Source: an uncultured Desulfobacteraceae bacterium (lineage in GTDB: Bacteria > Desulfobacterota > Desulfobacteria > Desulfobacterales > Desulfatirhabdiaceae). From it: DNA of 42,872 nucleotides. Made by a program: the position numbers and the translations under genes. How positions within the stretch are numbered: position 1 is the first letter of the stretch; every line of letters begins with the position of its first letter. Below are positions 1-42,872 of the stretch, in pieces. The notes under the pieces are model-generated. The model did no database searches. It was not told the origin of the DNA and was given only the letters and a program-made list of their open reading frames with translations. The stretch covers positions 1 to 42,872 of the forward strand of contig CAJBLH010000145.1 of assembly GCA_903953895.1 (NCBI GenBank), given 5' to 3'.

Positions 1-97
<97 letters not shown>

Positions 98-110
98 AAA
101 TCTTTATATA

Positions 111-141
111 AAGCCTGTCATCTTTGATGACAGGCTTTTTT
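111..141 (+). terminator. Intrinsic terminator of the rRNA operon
   Basis: AAGCCTGTCA and TGACAGGCTT form a perfect 10-bp stem around the loop TCTTTGA, followed by a T run. It lies about 14 bases after the 5S gene, the usual place for an rRNA operon terminator. Confidence 0.93.
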
Positions 142-381
142 GATTTTTAACGCTCTCGCACACAGCGTTTTCTGAACACTCCGCATAAATAAACTCTTCC
201 GCTGTTCCGACCTGCAATGCAGCGTAACGCAGCATCCGGACTTTTTACGAAACCGTCCGCATTTGTAATAGAATTGTCTCACCCCATATCTTTTTTGCTT
301 TTAAATACAATCCTCCGTAATATATCCATAAATAAAAAATAATCAAACTGCTGTGCGAGTTTAAAGTATGGGGGGGAGCTT

Positions 382-1461
382 ATGAATTTTCCTGAACTTA
401 AAATCGGCGATCTTGTCTGCCGCATTCCGATAATTCAGGGCGGAATGGGGGTTGGTATCTCCATGTCCGGACTTGCGTCGGCTGTGGCGAATGAAGGGGG
501 AATCGGTGTAATAGCCGGGGCCATGGTAGGTATTGATGAGCCCGATATTACGGATAATCCGGTTGCCGCCAATGTCAGAGCATTGAAGCAGATGATCCAT
601 AAAGCCAGAGTGCTGACCAGCGGTATCATCGGCGTCAATATCATGTTTGCTCTGACGCATTACGCGGATCTGGTAAAAGCTGCCGTCGATGAGGGTGTTG
701 ACATTATCTTTTCCGGCGCCGGTCTGCCGATGGATTTACCCGGATATCTGAAAAACGGAGCGCGGACCAAGCTGGTTCCTATCGTTTCATCAGCCCGGGC
801 CGCTAAGCTGATTTGCCAGAAGTGGCTGTCTAAATTCAATTATCTACCAGATGCGTTTGTTGTAGAAGGTCCAAAAGCCGGGGGCCATCTAGGATTTAAA
901 AATGACCAAATCGATGATCCGGCTTTTGCCATCGAAAACCTGGTCGTTGAAGTGATCGATGCTGTTGGACCGATCGGCGCTGCGCGGGGTGTTACGGTTC
1001 CGGTCATCGCCGCCGGAGGCATTTATTCCGGTGCAGACATCCAAAAGTTTTTAAAGCTCGGTGCTGCTGGTGTCCAGATGGGAACCCGCTTTGTGGCGAC
1101 CCATGAATGTGATGCCAGTCTGGATTTTAAAAAAACATACATCGAGGCCAAAAAAGACGATTTGATTATCATCAAAAGCCCGGTGGGAATGCCGGGTCGG
1201 GCTCTGCGCAACCAGTTTTTAAGAGAAGTGGATAACGGCAACAAAACCCCCTTCACTTGTCCTTACCACTGTATCAAAACCTGTGACCGCACCAAAAGTC
1301 CCTACTGCATCGCGCTGGCCTTAGCCTGTGCCCGCAAAGGGAAATTTAAAAATGGCTTTGCCTTTGCCGGAGCCAACGCTTATCGGATTGATAAAATCAT
1401 ATCCGTTAAGGAGTTGATCTCATCGTTGAAAGCGGAGTTTGATCTGGCCAGCTCCTGCTGA
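382..1461 (+). CDS. Nitronate monooxygenase / FabK-like FMN flavoprotein
   Basis: A 359-residue TIM-barrel flavoprotein of the nitronate monooxygenase (2-nitropropane dioxygenase) family. The N terminus has the family's IIQGGMGVGISM block with the AVANEGGIGVI turn; VEGPKAGGHLG lies near residue 160; AAGGIYSG and GAAGVQMGTRF form the FMN phosphate site near residues 211-240. Members oxidise alkyl nitronates or act as enoyl-ACP reductases; the sequence does not decide between these. The start ATG follows a strong GGGGGGAG ribosome site. The C-terminal part holds a cysteine cluster (C293, C297, C301, C309, C316) that could bind metal, which is an inference. The gene stands alone, downstream of an rRNA terminator and convergent with the GlcD-like gene. 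Confidence 0.88.
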   Translation: MNFPELKIGDLVCRIPIIQGGMGVGISMSGLASAVANEGGIGVIAGAMVGIDEPDITDNPVAANVRALKQMIHKARVLTSGIIGVNIMFALTHYADLVKAAVDEGVDIIFSGAGLPMDLPGYLKNGARTKLVPIVSSARAAKLICQKWLSKFNYLPDAFVVEGPKAGGHLGFKNDQIDDPAFAIENLVVEVIDAVGPIGAARGVTVPVIAAGGIYSGADIQKFLKLGAAGVQMGTRFVATHECDASLDFKKTYIEAKKDDLIIIKSPVGMPGRALRNQFLREVDNGNKTPFTCPYHCIKTCDRTKSPYCIALALACARKGKFKNGFAFAGANAYRIDKIISVKELISSLKAEFDLASSC

Positions 1462-1675
1462 AATGTCTGCCCCTGGAATATCCCCCAACGCCAGACCGGG
1501 GCGGGGCTGGCTTGACGAATTTTATGTCACCCATTACCTGCACTATCTGGCTGCGGCCATGCTGCTGGGGATTGTATTCGGCAGGGTCGCCCGAGTACCT
1601 GATCACACTTCGCAGTCTGTATCGCAGCACGGCTTCCGGGTGGATTGGGTTGAAAAATCAGGGTCTCAGCTATAA
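1462..1675. other. Intergenic gap between convergent genes, possible coding remnant
   Basis: No complete gene is seen. On the plus strand a frame ending at the TAA at 1677-1679 reads ...SPEYLITLRSLYRSTASG and then WIGLKNQGLSYN. This has a plausible protein-like composition but no start or ribosome site. It may be the tail of a decayed gene. No terminator hairpin with a T run was found. Confidence 0.3.
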
Positions 1676-3052
1676 CTAAAAAATCTTGTCCGGATTCATG
1701 AGCCACTTGGGATCAATCGCTTCCTTGATCCGGCGCATCAGGTGATAGCTTTCGCCATGCTCCAGTTCCATAAATTTTCGCTTGCCAATACCTACCCCAT
1801 GTTCACCCGTACAGGTGCCCCCGACAAGAACGGCTTTTTCCACGACGGCATGGTTGATGGCTTCCAGTTTCGACCATTCTGGCGTATCCGCGGGGTCTCC
1901 CACGAGTACCACATGCAGGTTGCCGTCTCCGGCGTGTCCGAAAACATACCCGATAACACCGTATTCATTCACGAGATTCTGAGAAAACACCACCATTTCA
2001 GGATAACGGGAAATGGGTACTGCAGCATCGACGATCAGGGTCTGTTTTTTCGTATGCGCCCGATGAATTGTCTCCCATGCCTCATGACGGGCGCGCCACA
2101 GGTCTTTGCGGGCCCCTTCTTCGGTCTCGAATGTAAACCCCACGGCGCCGCAATCCTCGCAAACCTCTCTGGCTAGTTCGGCGGTATCCTGTAACACGTT
2201 TTGACTGATACCGTGAAACTCGCAGAACAGGGAAGGTTCCTCCGGCAGTCCAAGATGCTTTTCACGGTTCATCAATTGGATCAGTCCGGGGGGCAGAAGC
2301 TCGAGCGCCGCAGGACCAAGACCCGATCCGATCATCAATGCCACGGCCCGGGAGGCGCTTTCCAAGTCTTTAAAACGGACGGTAGCCGCCAGAAAATGAC
2401 TGGGAATGCCGGTCAGGCGAAGTGTGGCTTCGGTGACGATTCCAAGTGTTCCTTCCGATCCGACAAAAAGCCGAGTGAGGTCATAGCCTGATGAAGATTT
2501 TGGCGCTTTGCATCCAGTGTGGATAATTCCTCCTTCGGGCAGCACAACCGTCAGGCGCATGACATAATCGCGGGTAGCCCCGTATTTGACGGTCTGAACC
2601 CCGGATGCGTTGTTGGCGATCATTCCGCCGATGGTGGCATCGGCCCCCGGGTCCGGTGGGAAAAAGAGCCCGTGCTTGCCGGCCTGGCGATTCAGCTCTT
2701 TGCGGAGAACACCTGGCTCCACATCGGCCTGAAGATCCTGGGGACGGATATCCAGGATGCGATTCATGAGGGTCAGGTCTACCACAAGTCCACCCCGCGT
2801 GGGTACGGGATTGCCTTCGGTGCTGGTTCCCGCTCCCCAGGGTGTGGTCGGAACATCATTGGCATATGCCCACGAAAGAATGTGCGATACTTCATCTGTT
2901 GTAATCGGCCAGATGATTCCGGCCGGAAGTGATCCCTCGTGAAACGATATATCGCGGCGGTGAAGTTCGCGGTTGGACTGTCCGGTAGAGAATCGATCCG
3001 CAGCAACCAGGGCGGACAGATCGGCGATATGGCGGGATGTGAATGTTTCCAT
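1676..3052 (-). CDS. FAD-linked oxidoreductase, GlcD / D-lactate dehydrogenase type
   Basis: A 458-residue FAD-binding protein of the GlcD/DLD family, which oxidises 2-hydroxy acids such as glycolate or D-lactate to 2-oxo acids. The FAD_binding_4 domain occupies about residues 40-220, with PWGAGTSTEGNPVP, PDPGADATIGGMIANNASG and GSEGTLGIVTEA. The C-terminal FAD-oxidase domain has GHAGDGNLHVVLVGDP and the closing GEHGVGIGKRKFM motif. The ATG at 3052 is preferred to an upstream TTG because AAAGGAG lies just before it. There is no Fe-S (GlcF-like) partner beside it, so the electron acceptor is unknown. It lies directly downstream of a TRAP transporter on the same strand, which suggests its substrate is imported by that system. 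Substrate identity is inference. Confidence 0.9.
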   Translation of the reverse strand: METFTSRHIADLSALVAADRFSTGQSNRELHRRDISFHEGSLPAGIIWPITTDEVSHILSWAYANDVPTTPWGAGTSTEGNPVPTRGGLVVDLTLMNRILDIRPQDLQADVEPGVLRKELNRQAGKHGLFFPPDPGADATIGGMIANNASGVQTVKYGATRDYVMRLTVVLPEGGIIHTGCKAPKSSSGYDLTRLFVGSEGTLGIVTEATLRLTGIPSHFLAATVRFKDLESASRAVALMIGSGLGPAALELLPPGLIQLMNREKHLGLPEEPSLFCEFHGISQNVLQDTAELAREVCEDCGAVGFTFETEEGARKDLWRARHEAWETIHRAHTKKQTLIVDAAVPISRYPEMVVFSQNLVNEYGVIGYVFGHAGDGNLHVVLVGDPADTPEWSKLEAINHAVVEKAVLVGGTCTGEHGVGIGKRKFMELEHGESYHLMRRIKEAIDPKWLMNPDKIF

Positions 3053-3144
3053 ACTCTCTTCGTCTCCTTTACCGTTCAAAGTCAGTGGTAAACGGTGAGC
3101 GTTCAGATTGCTTCAGAATAATATAGATTTTGGCAGAAATCATC

Positions 3145-4449
3145 TTAATGATAAATCAATGAAGGCAGCCACAAAGTGATAGGCGGCCAGAAGCAGGCAA
3201 TCAACAGCGCTGCTATGGCTGCAGCGACCAGCGGCATGACCGCGCGGCCGACATCTCCCAGCGGTACGCCGGAAATACCACAACTGACAAAAAGACATAT
3301 TCCCACCGGCGGGGTCAGCATGCCGATGGCCAGATTGACGACCATCAAGACGCCGAACTGAACCGGATCCACTTCCATCTGAGGCGTTAATGCCGCCAGA
3401 ACCGGAACCAGCAGTATCAGGGCCGCCGTTGTTTCCATGACACAGCCGATAACAAGCAGTGCCGCCATGACCAGAAGCAGGAGTCCCCAGGGCGGCAGAC
3501 CCAAGGCGGCCACCGCAGAGCCCAGCAGTTGAGTCGTTTGTTTCATGGCGACCAGCCAGGTAAACACCTTGGCCATGGAAATAATAAAGAGAATGGTGGC
3601 TGCCGTGATCTGGGAGCGGACAATGAGTGTTGGCATATCCTTCCATTTCAGCTCGCGGTTGAAGACCATGCTGACGACCAGGGCATAGAAGACAGCCAGA
3701 GCCGCCGCTTCGGTGACCGTAACGATTCCTGAAAGAATCCCGCCCAGCACGATGACCGGAGCGCCAAGCGCCCAGAAAGCTTCTTTCAGCGTCTGCCATA
3801 CCCGTTGCAGTGAAAAGTGCACCCGGACCCCGTATCCTTTTTGCCAGCATATCCAGATCGATACGGCCATAAAGGAACCGCCGAAAAGAACCCCGACCAG
3901 TATCCCGCCGGCAAAGAGTCTGGCGATGGAAACATTGGTTAAAAAACCAAAAATCACCATGGGAATGGATGGCGGGATGATGACGCCGATCGAGCCGCCT
4001 GCAGCGACCACAGCGGCGGCAAAGGCCGGCGGATAGCCCTGGCGGATCATTGCAGGGATAACGACGGCTCCGATGGCAGCGGTGTCTGCGGCTGCAGAGC
4101 CCGATATTCCGGCAAAAAACATGGACGCCACAATACAGGCGCATGCCAGGCCTCCCGGAGCCCACCCGACCAGGCTGTCTGAAAAATCGATGAGCTGCCG
4201 GGAGATTCCTCCTGTTTCCATGATCGATCCGGCCAGCATAAATAAAGGCACGGCCAGAAGATCGAAAGAATCCACACCGGCAAAAAGCAGTTGGACGATG
4301 GTCTGGCCCAGTGCAGAGAGTTGAACGCCTGCTGGAAAAACGCCCGGAGTCAGCATGAGTCCGATGGCCGGAAGACCGATGGATAAAGCAATGGGAAGCC
4401 CCAGGGCGATCAGCAGGAAAAGCAGTGCAAACAGCAGAATGACCGTCAT
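3145..4449 (-). CDS. dctM: TRAP transporter large permease (DctM)
   Basis: A 434-residue, highly hydrophobic protein with about twelve membrane segments: the DctM subunit of a TRAP (tripartite ATP-independent periplasmic) carboxylate transporter. Family features include the N-terminal LLIALGLPIALSIGLPA helix, DLLAVPLFMLAGSIMETGG, FFAGISGSAAADTAAIG and the IPPSIPMVIFG loop. It forms the ion-driven translocation pathway and works with DctQ and the periplasmic DctP. Its ATG overlaps the DctQ stop in an ATGA (4 bp), a sign of translational coupling. It is the last gene of the TRAP block, 92 bases ahead of the GlcD-like gene on the same strand. Confidence 0.96.
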   Translation of the reverse strand: MTVILLFALLFLLIALGLPIALSIGLPAIGLMLTPGVFPAGVQLSALGQTIVQLLFAGVDSFDLLAVPLFMLAGSIMETGGISRQLIDFSDSLVGWAPGGLACACIVASMFFAGISGSAAADTAAIGAVVIPAMIRQGYPPAFAAAVVAAGGSIGVIIPPSIPMVIFGFLTNVSIARLFAGGILVGVLFGGSFMAVSIWICWQKGYGVRVHFSLQRVWQTLKEAFWALGAPVIVLGGILSGIVTVTEAAALAVFYALVVSMVFNRELKWKDMPTLIVRSQITAATILFIISMAKVFTWLVAMKQTTQLLGSAVAALGLPPWGLLLLVMAALLVIGCVMETTAALILLVPVLAALTPQMEVDPVQFGVLMVVNLAIGMLTPPVGICLFVSCGISGVPLGDVGRAVMPLVAAAIAALLIACFWPPITLWLPSLIYH

Positions 4450-4925
4450 TTCCCGCTCCGTTCAAAAGTCGTTGCCAGGTCCGACAGCACATGCACGATG
4501 AAAACCATCGACGATATCGGGATGACGGCAAAGGGAATCGACATGGGAATTTGCAAAGAAGCCGTCGTATGCTGCCACGCCTTGATCGTGTAGACGGTTC
4601 CAAACCAGGCAAGAATGCAGAAGCATGCAAGGGTTGCCACTTGCAGTGCCACAACGATAATTTTCTGGATGGATGGGCCCAGGCTGTGCCCGATACCCTT
4701 GAGCCCGATAAAGCTCATTCGTTTGTAGGCCGCTGTTCCACCGAGAAAGGTGATGGCCACCAGCAGATGGCGGCTGACTTCCTCGGACCAGCCAAGAGAA
4801 GCGCCGATATATCGTGAGAGTACCTGCGTAAAGAGGATGAGGCAGATGCTTGTGCCGATCACCAGCAGAATTTTCTCGACAATGGCGTTGATCCACAGGC
4901 TTATGCGTTGTAACAACAATATCAT
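4446..4925 (-). CDS. dctQ: TRAP transporter small permease (DctQ)
   Basis: A 159-residue protein with four predicted membrane helices, the small DctQ subunit that scaffolds DctM. The family signature is visible as LSRYIGASLGWSEEVSRHLLVAITFLGG around residues 37-65. It sits between DctP and DctM, overlapping DctM by 4 bp. The start ATG at 4925 follows an AGG-type ribosome site 5 bases upstream. Confidence 0.93.
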   Translation of the reverse strand: MILLLQRISLWINAIVEKILLVIGTSICLILFTQVLSRYIGASLGWSEEVSRHLLVAITFLGGTAAYKRMSFIGLKGIGHSLGPSIQKIIVVALQVATLACFCILAWFGTVYTIKAWQHTTASLQIPMSIPFAVIPISSMVFIVHVLSDLATTFERSGK

Positions 4926-4968
4926 GTCAACCTGTCTTATCTTCCGGGCTGGATGCTGATTTCGAGCT

Positions 4969-5943
4969 TTACTTTACCAACTTGCGGATTTCTTCGATGA
5001 TTTTGCGGGTATCCCCAGTGGTTGCATCCACAACAGGAGCCGTTACTTTCCGAAAGGCTTCGATATCCGGACGCTCTTCGACCTGCATGCCGGCATCCCT
5101 GAGTTCTGCGATTTGCCTGGCCTCGTTATCCCGGATATAGGCGCGGCCTTTCAATGATGCTGTTCGCGCCGCATCCATGATGACCTTTCGGTCGGTTGCG
5201 GGCAGATTGTCCATAAAGGATTTATTGGCCACAAAGACCAGGGCCGAATATACATGCCGGGTCATGGAAAGGAATTTTTGTCCGGCTTCGTTGAGTTTGG
5301 ACCCATAAATTACGGAGATGGGATTTTCCTGGCCATCGATGACCCCCTGTTGCAGTGCCGTGAAGATGGGCCATGCCATGGGAGTGGGATTGGCGCCGAT
5401 GGCTCGCCAGATAGCCAGGTGGGTAGGTGCTTCCATAGTTCGGATTTTTAAACCTTTGGCATCTTCCGGCGTTTTGATGGGACGCTTGGAATTGGTGACA
5501 TTCCGGAAACCATTATCCAGAAAATGAAGGGCCGTGAAGCCGGCCTTTTCGAACCGTTTGGCGAAATCCTGGCCGATGGGGCCGTCCAGAGCAAGGTCGG
5601 CAGCTTCGTAGGAAGGAAGCAGAAACGGCATTTCCAATGCCTTGATTTCAGGAACGAAAGCCTCGATGGGGCCGGTGGTGCAAACAGACATCTGGGTGGC
5701 GCCGACCTGTATCTGCTGCAGGGCCTGGGTCTCACTTCCCAGCGCAGCCGAGTGATGAACAATGATGGCGTATTTGCCGGGGATGACTTTGTCGATTTCT
5801 TCCCTGAACCAATTGGCTGCCCGGGTGTGTACGAGTTCCGGGCTCGTGACGATGGCAATGTTGATCTGTGTTTCGGCTAGTGCTATGCCAGCAAAAGCGG
5901 TTAGGAAAGCTGTAATGATAACCGCGTTCATATAAAAACGCAT
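4969..5943 (-). CDS. dctP: TRAP transporter periplasmic binding protein (DctP)
   Basis: A 324-residue substrate-binding protein. Residues 1-23 are a typical signal peptide ending ALA|ET. The DctP fold is recognisable from ELVHTRAANWFREEIDKV, the GLKIRTMEAPTHL segment with the conserved arginine that clamps a carboxylate, and FTALQQGVIDGQENP near residue 190. The ATG at 5943 is chosen over an upstream in-frame start because AAAGGAGA lies 7 bases before it and the signal peptide begins there. DctP delivers substrate to DctQM. With a hydroxyacid dehydrogenase downstream, a hydroxy- or keto-carboxylate substrate is a reasonable guess. Confidence 0.93.
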   Translation of the reverse strand: MRFYMNAVIITAFLTAFAGIALAETQINIAIVTSPELVHTRAANWFREEIDKVIPGKYAIIVHHSAALGSETQALQQIQVGATQMSVCTTGPIEAFVPEIKALEMPFLLPSYEAADLALDGPIGQDFAKRFEKAGFTALHFLDNGFRNVTNSKRPIKTPEDAKGLKIRTMEAPTHLAIWRAIGANPTPMAWPIFTALQQGVIDGQENPISVIYGSKLNEAGQKFLSMTRHVYSALVFVANKSFMDNLPATDRKVIMDAARTASLKGRAYIRDNEARQIAELRDAGMQVEERPDIEAFRKVTAPVVDATTGDTRKIIEEIRKLVK

Positions 5944-6121
5944 AGAATGTCTCCTTTTCGCTAAAATATGTGATGGAAATGAGTTCATCTGCTGCCGCAC
6001 CGATTGATATCGAGACTAATTATGCAGTAATTGAGGGTGCCCGCATTGTCAAGATAAAACTGGATTTACGATATCACGGCGGTCAAGAGTACAATATGTA
6101 CGTGCCGTTCCTTTGAATTTA

Positions 6122-7852
6122 TTACATTTCCACCAGCAGCAGCCATCCGGAACACAGGATGATGGTGATGATCATCGGGATAAAGGCCGCCTTCAGATAA
6201 GCCATGAAGGAGATGGGATAGCCCGCCCGCTCGGCCATGCCAACAGTAACCACATTGGCGCTGGCCCCGATCATGGTGCCGTTGCCGCCCAGGCAGGCTC
6301 CCAACGCCAATGCCCACCACAAGATGCCGCTCTGGGCTCCGGGAATGGCTGTTGTCAGATATCCCACGATCGGCAGCATGGTGGCGGTGAACGGGATGTT
6401 GTCGAGGATGGCGGAGGCTATGGCCGATACCCACAGAATCATGAGAACTGCGACAGTGAGGTTTCCCTGGGAGATATCCTTGACCCAGCCGGCGATGATC
6501 TGGATCAGGCCGGTTTCCTCTGCCCCGGCAACGACCATGAAAAGCATGATGAAAAAAATCAGCGTGGGCCACTCGATTTCTTTTTCAAGCATTTCGACGA
6601 TGTCCACCCTGCTGATCGCCATCAATATGGCTGCTCCGATCATGGCGGCGATACTGGGCTCCATATGCAATATGCCGTGAATGATAAAAAGAAAAATGAC
6701 AATCCCGAGAGTGGTTCCGCATTGAATCAACAGACTCTTGTTGGTAATTTTGTATTCATCCCGAAGCTTTTCGATCATCTTTCCTACGTCTCCCACCTGG
6801 GCCTTGAGGTAGTCTTTTTTGTACCAGTACAGAAAATAAATCATGACAAATACAAGGCAGATCATATTGATGAGAGACATATTCTTGATAAAATCAACAA
6901 AAGACAGTTTGGCGTAGGATCCGATCATGATATTGGGGGGATCGCCGATCAGAGTAGCGGCGCCGCCGACGTTGGAGGCGAAGACCTCGGGCATCAGCAG
7001 GGAAATCGGGTTGATCTTTAATGTCAGCGCGATTTCGATGGTTACTGGAATGATCAGGAGCATGGTTGTAACGTTGTCTAAAAATGCTGATGTCACGGCG
7101 GTGATGAACATGAGGATGGCCGCCAGAACAAAAACGTTGCCTTTAGCCATTTGATAGGACTTATAGGCCATCCACTGGAAAACACCGGTTTTTTTCATGA
7201 CTCCGACGATCATCATCATGGCCATTAATAGAAAGATAACGTTCATGTCGATGGCGTGAATGGCCTCTTCGTATGTCAGAATGACAAAGTTCGGGTTGAA
7301 CGATCCCGCAGTGTAGGTAATGGCAAGAAGAACCGATGCGCCCAGAAAAGCCGCCAGGGTACGGTGCATAAGCTCAAAAGCAATCAGTGCATAGACGATA
7401 ATTAAAACGAGGCTGGCGATCCAGAAAGCGGGGGTGATGGCCCGGATCAGGCTGAAATTGCGCTGAGCCAGGTAGTGGTCCACGCCGTTTTCATCGCCTT
7501 GCTCCCAAACGATGTTCATCAGAGAAATATGTCCCGAGTTTTTAAAGGAAGGTTTTTCCGCTTCTATCTGTATTTTTGCTCCGGCCAGCGAGCCTTTGGG
7601 CAAAGTCAGCTCCGCTTTATAACCACCTGATATTGAAGTGGTTACTTCCTCTTTGATATGTATCTTCTTGCCATTTAAAAAAAACTGGAGAGCCACATCT
7701 TTCAGGGGTTTCCCCTGATCGTTGGTAATGGTTCCGGTCACCACCAGGATATCGGTCGGATCACTGCCGGCATGTACCACAGCCACGGAGGCCAGTTCCA
7801 TGACCATCAGCCAGATCAGAAGCGCCCCCATCATTAATTTATTTTTTGTCAT
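6122..7852 (-). CDS. ArsB/NhaD-type anion permease with N-terminal secreted beta domain (copy A)
   Basis: A 576-residue protein: signal-like helix (residues 1-27), a periplasmic domain of about 110 residues resembling carboxypeptidase regulatory/Ig-like folds (VVTGTITNDQGKPLKDVALQ, then TTSISGGYKAEL), and an ion-transporter-superfamily permease from about residue 140. Permease motifs are LDNVTTMLLIIP, NVGGAATLIGDPPN, LDNIPFTATMLP and GNGTMIGASANVV. Members exchange or co-transport anions or Na+ (ArsB, NhaD, SLC13); the substrate cannot be read. The ATG at 7852 matches the start of copy B at 12143-13873, which has the same length and is nearly identical through the permease half. An orphan DctQ gene lies 78 bases upstream, probably in the same operon. 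A start further upstream is possible but has no ribosome site. Confidence 0.85.
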   Translation of the reverse strand: MTKNKLMMGALLIWLMVMELASVAVVHAGSDPTDILVVTGTITNDQGKPLKDVALQFFLNGKKIHIKEEVTTSISGGYKAELTLPKGSLAGAKIQIEAEKPSFKNSGHISLMNIVWEQGDENGVDHYLAQRNFSLIRAITPAFWIASLVLIIVYALIAFELMHRTLAAFLGASVLLAITYTAGSFNPNFVILTYEEAIHAIDMNVIFLLMAMMMIVGVMKKTGVFQWMAYKSYQMAKGNVFVLAAILMFITAVTSAFLDNVTTMLLIIPVTIEIALTLKINPISLLMPEVFASNVGGAATLIGDPPNIMIGSYAKLSFVDFIKNMSLINMICLVFVMIYFLYWYKKDYLKAQVGDVGKMIEKLRDEYKITNKSLLIQCGTTLGIVIFLFIIHGILHMEPSIAAMIGAAILMAISRVDIVEMLEKEIEWPTLIFFIMLFMVVAGAEETGLIQIIAGWVKDISQGNLTVAVLMILWVSAIASAILDNIPFTATMLPIVGYLTTAIPGAQSGILWWALALGACLGGNGTMIGASANVVTVGMAERAGYPISFMAYLKAAFIPMIITIILCSGWLLLVEM

Positions 7853-7930
7853 TGCTAAAAAAAATCCTTTCTTGAATGATATAACTCCATTTCGGCCGGC
7901 AAAAAAAAGAAAGTCAAAAAACATTTGATT

Positions 7931-8446
7931 TTATATTGATTTCAACCCGCTGATTTTTTTGGCCTTTTCTGCGGCGACATCCTGGTACAGCACCTGAAGG
8001 GTTCGTATCAGCGTCAATCCGCCCATCAGCGGTATCAATGCATAAAGGCAGACCATCGGAATCTGCATAATGATGGTCGTCTGGCCGGTACTTGCCTGCT
8101 GAATGGCCATCTTCCACCCGTAAACCAGCATGATCAACGAAAATACGATGGTCGCCAGATTGCTGAAAACAATCAAGGGAAATCGGGTTCTGGGAAAGAA
8201 TTGAAGCAACACGTCCACCTTGATCATGGACCTGTTTTTGACCGATACACTTAAACCGATAAAAGTCGTATAGATAAGTACCAGTTTTATGTATTCTTCC
8301 GACCAGGCCAGGGTGTAATTGAAGCCATATCGCAGAACTACATTTGCAAATAAAGCCAGCAGCCCCGTCATAACCATCAGGAAAATGCTCCATTCCTCAA
8401 ACAATGTCAGACCTTTATCCACAGTATTCAGTATCTTTTTCATCAT
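7931..8446 (-). CDS. Orphan TRAP-type small permease (DctQ family)
   Basis: A 171-residue, four-helix protein of the DctQ family. It shows the signature VLRYGFNYTLAWSEEYIKLV followed by the GLSVSVKNRSMIKVDVL stretch. No DctM or DctP gene is next to it; instead the ArsB/NhaD-type permease copy A follows 78 bases downstream. The ATG at 8446 is chosen because AAGGAG lies 8 bases upstream; the next codon is also ATG. The 142-bp repeat with a built-in terminator begins just upstream of the ribosome site, so expression may be attenuated in the leader. It may act as a scaffold for the downstream permease (inference). Confidence 0.85.
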   Translation of the reverse strand: MMKKILNTVDKGLTLFEEWSIFLMVMTGLLALFANVVLRYGFNYTLAWSEEYIKLVLIYTTFIGLSVSVKNRSMIKVDVLLQFFPRTRFPLIVFSNLATIVFSLIMLVYGWKMAIQQASTGQTTIIMQIPMVCLYALIPLMGGLTLIRTLQVLYQDVAAEKAKKISGLKSI

Positions 8447-8461
8447 GTCATATTCTCCTTT

Positions 8462-8603
8462 GCATAAAACTGATTCAGAGCCACGCGGTTTTGTTGCAAT
8501 CCATTGAACACGGTTCCAAATAAAAAAGCCGCTAAACACGAATAAATCGTGATAGCGGCCCGACCATCATAATTCCCTCTGAGAAGACTACGTTCTCAGA
8601 CCC
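8462..8603 (-). repeat. Leader repeat, copy 1 (next to orphan dctQ)
   Basis: This 142-bp unit aligns without gaps to a second unit at 8691-8832. Read on the minus strand it has a perfect 8-bp hairpin (TCTGAGAA/TTCTCAGA, 8578-8600), a linker containing GATGGTCGG, a strong terminator (8522-8559) and a conserved tail ending at the dctQ ribosome site. The arms are conserved while the loop bases differ between copies, which suggests a selected RNA structure. It could be a cis-regulatory leader or a small RNA; I do not recognise a known riboswitch class. Confidence 0.8.
8522..8559 (-). terminator. Intrinsic terminator inside leader copy 1
   Basis: On the minus strand GCCGCTATCACGA pairs with TCGTGTTTAGCGGC, followed by TTTTTTATTT. 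It lies about 75 bases upstream of the dctQ start, so transcription must read through it to express dctQ and permease copy A. This is the layout of an attenuator. Confidence 0.8.
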
Positions 8604-8690
8604 TGGTGAAAATTAAATTTTTCTCTGTTGAATAAGAAAGCGCTGTCAGCGCCCAAAGAGTTTCTTAACCATCCATTTTATTTTCCATTT

Positions 8691-8832
8691 GTATAAAACT
8701 GACTCAGAGCTACGCGGTTTGGTTGCACTTCATTGAACACGGTTCCAAATAAAAAAGCCGCCAAACACGAATAAATCGTGATAGCGGCCCGACCATCATT
8801 ACTCCCTCTGAGAAGACTATATTCTCAGACCC
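8691..8832 (-). repeat. Leader repeat, copy 2 (distal)
   Basis: This is the second 142-bp unit, 87 bases upstream of copy 1 in the direction of transcription. It retains hairpin 1 (8807-8829) and the terminator (8751-8788). In the terminator stem one A-U pair of copy 1 is a G-U wobble here, so pairing is kept. Similarity continues a little past the 5' end (an AATTTA-rich stretch). Its 3' side does not lead into dctQ but into a short stretch with a possible 8-codon frame, MVKKLFGR (8646-8672), whose stop lies in a small GCGCT/AGCGC hairpin. Confidence 0.78.
8751..8788 (-). terminator. Intrinsic terminator inside leader copy 2
   Basis: The same stem as in copy 1, GCCGCTATCACGA with TCGTGTTTGGCGGC, followed by TTTTTT on the minus strand. 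Two terminators in series would give a steep on/off response if both are regulated. Confidence 0.77.
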
Positions 8833-8859
8833 GAAAAAAAAATAAATTTTCAACCAATT

Positions 8860-8888
8860 ATCATAACCACCTTATGATGTCTATAAAA
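8860..8888 (-). promoter_or_regulatory. Candidate promoter of the tandem leader
   Basis: On the minus strand TATGAT (8860-8865) matches five of six -10 positions and has a poor -35 (TTTTAT) 17 bases upstream. Transcription would start about 20 bases before leader copy 2. The -35 is weak, so this is tentative. Confidence 0.3.
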
Positions 8889-8933
8889 AAGCAGATTTGC
8901 AGATATTGACGTATTCACCTTCTGCCAAAGCTT

Positions 8934-9332
8934 TCACGATGTCTCCCGTTTACAGGCGTCACAAATGACATGAATCAGTTCATCGAGATTGCAAGGCTTG
9001 GTGAGATAATCGAAGGCCCCGGATTTGATGCCTTCCCTTGCGGCAGTTTCCGATCCATGACCTGTCAGCATGATGACCGGCATGGCTGGATCCATCTTTT
9101 TGAATATCTTCAAAACCTCGATCCCATCCATGTCTTCCATTTTAAGATCCAGAACAGCGCAGTCGAAGTGTATGCTGCGAAGGGTTTGAATGGCCTCATT
9201 TCCGCTGGTGGCGGCCACTGCAACGATGTTTCTTTTGGCCATTCTTTTGGCAAGCACGCTGACGTAGCCGGGCTCGTCATCCACTAGAAGCAATTTGATC
9301 GGGTCTTTATGATACACTCCTGCGTCAGGCAT
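8934..9332 (-). CDS. Receiver-only response regulator
   Basis: A 132-residue single REC domain with all key residues: acidic pair D18/D19, phosphoacceptor D62 (VLDLKMEDMDG), T90 in the LTGHG block and K112 in the YLTKP motif. There is no output domain. AGAGGAA lies 9 bases before the ATG. It is the last of three two-component genes transcribed from the kinase at 9847-11610, its likely phosphodonor. With no DNA-binding domain it probably acts by protein contact or as a phosphate sink (inference). Confidence 0.9.
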   Translation of the reverse strand: MPDAGVYHKDPIKLLLVDDEPGYVSVLAKRMAKRNIVAVAATSGNEAIQTLRSIHFDCAVLDLKMEDMDGIEVLKIFKKMDPAMPVIMLTGHGSETAAREGIKSGAFDYLTKPCNLDELIHVICDACKRETS

Positions 9333-9388
9333 TGTCTGTTCCTCTGATATAACCGTTCACGCGATCCTTGATCCCCCCAGATTTAAAG

Positions 9389-9820
9389 TTATACTCCGTG
9401 CCGCAGTGCAATCTCCTGAATCCGCGCCTGGGCAATCTTTTCATTATGTTTATCTTTCTTGGCCCTGGCTTCCTGTACCTTCTGCAAAAGCATATCGATA
9501 TCACAGGGTTTCATGAGGTAGTCGAATGCCCCCAGTTTCATGCCTTCAATTCCGGTTTCGATGGTGGCATGGCCGGTCAGCATGATCACCTCAACCAGGG
9601 GCAGGGTTTTCTTGATTTCCTTCAGGGTATCGATACCATCCATTCCCGGCATTTTGACATCAAGGATCACCACGTCCACATGACTCTCTTGATCGAGTTT
9701 TGTCAACGCTTCAGGTCCGCTGTAGGCTGAAATGACGGTTAGATCCCGCTTGATCAATCTTTTGGTCATGGTTTCCACAAAAGGTGCTTCATCATCCACT
9801 AACAAGACAACTGTTTTCAT
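9389..9820 (-). CDS. Receiver-only response regulator with C-terminal helical tail
   Basis: A 143-residue REC protein. D9/D10, phosphoacceptor D54 (VILDVKMPGMDG), T82 (LTGHATIE) and K104 (YLMKP) are intact. After the receiver, about 30 charged residues (ARAKKDKHNEKIAQARIQEI) form a predicted amphipathic helix. A similar tail is present on the regulator at 16336-16767. AGGAGA precedes the ATG. It lies 26 bases after the dCache kinase gene in the same transcription unit and is its most likely partner. Confidence 0.9.
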   Translation of the reverse strand: MKTVVLLVDDEAPFVETMTKRLIKRDLTVISAYSGPEALTKLDQESHVDVVILDVKMPGMDGIDTLKEIKKTLPLVEVIMLTGHATIETGIEGMKLGAFDYLMKPCDIDMLLQKVQEARAKKDKHNEKIAQARIQEIALRHGV

Positions 9821-9846
9821 TTGGAACTCTCCTGTTATTTGAACAA

Positions 9847-11610
9847 TTATTGTTGATTTTGGTTTTCGCTCTTTGGCGCCGGCAGATGAATGTGAAAAGT
9901 GGAGCCCATTCCCACGCTGCTGTTAATGGTGATATCGCCGCCCATTTTCTTGATGATTCCATAACAGATCGACAGCCCTAAGCCGGTTCCCTTGCCGACA
10001 GGTTTGGTGGTAAAGAAAGGATCGAAAATGCGATTCATCATCGCTTGCGGAATCCCTTGCCCGGTATCGGCCACATCGATTGTAACATACTGGCCATTAC
10101 GCCTGCTGGTGATTTCGATATTACCCCCACCGGATCCGATAGCATCGATGGCGTTGTTGATGAGATTCAGCAGCACCTGCTGCATTTCCGAAGGCGATGC
10201 CCCCACCTGCGGAATATCCGGATCCAGGTGCGTGACTATTTTTACGTTGTTGTATTTTGCCTGCTGTCCCGAGATGCTGACGATTTCCTCGATAATATCG
10301 TTGATCAGCACTTCGCGCACCCTGGGATCGGTTTTTCTGGCGAAACTGAGCAGCTTGTGGGTAATTTCCTTGCATCGGCTGCCCTGGGTTTTAATCTGAC
10401 TCAGAGCACGGCGGAATTCTTCCAGGTTTTGACACTGTACCAGGTCTTCTTCATCCAGCAGATCTCCAATCCAGCCGGCTTCTTCAACCATGATGGCAAT
10501 GGGATTGTTGATTTCATGGGCAATGCCGGAGGCAAGTTCTCCCACGGAGGCCAGTTTTCCGGCTTCGATCACCTGTTCGTTCATCATCTCCTTGCCCTGA
10601 TCGGCTTTTTTAATATGTGCGACCATTTTTCTGGAAAGCAGAAACGCCATGACAGTGATACTGACGCCCCCGATAACCAGGATGATGATGGACAGGTTAC
10701 GTGTTTGATTCAGATCGGAAAAAGCATCCGCGTCCTCCTGTTGATACACCAGAATCCATTCTTTGTCTTTCAGCGGTGTTATCAAGTAAATGAAATCCCT
10801 GCCCGCGTAATTGACATTACCCACCGATATCCCTCTGTCTCCGAAGGGTTTTCCATCGATGGTGCCCATTCCGATATCATCGGGTTCAATGGGCTTGTTC
10901 ATCTTTGATGCATCCTGAAAATCGCGGATGCTGATAAATTTCTGTTGAAATTCCAGACTCAGTTTGGGGTCCAGGCGGGGCTTGGTCTGAAATTCCCCCT
11001 CTTTGTTGATGATGAAGGCGGAACCGGTTTGACCGATATGCACACTTTCCACCAGTGCGTTGAATACCTCGAAATCGACGGTGGCCCGTAAAATCCAGTC
11101 TTTTCCGTCGTGTTTCTGCTTGACCGTAATGATGAAATGGGGTTGCCGGCGAAGGCCCAGAAACACGTCGCTGATATAATAATTCTGATGGATGGCCTTT
11201 TTGAACCATTCTGTCTTGCCATAATCCGCTTTTTCAAGTTTGAAGGCGCCTGCGTATGCCACCTGGAGGCCCTGATCATCCACCACCCCCAGATCGACAA
11301 AAACGCCCCCATAGGATTTTTGCAGGATGGCCAGTTTATGGTTCAGATATGTTTCATCTTTTATCTGGTCGTAAGAGACCGAGTTGGCCAGATTCACCAC
11401 ATAGGCCAGTTTATCATTTAAAAACATCGTAATGCCCTGCTGATGTTTTTGAACCACCTCCATCAGGTGCGCGATCACTTTTTCGCGGTAGGAGTTTTCA
11501 AACCGGTATTCATTGAGGGCGCTGATCAAGAGAAGGGGAGCGAACGACACCAGGATTACGATCAGCATCATATTTCGCATCAGTGCCCGGTAATAGGGTT
11601 GTGTTTCCAT
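9847..11610 (-). CDS. dCache-domain sensor histidine kinase (1)
   Basis: A 587-residue membrane kinase. TM1 lies at about residues 12-32 and TM2 at about 305-325; between them is a double-Cache extracellular sensor of about 270 residues (YYISDVFLGLRRQPHFIITV is typical). The HisKA motif GELASGIAHEINNP places the phosphoacceptor at about H365. It is followed by an HATPase domain with [39 protein letters not shown]. The ATG at 11610 is used because an in-frame TTG upstream overlaps the uspA stop and GAAAGGGGAG lies just before the ATG. Cache domains of this sort often bind small carboxylates, amino acids or amines. It is paralogous to the kinase at 18871-20622. Downstream genes are two receivers; upstream is a UspA gene. 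Confidence 0.92.
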   Translation of the reverse strand: METQPYYRALMRNMMLIVILVSFAPLLLISALNEYRFENSYREKVIAHLMEVVQKHQQGITMFLNDKLAYVVNLANSVSYDQIKDETYLNHKLAILQKSYGGVFVDLGVVDDQGLQVAYAGAFKLEKADYGKTEWFKKAIHQNYYISDVFLGLRRQPHFIITVKQKHDGKDWILRATVDFEVFNALVESVHIGQTGSAFIINKEGEFQTKPRLDPKLSLEFQQKFISIRDFQDASKMNKPIEPDDIGMGTIDGKPFGDRGISVGNVNYAGRDFIYLITPLKDKEWILVYQQEDADAFSDLNQTRNLSIIILVIGGVSITVMAFLLSRKMVAHIKKADQGKEMMNEQVIEAGKLASVGELASGIAHEINNPIAIMVEEAGWIGDLLDEEDLVQCQNLEEFRRALSQIKTQGSRCKEITHKLLSFARKTDPRVREVLINDIIEEIVSISGQQAKYNNVKIVTHLDPDIPQVGASPSEMQQVLLNLINNAIDAIGSGGGNIEITSRRNGQYVTIDVADTGQGIPQAMMNRIFDPFFTTKPVGKGTGLGLSICYGIIKKMGGDITINSSVGMGSTFHIHLPAPKSENQNQQ

Positions 11611-11627
11611 TTGCTCCCCTTTCGATA

Positions 11628-12071
11628 TCAACGGATAACCAATATTTCAGCACCGGTTTGTTTTTTGAGTTCTTCCAGATGATCTTCGACGCTTCCATCA
11701 AAAATGGCTTTTTCGAAAAAAGTTCGGGGTTCATGGCCCAGCACCAGAAGATCGGCTTTTTCCTCCTGAACCACTTTTATCAATACGTCGAGTACCAGAC
11801 CTTTTCTGAGGATTTTCTTTGGAACCACGCCTTGAGTTTTGGCGATTTCTTCGGCAACGCTCAAGAACTGCTCTCCGAGGCGGTCCAGGGATTCCGCCAC
11901 CGCTCCAGAGGTGATAGAGCCACTGCTGCCCCTTTTTAAAAAAGATACGTCCACGACATAGACATAAATCAGTTCGGCGTGAGATTGACCGGCCATCACC
12001 GCGGCTTCGAGTGCGGCTTTCTGGGAATGCAGGGATCCTGTCACTCCGCATAATATCTTTTGATAACCCAT
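11628..12071 (-). CDS. Universal stress protein (UspA family)
   Basis: A 147-residue Usp-fold protein: N-terminal KILCGVTGSLHSQKAALEAA, central AELIYVYVVDVSF, and the KADLLVLGHEP strand-loop. The ATP-binding signature of UspA2-type proteins (G-x2-G-x9-G-S/T) is only partly present (GHEP...DGSV), so nucleotide binding is uncertain. The gene lies between permease copy B and kinase 1, its stop 17 bases before the kinase ATG, and is probably co-transcribed. Usp proteins commonly sit beside anion permeases and may modulate them. Confidence 0.88.
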   Translation of the reverse strand: MGYQKILCGVTGSLHSQKAALEAAVMAGQSHAELIYVYVVDVSFLKRGSSGSITSGAVAESLDRLGEQFLSVAEEIAKTQGVVPKKILRKGLVLDVLIKVVQEEKADLLVLGHEPRTFFEKAIFDGSVEDHLEELKKQTGAEILVIR

Positions 12072-12142
12072 ATTGACTCCCCTTGTTGTTGATTATGAGA
12101 ATTCAGCCCGGACCCCATACTGTCTGGGCCGAACCGGCATGA

Positions 12143-13873
12143 TTATATTTCCACCAGCAGCAACCACGCGGAACACAGGATGATGGTGATGATCATCGGG
12201 ATGAAGGCCGCCTTCAGGTAAGCCATGAAGGAGATGGGGTAGCCCGCCCGTTCGGCCATACCCACAGTGACCACATTGGCGCTGGCCCCGATCATGGTGC
12301 CGTTTCCGCCCAGGCAGGCTCCCAGAGCCAGCGCCCACCACAATACGCCACCTTGGGCTCCGGGGATGACAGTCGTCAGATATCCCACGATCGGCAGCAT
12401 GGTGGCGGTGAACGGGATGTTGTCGATAATAGCAGAGGCCAGGGCGGATACCCACAGTACCATCAGGATGGCCACCACGAGATTGCCCTGGGAGATATCC
12501 TTGACCCAGCCGGCGATGATCTGGATAAGACCGGTTTCCTCGGCCCCGGCAACGACCATAAAGAGCATGATGAAAAAAATCAGCGTGGGCCACTCGATTT
12601 CTTTTTCAAGCATTTCGACAATATCCACCTTGCTGATCACCATCAAGACTGCCGCTCCGATCATGGCCGCGATGCTGGGCTCCATATGCAGGATGCCATG
12701 AATGATGAAAAGAAAAATGACAATTGCAAGAATGGTTCCGCATTGGATCAAAAGGCTCTTGTTGGTGATCTTGTATTCTTCCCGAAGCTTTGTGATCATC
12801 TTTCCCACATCCCCTACCTGGGCCATCAAATAGTCTTTTTTATACCAATAAAGGAAATAGACGATGGTAATGGCAAGGCCAATTACATTAACCAGGGATA
12901 GATTCATGATAAAATCGACAAATGACAGTTTGGCATAAGATCCGATCATGATGTTGGGGGGGTCGCCAATCAAGGTGGCCGTACCGCCGACGTTGGAAGC
13001 GAAAACCTCTGGCATCAGCAGGGAAAGCGGGTTGATTTTTAATGTCAGCGCGATTTCAATGGTTACCGGAATGATGAGAAGCATGGTTGTAACATTGTCT
13101 AGAAAAGCCGAAGTAAGTGCCGTGACGAACATGAGAATGGCAGCCAGAACAAAAACATTGCCCTTGGCGGTCTGATAGGATTTATAGGCCATCCACTGGA
13201 AAACGCCGGTTTTTTTCATGACCCCGACAATGAGCATCATTGCCATCAAAAGAAAAATCACATTCATGTCGATAGCATTTATGGCTTCTTCATAAGTTAA
13301 AATGACAAAATCCGGATTGAATGATCCGGCTGTATAGGTAATGGTAAGAAGAACCGATGCACCCAGAAAAGCTGCGAGGGTCCGATGCATGAGTTCGAAT
13401 GCAATCAGCGCATAGACTGCAAGCAAAACGAGGCTGGCGATCCAGAAAGCAGGTGTGACGACACGGACCAAGGTAAAATTGTGATGGGCCAGGTAGTAGC
13501 CCACGCCGTTTACATCGTCTTTTTCCCGAACGATGTTCTCCAGAACAATATGGCCGGAGCTTTTAAAGGAAGGCTTTTCAGCATCCATCTCCACCATAGC
13601 TCCGGCCAGCGATCCCTTGGATACGATCAATTCGGCTTCATATCTGCCGGATTTTGAAGTGGTTACTTCTTCTTCGATATCAATCTTTTTTCCATTCAGG
13701 AAAAACTGAAGACGCACATCTTTCAGCGGTTTTGCTTGATCGTTGGTGATGGTTCCGGACACCACCAGAACATCGGAAGGGCCGCCGCCGGCATATACAT
13801 GGGCCATGGGCGCAATTCCCAAGACCAGCAGCCAGACGATGAGTGAGCCGGCAATCAATTTATTTTTTGTCAT
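12143..13873 (-). CDS. ArsB/NhaD-type anion permease with N-terminal secreted beta domain (copy B)
   Basis: A 576-residue paralogue of the gene at 6122-7852 with the same three-part layout: signal helix (1-28), beta domain at about residues 33-135 (VVSGTITNDQAKPLKDVRLQ), and permease. Motifs: LDNVTTMLLIIP (DN at 259-260), NVGGTATLIGDPPN (294-307), DNIPFTATMLP (484-494), GNGTMIGASANVV (523-535). The permease halves match almost residue for residue while the beta domains differ more, suggesting duplication followed by divergence of the external domain. The uspA gene lies 71 bases downstream. Unlike copy A it has no DctQ gene and no repeated leader. Substrate unknown. Confidence 0.86.
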   Translation of the reverse strand: MTKNKLIAGSLIVWLLVLGIAPMAHVYAGGGPSDVLVVSGTITNDQAKPLKDVRLQFFLNGKKIDIEEEVTTSKSGRYEAELIVSKGSLAGAMVEMDAEKPSFKSSGHIVLENIVREKDDVNGVGYYLAHHNFTLVRVVTPAFWIASLVLLAVYALIAFELMHRTLAAFLGASVLLTITYTAGSFNPDFVILTYEEAINAIDMNVIFLLMAMMLIVGVMKKTGVFQWMAYKSYQTAKGNVFVLAAILMFVTALTSAFLDNVTTMLLIIPVTIEIALTLKINPLSLLMPEVFASNVGGTATLIGDPPNIMIGSYAKLSFVDFIMNLSLVNVIGLAITIVYFLYWYKKDYLMAQVGDVGKMITKLREEYKITNKSLLIQCGTILAIVIFLFIIHGILHMEPSIAAMIGAAVLMVISKVDIVEMLEKEIEWPTLIFFIMLFMVVAGAEETGLIQIIAGWVKDISQGNLVVAILMVLWVSALASAIIDNIPFTATMLPIVGYLTTVIPGAQGGVLWWALALGACLGGNGTMIGASANVVTVGMAERAGYPISFMAYLKAAFIPMIITIILCSAWLLLVEI

Positions 13874-14049
13874 CGGAAAAATCCTCTCTATCGTTCTATG
13901 TCAGAGCAAACAGTGATAAATAATTTACTATTTTATTTCAATGTGCAATCAAAATTCAATTATTATCAATGATCGTCTGCTGGGATGGGTTTCAGCCCGC
14001 CCCGAGCATGAGTTCCATATTGAATATGACATGAATTAACACTTCTTGT

Positions 14050-15582
14050 TTACTTGAGCAACACGGGCATGCCCATGAGTGGCCAGATGAAGTAGCAGAA
14101 GAGCGCCAGCAAAGTCATGAGAACGAAACTGGGAATGCAGCCGTAGAGGAAAAATTCTGCGGTTGTGAACTGTTTGCTTTCATAAGCAATGGCATTGGGC
14201 GCTGCGCCGATCAGCAGGTTGAAGGGCATACCGGCGGTGGCCAGAGAGGCAAAGAAAATGACGTGGGGTGCTACACCAAGATATGTCGCAATGACCAGCG
14301 ATATGGGCAACGCTATGGCTATGGCTGCAACGTTCATGATGAAGTTGGTCAGACATAGAACCAGAAAAGCGATGGCCAGAACAAAGACCAGCCAGGGGGC
14401 TGTCTGAAACCAGGTGACCCAACTGACGGCCATCCATTCTGCGGCTTTGGTGTCATAGAGACAGTAACCGATGCTCATGGCGCCACCGAACAGGAGCAGG
14501 ATATTCCAGGGAATGGATTCCATTTCTTCCACGCCAAGGGTTCTGGCAAGAAAGAAAGCCAAGACAGGCACCAGCATGATGCACGCTCGGTCCATATCCT
14601 TGAAAAAGGGGATGGGAGAAAAGGATTTGAGCATGAAGAGTCCCAGCACCACAGTAACCATGACCAGAACGAATATTTCCTTGGAGTTCATCGGACCCAG
14701 GTCTCTGGCCAGGCCGGCAACCCGTTCCCGCAAACCGTCGATCCTGGCTTTTTCTGGCTTGAAGCAGAAGATCACGATGAGCCAAACGAGAAAAACCATG
14801 AGCGCGCCCAGGGGGAGCATATACCAGGTGAGTTCGAAGAAGCCGATCTCTGTGCCCCCAGTAAATTTCTTGAACATGCCGGCGCCTGCAACAGCCCGGG
14901 CCGAGCCCAGGAATGTTATAACCGAGCCTGCACCTGCTGTCCAGGCCATGCCGATAAATAGACCCTTGCCAAACCGGGTTGGCTTGTCGGATTCGCTATA
15001 CAGGGAGTTGATGGCCATGAGCAGCGGAAACATGGCGGCAGCTACCGCGGTGTGGGCCATGAGCAAGGTCATGCCGGCCACTATCAGAAATGTGCCGAGC
15101 AGGATGAAATTGGTATTCTCGCCCACAACCCCAAGCATCTTGTAGGCCATACGTTTGGTCAGACCCGAGTGGGCAAAGGCGAGTCCCATGACAACAGAAC
15201 CGAAGATAAACCAGACGGAAGGGTCAAAGAAATCTTTTAGAGCCGCATCCGCAGGCCGGATCATAAAAACGACCTGAAAAAAACCGATGGCAATGGCCGT
15301 AGCGCCGATGGGCATGACTTCGAAAATCCACCAGGTGGCGGCCATCAGAAAAAGCCCGATCGCCATTCTACCCTGCGCCGGCAATGGAAAGTGTTTGCCG
15401 GCTGGATCTACCGCATCCGGCAAATCGCTCATAAAATAGAAGGTGAAAAAAAAGACAAGCCCCAGAACGATAAAAAATATTCTTTTCCAGTCGATGTTCA
15501 GCTTTTTGGAGGCGCTGACGATATCATCGGAGATATCAGCCAGATTCGCTCCCGCCGGAATGCTTCTAATTTCTTCTGCCAT
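14050..15582 (-). CDS. DASS (SLC13) family anion symporter
   Basis: A 510-residue permease with about eleven membrane segments, related to sodium:dicarboxylate/sulfate symporters (WWIFEVMPIGATAIAIGFF, IPWNILLLFGGAMSIG, AGMPFNLLIGAAPNAIA). The ATG at 15582 is chosen because AAAGGAG lies 9 bases upstream; two earlier in-frame ATGs have no ribosome site. The two SNT motifs that line the Na+ and substrate sites in characterised DASS proteins are altered: A-H-T at about residues 176-178 and M-N-V at about 416-418. Ion coupling or substrate may therefore differ from the well-studied members. A CBS-domain gene follows the same direction upstream. Confidence 0.88.
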   Translation of the reverse strand: MAEEIRSIPAGANLADISDDIVSASKKLNIDWKRIFFIVLGLVFFFTFYFMSDLPDAVDPAGKHFPLPAQGRMAIGLFLMAATWWIFEVMPIGATAIAIGFFQVVFMIRPADAALKDFFDPSVWFIFGSVVMGLAFAHSGLTKRMAYKMLGVVGENTNFILLGTFLIVAGMTLLMAHTAVAAAMFPLLMAINSLYSESDKPTRFGKGLFIGMAWTAGAGSVITFLGSARAVAGAGMFKKFTGGTEIGFFELTWYMLPLGALMVFLVWLIVIFCFKPEKARIDGLRERVAGLARDLGPMNSKEIFVLVMVTVVLGLFMLKSFSPIPFFKDMDRACIMLVPVLAFFLARTLGVEEMESIPWNILLLFGGAMSIGYCLYDTKAAEWMAVSWVTWFQTAPWLVFVLAIAFLVLCLTNFIMNVAAIAIALPISLVIATYLGVAPHVIFFASLATAGMPFNLLIGAAPNAIAYESKQFTTAEFFLYGCIPSFVLMTLLALFCYFIWPLMGMPVLLK

Positions 15583-15727
15583 GGCAGCCAACTCCTTTCC
15601 CATATTGCATTGCATATCTTTTTTGTACAATGCGCATAATGTTCTCTGATGCAAGAATCATGATTACGTTCTGCCAGCGCAGTGCGCCATAATCAAAACC
15701 CTTTGCGTCTGCGAAGTAATTTTCCGT

Positions 15728-16282
15728 TTAGATTTTACAGGCCTTCACCTTGTCGCAGATGTTCTTGAATACATCGCTCATTCGCAGGATGCCGGTAATG
15801 GTGTCCCCTTTTTTAACGATCAACGAATGATGATGGCTCATGACCAGTACGTGTATGGCCTCGTCCAGCGATGCGTCTTCTTCGATATATTCTCCCGGTG
15901 CAGGTTTGCTCATGATGTCCTTGACCCGTATCTCCGAGGCTTTGTGGCAGAGATCCTCCAGCGGTTTTCGCCAAAGTCCGTAATCTTTCATCATCGATCG
16001 GATATATTCCGGGCTGAATCCAAAGCGCGATGTTTCAGTGATGTTTTCAATAGCCCGGTATTTAGGTTCGATTCCGGCGCTGACGTCCCACTGGGTCAGT
16101 TTGCCCACCACATGCCGGTGATGATCGAGAACCAGAATGGCCCGGTGTTTTTCACGGCCCTGTTCCACATTTTTCTGGGCTTCTTCCAGGGCCAGAATTG
16201 CCTCATTCAGTGTGGCATCCTCAGAAACCGTTGCATATTCGGCAAGAGGCACCATCAATTCTTTTACTTTCGTCGATTGCAT
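15728..16282 (-). CDS. CBS-domain pair protein
   Basis: A 184-residue soluble protein with two CBS motifs: KVKELMVPLAEYATVSEDATL with VGKLTQWDVSAG in the first half, and VKDIMSKPAPGEYIEEDASL with ITGILRMSDVF in the second. CBS pairs bind adenine nucleotides and gate transporters or enzymes. The ATG at 16282 is used because GAGGGGGAAT precedes it. The gene lies between a receiver gene and the DASS permease, so regulation of that permease by energy charge is a plausible but unproven role. Confidence 0.88.
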   Translation of the reverse strand: MQSTKVKELMVPLAEYATVSEDATLNEAILALEEAQKNVEQGREKHRAILVLDHHRHVVGKLTQWDVSAGIEPKYRAIENITETSRFGFSPEYIRSMMKDYGLWRKPLEDLCHKASEIRVKDIMSKPAPGEYIEEDASLDEAIHVLVMSHHHSLIVKKGDTITGILRMSDVFKNICDKVKACKI

Positions 16283-16335
16283 ATTCCCCCTCATGTCATG
16301 TTCCAATCAATAGCATATCAGCCTTAATGCAGTTA

Positions 16336-16767
16336 TCAGGCCCAGCCTTTTCTTGACAGTATCCGTTCGATTTCCGCCTGCCGGATGCGGTTTTCCTGGT
16401 CTGATTTGCGCTTGTAGGCCAGCACGATTTTTTCAACCAGTTCCTTGGTTTCCGTTGGCTTCAGAAGATAGTCGAAAGCGCCGATCTTCATGCCTTCCAC
16501 AGCGGATTCCACAGTGGAATGACCGGTAAGCATAATCACTTCCACCAGGGGGTTGAACGCTTTGATTTCACGCAGCACCGTCACCCCGTCTTTTCCGGGC
16601 ATCTGGACATCGAGGAGTACGACATCCACCTCTTTTTCCCGGACTTTTTCCATTGCCTCATCTCCGGAGTATGCTTTGGAGGTGGTAAAATCCCTGGCCT
16701 CCAGGCGCTCGGCAAGTACATCGATGAAATCTTTTTCGTCATCTACCAGCAATACGCGTATCTTCAT
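16336..16767 (-). CDS. Receiver-only response regulator with C-terminal helical tail
   Basis: A 143-residue REC protein with D9/D10, phosphoacceptor D53 (LLDVQMPGKDG), T81 (LTGHSTVE) and K103 (YLLKP) all intact. The C-terminal tail (about 25 residues, RKSDQENRIRQAEIERILSR) resembles that of the regulator at 9389-9820. AAGGAG precedes the ATG. It follows the degenerate receiver at 16836-17255 and precedes the CBS gene. Confidence 0.9.
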   Translation of the reverse strand: MKIRVLLVDDEKDFIDVLAERLEARDFTTSKAYSGDEAMEKVREKEVDVVLLDVQMPGKDGVTVLREIKAFNPLVEVIMLTGHSTVESAVEGMKIGAFDYLLKPTETKELVEKIVLAYKRKSDQENRIRQAEIERILSRKGWA

Positions 16768-16835
16768 TCATTCTTCTCCTTAACATATTGATATTCAAAA
16801 CGGTTACGATCAATCACGCATCTCGATCATGCGAT

Positions 16836-17255
16836 TTATCCGCTATGTTCCTCTTTGATTGTATTCTCTCTTTCCTGTTTTCGCTGTCTGGCTGCAGCAA
16901 TCCGCTCCATCAGTTTTTTCATGTCGAAGGGAATGTGCAGATCGTCAAAAGCGCCCAGCTTCATGGCCTGGATGGACGCTATGAGCGATGCCCCATCGGA
17001 TGGCGTCATCAGAATCACTTCGATCAGTGGTTTCATTTCCTTGATGGCCTTCAGCAGCATCAGGCCGCCTTGTTTGAATTCCCGCATTCCCAGAAGCACT
17101 ACATCGATGACTTTGCGCTGAATCACCTGCCTGGCCTCTGTTTCCTGACAGGCTTCATATACGTTGAAATTTTCCGCGCGCAGCCGCTCTGCCAGATGGC
17201 GGCGAAAGGCATCGTCCATTTCAACAATCAGCAGTCTCGTCTTTGAATCCGTCAA
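16836..17255 (-). CDS. Pseudo-receiver protein lacking the phosphoacceptor
   Basis: A 139-residue REC-fold protein that has lost the phosphotransfer residues. The usual DD pair is E12-M13 (LLIVEMDDAF), the phosphoacceptor Asp is G56 (VVLLGMREF), and the Lys of the FDYLxKP motif is I108 (FDDLHIP). T84 (LMTPSDG) and the core hydrophobic pattern remain, so the fold should be intact but cannot be phosphorylated in the normal way. The start is TTG at 17255: GGAG lies 9 bases upstream and there is no ATG before residue 13. The frame is open and undamaged, so this looks like a selected pseudo-receiver rather than a pseudogene. Confidence 0.85.
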   Translation of the reverse strand: MTDSKTRLLIVEMDDAFRRHLAERLRAENFNVYEACQETEARQVIQRKVIDVVLLGMREFKQGGLMLLKAIKEMKPLIEVILMTPSDGASLIASIQAMKLGAFDDLHIPFDMKKLMERIAAARQRKQERENTIKEEHSG

Positions 17256-17378
17256 AATTAGCTACTCCATGACGCAAAGCGCCTTACAGTCTGATGCGCC
17301 AGTAAACACCCTCTGAAAAGGATGTTCGTGTATTCTCTATCAGGTGTGATCAGAGTCTATAGAACCCTCGCCCTGATT

Positions 17379-17395
17379 CTCTCCCGCAGGGAGAG
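17379..17395. repeat. REP-like hairpin
   Basis: CTCTCCC and GGGAGAG form a 7-bp stem around GCA, flanked by CCCTGATT and GGAGTT. Sequences of this sort (CTCTCCCGCAGGGAGAG) recur in intergenic regions of many proteobacteria. This is recognised by eye only. Confidence 0.5.
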
Positions 17396-17794
17396 GGAGT
17401 TAAAGAAAGACGCTGTTTGTGTGACGTTTGCGACCGGATATATGAGCAAGAGGCATGCCATTGTTATAGTTGTAATGATGTCAGTATGTTGAAAAAAAAT
17501 AGTGAAGCGGAAATATCTATGTAGGCAATATGAAACATAATGATACATTTTATATAAAACAATATAAAACAATATGAAACATATACGAAATTTCGGGTGG
17601 GTCATGCCAATAGATAATGAGCCTCCCTTTTTTTAAACAGTTTCAAAAGCGATGTAAATACCGGGAAGAGATGATGATGGACATCGACATGGATTCGGAT
17701 GTCTCCAGTCCGGAGCATATTTCCGATTTGTGCAGAGGAAGTGATATGATATTCGATTTGGCTGAAAAAAAGGGAGGGCAGGGCAGTGTATCGT

Positions 17795-17837
17795 CCGTAT
17801 CCTTTGAATACGGTGGGGCAGGTTTGAAATCTGCCCC
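17795..17837. repeat. Two adjacent intergenic stem-loops
   Basis: CCGTAT/ATACGG (17795-17813) is followed one base later by GGGGCAG/CTGCCCC around GTTTGAAAT (17815-17837). The second resembles the GGGGCAGG-type dispersed hairpins seen in many bacterial genomes. It lies just downstream of the gene ending at 17872 and could act in termination or mRNA protection, though there is no T run. Confidence 0.5.
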
Positions 17838-17871
17838 TGCCTATCGCATCACGATGAATGAAAGAATGGCA

Positions 17872-18519
17872 TCAACAGGCCGTAACATCCGAAGGCAGTG
17901 TGATTCTTAGCTCCCGGTGTTCTCGATCGGCTGTCTGCGTGGCCTGCATGTAACCGAGCAGATCAAGGGTGCTGCCATTCGTTATCGGCGCATCCACAGG
18001 AGAAAAAACAACGGCTGCACCTTCGGGTCGGGGTTGCAGAAAAAGGGCTATTTCTTTTTCCACACCGGGTCTTTCAATGATTTCCTTGAGACATAGCCAG
18101 ATCAGATTTTGAAAGTAAAACACGCGGGTTGTGATGCGGATCGGCGGTTGCGGGGGGATAAAATTCAGTGTCACACTCTTCATGGCCGCCAGCCGGGAAG
18201 AGAGTGCAATGGTCAGCGCCAGGGTATCTCCTGTATCGATGCATTTAATCGATTCATCAGCACTGTGGGCAAAGCGGTTCATATTCCGGATGATGCCGTC
18301 GGCACGCTGAATCTGTTTGCCGATGCCGATGGCCAGATTTTTCAGTCTGGCCGGATCGAGGGGCATGCCTTTTTCCGCCATGAGAGACAAATCCTCCAGG
18401 AGCCCGGCGTTTTCATTGATGACGGCCAGGGCATTTTTCAGTTCATGGGAAATCGAAGCGGATATGGAACCGAAACAGTGAAGTCCGCATTCTCCGATGG
18501 ATGCCGGGTATTCGCTCAT
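17872..18519 (-). CDS. Histidine kinase-like protein with degenerate ATP-binding domain
   Basis: A 215-residue soluble protein. Residues about 16-90 form a HisKA dimerisation helix pair with phosphoacceptor-like H25 in SISASISHELKN and the IIRNMNRFAHSADES helix. The remainder has the length of an HATPase domain, but the N box reads LIWLCLKEIIE without the Asn pair, and no DxGxG or GxGxG box is visible. It probably cannot autophosphorylate; it could be a phosphotransfer intermediate (Hpt-like) or a dominant-negative partner. It overlaps the upstream receiver gene by 4 bp (ATGA), so the two are translationally coupled. Confidence 0.75.
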   Translation of the reverse strand: MSEYPASIGECGLHCFGSISASISHELKNALAVINENAGLLEDLSLMAEKGMPLDPARLKNLAIGIGKQIQRADGIIRNMNRFAHSADESIKCIDTGDTLALTIALSSRLAAMKSVTLNFIPPQPPIRITTRVFYFQNLIWLCLKEIIERPGVEKEIALFLQPRPEGAAVVFSPVDAPITNGSTLDLLGYMQATQTADREHRELRITLPSDVTAC

Positions 18520-18890
18520 TTATCGTCTCCTTTTTGCTGTACCACCTCATTCATTTTTTCAATCAGGGATTCTATTTTTACCGGTTTGACCAGATAAAAG
18601 TCTTTTCCGGCTTCTGCGGCCCCGATTTTAAAATCGTCTTCCGATCCGTGCCCGGTCATGAAAATGAATTTCATCTGCGGATACAGAGCCTGCAGCCGTT
18701 TCTTCAGTTCCAGACCACTGATTTTAGGGATCTTGACATCCAGAACCGCCAGATCGAATGTTTCGGATTGCGCCAGTTCCAGAGCCGCCGTGCTGCTGGT
18801 GGCCCATACGGCGTCAATTCCTCTTAGAGCCAGGCGTTCGGCCAGTGTTGAAACCAGTTGCTCTTCGTCGTCAACCAGCAATACACGCAT
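18516..18890 (-). CDS. Receiver-only response regulator
   Basis: A 124-residue single REC domain with intact D7/D8, phosphoacceptor D51 (AVLDVKIPKISG), T79 (FMTGHGSE) and K102 (YLVKP). Its ATG and ribosome site (AAAGGAGAGG) lie inside the 3' end of the upstream dCache kinase gene, a 20-bp overlap, and it overlaps the downstream kinase-like gene by 4 bp. The three genes 20622 to 17872 thus form a tightly coupled unit: sensor kinase, receiver, degenerate kinase. Confidence 0.9.
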   Translation of the reverse strand: MRVLLVDDEEQLVSTLAERLALRGIDAVWATSSTAALELAQSETFDLAVLDVKIPKISGLELKKRLQALYPQMKFIFMTGHGSEDDFKIGAAEAGKDFYLVKPVKIESLIEKMNEVVQQKGDDK

Positions 18891-20622
18891 TCCCCTCTCC
18901 TTTCTTTTTTTTATAAGTCAGCGGCAGCATGATATTAAACCGGGTGCCTTTGCCGACCGTGCTGTGAACCTGAATCGTTCCGCCGATTTCCTGCACCAGC
19001 CCATAGGTAATGGACAGACCCAGTCCGGTACCGCCGGTTCGGCTTTTGGTGGTGAAAAACGGTTCAAACACGCGCTTCATGTCGGACTCGGAAATACCGC
19101 ATCCGTTATCTGCCACCATGACGGCGATCTTATCTTCATTGTGTCTGGATACTTTGATTTCCAGCAGGCCGCCTTCCGTCATGGCGGCAAAGGCATTGTT
19201 GATCAGATTGAGGAGAATCTGCTGGAGTTTTCCCCGATCGCTTTCAAATTCCGGAATATCGTCCGGAATATCCACGGCAATTGTGATGCTTTTGTATTCG
19301 GCTTCTTTGACAAGAAACCCCAGTACATCATTGACGACGGATTGGATACTGAGCTTTTGAACGCTCACTTCGATATGCCGGGCAAAATTGAGCAACCGCT
19401 TGGTGATGGCGCCGCACCGTTCCACCGAAGAAATGATGGAATCGACCAGGCCGTTCAACTTGGCATCACCGGTATATTCTTTCCGAAAGGAAAAGATGTC
19501 TTTGATGAGCCCGGCTTTTTCGTTGATGATGGCCAGGGGATTATTGATCTCGTGGGCAACGCCGGCAGCCAGCCGTCCGATGGAAGCCAGCTTGTTGGCA
19601 TATTCCACCTGGTGGAGTGTCATGACCCGCCGCTGATCCGCCAGATAGACATTATTGACCAGATAGGTGGATACGCCGATAATGACCATCAGAATGGCGG
19701 ATATGCTGAATATCAGAAATCCGGTCAATTGGGATCGGGTTTCAAACCACGGCTTCATCAGCTCGGTTTTTTGCTTGGTCACGATCAGGATGAAGGGGGT
19801 GTCCGTAATGTAGGCATAACCGACGATCAGATCTCTTTCATCTTTGTCTGAAGTCTGATAAACAACTGTATTGGTAGAGTATTCCGGAACAGAAAGCGGA
19901 ACTTTTTCCAGCACCGCATTCTGATATCGGGAAGGCATCTGAAGAATACCGTCCTGATTGATGATAAACGCATCCCCCGTTCCCACCAGTTCGATATCCG
20001 ACAAGAGCGCTCTGAACCAATCCATATCCAGAGATGCCCGAATGACAAAAAAAGAACCGTCCGGCAGGTTATGTTTGACGGCGATGACAAAATGCGGCAC
20101 ATGACGAATTCCGAGAAACACGTCACTGATGTAAACATGGCGCTCCACGACTTCCCGATACCATGCCTGATTACTGTAGTCCACGCCAATGAGATGATAT
20201 GGCCCCACGTAATTGACTTGAACGCCTGATTCATCAATGACGCCGATATCACAAAACCCGCCGATGCTTTTTTTCAGGTTTTCCAGAATCTCGGACAGGC
20301 GGCCCGGGTTGTTGAGGTCTTCCAGGGTATTGTCGTGAATGATAAAATTCAGGGCTAGTTTTCGTTCGTCCAGAAAAAAAGAAATACTCCGCCGGGTATT
20401 CGAAACCAGGCGTGAGGTTCGGAGCAGGATTTCCGATTCAATGGCGTTCTGCGCCACGTTGTAGTCGATGGTCGCCATGAAAATCAGCGGAATCAGTGCA
20501 ACTCCCGCTGTCAGAAACACAGCCAGCTTCCAGATTTTTCGAAAATTGAACAGGGACTTGAATGGCCCGGCGGCCACATCCTGATGATCCCAGAATTTGG
20601 GTTTGAAGCGGATTGCTATCAT
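18871..20622 (-). CDS. dCache-domain sensor histidine kinase (2)
   Basis: A 583-residue membrane kinase. TM1 at about residues 32-51, double-Cache sensor at about 60-290 (HVYISDVFLGIRHVPHFVIAV), TM2 at about 300-322. HisKA has phosphoacceptor H357 in GRLAAGVAHEINNP. HATPase boxes are complete: LLNLINNAFAAM (N), DNGCG at 505-509, FEPFFTTK at 519-526 and GGTGLGLSI at 530-538. GAGG precedes the ATG. It is a clear paralogue of the kinase at 9847-11610, sharing the Cache core and the kinase core, so the two signalling modules probably arose by duplication. It lies 35 bases downstream of the kinase-like/REC fusion gene. Confidence 0.92.
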   Translation of the reverse strand: MIAIRFKPKFWDHQDVAAGPFKSLFNFRKIWKLAVFLTAGVALIPLIFMATIDYNVAQNAIESEILLRTSRLVSNTRRSISFFLDERKLALNFIIHDNTLEDLNNPGRLSEILENLKKSIGGFCDIGVIDESGVQVNYVGPYHLIGVDYSNQAWYREVVERHVYISDVFLGIRHVPHFVIAVKHNLPDGSFFVIRASLDMDWFRALLSDIELVGTGDAFIINQDGILQMPSRYQNAVLEKVPLSVPEYSTNTVVYQTSDKDERDLIVGYAYITDTPFILIVTKQKTELMKPWFETRSQLTGFLIFSISAILMVIIGVSTYLVNNVYLADQRRVMTLHQVEYANKLASIGRLAAGVAHEINNPLAIINEKAGLIKDIFSFRKEYTGDAKLNGLVDSIISSVERCGAITKRLLNFARHIEVSVQKLSIQSVVNDVLGFLVKEAEYKSITIAVDIPDDIPEFESDRGKLQQILLNLINNAFAAMTEGGLLEIKVSRHNEDKIAVMVADNGCGISESDMKRVFEPFFTTKSRTGGTGLGLSITYGLVQEIGGTIQVHSTVGKGTRFNIMLPLTYKKKKGEGNACIAG

Positions 20623-20657
20623 GGTTTCCTCACGGCGTCATCTCCAGCCGATTTCGT

Positions 20658-21890
20658 TTAGGATACACCGGATTTTTTTTTCTGAGAATGTATTTTTTCA
20701 TTGGCTTGTTTCAATGTTTCACTCAAGACATCGATATCAACAGGTTTATGCAGATAGGCAAAAGCGCCCAGACCCATGCAGGTCTGACGGTCCGCTTCCG
20801 AACCATGTCCCGTCAGGATGATGACTTCAATTCCGGGCTGGGTTTCCTTGACCCGGCGAAGGACTTCGATGCCGTCGATACCCGGCATTTTGAGATCCAG
20901 AATCATGACTTCGGGCTCTTCATCGTGAACCAGTTTCAGGGCGGATTCTCCGTCAAAGGCCACGGCAGAACCCATATCCCGAAGGAGCAGGCGTTCGGAC
21001 AGGGTCTGGACGAATTCCCGTTCGTCATCCACGAGCAACACTTTGGATGGAACTTCAAAATCGAATTTCCGGTAGATATCCGACTGGTGAAAATCTTTCC
21101 CGACGCAGGTTTCAATCTCTTTAACGCCCGGAACTGCACCGGCAATGGATTTCAATTCCTGTTCAAGGCGGCTTAGCATCAGCACGTGCTTGTTGATGGT
21201 CAGGGTTACCGCGCCATTTTCGGCGCTGACGCCCACCTGATGGCCTTCATTGGCCAGGGCGACCTCCACCTGAGCGGAAAGACGGAAATCTTCGACGGTC
21301 TGCCGGGATTGCTCGGTTGGCAGCAGCACGTCTTTTTTCAGATTGTTCAGAATCAGTTGAATGGCATCGTTCGTATTGGTTTTGTTCATGGGCAGTATCA
21401 TGTCATAAAGAGATGGATTCCACGGGTCCGACAGGCTGAACAAGGTGTGAATCCAGGTAGCGCAGTCCTCATCTTGTCCGTGTATCCATTTGGCTGCTTC
21501 TTTATCAGAAATCCCTTTGGCTTTGGCTGCCAGAGTGATCCTGAAATTCATATCCGCAATCAGGCAGATCCGCAGAACATGACTGACCGCTTTCGGGATC
21601 AAATGACCTGAAAAACCGGACAGCAACAGGTCGTCACCGGTCAATTTTTCGGCCAGCGCCAGTTTCAGATAGGCGATCGATCGTTCCTTTTCATGCGTAA
21701 ACTTGTTGAATATCGATGTCCGTGAAACAAAGGCGCGGCTGATTTTGGATGCATCGATCCCTGAAAGCCTTGCGGCCTCATCTGTCAGATCGTTGTCTGT
21801 GACCTTCCGATATCCTGTATGGGCAATAATTTCCTGAAGCACGATATCTTCATTGCAAAACGTACCGGGGAAAATCGTTATGATCGGCAT
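20658..21890 (-). CDS. Cytidylate kinase-like / BON-like / receiver fusion protein
   Basis: A 410-residue protein with three parts. Residues about 1-195 resemble the cytidylate kinase-like family (PF13189-type): N-terminal IITIFPG, a YRKVTDNDL turn, AAKWIHGQDEDCATWIH and DPWNPSLYDMILPMN. The expected P-loop is degenerate (PGTFCNED, no GxGK), so catalysis is doubtful. Residues about 200-270 have a BON-like alpha-beta pattern (VEVALANEGHQVGVSAENGAVTLT in two steps, then VPGVKEIETCV). Residues about 280-400 are an intact REC domain: VDDE, phosphoacceptor in MILDLKMPGIDG, LTGHGSE and YLHKP. AGAGGAG precedes the ATG. It is first in line with receiver/kinase genes and next to SulP. Its role is not known; a receiver-controlled nucleotide- or lipid-binding switch is one idea. 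Confidence 0.8.
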   Translation of the reverse strand: MPIITIFPGTFCNEDIVLQEIIAHTGYRKVTDNDLTDEAARLSGIDASKISRAFVSRTSIFNKFTHEKERSIAYLKLALAEKLTGDDLLLSGFSGHLIPKAVSHVLRICLIADMNFRITLAAKAKGISDKEAAKWIHGQDEDCATWIHTLFSLSDPWNPSLYDMILPMNKTNTNDAIQLILNNLKKDVLLPTEQSRQTVEDFRLSAQVEVALANEGHQVGVSAENGAVTLTINKHVLMLSRLEQELKSIAGAVPGVKEIETCVGKDFHQSDIYRKFDFEVPSKVLLVDDEREFVQTLSERLLLRDMGSAVAFDGESALKLVHDEEPEVMILDLKMPGIDGIEVLRRVKETQPGIEVIILTGHGSEADRQTCMGLGAFAYLHKPVDIDVLSETLKQANEKIHSQKKKSGVS

Positions 21891-21924
21891 ATGGCTCCTC
21901 TTCTCTTAGAAAGTATGAATGATG

Positions 21925-21976
21925 AAGTATGAAGTATGAATGTTGGGGGAAGTTTCATCATTCATACTTCATACTT
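21925..21976. repeat. Long perfect inverted repeat between SulP and the fusion gene
   Basis: An 18-bp arm (AAGTATGAAGTATGAATG) at 21925-21942 is repeated in perfect inverse at 21959-21976 with a 16-base loop. The AAGTATGAA unit occurs again just before it (21911-21919). It could stop transcription from the SulP gene or belong to a dispersed repeat family; there is no clear T run on the minus strand. Confidence 0.75.
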
Positions 21977-21984
21977 TTCTTAAC

Positions 21985-24108
21985 TTAATTCAGGTTGCAG
22001 ACCGTCAACGGGCATACCGGCTCGTCCCCATCCTTGTGTGTGGGGTCGTAAATGGCGTGAATGGCTAATTCCATGGTCGGATATAAATGGTCCGCGCCAA
22101 TTTTTGCAGCCAGGTGGGTGCGCTCGATCACCTTCATGACTGCTTCGTTCACACCGCTCAGGGAAATATCCAGTCCGGCGCTGCGGATTCGATCTATCAG
22201 CAAAGATAGCGTTTCTTCTCCGGATGCGTCAATATCATTGATGCCGTTGGAGACAATTAAAATATGTTTGAGTGTTTCCCGGCTCAGCATCAGTTCGGTG
22301 ATCTGGTCGTCGAGATAACTCGAGTTGGCGAAAAACAAGGGCCCGTCGAACCGGATCATGGAAATATATTTGCATTCATGCAGGCCGTGGGTTGTCACAC
22401 AGCGGAGGGCGTCATCCTCATCTCTGGCAAGGGAGGCGACGTTCGGCCGCATGCTTTTGTAAAGAAAAACCATCAGGGAGAGGCTTACACCCACCATGAT
22501 CCCTTTATCCAGATGCGGCGCAAACCACAGGGTGCAGACAAAAGAAATGATGGAAATGGCGCCGTCATATTTCTGGGCTTTCCAGGCATGGACAAAACCG
22601 GAGATGTTGATCAGGCCGATGACTGCCAGCATGATGACTGCAGCCAGAACGGACTGGGGCAGATGGTAGAGCAGGGGGGTAAAAAAGAGCAGGGCGATGA
22701 CCACGGCGATGCTGGTAAAAACACTGGAAAGGCCAGAGACCGCACCTGCCTGCAGGTTGACGGCAGACCGCGAAAATGAACCCGACGTCGGATAGCTTTT
22801 GCCGATCGCCCCCAGGATGTTGGCCAGTCCCTGACCGATAAGCTCCTGATTGGGGTCCAGCCGCTGACCGGTTTTTCCGGCCATGGCCTTGGCGATGGAA
22901 ATGGCTTCCATGAACCCCAGCAGGGAAATGATGGCGGCATAGGGAAACAGTTGACCGATCACATTCAGACGAATCGTTGGAATGGTAAACGCCGGCAGCC
23001 CTTTGGGAACGGTTCCGACGACTTCACCGCCGCCGGTCATCCGGATTTTATCCAACTTCAGCGGTGAATTTCCCATTCGGATCCGCCAGATCCGCCCATC
23101 GGTTTTTATGTCCTGCGGCAGATTGTCCTTGGGGAAAAATTTCAGGGCGCCGTCTGTCTGCGGAGCGCCGACAAACAGGAAATTACGGATTTCTTCCCGA
23201 TAAATCTGCGCATCGTAATTGATCAGATCGCTTTTGGTGGAAAGCATTTTATCCTGATGTTCGGCTTCCAGGGCGGCCAGCAGGTCATGTCTGCTCTTGG
23301 CGTCTTCGACTTGTCTGGTGATCTCGGTGCGCTTTTCGGCGATAGGGGGCAGGGAATTGACGGCGGCATTGAATTTATCCACCATTTCAATGGCTCTTTT
23401 GGAGTTGATGGTTGAAATGTTGACCGTGACATCATGCTCGAAATTCATGGCCCACGAAAGAACCGTGGTGATAACAACAGCCACCAGCACATTGGGGATG
23501 CGGGGTGCCAACCGCTTCAGTCCGTACATGATGGCGAATGCCAGAACCCCCATGGCCAGAGTGGGCCAGTGGGTATAATGAACGGCTGCCTGAACGACTT
23601 TGATGATGGTTTCATAATGATGGGGGGCATTGTCAACGTTTACACCGAACATTTTGGAAAGCTGGGAGGTGGCGATGATTATGGCGGCGGCATTGGTAAA
23701 TCCGTTGACGACCGGGTGAGACAGAAAATTGACGACCAGGCCCAGTCTGAGAACACCGAGGCTGAGTTGAAAAACACCCACCATCAGCGCCAGTAAAATC
23801 GCATAGACGATGTAGCCTTCGCTTCCGGCGGTGGCCAGCGGTGCTAAAGACGCCGATGTCATCAGGGAGACGACGGCAACCGGTCCGGTTGCCAACTGGC
23901 GGCTGGAGCCGAAAAGCGAGGCAATCATGGGCGGAAGAAACGAAGCGTAGAGACCATAATAAGGGGGCAGGCCGGCCAGTTGTGCATACGCCATGGATTG
24001 CGGGATCAAGACGAGTGCTACTGTGAGCCCTGCCAATCCATCGGTTCTAAGATCCGATACCGTGTAGCCTTTAAACCAGGTCAAAAACGGAAAAAATCGT
24101 TTATACAT
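21985..24108 (-). CDS. SulP family anion permease with STAS domain and a coiled-coil insert
   Basis: A 707-residue SulP/SLC26 transporter: VALVLIPQSMAYAQLAGLPP and SSRQLATGPVAVVSLM at the N-terminal core, GFTNAAAIIIATSQL, then NQELIGQGLANILGA and SGSFSRSAVNLQAGA further on, and a C-terminal STAS domain at about residues 560-685 (IDASGEETLSLLIDRI). Between the SWAMNF helix end and GLPAFTIP, at about residues 225-362, lies an extra charged segment of about 135 residues predicted to contain coiled coil; typical SulP proteins have only a few residues here. The ATG at 24108 is preferred over a GTG at 24117 because AGGTGG lies 5 bases before it. It follows a TetR gene in a short operon. Sulfate, bicarbonate or another anion could be carried. 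Confidence 0.9.
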   Translation of the reverse strand: MYKRFFPFLTWFKGYTVSDLRTDGLAGLTVALVLIPQSMAYAQLAGLPPYYGLYASFLPPMIASLFGSSRQLATGPVAVVSLMTSASLAPLATAGSEGYIVYAILLALMVGVFQLSLGVLRLGLVVNFLSHPVVNGFTNAAAIIIATSQLSKMFGVNVDNAPHHYETIIKVVQAAVHYTHWPTLAMGVLAFAIMYGLKRLAPRIPNVLVAVVITTVLSWAMNFEHDVTVNISTINSKRAIEMVDKFNAAVNSLPPIAEKRTEITRQVEDAKSRHDLLAALEAEHQDKMLSTKSDLINYDAQIYREEIRNFLFVGAPQTDGALKFFPKDNLPQDIKTDGRIWRIRMGNSPLKLDKIRMTGGGEVVGTVPKGLPAFTIPTIRLNVIGQLFPYAAIISLLGFMEAISIAKAMAGKTGQRLDPNQELIGQGLANILGAIGKSYPTSGSFSRSAVNLQAGAVSGLSSVFTSIAVVIALLFFTPLLYHLPQSVLAAVIMLAVIGLINISGFVHAWKAQKYDGAISIISFVCTLWFAPHLDKGIMVGVSLSLMVFLYKSMRPNVASLARDEDDALRCVTTHGLHECKYISMIRFDGPLFFANSSYLDDQITELMLSRETLKHILIVSNGINDIDASGEETLSLLIDRIRSAGLDISLSGVNEAVMKVIERTHLAAKIGADHLYPTMELAIHAIYDPTHKDGDEPVCPLTVCNLN

Positions 24109-24117
24109 GTATTCCAC

Positions 24118-24711
24118 CTATCCTGTAACGGGTTTATTTTCCAGCATCCTCCTGCAGGATGCAATCAATTCGTTAAACAGCGCTCCGGCATCGTAAAGAT
24201 TGTAGAGTTTGAACCGTACCAGCCCATCCACCATCGTAAATACGATGAGGGCGACTTTTCTGGCAGGCAGGGGGGCGATGGACCCGTCGGCCTGACCGGC
24301 GAGGATGGCCTGTTCAAAAATATCCACAAAGCAGTTGTAAATGGATTCCAGATGTTGCCGGCAAACCGGATTGACTTCCGCCAGTTCGTATGGATATCGG
24401 CGGTGAAGCAGCAGAAAAAAATCTTCTTTCAGTCCCGCCAGATACAGATAAAAGGAAATCGCACCGTCCATCATCTCGATGCCGGTTTCAAATTGTCTGT
24501 TCTCGGTATATCGGTTGAATTCGAACAGAATTTCTTCTTTGGCGGTTTTTAATATTTCCAGAAAGATGTCCTGCTTGGTTTTGAAATGGTAAAAAATCGT
24601 GCCTTCCGCAGCACCTGTTGTTTTGGACAGCTCTGCCATGGACGTGTCTTTGAAACCTTTTCTGGCAAAAAGCTGCATGGCCGCCCGCAGAATGATCTCT
24701 TTTTTTTTCAT
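24118..24711 (-). CDS. TetR family transcriptional regulator
   Basis: A 197-residue TetR protein: N-terminal helix-turn-helix (ILRAAMQLFARKGFKDTSM, then GAAEGTIFYHFKTKQDIF), and a helical ligand-binding region. The ATG at 24711 is used rather than a TTG one codon upstream because GGAG lies 8 bases before it. The gene is followed 9 bases later by the SulP permease. A strong promoter and a perfect 14-bp palindrome lie directly upstream, so it very likely represses itself and SulP. Confidence 0.93.
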   Translation of the reverse strand: MKKKEIILRAAMQLFARKGFKDTSMAELSKTTGAAEGTIFYHFKTKQDIFLEILKTAKEEILFEFNRYTENRQFETGIEMMDGAISFYLYLAGLKEDFFLLLHRRYPYELAEVNPVCRQHLESIYNCFVDIFEQAILAGQADGSIAPLPARKVALIVFTMVDGLVRFKLYNLYDAGALFNELIASCRRMLENKPVTG

Positions 24712-24732
24712 CAAAAAATCTCCAAAAATTAA

Positions 24733-24746
24733 ACTGAGTACTCAGT
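24733..24746. promoter_or_regulatory. TetR operator palindrome
   Basis: ACTGAGTACTCAGT is a perfect 14-bp palindrome starting some 7 bases downstream of the -10 element, covering the expected transcription start. TetR-family repressors commonly use operators of this shape in this position. Confidence 0.8.
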
Positions 24747-24753
24747 CTGTTTT

Positions 24754-24782
24754 TTAATAAACGAAAGAAACATCGGTGTCAA
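24754..24782 (-). promoter_or_regulatory. Sigma70-type promoter of the tetR-sulP operon
   Basis: On the minus strand a perfect -35 TTGACA (24777-24782) is followed by a 17-base spacer and the -10 TATTAA (24754-24759). The operator palindrome lies just downstream, consistent with autorepression. Confidence 0.75.
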
Positions 24783-24816
24783 TCGAAAAATGCTGGAAGA
24801 AAGAGAAGAGATTATG

Positions 24817-24834
24817 AAAAGCCGGTGAGCTTTT
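24817..24834. terminator. Possible bidirectional terminator
   Basis: AAAAGC and GCTTTT flank the six-base CGGTGA, forming a short stem between the NifX-like gene and the tetR promoter. The stem is weak (two G-C pairs at its top), so it is tentative. Confidence 0.3.
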
Positions 24835-24885
24835 GTGTCAGGATGGAAAACTACGGATCAGCCAGTTTCAGGACCAGATCATCTG

Positions 24886-25227
24886 CTAAATCGGATCAAA
24901 CAGAATGGCTCCGGACTGAAGCGTTCCTTGGGTAAACGCATCGAGAATCCGGTCACAGGATCCGATCACGGAATCGAATACATGAATTCGTTTCCATGTC
25001 AGATATTGGTAATATTCTTCTTCAATGCCGCAGCAGATAACCGTCTGAATATCTCCGGTCAGAATCATATGGCACAGTTCCTCTGCAGAAGCCCGTGGCA
25101 GCACCACGGATTTTTCGTCTTCGATCCTGTTTTCCGGTCCGACGGATGCAATGAATACTTCCGTGGTCAGATCAAACCGGGGCGCGACATCGTTTCCGTG
25201 CAGGCAAATCAGTACTTTTTTAAGCAT
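24886..25227 (-). CDS. NifX/NifB C-terminal-like (dinitrogenase cofactor family) protein
   Basis: A 113-residue protein of the dinitrogenase iron-molybdenum cofactor biosynthesis fold (PF02579-type): start KKVLICLHGNDVAPRFDL, then GDIQTVICCGIEEEYYQYL and a closing WKRIHVFDSVIGS. Members bind iron-sulfur or FeMo-cofactor precursors; no nif genes are in the window, so a role in nitrogen fixation is not implied. Its start overlaps the upstream sigma54 activator gene by 8 bp, so the pair is one unit and this protein may report cofactor or metal state to that activator (inference). Confidence 0.82.
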   Translation of the reverse strand: MLKKVLICLHGNDVAPRFDLTTEVFIASVGPENRIEDEKSVVLPRASAEELCHMILTGDIQTVICCGIEEEYYQYLTWKRIHVFDSVIGSCDRILDAFTQGTLQSGAILFDPI

Positions 25228-26671
25228 TTTCAGAGCCTTTTAAAGAAATTGTATCCGCCAGTCCATAATGTTTCATTTTTCTCCACAGCGTACTTCTTCC
25301 CCAGCCCAGGATCTCGGCAGCCTTGGTTCGACGTCCCCGCGCCTTAAGCATGGCATCCATGATCATCGTTCGTTCTGCAGAAGCCCAGTCTTTTTGGGGT
25401 ATTACGGATTGAGGCTCCGGGGACCAGAGTGTCTGGGGTTCAGTCTTTGCTTCTCTGTCCCAATCCCTGGCTTCAGGATCGGTAAGGTAGGCCGGCAGAT
25501 GTTTCAGCAGAATCTGATCCTCTTCGCAGATATTGACGGCATATTCTACGATATTTCGCAGTTCCCTTACATTACCGGGATAGGTGAAGTCCAGAAGCAG
25601 GCGAAGTGCTTTGCCGGAAAAACCTTTGATGGGTTTTTTCAAACGGGTCAGATATGAACGCAGGAAATGATCCAGAAGCAGGCGGATATCATCTCCGCGC
25701 TCCCGTACCGGCGGCAGATGCAGGCGCACCACATTCAGCCGGAACAGCAGATCTTCCCGAAAATGGCCTTCCCGGACCATCTGCCCGAGATTCCGATGGG
25801 TGGCGGCAATGACGCGGACATTGACCTGAAACCCTTTGGTGCCGCCAAGAGGAAAGACGATCTTGTCATCCAGAAAGGTCAGCAGTTTTACCTGGAGAGC
25901 AAGCGGCAGGTCGCCGATCTCGGTCAGATACAGGGTGCCGTTGTGAGCTATACGGAATCTTCCGGGTTTGTTTTCGACAGCCCCGGTAAACGCCCCTTTC
26001 TGATGACCGAACAGCTCGGATTCGAGCAAGGTTTCCGGCAGTGCTCCGCAGTTTACCTTGATGAAGGGGTCTTTTCCCCGCTGCGATCCCTGATGGATGG
26101 CCTCTGCCAGAAAATCTTTTCCCGTGCCGGTCTCGCCGGTGATCAGCACAGAGGAATCCGACTGCGCGATTACCGGAAGGATGCGGTAAATCCGTTCCAT
26201 CTGCGGGCTGCGTCCGATGATCTGACCGAATGCATAAGCATGGCATTCTTTCCCGTTCAGAGCTCTTAACAGCCGGATATCTTCGACGGCTTCCAGATAT
26301 CCCACGGTGTGGCCGGTAACGTCCCGGATAACGGAAAAGGTGATGCGAACCGGGATTTTCTGGCGGTCCCGGTTGATGATATTGGCTTCCGTGCAGACAG
26401 CATCGGCTGAATCCTGCATGGAAAGAGCCGGGCAGTTTTCCAGGCAGGCATTGCTACGAAGAATGTAGGTGCAGGGGATTCCTTTGGCTTCCTGTCGGGA
26501 ATAGCCGGAAAGTCCTTCAAGTGTTCTATTCAACAGAACAATCTGCCGGTTTTCATTGAGTACGGCCAATCCCAGCGGAATTTCATCCAGAAAAGACGGC
26601 AACGCCAGCGGGTGATCGAAGAGCCCGGCGATACAGGCCGGAGGATTGTCCGGATTCTGAGGGTCTTTCAT
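25220..26671 (-). CDS. PAS-sigma54 activator (bacterial enhancer-binding protein)
   Basis: A 483-residue regulator: N-terminal PAS domain (about 25-135) with a cysteine motif SNACLENCPA at 73-82 plus C93, AAA+ sigma54-interaction domain (about 150-375), and a C-terminal Fis-type HTH (RRTKAAEILGWGRSTLWRKM). Walker A GETGTGKD is at 179-186 and the sigma54-contacting GAFTGA loop at 226-231, both intact. The Walker B segment reads GTLYLTEIGD: the usual Asp before Glu is T250, confirmed from the codons. ATP hydrolysis may thus be altered. GAAGG precedes the ATG. The PAS cysteines could sense redox or hold an Fe-S cluster. The NifX-like gene overlaps its end. Confidence 0.9.
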   Translation of the reverse strand: MKDPQNPDNPPACIAGLFDHPLALPSFLDEIPLGLAVLNENRQIVLLNRTLEGLSGYSRQEAKGIPCTYILRSNACLENCPALSMQDSADAVCTEANIINRDRQKIPVRITFSVIRDVTGHTVGYLEAVEDIRLLRALNGKECHAYAFGQIIGRSPQMERIYRILPVIAQSDSSVLITGETGTGKDFLAEAIHQGSQRGKDPFIKVNCGALPETLLESELFGHQKGAFTGAVENKPGRFRIAHNGTLYLTEIGDLPLALQVKLLTFLDDKIVFPLGGTKGFQVNVRVIAATHRNLGQMVREGHFREDLLFRLNVVRLHLPPVRERGDDIRLLLDHFLRSYLTRLKKPIKGFSGKALRLLLDFTYPGNVRELRNIVEYAVNICEEDQILLKHLPAYLTDPEARDWDREAKTEPQTLWSPEPQSVIPQKDWASAERTMIMDAMLKARGRRTKAAEILGWGRSTLWRKMKHYGLADTISLKGSENA

Positions 26672-26991
26672 TTATTACCTTCGCATTTTTTCATGAAAGA
26701 AAGCAGTATCATGGTTATCGAGCTGTTTGCAACGCAGTTGATTCACAGACAGAATGAATACCTGCTATAGACTTTCAGAAAAATAATTTCGCTGCGTTAT
26801 CGGTCGGGAATGGCCGAAAAAGGCCTATTCCCTCCCTGCTGCCTTGCGAAATGAATTTTCTGAAAGTCTATATATTTTTAACTTCACAGGCACAACGGAG
26901 AATTTTGAAATTGAATGATTTTCTCGAACATGGTATCCAAAATTATTCAAAGCGCTTTTAAGCCGTTTTCTTTCATTTGAGCAGACTCTCC
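26672..26991. other. 320-base intergenic region between divergent genes
   Basis: It lies between the minus-strand sigma54 activator and plus-strand trpF. Its main content is the 107-bp inverted-repeat element at 26766-26872. No gene, -24/-12 site or clear promoter was found in the rest. Confidence 0.7.
26766..26872. mobile_element. MITE-like inverted-repeat element
   Basis: The 27-base ends (26766-26792 and 26846-26872) are inverted repeats with 3 mismatches, beginning TATAGACTTTCAGAAAA. Inside is a second nested hairpin, GGGAATGGCC/GGCCTATTCCC around GAAAAA. At 107 bp with no coding capacity it fits a miniature inverted-repeat transposable element or large REP unit. No target duplication longer than a TA could be recognised. 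Confidence 0.6.
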
Positions 26992-27687
26992 ATGACAATT
27001 TACACACCGGAAATTAAAATATGCGGCCTGACTCGGGTCGAAGAAGCCGTGGCTTGCGCTGAAGCCGGGGCCGACGCCATCGGGCTGGTGTTTTACCCGC
27101 CCAGCCCCCGCCATTTAACACCCCCGCAGGCCAGGGAAATCAGTCTGGCCTTGCCGGATCAAACCGCCCGGGTGGGGGTGTTTGTCAACCGCCCGGTTTC
27201 GGATATACTCGAAATGATCGATACATGCCGATTGACAGCCGTACAGCTTCACGGGCAGGAATCTCCGGATATGGTCGACAAGCTTTGCAGCAGAGGCGTT
27301 CAGGTCATCAAAGCCCTGTTTGTTCACAAGTCTCCTTTTATCTCCGAAGCTTCGCATTATCCGGCAACGGTGTTTCTGGTGGAATGCGGAAAAGGGAGGC
27401 TTCCGGGCGGCAATGCCCTGATCTGGAACTGGGCGGAGGTAAAACCCTTTGGACAGACTTACCCTCTGATTCTGGCCGGAGGACTCAGCCTTGACACCAT
27501 CATGCAAGCAGTTTCAGCGGTCGGCCCCGATGCCGTCGATATCAGCTCCGGAGTTGAAATCAGTCCCGGACGGAAAGATATTTACAGCGTCCGGGCATTG
27601 ATTCAAGCCATTTCCGGCTGCACCCTTGAACGGCAGCCCAGGCGGATATGGCGACCCGAAGTCAGGGCCCATCGCGCCTATCCATGA
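26992..27687 (+). CDS. trpF: Phosphoribosylanthranilate isomerase
   Basis: A 231-residue TIM barrel that isomerises N-(5-phosphoribosyl)anthranilate to CdRP in tryptophan synthesis. Recognisable blocks: IKICGLTRVEEA with the catalytic Cys, GADAIGLVFYPPSPRH, VGVFVN, VQLHGQES, LAGGLSLDTI and the phosphate-binding VDISSGVE. The usual length is about 200-215; here about 20 basic residues extend the C terminus (RQPRRIWRPEVRAH). ATG at 26992 is taken over a TTG 15 bases upstream, but the ribosome site is weak in either case. No other trp genes are in the window, so it is split from the pathway operon. Confidence 0.93.
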   Translation: MTIYTPEIKICGLTRVEEAVACAEAGADAIGLVFYPPSPRHLTPPQAREISLALPDQTARVGVFVNRPVSDILEMIDTCRLTAVQLHGQESPDMVDKLCSRGVQVIKALFVHKSPFISEASHYPATVFLVECGKGRLPGGNALIWNWAEVKPFGQTYPLILAGGLSLDTIMQAVSAVGPDAVDISSGVEISPGRKDIYSVRALIQAISGCTLERQPRRIWRPEVRAHRAYP

Positions 27688-27903
27688 TTTCCGGTGCAAA
27701 TGCATCAGGAGCAGATCGGTCTCGGTTTTTTTTATCTTGCGTTCGGGTTTTGGTACGGCGTATATACTTTATCTGTCGCAATTCACGATTTTTTCAGTTC
27801 CCATCCCTGATGGGGGGTGACAAATGATAATCGCTGATTGCAGTAACTTAAAGTATAAACAGCAAGAGATGGTCGTTGATTTTTTTTCAAACGGAGCGTT
27901 CAT

Positions 27904-28464
27904 ATGGAAAATGTTTATGATTTAAGCAAGATCACCCGCTCGCTGAAAACCGATGAAAATGTAATCGCCTTCACGAGTTTTACCATCGATCAGGTTAATC
28001 AGCCCAGCAAAGAAGGTGTACTGAAAATATCCTCTTTTTTTCGCCCGGACTGGAGTGGTTATTTGACGCTGACGTTTATCATGGACACCGACGCCGACCT
28101 TCGGTTTCAGGACGATCTCACCGGCCATTTCGCCATCATCAATGAAAACACCCTTCGGCCGCATTTCAAGGGGCAATTTGAAACTGTTTTTCGATGTCCG
28201 ATGGATGCACTGTCCAAGTCTTCGGCCTGGTATTTTGAAGAGATCAATATCTATTTCAAATCGATAAAAGGCAGAGAGCGGGGAGTGATCGAACAGCAGC
28301 TTATCCCTGCCCTGGAAAAGCTGCTGCCGTTTCACTTCGGCCAGTTGGAATGGTGGGATCAGCAGATGCCCAAACTCAAAATTCCTCAGACATCCGCCGG
28401 AAAAAACAAGGTGGAGGCCGAATCCCTGACATCCGCACTGATCAAATGGTTTCGATCGATTTGA
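27904..28464 (+). CDS. Hypothetical protein, 186 residues
   Basis: Not recognised. A soluble, mixed alpha-beta composition without signal peptide or membrane segment. The middle (TLTFIMDTDADLRFQDDL, then HFAIINENTLRPHF) suggests beta strands; the C-terminal third is helical and ends SALIKWFRSI. The ATG has a GGAG ribosome site 7 bases upstream. Candidate -35/-10 elements TTGCGT and TATATA, 18 bases apart, lie at 27737-27766. It stands alone between trpF and the convergent peptidase gene. Confidence 0.75.
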   Translation: MENVYDLSKITRSLKTDENVIAFTSFTIDQVNQPSKEGVLKISSFFRPDWSGYLTLTFIMDTDADLRFQDDLTGHFAIINENTLRPHFKGQFETVFRCPMDALSKSSAWYFEEINIYFKSIKGRERGVIEQQLIPALEKLLPFHFGQLEWWDQQMPKLKIPQTSAGKNKVEAESLTSALIKWFRSI

Positions 28465-28495
28465 TCAGATAAAAGTTCATTGACACATCCGCTTG

Positions 28496-29632
28496 TTAAA
28501 GGGTGTGAACCCGGATGATTTCAAGAACCAGTTCTGTCGTCTGGACCATATCGCTCAGGCGGACCCACTCCCGCACCGTATGCATGTCCCGCATGCCGGT
28601 TCCCAGAACACCGGTCATGATTCCTTTCGAAAAAAAGACATTGGCGTCGGCCCCGCCGCCGGTGACTTTCGGCGCCAGCGTGCGTCCCAGATTCTGTGCG
28701 GCCTTCATGGCAAGGGTCACCACCGGGTGATCCTCGGGGATATGGGTTCGGGTGAAATCCGGTATGATCTCGACTTCCAGCCGGGGACTGCCGGCATCGG
28801 CGGACTGAGGAACATATCCCTGCACAGCGGCTTCAAAGGCGGCTACGATCGTCTGTGTTAGCTCCGCCAGTTTCTGGGGATCATGACTTCTCACCTCGCC
28901 GCTGACCGTTACCAGACTCGGAATGATATTGGTGGCGACCCCGCCCTGAATCACGCCGATATTGCATGTGGTTTCATGATCGATGCGGCCGAGGGTGAGG
29001 CCGGCAATGGCTTTGGCGGCAATGCCGATGGCATTGATGCCTTTTTCAGGAGCTGCGCCGGCATGGGCGTCTTTTCCATGCACCACGAATTTCAGGTGGT
29101 TGGCGCCTGGCGCGCGGGTGATGATTCCGGCGGTATCGGTTGCATCCAGGGCATAACCGAATGTTGCGGTCAACCGGCTGAGATCCAGATGTTTGGCGCC
29201 CTGAAGTCCGATTTCCTCACTGATCGTCAGCACCACCTCCAGGGGACCATGCGGCATGCGATCTTCCTGAAGGACGGTGAGTACTTCCAGCAGAATGGCG
29301 ATCGCACTTTTGTCGTCGGCTCCCAGAATGGTTGTTCCATCACTGGTAAAAACCCCGTCCTGGTAAACGGGTTTCACGCCCTTACCCGGCTCGACCGTAT
29401 CCATATGGGCATTGAGCATCAGGGTCGGAACATCGACATTTCCCCTGAATCGGGCAATCAGATTTCCCGTGTTGCTTCCCACAGCCTTTCCGGCATCATC
29501 CACAAAGGTTTCAGCTCCCATGGCATCGAGAATATTCCGCAGTTCGCGGCAAATGTCCGCTTCCTGTTTAGATACGCTGTCAATTTGAACCAGACGGATA
29601 AATGTTTCCGCCAGTCTTTCCGGGTTGATCAT
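28496..29632 (-). CDS. M20 family metallopeptidase, PepT-like
   Basis: A 378-residue di-zinc peptidase of the M20 family. Metal and catalytic residues are visible: H76 and D78 in NAHMDTVEPG, D106 in ILGADDKSA, E139/E140 in TISEEIGLQG, D163 in ALDATDTAG, and a late His in DMHTVREWV. The dimerisation domain lies at about residues 180-290 (VHGKDAHAGAAPEKGINAI). Such proteins trim tripeptides or similar amide substrates in the cytosol. GAGGCT precedes the ATG. It is the last gene of the four-gene minus-strand operon starting at 32634. Confidence 0.92.
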   Translation of the reverse strand: MINPERLAETFIRLVQIDSVSKQEADICRELRNILDAMGAETFVDDAGKAVGSNTGNLIARFRGNVDVPTLMLNAHMDTVEPGKGVKPVYQDGVFTSDGTTILGADDKSAIAILLEVLTVLQEDRMPHGPLEVVLTISEEIGLQGAKHLDLSRLTATFGYALDATDTAGIITRAPGANHLKFVVHGKDAHAGAAPEKGINAIGIAAKAIAGLTLGRIDHETTCNIGVIQGGVATNIIPSLVTVSGEVRSHDPQKLAELTQTIVAAFEAAVQGYVPQSADAGSPRLEVEIIPDFTRTHIPEDHPVVTLAMKAAQNLGRTLAPKVTGGGADANVFFSKGIMTGVLGTGMRDMHTVREWVRLSDMVQTTELVLEIIRVHTL

Positions 29633-29679
29633 ATGTAGCCTCGAATCTAAGGGTGATTGATTGGATAAGACATCCTTTA

Positions 29680-31053
29680 TTAATTGTTCATGCTCTGCAG
29701 TGGGGCGGGTATCAGCCCACCCAGGCGGACGAACGGGTTGTCGCCGTCAGCGTTGTTGACTGCCATAATGACGGATTGGCCTAGAAGACCGCCGAAAAAT
29801 GCGCTGTCGCCGGCTTTTTTTCCGGGAACCGGGATCAGTCGGGTTGCCGTTGTTTTTTTGTTGATTACGCCGATGGCCATTTCATCTGCGATGATCGCGG
29901 CAATGGTTTCCGCCGATGTATTGCCGGGAATGGCCACCATGTCGAGCCCCACGGAGCAGACGCTGGTCATGGCCTCGAGCTTTTCAATGGATAGAAATCC
30001 CCTTCGCGCCGCCTCACCGATATTGAGGTCTTCACTGACCGGAATGAAGGCGCCGCTCAGCCCTCCCACATGGGAACTGGCAAACGCACCGCCTTTTTTG
30101 ACGGCATCGTTTAACATGGCCAGGGCTGCGGTGGTTCCGGGAACACCGATGCTTTTCAGGCCCAGGCTTTGAAAAATCTCTCCGACACTGTCTCCGACAT
30201 TGGGTGTGGGCGCCAGGCTGAGATCCACGACGCCAAAGCGGATCCCCAGAACCTGGGCCACTTCCCGGCCGATCAGCTCGCCGACCCGGGTAACCTTGTA
30301 TGCCGTGCGTTTGATGATTTCCGAGATATGCCCCAGGTCCGGTCTGGCAGCGGATGACAGCGCGCGGTCAATCGCTTTTTTGACGACGCCTGGGCCACTG
30401 ACCCCGACGTTAATGACCGCATCGGATTCGCCGATGCCCAGATAGGCGCCGGCCATAAACGGGATATCTTCGGGGATGTTGGCAAATACGCAGAGTTTGG
30501 CGCATGCCAGGCCGTCTTGTCCGGCTGTAAGTGCTGCCGCTTCCTTGATGATTTTTCCCATCATCAGAACAGCATCCATGTTGATACCGGCACGTGTTGA
30601 GGCCACATTCACGGATGAACACACCCGGTCTGTCTCTGCAAGGGCCTGGGGAATCGCCTCGATCAGGGCCCGATCCCCTCGGGCGATTCCTTTTTGAACC
30701 AGAGCCGTGAATCCGCCGATAAAATCCACATTTACCGAAACAGCGGCTTCATTCAGGGTTTTGGCGACCTCAACCATTTCTTCTGCGGAAAACATGGCGC
30801 CCGGAACAGCGATGGGGCTGACCGAAATGCGTTTGTTGACCACCGGAATGCCGTATTTATCCCCGACCTGGTTGCAGACCTGTACCAGGTTTTTGGACAA
30901 GCCCGTGATTCTGGTAAAGATGTTGTCTTTGAACCGGTTGATGTCGTGGCTGGCGCAATCGAGAAGATTGATGCCCAGGGTGACGGTACGTACATCGAGA
31001 TGCTCGTTTTGAAGCATTTCCAGAGTGGATACAATTTCGCTCGAACTTAACAT
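29680..31053 (-). CDS. UPF0210 / PFL family protein (DUF711)
   Basis: A 457-residue conserved protein, close to the family's usual 450: start SEIVSTLEMLQNEHLDVRTV, then ITGLSKNLVQVCNQVGDKYG, RDGALIEA-like helix, VGVSGPGVVKKAI, and GLIPAPLQSMN at the end. The function is not established; the fold is related to pyruvate formate-lyase-like barrels. The ATG at 31053 follows GAGG; the frame is open upstream but runs through the ACT gene. It is 13 bases downstream of the ACT gene, a pairing (UPF0237 + UPF0210) conserved across bacteria and archaea. Confidence 0.92.
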   Translation of the reverse strand: MLSSSEIVSTLEMLQNEHLDVRTVTLGINLLDCASHDINRFKDNIFTRITGLSKNLVQVCNQVGDKYGIPVVNKRISVSPIAVPGAMFSAEEMVEVAKTLNEAAVSVNVDFIGGFTALVQKGIARGDRALIEAIPQALAETDRVCSSVNVASTRAGINMDAVLMMGKIIKEAAALTAGQDGLACAKLCVFANIPEDIPFMAGAYLGIGESDAVINVGVSGPGVVKKAIDRALSSAARPDLGHISEIIKRTAYKVTRVGELIGREVAQVLGIRFGVVDLSLAPTPNVGDSVGEIFQSLGLKSIGVPGTTAALAMLNDAVKKGGAFASSHVGGLSGAFIPVSEDLNIGEAARRGFLSIEKLEAMTSVCSVGLDMVAIPGNTSAETIAAIIADEMAIGVINKKTTATRLIPVPGKKAGDSAFFGGLLGQSVIMAVNNADGDNPFVRLGGLIPAPLQSMNN

Positions 31054-31066
31054 GTTGTCCTCGTAT

Positions 31067-31621
31067 TTACACCCGGTTGATGGCTTCAAAAATCTTTCGG
31101 TGCTGAATGCTGATGACCAGGCCCAGCTCTGACGCCTTGTCCCGGAGCTTTCGGTGAAAGGCGTGGGTGTCGATATCCACCGGAACATCCACCTCGTAGA
31201 TCATGATGTTGTCGTTGGGGTTTTCGCCGCCCTTGAACGCTGCCTGAAGATTCGTGACATTCACCCCGTAATCGGCGATGATCCGGGTGATGTTGGCCAC
31301 CAGCCCCTTGCGATCCGGTCCACGGGTGGTAATGACAAATGGCTCTGAGGGTTTTCCACCCAGGGCCGGCTGGCTGGTCTCCAGAGGCTTGACATGGACC
31401 TGAAGGCGCATCGATGTCAGGACTTCGGACAACAGACCGCAGAGGATATCGGCAGTAAGGGTTTCCGGCATTTCGGCTATGAAACTGCCTGAAAACTCGG
31501 ACTGCAAAATGGTCTGGGTAACATTTTCGATATTGCAGTTCTGCTCGTACAAAATTCGGGATACCGCCGCAAGGATGCCGGGCCGATCCGGACCGAAAAC
31601 GGAAATAATGATTTTTTTCAT
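31067..31621 (-). CDS. Tandem ACT-domain protein (GcvR-like)
   Basis: A 184-residue protein of two ACT domains: KIIISVFGPDRPGILAAVSR at residue 2 and PFVITTRGPDRKGLVANITR at about 97, each followed by the strand that pairs ACT domains. ACT modules bind amino acids and control enzymes or regulators. The ATG at 31621 overlaps the stop of the FMN enzyme gene by 4 bp (ATGA), so the two are coupled. A start 12 bases upstream is possible but lacks a ribosome site. It probably regulates the adjacent UPF0210 protein or the flavoenzyme (inference). Confidence 0.9.
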   Translation of the reverse strand: MKKIIISVFGPDRPGILAAVSRILYEQNCNIENVTQTILQSEFSGSFIAEMPETLTADILCGLLSEVLTSMRLQVHVKPLETSQPALGGKPSEPFVITTRGPDRKGLVANITRIIADYGVNVTNLQAAFKGGENPNDNIMIYEVDVPVDIDTHAFHRKLRDKASELGLVISIQHRKIFEAINRV

Positions 31622-32634
31622 GAGGCCGTCCATAAAATCGCGGGATCCATGGCACGAACGTTTTGGGCGCCTGTCAGAATCATGGCCTGGATCAGTTCCG
31701 AGCGGATCTGGTCGATATAGCGCATGACCCCTTCTTTAAGTCCGCCCATAACTGCCACGGAAAACGGTCTGCCGATCAGGACTGCATCGGCGCCGAGCGC
31801 CAGCATCTTGAGGACATCCCCGCCCGTCCGGACACCACCGTCGGCCAGGACAACGATCTGGCCCCGGACAGCCGAGGCCACCTCCGAAAGGATGCGGGCC
31901 ACGCCCGGTGTGTGATCCAGCACCCTGCCGCCGTGATTGGATACCACGATGGCGCTTGCGCCCACATCCACAGCGATCCGGGCCTGATCCGGCGTCATGA
32001 TGCCTTTTAAAATAAATTTCATTGGGGTTCTGGATATGATTTCTTTTAGTTTTTCCGGGGTCTTGGGAGATACCGGTCTTCCCATCAGCTTCAGGGTGAT
32101 CAGGCCTGCGGCATCGATATCCATGCCCACGACAGTTGCACCGGCTGCGGCTGCGCCTTCCAGTTTCGTGTAAAGTTCTTGATCCTCCCAGGGTTTGATG
32201 AAGGGAATGCCATGCCCCTGTAAAGACCGGATGGTTTGAAACCCGGCTTCGTGGATGAACGCCGGAGCCCCGTCCCCCGTACAGCCGATGATGCCTTTTT
32301 CGCGGCATCCTTCCAGTTTCGATGAGATATAGGCCTCTTCGGAGATCTTTCCGCCCATATTAAACGGCACGCCACCGATGGGTGCGGCCAGAACCGGAAT
32401 CTCCAGAGGGATTCCCAGAATTTCCGTACGGGTTTCGGGTTCCACGACATCGTGAATCACGCGCATCTGAAACCGGCATTCTGAAAGCGCCTGGACATTG
32501 TCGCGAAATGCGGCCCCGGTTCCAAGGCCTCCCATGCCCGGCACTTCGCCGGCGCAGACCCTGCCGTCGCAGACCGGACAGACCCTGCAAAACCCTTCCA
32601 TCTGTTTTCTGGCCTGATTTCGGATTTCCTTCAT
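31618..32634 (-). CDS. FMN-dependent alpha-hydroxyacid dehydrogenase with N-terminal cysteine motif
   Basis: A 338-residue flavoprotein of the lactate/glycolate oxidase family. Barrel motifs: IPVLAAPIGG, GMDIDAAGLITLKLMG, KFILKGIMTPDQA, the active-site VVSNHGGRVLDHTPG with catalytic His, and VLADGGVRTGGDVLKMLALG with FMN phosphate site. The N terminus has cysteines C16, C19, C22, C27 (CRVCPVCDGRVC), absent from aerobic lactate oxidases and suggestive of an Fe-S or redox site; this form occurs in anaerobes. ATG at 32634 is chosen because AAAGGA lies 9 bases upstream (32640 is also possible); the open frame continues upstream but only as an overlap of the divergent membrane-protein gene. It heads the ACT/UPF0210/peptidase operon. 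Confidence 0.9.
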   Translation of the reverse strand: MKEIRNQARKQMEGFCRVCPVCDGRVCAGEVPGMGGLGTGAAFRDNVQALSECRFQMRVIHDVVEPETRTEILGIPLEIPVLAAPIGGVPFNMGGKISEEAYISSKLEGCREKGIIGCTGDGAPAFIHEAGFQTIRSLQGHGIPFIKPWEDQELYTKLEGAAAAGATVVGMDIDAAGLITLKLMGRPVSPKTPEKLKEIISRTPMKFILKGIMTPDQARIAVDVGASAIVVSNHGGRVLDHTPGVARILSEVASAVRGQIVVLADGGVRTGGDVLKMLALGADAVLIGRPFSVAVMGGLKEGVMRYIDQIRSELIQAMILTGAQNVRAMDPAILWTAS

Positions 32635-32676
32635 GATCATTTTTCCTTTACCACAAAATACACGCTCTACATAGGG

Positions 32677-32701
32677 TGTAAATGGGTTGTAATCGTTTAC
32701 A
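32677..32701. promoter_or_regulatory. Inverted repeat in the divergent promoter region
   Basis: TGTAAA (32677-32682) and TTTACA (32696-32701) face each other across 13 bases, 43 bases before the FMN enzyme start. It could be an operator; no matching regulator gene is nearby. Confidence 0.35.
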
Positions 32702-32755
32702 GCTTGAAGACTTTCCCCGGCCTGTGATACACTGAAAATATCAAGTGGTATTTTA

Positions 32756-32775
32756 CAGGGGTCGGCCGACCCCTG
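32756..32775. promoter_or_regulatory. 20-bp perfect palindrome upstream of the membrane-protein gene
   Basis: CAGGGGTCGGCCGACCCCTG is a perfect 20-bp palindrome 36 bases before the ATG at 32812. It may be a protein-binding site, or a hairpin in the 5' leader. GC-rich palindromes of this type also occur as dispersed repeats. Confidence 0.5.
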
Positions 32776-32811
32776 ACCATTACTTCTCCCTCCGAAAGAC
32801 AGGACAGCAAC

Positions 32812-33669
32812 ATGACCACCAGTCATACTATGGCATCTTTGTTCAGAGAAAACAAGACTCTGTTCATTCTCATCGCCGTAGGCATTTTTTTGATCGAACT
32901 CGAAATATTCGCCGTCGCTGCCATCAACTCCGGCAGAAAATCCTGGATGGAAATCAAGGATCAGCACGGCAACGTCATTCATGTGTCGGAAGGCAACAAC
33001 CTGAGCAGTTTCAATAAATATTATTTCGAAAAAACGTTCGGTCCGCTCGATCAATACCAGGTGAACTGGGTCAGCCGGGATGAGCCCTTTCCCTTCCGGG
33101 CCTGGTTTGCCGCATCCATCGGTATTCCGGTCGGCGCCATTCTGCTGTTTGGCTTCATCACCCGCGCTTTTGCCACGCTGCTTTATGGCGACAGGATCGC
33201 CGCAGGCACGCCCGCTGAAACTCCGGAACCCATCGCCCGAAACCGGCTGGAAAGGCTCATGGCTGGCATCGGTCGCCTGAATATTTTCGCTATCGGTTTT
33301 TTGATACTTCTGGCCATGTTCACCTACTGGGTTGTCCCCAACCTTATCCTGTATATCGGCCAGGTGGGGGTGGACACCATCATGCGCTACAAATGGTTTT
33401 TCCTGGCGATAGCCCTGATCATTCTGGGAACCGGGCTGTGGATCATCTATCTGCGGTATCTTCTGGCCAAAAAGGCCATCGACAGCCAGACCGAAGTTGA
33501 AAAATTCAGGCTTCAACTGGCCGCAGGCATCGGTCAACCGACGCTGCAACTGGCTTTCCCCGAATCCGTACCGTCCATAACAGCTCCGGCAGACGCCTCT
33601 GCGCCATCCGAGCTGTCTGAGAATGCCGGCAGAACAATTGATAATACGGTACATTCGCAGTTCCAATAA
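32812..33669 (+). CDS. Hypothetical four-helix membrane protein
   Basis: A 285-residue protein, family not recognised. Hydrophobic segments lie at about residues 17-37, 97-119, 158-180 and 198-222, with a soluble loop of about 60 residues after the first helix and a charged, disordered-looking C-terminal tail. There is no signal cleavage site. AGGA precedes the ATG. It lies 41 bases upstream of the DHH/CBS gene and is likely co-transcribed with it, and is divergent from the FMN operon. Confidence 0.8.
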   Translation: MTTSHTMASLFRENKTLFILIAVGIFLIELEIFAVAAINSGRKSWMEIKDQHGNVIHVSEGNNLSSFNKYYFEKTFGPLDQYQVNWVSRDEPFPFRAWFAASIGIPVGAILLFGFITRAFATLLYGDRIAAGTPAETPEPIARNRLERLMAGIGRLNIFAIGFLILLAMFTYWVVPNLILYIGQVGVDTIMRYKWFFLAIALIILGTGLWIIYLRYLLAKKAIDSQTEVEKFRLQLAAGIGQPTLQLAFPESVPSITAPADASAPSELSENAGRTIDNTVHSQFQ

Positions 33670-33710
33670 CCGGCGGTTTTCCTGTCTTCAATTTTTTCAA
33701 GGAAATGGAT

Positions 33711-35009
33711 ATGCAGATTGTAACCACCCACAAAAATACCGATTTCGATGCGCTGGCATCCATGATTGCCGCCACCCTCATCTATCCGGAATCGGTTCCC
33801 GTCATTCCCAAATCCGTCAATCCCAATGTCAAATCCTTCATTTCCATGCACAAAGATATTTTAAATCTTCTCGAGCCTGACGACATTGCCATTGATGACG
33901 TCAAGAGCATGATCATCGTCGATGTGAACAACTGGAGCCGGATTGAGCGTTTCAACAAAATCTGCCAAAAAGAAAACATGGAAGTCATTTTGTGGGATCA
34001 CCACGCCATTGAAGGCGATATCCGTCCGAACTGGAAATGTCATGAAGAAATGGGCGCCAACATTACGCTGATGATTCGGGAATTCCGCAAACGGAATATT
34101 CGCCTGACACCGATTCAGTCCACGCTGTTTTTAACCGGTCTTTACGAGGATACCGGAAATCTCATGTTCCCTTCCAGTCGGGCCGAAGATGCCTTTGCCG
34201 CCGGATTCCTGCTGGAACAAAAAGCGGATTTGACTGTTCTGGGATCTTTTCTGCGACCGGCCTATGGGGAAAGACAGAAGAACATTCTCTTTGAAATGCT
34301 TCAGAATGCGGAGCGGCTGCGATTCAACGGCTACAGCGTCAGCGTAAACAAACTCGATATTCATGGGCATGTGGACAGTCTGGCGGTCGTGGTGCGCATG
34401 TATCGGGAAATACTGAATGTGGATGCCGCCTTCGGTATTTTTTCAGACAGAGAGCGGGAGCGCTGTATAGTCATCGGCCGGAGCAATGTGGATGGACTGA
34501 ACATGGGCATGATCATGAACAGTATGGGTGGCGGAGGCCATCCCGGAGCCGGTTCCGCCATGCTGAAATCCGTTAATCCCGAAGCGGTCGAGGCCATGAT
34601 TCTGGAGCTGATTCAAGGCAATCAGCAGGTGTCGGTACAGATCAGCGACTTGATGTCTTTCCCGGTGGTGACCCTGACGCCCGACACCACCATGGATCAG
34701 GCAGCGCAAGTTCTTCGGGAAAAAGGCTGTACCGGCATTCCGATCGTGGATAACGGAAAACTGGTCGGCATGATTTCCCGCAGGGATTTCCGAAAAATCA
34801 AGGGAACAAACCGATTGAAATCACCGGTCAAAGCTTACATGAGTACCAATGTTCAGACGATCGAGCCCGGCAAAAGCCCGATGCAGGCAGCCCGCATCAT
34901 GGTCAAGCACGATGTGGGAAGGCTTCCGGTCGTTGAAAACGGAGCGATTATCGGGATTATCACCCGATCCGACACCATGCTCTATTTTTATGATATGCTG
35001 CCGGATTGA
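33711..35009 (+). CDS. DHH/DHHA1 phosphoesterase with CBS pair
   Basis: A 432-residue protein. The N-terminal DHH domain has TTHKNTDFDALASM, IIVDVNNW and LWDHHAIEGD; DHHA1 ends with MGGGGHPGAGSAM at about 278-290. Two CBS motifs follow (VQISDLMSFPVVTLTPDTT, VKAYMSTNVQTIEPGKSP). This matches the N-terminal half of A-adding/CCA-type tRNA nucleotidyltransferases found in some bacteria, but the polymerase half is missing and no continuation is seen in any frame after 35009. It may be a stand-alone phosphoesterase for c-di-AMP, oligoribonucleotides or similar, gated by adenine nucleotides at the CBS pair. ATG 33711 has AAGGAA 7 bases upstream; an ATG two codons earlier is too close to it. Confidence 0.88.
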   Translation: MQIVTTHKNTDFDALASMIAATLIYPESVPVIPKSVNPNVKSFISMHKDILNLLEPDDIAIDDVKSMIIVDVNNWSRIERFNKICQKENMEVILWDHHAIEGDIRPNWKCHEEMGANITLMIREFRKRNIRLTPIQSTLFLTGLYEDTGNLMFPSSRAEDAFAAGFLLEQKADLTVLGSFLRPAYGERQKNILFEMLQNAERLRFNGYSVSVNKLDIHGHVDSLAVVVRMYREILNVDAAFGIFSDRERERCIVIGRSNVDGLNMGMIMNSMGGGGHPGAGSAMLKSVNPEAVEAMILELIQGNQQVSVQISDLMSFPVVTLTPDTTMDQAAQVLREKGCTGIPIVDNGKLVGMISRRDFRKIKGTNRLKSPVKAYMSTNVQTIEPGKSPMQAARIMVKHDVGRLPVVENGAIIGIITRSDTMLYFYDMLPD

Positions 35010-35084
35010 TAAAAAAGTGAAGGAATAAGGGGGCAGCGGTCGTTTCCACAATAAACCGATTCATGAATTGTAGAACAAGATGAA

Positions 35085-37379
35085 ATGACAATAAAAAAAT
35101 CAAATGAAATTGCTGATGACATCCCAACGGACAGGGTATGCGAGTCTGACTCGGCGGACAGCACCAGAAGCGAGTTTCTGGCAAAAATGAGCCATGAAAT
35201 CCGTACGCCGCTGAATGGTGTCATTGTTATGTCCCGGCTGATGCTGGAAACCACGCTGACGGACAGGCAACATCGATATGCCGAAGTTATTAAATCAAGT
35301 GCTGATACGCTGCTTTCCATTGTCAACGACATTCTGGATTTTTCAAAGATGGATGCGGGAAAACTGGATATTGAACACATTCTGTTTTCCATCGATGATG
35401 TCATCTGCAACACCCTGGACTGTTTTTGGGATAGAGCTGCGGAAAAAAACATCCACCTGCACGCAACCATCAGTCCGGTCGGACCCGAATGGGTTGTGGG
35501 GGATAAGCTGCGGCTGACTCAGATACTGAACAACCTGATGAGCAATGCCATCAAGTTCACAGGTAGCGGCGGCAATATTCATTTGTCAGTCGATCTCCGG
35601 TATCAGTACGGTCAAACTGTCATTATCAATATCGCTGTGCAGGATTCTGGAATCGGCATCACTGAAAAACAACTCAGTACCATATTCGATGCTTTCAGCC
35701 AGGCAGACAAATCCACCACCCGTAACTATGGTGGAACAGGACTGGGGTTGACTATCTGCAAACAGTTATGTGAACTGATGGGGGGCCGTATTCGGGTCAA
35801 CAGTACTCCTGGAAAAGGAAGCAAGTTTTCCTTTTTTTTGCCGTTTGAGCTTCCAGTAGATATGGCGGATTCGCCGTTCAGCGAAACCGCTTGGACTGGC
35901 AAAAATGTACTTGTCGCTGCTGACAACCCGACAACCCGGTTTATTTTGTCCAAACTTCTGTCAGTAAAATCCAGTCTGGTTCGTTGCGTTTGCTCAGGCC
36001 AGGAGGTTCTGAATTTGTTGATGGAAGCAGATAACAGCGACACGCCCTTTGATTTATGTTTACTTGATTACCATATGCATCTGTCAAACGGTATTGAAAC
36101 TGCACAGTGGATATGGCAGGAAAATCTATCCAGGATGCCCGCGTTACTGCTGATGGTTACTTCCAGAGATCGAATTGAACTAAGAGATGCGGCGGAGTCA
36201 GCCGGTATCTGCGGATTTATCACTAAACCCATCCGCCCATCCACTCTGCTTCAGGAAATCCAGTCAGCTTTGTTCGGCACGACATTGGATCGTATTAAAA
36301 AAATTGATTTTCCGGAAGCAAGGGATTCAAGGATCAGAATTTTGACGGTTGAAGACAATGAAATCAATCAGGAAGTTATCATTGAACTGTTGAGAGTCAT
36401 CGGCATTGATACTGATATTGCCCGTAATGGCATGGAAGCCGTCGAGAAGGTTCGCCTGCAGGATTATGACCTGGTATTTATGGATATACAGATGCCTGTC
36501 ATGGACGGTCTTGAAGCCACTCGTGCTATCCGCAACCTGAACAAACCGGGCATCGACAAGCTTCCTATTTACGCCATGACTGCTCATGCCATGAAAGATG
36601 AATTGCAGAAAATTAAACATGCGGGAATGAATGGCCACATAACCAAACCCATTGATATTGAACAGCTCATTGGCCTGCTTGAACTTTGTATTCCTGAAGC
36701 AAAGAAACGCAATGTGCCGATTAACGGGAAAACTGCAGCGAGTACGGAGTCGGACTCGGGAGTAGAAACCATGCAAATACCAGGGCTCGACATAGCCGAG
36801 GGCGTTCGTTTGCTGAATGGGAATCGTGAACTCCACCTGAGTCTATTAAAAAAGTTTGCGGATAACAGTTCATATATCGTTACAAGAGAATTGTTGCAAG
36901 ATGACCCAAAGACGGCGTACCGAAGGGTCCATTCTATCCGGTCGATAGCGGCCAACCTGGGTGGTACCCAACTGGCGTCTGTTGCAGCCGAACTCGAAAA
37001 ATCCCTTCACAACGGTGGGGAAAATGATGATCTTTTGCAGGAATTTATTTTAAGGAACAACACCTTGCGTGCAGATATTACGGCTTTTCTTCACGGCCTG
37101 AAAAACGATAACCATACTGCCGTACAGCAGAGGCCTGTCGGAAACGAAGCGGAATTTCGTCATTTTCTACATGAACTCAGAAATTCCATAGCGGACAGTG
37201 AACCAAAGGCCTGTAAGGAAGTAATGAAATTGATGCTCGCAAAACGCTGGCCTGGTAAAAAGGATGCTGACATTACAGAGATTAACGATCTAATAAACAG
37301 ATATCGTTTCGAGGCTGCAACAACGATCCTTGATAGATTGATGACCATAGTCGACGACAAACAGGAAGGAGACATGTAA
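35085..37379 (+). CDS. Soluble hybrid histidine kinase: HisKA-HATPase-REC-REC-Hpt
   Basis: A 764-residue kinase with no membrane segment or input domain; only about 28 residues precede HisKA. Phosphoacceptor H37 lies in FLAKMSHEIRTPLNG. HATPase boxes: LTQILNNLMSNAIKF (N box), QDSGIGI, GGTGLGLTI. REC1 (about 273-395) keeps phosphoacceptor D328 (LCLLDYHM) and KP, but its first acidic residue is A279. REC2 (about 416-535) is intact with D467 (VFMDIQMPVMDG). The Hpt domain carries H616 in RRVHSIRSIAANLGG. This is a BarA/ArcB-type phosphorelay. The ribosome site is poor, so the start is tentative. Its stop overlaps the next gene (TAATG). Confidence 0.9.
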   Translation: MTIKKSNEIADDIPTDRVCESDSADSTRSEFLAKMSHEIRTPLNGVIVMSRLMLETTLTDRQHRYAEVIKSSADTLLSIVNDILDFSKMDAGKLDIEHILFSIDDVICNTLDCFWDRAAEKNIHLHATISPVGPEWVVGDKLRLTQILNNLMSNAIKFTGSGGNIHLSVDLRYQYGQTVIINIAVQDSGIGITEKQLSTIFDAFSQADKSTTRNYGGTGLGLTICKQLCELMGGRIRVNSTPGKGSKFSFFLPFELPVDMADSPFSETAWTGKNVLVAADNPTTRFILSKLLSVKSSLVRCVCSGQEVLNLLMEADNSDTPFDLCLLDYHMHLSNGIETAQWIWQENLSRMPALLLMVTSRDRIELRDAAESAGICGFITKPIRPSTLLQEIQSALFGTTLDRIKKIDFPEARDSRIRILTVEDNEINQEVIIELLRVIGIDTDIARNGMEAVEKVRLQDYDLVFMDIQMPVMDGLEATRAIRNLNKPGIDKLPIYAMTAHAMKDELQKIKHAGMNGHITKPIDIEQLIGLLELCIPEAKKRNVPINGKTAASTESDSGVETMQIPGLDIAEGVRLLNGNRELHLSLLKKFADNSSYIVTRELLQDDPKTAYRRVHSIRSIAANLGGTQLASVAAELEKSLHNGGENDDLLQEFILRNNTLRADITAFLHGLKNDNHTAVQQRPVGNEAEFRHFLHELRNSIADSEPKACKEVMKLMLAKRWPGKKDADITEINDLINRYRFEAATTILDRLMTIVDDKQEGDM

Positions 37380-37942
37380 TGTTTGACGAGAAACAGTCGG
37401 TTTCATCTGAGGGTGATTCCGAAAAGGGCATGGAAGCGATTTTGGAGATACGGGCACCCAAAAAAAAACAAACAATCTTGGTGGTTGATGACACGGAAAT
37501 CGAGATTGACATTCTATTATCAATACTCTCCGATGACTATAACGTTCGAGTTGCAACAGATGGTGAGTCGGCTCTTGCCAGTATTCACAGAGATGCTCCG
37601 GATCTGATTCTTCTCGACATCATGATGCCGAAGTTGAATGGCTTCGATGTTTGTAGCTGCATCAAAATAGACTGCAGTACGCATAATATACCGGTCATTT
37701 TTATAACTTCTCGAAACGAAGCAGTGGATGAAGCCCGTGGTCTTGCAATGGGTGCAATCGATTATCTTTTCAAGCCATTCAATCCGGCAATTGTCAAGAT
37801 CCGGATAAAAAACTACCTTGAATTCAAAATGTATAGAGACCACATGGAATCGCTTGTCGAGCTCCGAACAAACGAGCTGATACTGGCCCATAGCAAATTG
37901 GCTGAATTTCGTCGAAAAGCCCTGGAATTGGCCGACCTGTGA
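37379..37942 (+). CDS. Response regulator with receiver and coiled-coil tail, no output domain
   Basis: A 187-residue protein. After 30 N-terminal residues the REC domain runs to about 155: TILVVDDTE, phosphoacceptor D80 (LILLDIMMPKLNGFD), FITSRNE and YLFKPFNP. The last 30 residues (RDHMESLVELRTNEL) form the linker helix that in RpfG/PleD-type proteins leads to an HD-GYP or GGDEF domain, but the frame stops at TGA 37940-37942. The gene overlaps the hybrid kinase stop by 1 bp, so the kinase is its likely partner. It may be a natural short form or a truncated regulator. Confidence 0.85.
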   Translation: MFDEKQSVSSEGDSEKGMEAILEIRAPKKKQTILVVDDTEIEIDILLSILSDDYNVRVATDGESALASIHRDAPDLILLDIMMPKLNGFDVCSCIKIDCSTHNIPVIFITSRNEAVDEARGLAMGAIDYLFKPFNPAIVKIRIKNYLEFKMYRDHMESLVELRTNELILAHSKLAEFRRKALELADL

Positions 37943-38051
37943 GCAGTTATCAACAAAATGAGAGGAAAACATTTTGCTGGAAACGGCGTAGAAGCTTTGG
38001 ATGTGTATAGTGGTCCCCAAATTTGAATAAAATTTGAAGTCATTCGATCAT

Positions 38052-41000
38052 TCACCATTCCTGCTCCAGCACTTCTTGAAGTCTTTCATTTTTTTCCTGG
38101 AGTTCAAGGACAAGGTCGGTGCGATCTTTATGTGCCTGGAAATAGTCGATGGCATCCCGAATCGCCTGTTTCAGTTCTTCGGGTTTTGTCGGTTTGGTAA
38201 CATATCGAAAAATTTCACCGGTATTGATGCAATGCAGCAACTGATCAATTTCCAGATAGGCGCTCATCGCCATCCGCACCGTATCCGGATAGCGTTCCTT
38301 AACCTGCCCGAGAAGGGCCAGCCCGTCCATTTCAGGCATTTTCAAGTCGGTCACGATGATATGAATCGGCATTTTCGCCATTACCGACAATGCCTCCGCA
38401 CCGCTTCCGGCAAAATGCGGCGCATAATCCTCCCGATAATTTTCATTTGATATCAGGCGATTAATTGCCTTCAGGATGTCCGGCTCGTCATCCACAAACA
38501 GTATATGGATATCGTTTGTAGTCAAATCCTGTCTATTCTTATTTGTCAGCACGCGATTGATGGTTTCGCGAAGATCCTTGAGCTGATAAGGTTTACCCAG
38601 GTATGCATCGGGAAGTTCGGAATGTTCCTCTGTCATCACCTGAGCCTCATCGTAGCCGCTCGACAGGATGACCGGAATTTCCGGCGATATGTTGCGCAGA
38701 GCAGACAGGGTATCCCATCCGTCCATCCGAGGCATCGACAAATCGGAGAGTACACAGCAGATATTATCTTGATGCGTAAATATCTCCATCGCTTCAACGC
38801 CATCTGTTGCTTCAAGTACGGTAAAGCCGATGTGTGACAGCATTGCCTTGACCATCTGGCGTACATCCGGTTCATCATCGATTACCAGTACTGTGCCGCT
38901 TTCTATTATTTGCGTCGCTTTTTCCACTTCCAACGAAAGGGAAACCGCCTCAGCAGACACCGGCAGGAAAACCCGGAAAATACTTCCTCTGCCGATCTCA
39001 CTTTCAACCGTAACCCCCCCGCCATGAGCAGAAACAATTCCCATTACGGCCGCCAGCCCCAGCCCTCGGCCAACAAACTTTGTGGTGAAAAACGGATCAA
39101 ATATCTTCTCGATATCCACATGTGTGATCCCACTGCCTGTGTCCGCAACTTCCAGGCAGGCGTAAAGAGCCTCCTTGGGCTGCCAGTCGATCGGAAAACG
39201 ATGCGATAAGCTGATATCCGCCGAGGAAACCGTATTGACCGATAGGGTGATAGTCCCCTTTTTGTCGGCAATGGACTCCGAGGCATTGGTGACCAGGTTG
39301 GTCAATATCTGGTGCATTTGGCTCATATTGGCGCGAATGGTCGGTCCGGGAAGGGGGAATACCGGCGGCGCCATCAATACGTTTTTTGGAATAACGGATT
39401 GAAGCATCAACAGTCCTTTGCGGCAGGTTTCGGATAGATCCATAAGCTTTGGTTTGCCAGGCGTCTGCCCCAGATAGGTCAACATCAGCTTGCTGACATC
39501 CGCCGCTCTGTTGGAAGCTTTCATGGCGTTTAGCAGCTTCTGGCTTTCATCCGATCCCACCGGCAGATCGTTTATGACAAGCTCGAGGCTACCGACAACG
39601 ACATAAAGCTGATTATTGAAATGATGGGCGATGGCGCCGGCCATGCGGTTCAGGCTTTCTGCTTTTTCAAGCTGCAGGCGTTGTCGTTCCCACCGGCTGC
39701 GTTCCGCATCATTTTTTTTCTGTTCGGTCAGATCGGTATTGACTCCAGAAACCCGAATGGCTTTACCATCGTTATCGCGCAAAATGTATCCCCGTGACAG
39801 GATCGGCACATAATGTCCGTCCTTATGAAACAGCCGGCTTTCTGCAACAAAAGAGGTTTCATTGGCTATGGCGTCGTCGATGATACGATTGACCCGCTCC
39901 AAATCTTCCGGGTGCATCAACTGACGCCATAGGTCAATATCGGGATTCATCTCGTTTTCCTGATAGCCAAGCATTTGCCACCATCTGGGTGAGTAGTACG
40001 GCGTATTGTCTGTCAAATCCACATCCCATATTGCATCCTGGGTTGCTTTCATCGCAAGCGTCAGTCGCTCCTTATTTTTCCACAAATCTTCCTGCGTTCG
40101 CTTGATATCTGTAATGTCACGACTGATCCCAAACAAGCCGACGACCTTCCCTTCGTGATTCAATAGCGGCCACTTGTTGGTGCTGACCCATCCTTTCTTC
40201 CCCAACGAGTCATAGTAAGGATCAACTTTGTTCAGAAGCGGTTTCCCGTCGCGGAAGACAGGTATTTCTTCTTCATAGTAAATTTGAGCCAACTCTACAG
40301 GGAATACATCCAGGCTACGTTTGCCGATCATATCTCGCCAACTGGCATGTCCGGTAATGTCGGCAAGTGTCTGGCTGCAAAATCGGTAACGGCAGTTTTC
40401 ATCCTTGAAGTAGATAAAGTCACTGGTATTTTCTAAAAAAGAAATAAAATTACGGTTCAGCTCCTGTATCTTTTCTTCAGCCTGCTTGCGGTCGGTAATA
40501 TCATGAGCCAGAGCAAACATGACCTTTTGCCCTTTCCACACATACGGTCCGCCGACAATTTCAACCGGAAATACCGTACCGTCTTTTTTTCTGTGGTACC
40601 GTAGAGGAATAAAGATCGTACCATCATGGATGGCTTTCCTGGTCGCCGCTTCAGACACTTGATGCTCTGCCGTAATATCGTGAATGGTCATTCCGGAAAT
40701 GAGTTCTTCCCGGCTATAGCCGTACACGCGGGAGTAGGCGTCGTTTACGTCGAGCAGTTTGAGCGTTTCAAGATCAAAAATGCAGATTGCATATATCTCG
40801 TTGTTAAAAATGATTCGGTATTTTTCCTCGCTTTCTCTGATATCCACGGTCAACTGATCTGCAAGCTGCTGCGCCTTGAACCGGGTGTTTAAAAGGGAGA
40901 TGAGCAGACCGAACAACAGCAGGCTGATCATCGTTCCAGCAAAAAAAACGCCATAGACCTTACCGTAGTTCAACTGACCGTCTGTCTGTGTGAAGCGAAG

Positions 41001-41903
41001 GAACCAGTTATGGTCGTTAAAATCTGTATGAGTTTGCAGAGTCAATCGTGATGCATCTACCGTTTCTGTCTTCCCCATCGGTTGACTGTCATAGAGCAAT
41101 GAATCGGCAGACCCCTGCTCGTTATCGAAAATCTGCAAGCGAATCCGCTTTTCTGATTCCAGAGCCCATCCGATTAAAATACCCTGCATCATGTCTTTCA
41201 TCCGATAGGGACTGTAAACCCATCCGTACAGTGCATCGCGGCGATGTTCTGTGGTGTCGGTCAACATTCCCTTCCGGTAAACGGGTACATACATCAAGGT
41301 TCCTGCCTGAACGTCCTGATCCGTTTCCTGCACCAGAATTACCTTTCCGGAGAGGACCGCCATATTCAAATCCCTCGACCGTTCCATTGCCATCCGGCGA
41401 ACGGGTTCCGAGAACATGTCGTAGCCGAAGGCCCGAAGGTTTCTGCCAGAAAAAGGTTCCAGATAGATGATGGAGGTGTAGGTCTCACGGACGCCTTCTG
41501 GCTTCACATTGTAATCAGGAAACCCCTGGCTGCGAATTTCCTGTATATGCTGTTGAATCTCTTCACGGGGGATCACCAGAGAAAATCCAACGCCCTGTAT
41601 GCCGGGAAGGTGCTGCTCGATATTTTGTCGCCAGGTGTAGGCATGCCACTTCTCCCGCGTAACCTCATCGGAAGCATCAAAGAGTGCTGCGGCACTTATC
41701 AATATCTGTTCATGCGCATTGATCCGTGCATCGATCCTGAGCTGGATCTGGCTGCATGCAAAGTTAAACTCTCTTTTTGCATCGGCATCAACGTCCATTT
41801 TTACATAAATTGTGGCGACAATCGTGGCAATAAGCCCAACAGACAACAGAACCCAAGGCAGCAGCCAGATACTTCTGCGTTTTGAGTTTTGATTCGATAA
41901 CAT
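38052..41903 (-). CDS. Large hybrid histidine kinase: CHASE-PAS-PAS-PAS-HisKA-HATPase-REC-REC
   Basis: A 1283-residue membrane kinase. TM1 at about residues 11-34, CHASE sensor at about 60-300 (WHAYTWRQNIEQHLPGIQGV; FGYDMFSEPVRR), TM2 at about 317-338. Three PAS domains follow at about 355-475, 480-600 and 610-730. The HisKA motif AGAIAHHFNN places the phosphoacceptor at H760 (the residue after it is His instead of the usual Asp). HATPase boxes: TNLVTNASESI, DTGSGI, FDPFFTTKFVGRGLGL. Two complete receivers follow with D1054 (VLSDLSMPRMDG) and D1186 (VTDLKMPEMDG), then a short coiled tail. ATG at 41903 follows AAAAGGAA at good spacing; the frame upstream of it overlaps the pseudogene. It is convergent with the receiver gene at 37379. 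Confidence 0.92.
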   Translation of the reverse strand: MLSNQNSKRRSIWLLPWVLLSVGLIATIVATIYVKMDVDADAKREFNFACSQIQLRIDARINAHEQILISAAALFDASDEVTREKWHAYTWRQNIEQHLPGIQGVGFSLVIPREEIQQHIQEIRSQGFPDYNVKPEGVRETYTSIIYLEPFSGRNLRAFGYDMFSEPVRRMAMERSRDLNMAVLSGKVILVQETDQDVQAGTLMYVPVYRKGMLTDTTEHRRDALYGWVYSPYRMKDMMQGILIGWALESEKRIRLQIFDNEQGSADSLLYDSQPMGKTETVDASRLTLQTHTDFNDHNWFLRFTQTDGQLNYGKVYGVFFAGTMISLLLFGLLISLLNTRFKAQQLADQLTVDIRESEEKYRIIFNNEIYAICIFDLETLKLLDVNDAYSRVYGYSREELISGMTIHDITAEHQVSEAATRKAIHDGTIFIPLRYHRKKDGTVFPVEIVGGPYVWKGQKVMFALAHDITDRKQAEEKIQELNRNFISFLENTSDFIYFKDENCRYRFCSQTLADITGHASWRDMIGKRSLDVFPVELAQIYYEEEIPVFRDGKPLLNKVDPYYDSLGKKGWVSTNKWPLLNHEGKVVGLFGISRDITDIKRTQEDLWKNKERLTLAMKATQDAIWDVDLTDNTPYYSPRWWQMLGYQENEMNPDIDLWRQLMHPEDLERVNRIIDDAIANETSFVAESRLFHKDGHYVPILSRGYILRDNDGKAIRVSGVNTDLTEQKKNDAERSRWERQRLQLEKAESLNRMAGAIAHHFNNQLYVVVGSLELVINDLPVGSDESQKLLNAMKASNRAADVSKLMLTYLGQTPGKPKLMDLSETCRKGLLMLQSVIPKNVLMAPPVFPLPGPTIRANMSQMHQILTNLVTNASESIADKKGTITLSVNTVSSADISLSHRFPIDWQPKEALYACLEVADTGSGITHVDIEKIFDPFFTTKFVGRGLGLAAVMGIVSAHGGGVTVESEIGRGSIFRVFLPVSAEAVSLSLEVEKATQIIESGTVLVIDDEPDVRQMVKAMLSHIGFTVLEATDGVEAMEIFTHQDNICCVLSDLSMPRMDGWDTLSALRNISPEIPVILSSGYDEAQVMTEEHSELPDAYLGKPYQLKDLRETINRVLTNKNRQDLTTNDIHILFVDDEPDILKAINRLISNENYREDYAPHFAGSGAEALSVMAKMPIHIIVTDLKMPEMDGLALLGQVKERYPDTVRMAMSAYLEIDQLLHCINTGEIFRYVTKPTKPEELKQAIRDAIDYFQAHKDRTDLVLELQEKNERLQEVLEQEW

Positions 41904-41979
41904 TGTTCGATTCCTTTTCAGAAAAAAAATAGTTGTATCAATGACAGGGCTCAGGGCAAGGTGTATCGTGTGGAATAAT

Positions 41980-42872
41980 TCATCCAGACCGGACATCATG
42001 TTGACGGCATCGGATATTTTGAACCCGTAAATCATCTTTATTTTTTCGGTTTGATTCATCCAGCGACTCCCGCACCTTTGCAGCCAGGTTCTGTATCGAA
42101 AACGGCTTCTGGATGAAGTTGACGCCCGGATCAAGCACGCCGTTATGGGCTATCTGGCTGTGTACCCGGACATAAACAGACGTTTGATGTTCGGATAGAG
42201 GGTCAGTAGGTTATTCGCCAGGTCCCAGCCCCAGACCGGTGCCTTTACCCATTTCCTTGGTTGTGAAAAACGGTTCGAAGATATGGGCCTGTGTTTCCTT
42301 ATCCATGCCGCAGCCGTTGTCACTCACGGTTAGCATCACATACTCTCCTGGCGCAAAGTCCAGATGTGATGCACAGTATTCTTTACCGAAGATACAGTTA
42401 CGCGTCTCGATGGTCATTTTTCCAACACCAGAAATTGAATCGCTCGAGTTGATACACAGGTTGGCCAGGATCTGATCGATCTGGGTTGGATCCACCTTGA
42501 CCGACCAGGTTCTTGCCCGGAAGCCAAACGATATCTATATCCTCTCCAATAAGGCGTTGCAACAGCTTAAGCATCTTCTCCGCGTAACCACGAGCTAAGC
42601 ACACGCGGGTTGCGCCATCCTTCCGGATAGCGCATATCTCCATTTCGTAGGATTTGCCATTGCCTACGGCGGCATCAACGGCTTTTCTTAGCTGCTGGAT
42701 GTCTTCCGGATAATACAACTTCCGTTGATCGGCAAAGGATGGCGCACCATCGGCCGGGTTTAACTGGAAAATACGGAACAACTCGTCTGACCATATCACT
42801 GCACCCGTTGCCACATCCCATTCCCAACTGCCCACATGTGCAATGCTCTCTGTTCTTGCCAGCATGGCCTGA
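41980..42872 (-). pseudogene. Decayed hybrid histidine kinase (PAS-HATPase-REC remnant)
   Basis: The 5' part, running beyond the window, encodes a PAS domain (AHVGSWEWDVATGAVIWSDE). It jumps from the end of a PAS-like strand (TRVCLARG) straight to EKMLKLLQRLIGEDIDIVWLPG, a kinase segment, so the rest of PAS and the HisKA helix with the phosphoacceptor are missing. A frameshift near 42504 moves the reading to [19 protein letters not shown] and [19 protein letters not shown]. It then breaks at about 42222, and another frame continues as a receiver C terminus ([20 protein letters not shown]). A further frameshift near 42155 leads to IAHNGVLDPGVNFIQKPF and a stop at 41980. At least two internal deletions and about three frame breaks show a dead gene. 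Confidence 0.85.

Follow-up and report, generated by a model that had tools for sequence, protein, structure and literature searches.

A tandem pair of nhaA-I-family (Li+-I/Na+-II) riboswitches with likely concerted evolution precedes a dctQ-permease gene pair in an uncultured Desulfobacteraceae bacterium

Introduction

RNAs of the nhaA-I motif were published in 2022 as Li+-I riboswitches (White et al. 2022, PMC9646797). According to the main text of that report, its authors believe that most of these RNAs work at the ribosome site, and nhaA is commonly the gene behind them. Rare deltaproteobacterial variants carry terminators, and one such RNA from Desulfobulbus propionicus answers Na+, which led to the name Na+-II, a class that in the main text rests on one assayed natural RNA. 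Tandem and triple nhaA-I arrays are also described there, including one triple array with terminators that precedes nhaD. That report thus already covers the class, the terminator platform and the tandem arrangement, and the ON mechanism has been published for the same architecture, as outlined in PMC9646797 and PMC9337991. The words 'TRAP' and 'dct' are absent from the main text of PMC9646797. Na+-I riboswitches (DUF1646 motif, as outlined in PMC9337991) resemble the RNAs considered here in the exclusion between P2 and terminator and in their ON logic, and differ in having another consensus.

Here we analyze a stretch of 42,872 nucleotides from an uncultured Desulfobacteraceae bacterium (hereafter the window). 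A preliminary description, made from the sequence alone, had singled out a repeated, structured leader in front of a transporter gene. We find that this tandem pair is a real, well-formed riboswitch of known class, with likely concerted evolution of its copies.

Results

Two nhaA-I aptamers lie in one leader

An Rfam scan of the window gave three matches, two to nhaA-I (RF03057) and one to 5S rRNA at the window's edge. Both nhaA-I matches are on the minus strand, with E-values of 1.1e-5 (downstream copy) and 1.7e-5 (upstream copy) for the 42.9 kb window, and chance resemblance was rejected because both copies exceed the Rfam gathering score of 37 bits. The DUF1646 model is part of the Rfam collection, and neither it nor any other Rfam family besides nhaA-I and 5S rRNA was reported as a match in the window. 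A whole-genome search found only these two copies of RF03057 in the bacterium's own assembly. The features of the locus, in the order of transcription on the minus strand, are as follows.

8860-8865, minus strand: candidate -10 element TATGAT, about 28 nt ahead of the upstream aptamer (consensus match; kept in two relatives)
8779-8832, minus strand: upstream nhaA-I aptamer, with P1, linker and P2 with loop CGGGCC (RF03057, 43.5 bits)
8792, minus strand: U at model position 42 of the upstream copy, putative Li+/Na+ determinant (from sequence; mapping putative)
8751-8789, minus strand: upstream intrinsic terminator, U tract 8751-8756 (-20.3 kcal/mol, z -6.0)
8604-8690, minus strand: spacer separating the 142-nt units, with partial positional orthology in two relatives (sequence comparison)
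8550-8603, minus strand: downstream nhaA-I aptamer (RF03057, 44.3 bits)
8563, minus strand: U at model position 42 of the downstream copy, putative Li+/Na+ determinant (from sequence; mapping putative)
8522-8560, minus strand: downstream intrinsic terminator, U tract 8522-8527 (-20.6 kcal/mol, z -7.1)
7931-8443, minus strand: dctQ-like small membrane subunit, first gene, ATG at 8446 or 8443 (PF04290, 94.8 bits)
6122-7852, minus strand: CitMHS permease (ArsB/NhaD-like), 576 aa, second gene (PF03600, 287 bits)
3145-6000, minus strand: TRAP set farther downstream, with dctP 4969-6000, dctQ 4446-4925 and dctM 3145-4449 (gene-family search)

The aptamers belong to two units of 142 nt (8462-8603 and 8691-8832) that align without gaps and are identical at 131 of 142 positions, in agreement with the preliminary description; the ungapped direct repeat around them spans 192 nt at 84% (8430-8621 and 8659-8850, a step of 229). 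Elsewhere in the genome, a repeat search gave just 15-21 nt matches. A chance repeat or a mobile element was rejected, given that no further copy was found in the genome, and given Rfam membership and positional orthology.

Each unit shows the structural hallmarks of nhaA-I, P1 and P2 with the conserved GGGU...AGG and CGGGCC, and resembles Li+-I RNAs in its aptamer secondary structure, CGGGCC loop and U at model position 42. P1 opens with a C-G pair here, where the RF03057 consensus has G-C. The hairpin originally reported in each unit is P1 (CUGAGAA/UUCUCAG), whereas the 'GATGGTCGG' that had been called a linker is actually the P2 5' strand together with the beginning of the P2 loop. As also first described, the downstream unit stops at the AAGGAGAA ribosome site (8453-8460) ahead of dctQ, giving the minus-strand order of candidate -10 element, aptamer, terminator, spacer, aptamer, terminator, ribosome site and dctQ. 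The promoter scan was at chance level (7 matches found against 6.6 expected).

Each aptamer shares a strand with an intrinsic terminator

Both units contain the strong minus-strand terminators that had been proposed, with z-scores calculated against 200 shuffles, and the reported G-U wobble is present as U8783-G8762 in the upstream copy, compared to U8554-A8533 in the downstream copy. A simple terminator scan of the window listed neither terminator. The upstream P2 3' strand (8785-8779) sits inside the terminator 5' strand (8789-8782 and 8780-8776), and the downstream copy has the same arrangement with coordinates 229 lower (P2 3' strand 8556-8550). Since this strand is common to aptamer and terminator, both structures cannot form together. 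When the full units are folded, the minimum-energy structure contains the terminator in place of the aptamer, indicating that each switch would be OFF by default and that a ligand holding P2 would turn transcription ON. Taken in isolation, the downstream aptamer has a minimum-energy fold other than the consensus, and either aptamer by itself is barely more stable than shuffles (z -0.9 for both).

An intrinsic terminator that forms at the aptamer's expense is one mark of Na+-II, and it is predicted here for both units and backed by the comparative data below. Compared with the D. propionicus RNA as presented in the main text of PMC9646797, the locus has the same Rfam family, deltaproteobacterial setting, terminator logic and ON switch, and differs in carrying U rather than C at the putative determinant, in its tandem arrangement and in its dctQ-CitMHS target. 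With the Li+-I arrays of that report it shares serial copies and, in the case of the triple array before nhaD, one terminator per aptamer; those arrays come from environmental sequence, here two copies precede dctQ-CitMHS, and in both cases the ligand is a putative one. We consider it highly probable that the leader holds tandem nhaA-I-family (Li+-I/Na+-II) riboswitches that are both transcriptional ON switches, a judgement that covers the tandem ON-switch reading and not the ligand. Counting against it are the U at the putative determinant, the folds of the isolated aptamers, the chance-level promoter scan and the scarcity of the leader among permease homologues, including the window's own paralogue.

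The preliminary description had also raised the idea of two small RNA gene copies whose terminated transcripts are the product, and a strong terminator that closes each unit would indeed yield short RNAs. Against this, the units contain the aptamer of a validated riboswitch class, the terminator strand is common to P2, and the strand of the RNAs and their placement ahead of dctQ are conserved in three genomes, so that this idea is unsupported and we give it next to no credence. What held from that description is a tandem, riboswitch-like structured leader with one terminator per copy; its view that the RNA is of no known class and that dctQ is an orphan transporter gene did not survive the Rfam assignment and the CitMHS permease gene that comes next after dctQ.

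The leader precedes a dctQ-CitMHS gene pair

The permease at 6122-7852 also matches the ArsB and Na_sulph_symp families, and its matches to the NCBIfam MamN, ArsB, DASS and NhaD models all fall below the cut-offs (56.7 vs 577.1 bits for NhaD, TIGR00775). The dctPQM TRAP set is possibly co-transcribed with the dctQ-permease pair. Within the dctQ coding sequence, 12 nt (8068-8079) are perfectly complementary to the aptamer's UAAUGAUGGUCG; two relatives keep 10 neighbouring bases of this complement, where one base differs, and codons may explain the conservation.

The same permease family stands behind the RNA in three other genomes (G255, G049 and G085), with a 203-aa frame between RNA and permease in G049, and in G296 a permease-family gene starts 3.5 kb downstream of an RNA that scores 35.3 bits, below gathering. 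A permease homologue at E <= 1e-100 was found in 72 of 395 genomes, and the RNA lies close upstream in four of these 72 (five with G296), showing that most permease homologues are without it. Among 30 homologue loci, the RNA occurs within the covered stretch in two, the window's own (L108) and L176. No nhaA-I leader was found before the window's 85% paralogue permease (12143-13873), nor at the paralogue's counterpart in G572 and at a 58% homologue in G511 (L109, L110). The two permeases of the window flank a universal-stress-protein gene, a kinase gene and two response-regulator genes, and on a single G572 contig one such permease comes with the RNA and a second without it. At another locus, a group II intron RNA match (RF02001; L185, 735-902) adjoins a CitMHS homologue. 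A general pairing of DctQ with CitMHS was rejected: of 40 loci searched, several of which overlap, just those of the window, G572 and L164 have both.

Tandem copies resemble each other within genomes

The same tandem pair precedes dctQ and the permease in G572, which is of the same genus (contig L138), and in L164, an uncultured Desulfobacteraceae MAG. Both copies in each of these relatives exceed the Rfam gathering score. The 60-nt flanks upstream of the units gave 0.64-0.89 when compared at the same position and 0.48-0.53 when compared across positions. This positional orthology of both flanks disfavours separate duplications in the individual species.

The units themselves show a different pattern. 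Across the three genomes, 10 unit columns are concerted, meaning that the copies agree within a genome and differ between genomes (3 of the 10 are gap columns), 0 are orthologous and 25 are mixed. Copy identity within genomes is 0.914, 0.934 and 0.98, compared to 0.868-0.928 between genomes at the same position; in G572 the copies are 0.934 identical to each other, and the upstream copy is 0.928 identical to that of L164. In a tree of moderate support the window's copies group together (93/90), as do those of L164 (81/81), neither group being starred, and those of G572 are not joined. This pattern suggests an old duplication whose copies were kept alike by concerted evolution, for which the sequence evidence is good in the window and L164 and weak in G572. 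A narrow literature search did not find 'tandem riboswitch' together with 'concerted evolution'.

These comparisons also bear on whether only the downstream copy works, with the upstream copy a decaying duplicate. The upstream copy of L164 is without one pair at the terminator foot, as decay might produce. On the other hand, GGGU, the CGGGCC loop and P2 are identical in all six compared copies and the units agree within genomes, and we think decay very unlikely.

Terminator-type nhaA-I RNAs are found across the phylum

The preliminary description had proposed an Rfam and covariance comparison and would have been undercut by a lack of homologues outside the locus or by stems that do not covary. 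Homologues exist in other genomes of the phylum, P1 and P2 covary, and some of the RNAs precede transporter genes. Under search filters stricter than usual, with which weak matches are lost, 40 of the 395 genomes sampled from the phylum and 7 of the 242 from the order gave RF03057 matches, the window's genome being counted in both samples; in one other order, 28 of 46 genomes did so. The phylum and order samples together gave 73 matches at 61 sites in 46 genomes. Eleven sites are tandem or triple, counting one (G069) with copies 461 nt apart and one copy below gathering.

Sixty of the 73 matches are followed by a U-tract hairpin whose first base is model position 46, so that it uses the P2 3' strand; after shuffling of the downstream 60 nt, the mean was 1.8 and the maximum 5. 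A looser count of U-tract hairpins gave 65/73 (7.8 when shuffled) and includes two ribosome-site hairpins (G403 and G461). In the P1 and P2 stems of 56 of the 75 listed aptamers, 97.0% of cells are paired vs 83.2% when shuffled, 145 cells are double-changed vs 39 (0/500 shuffles), and the covariation score is 0.600 vs 0.317 for shuffled and <=0.185 for slid partners. P2 is paired in 94.5% of cells over all 73 matches (414/438; shuffled mean 392.5, 0/2000 shuffles), and in the 60 matches with a registered terminator the P2 strand pairs with the terminator strand at 334 of 360 positions (312.4 shuffled, 0/2000 shuffles); because the rows are related, these shuffle figures are not probabilities. 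The bases at model positions 40 and 51 and the terminator partner are G/C/G in 25 of the 60, A/U/A in 18, G/U/A in 8 and others in 9.

We tallied 40 genes chosen from downstream of the RNA, some of them not the gene directly behind it. Ten are cation exchangers, antiporters or CitMHS (3 CitMHS, 2 Na_H_Exchanger/TrkA, 2 Na/Ca exchangers, 2 NhaA and 1 NhaB), and the other 30 comprise 6 pentapeptide, 4 Peripla_BP_6, 1 DctP, 10 genes of other families and 9 without a family. The six pentapeptide-repeat genes are small (behind the RNAs of L047, L048, L050, L054, L058 and L063), and all belong to family f62, a member of that other order in which the RNA occurs in 28 of 46 genomes.

Other arrangements were also seen. 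At L054 (421-662), a tandem pair has identical aptamers, with a U tract after the first copy; by eye, the second copy leads into a ribosome site and start codon, and this array perhaps combines termination and translation platforms. A triple nhaA-I array in G133 (L062, 4014-4364) has a U-tract hairpin behind each copy and precedes a 159-aa protein without a Pfam match. In four RNAs from three genomes of the same order (L099, L100, L103 and L106), model position 5 is G or A, and inspection by eye suggests that a ribosome site instead of a terminator lies downstream. At L106 a 116-aa frame comes first and nhaB second; the main text of PMC9646797, in which first genes only were counted, states that these RNAs were never associated with nhaB.

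The putative ligand determinant is U in both copies

In the main text of PMC9646797, position 54 of the D. propionicus construct is C in the Na+-responsive RNA and U in most nhaA-I RNAs, and the assayed RNAs with U answer Li+. Model position 42 most likely corresponds to this position. In four 64-nt C-type aptamers (G237, G215_C256, G045 and G140) the C is nt 51, and 3 additional bases at the 5' end of a 71-nt construct would place it at 54; the conserved GG mutated in the P. monteilii construct is 56/57 (main text of PMC9646797); this arithmetic and the GG position are consistent with the mapping, not proof of it. A pattern scan of the genome contigs, with a pattern that was maybe too strict, did not recover the D. 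propionicus RNA.

Position 42 is U in 63 of the 73 matches and C in 10. Terminator-type RNAs thus mostly have U, and platform and putative determinant are not linked. CitMHS genes follow C-type RNAs in G049 and G085_C20 and U-type RNAs in the window, G572 and G255; Peripla_BP_6 genes likewise follow RNAs of either type. A pyrimidine (Y) at model position 5, where the Rfam consensus has G, is found in 67 matches, 59 of them with a registered terminator, and other bases in 6 matches, 1 of them with a terminator (post hoc Fisher P 0.0005, with related rows). The window belongs to the Y5-plus-terminator group. Its putative determinant is Li+-like, while in platform and opening P1 pair it is similar to the terminator-bearing (Na+-II-like) RNAs.

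If U at model position 42 makes these RNAs true Li+-I sensors on a terminator platform, the pair would be a Li+-specific tandem switch for a permease that expels Li+. This concerns the ligand only, as the tandem ON-switch mechanism is common to both readings. The U in both copies and in most matches fits a Li+ sensor, as do the published responses of U-type RNAs and two NhaA genes behind U42 terminator RNAs in G507, a genome of the same order. However, with the C54U change the Na+-II RNA responded to Li+, Na+ and NH4+ rather than to Li+ alone (main text of PMC9646797), and P1 opens with a Y-R pair, in line with the other terminator RNAs and unlike the Rfam G-C. We regard Li+ specificity as a real possibility, somewhat short of an even chance. 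Since C54U broadened rather than switched the response, we would rate a response to Na+, or an equal one to Na+ and Li+, a little above one to Li+ alone.

Discussion

In the tandem ON-switch reading, transcription would start slightly upstream of 8832. With no ligand, the P2 3' strand (GCUAUCA) would be absorbed into the terminator and RNA polymerase would halt at the U tract. With a small alkali cation bound, P1 and P2 with the CGGGCC loop would be held, no terminator would form and transcription would pass. RNA polymerase would meet two such gates in series, so that output would be roughly the product of two read-through probabilities, with lower leak and a steeper response. The output would be the dctQ-like protein and the CitMHS/ArsB-NhaD-type permease, plausibly for cation or pH homeostasis.

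A more doubtful proposal than Li+ specificity, offered tentatively, is that the form prevailing in this phylum, with U42, a pyrimidine-first P1 and the terminator platform, is a third specificity group that answers Na+ and Li+ alike, and that gene conversion holds the tandem copies near-identical because matched serial gates are selected for a sharp ion-transporter threshold.

These findings indicate that terminator-type nhaA-I RNAs are spread across the phylum (73 matches, 61 sites, 46 genomes), and a natural panel for comparing ligand specificity is now at hand. Within-genome agreement of the tandem copies points to the upkeep of matched gates in series.
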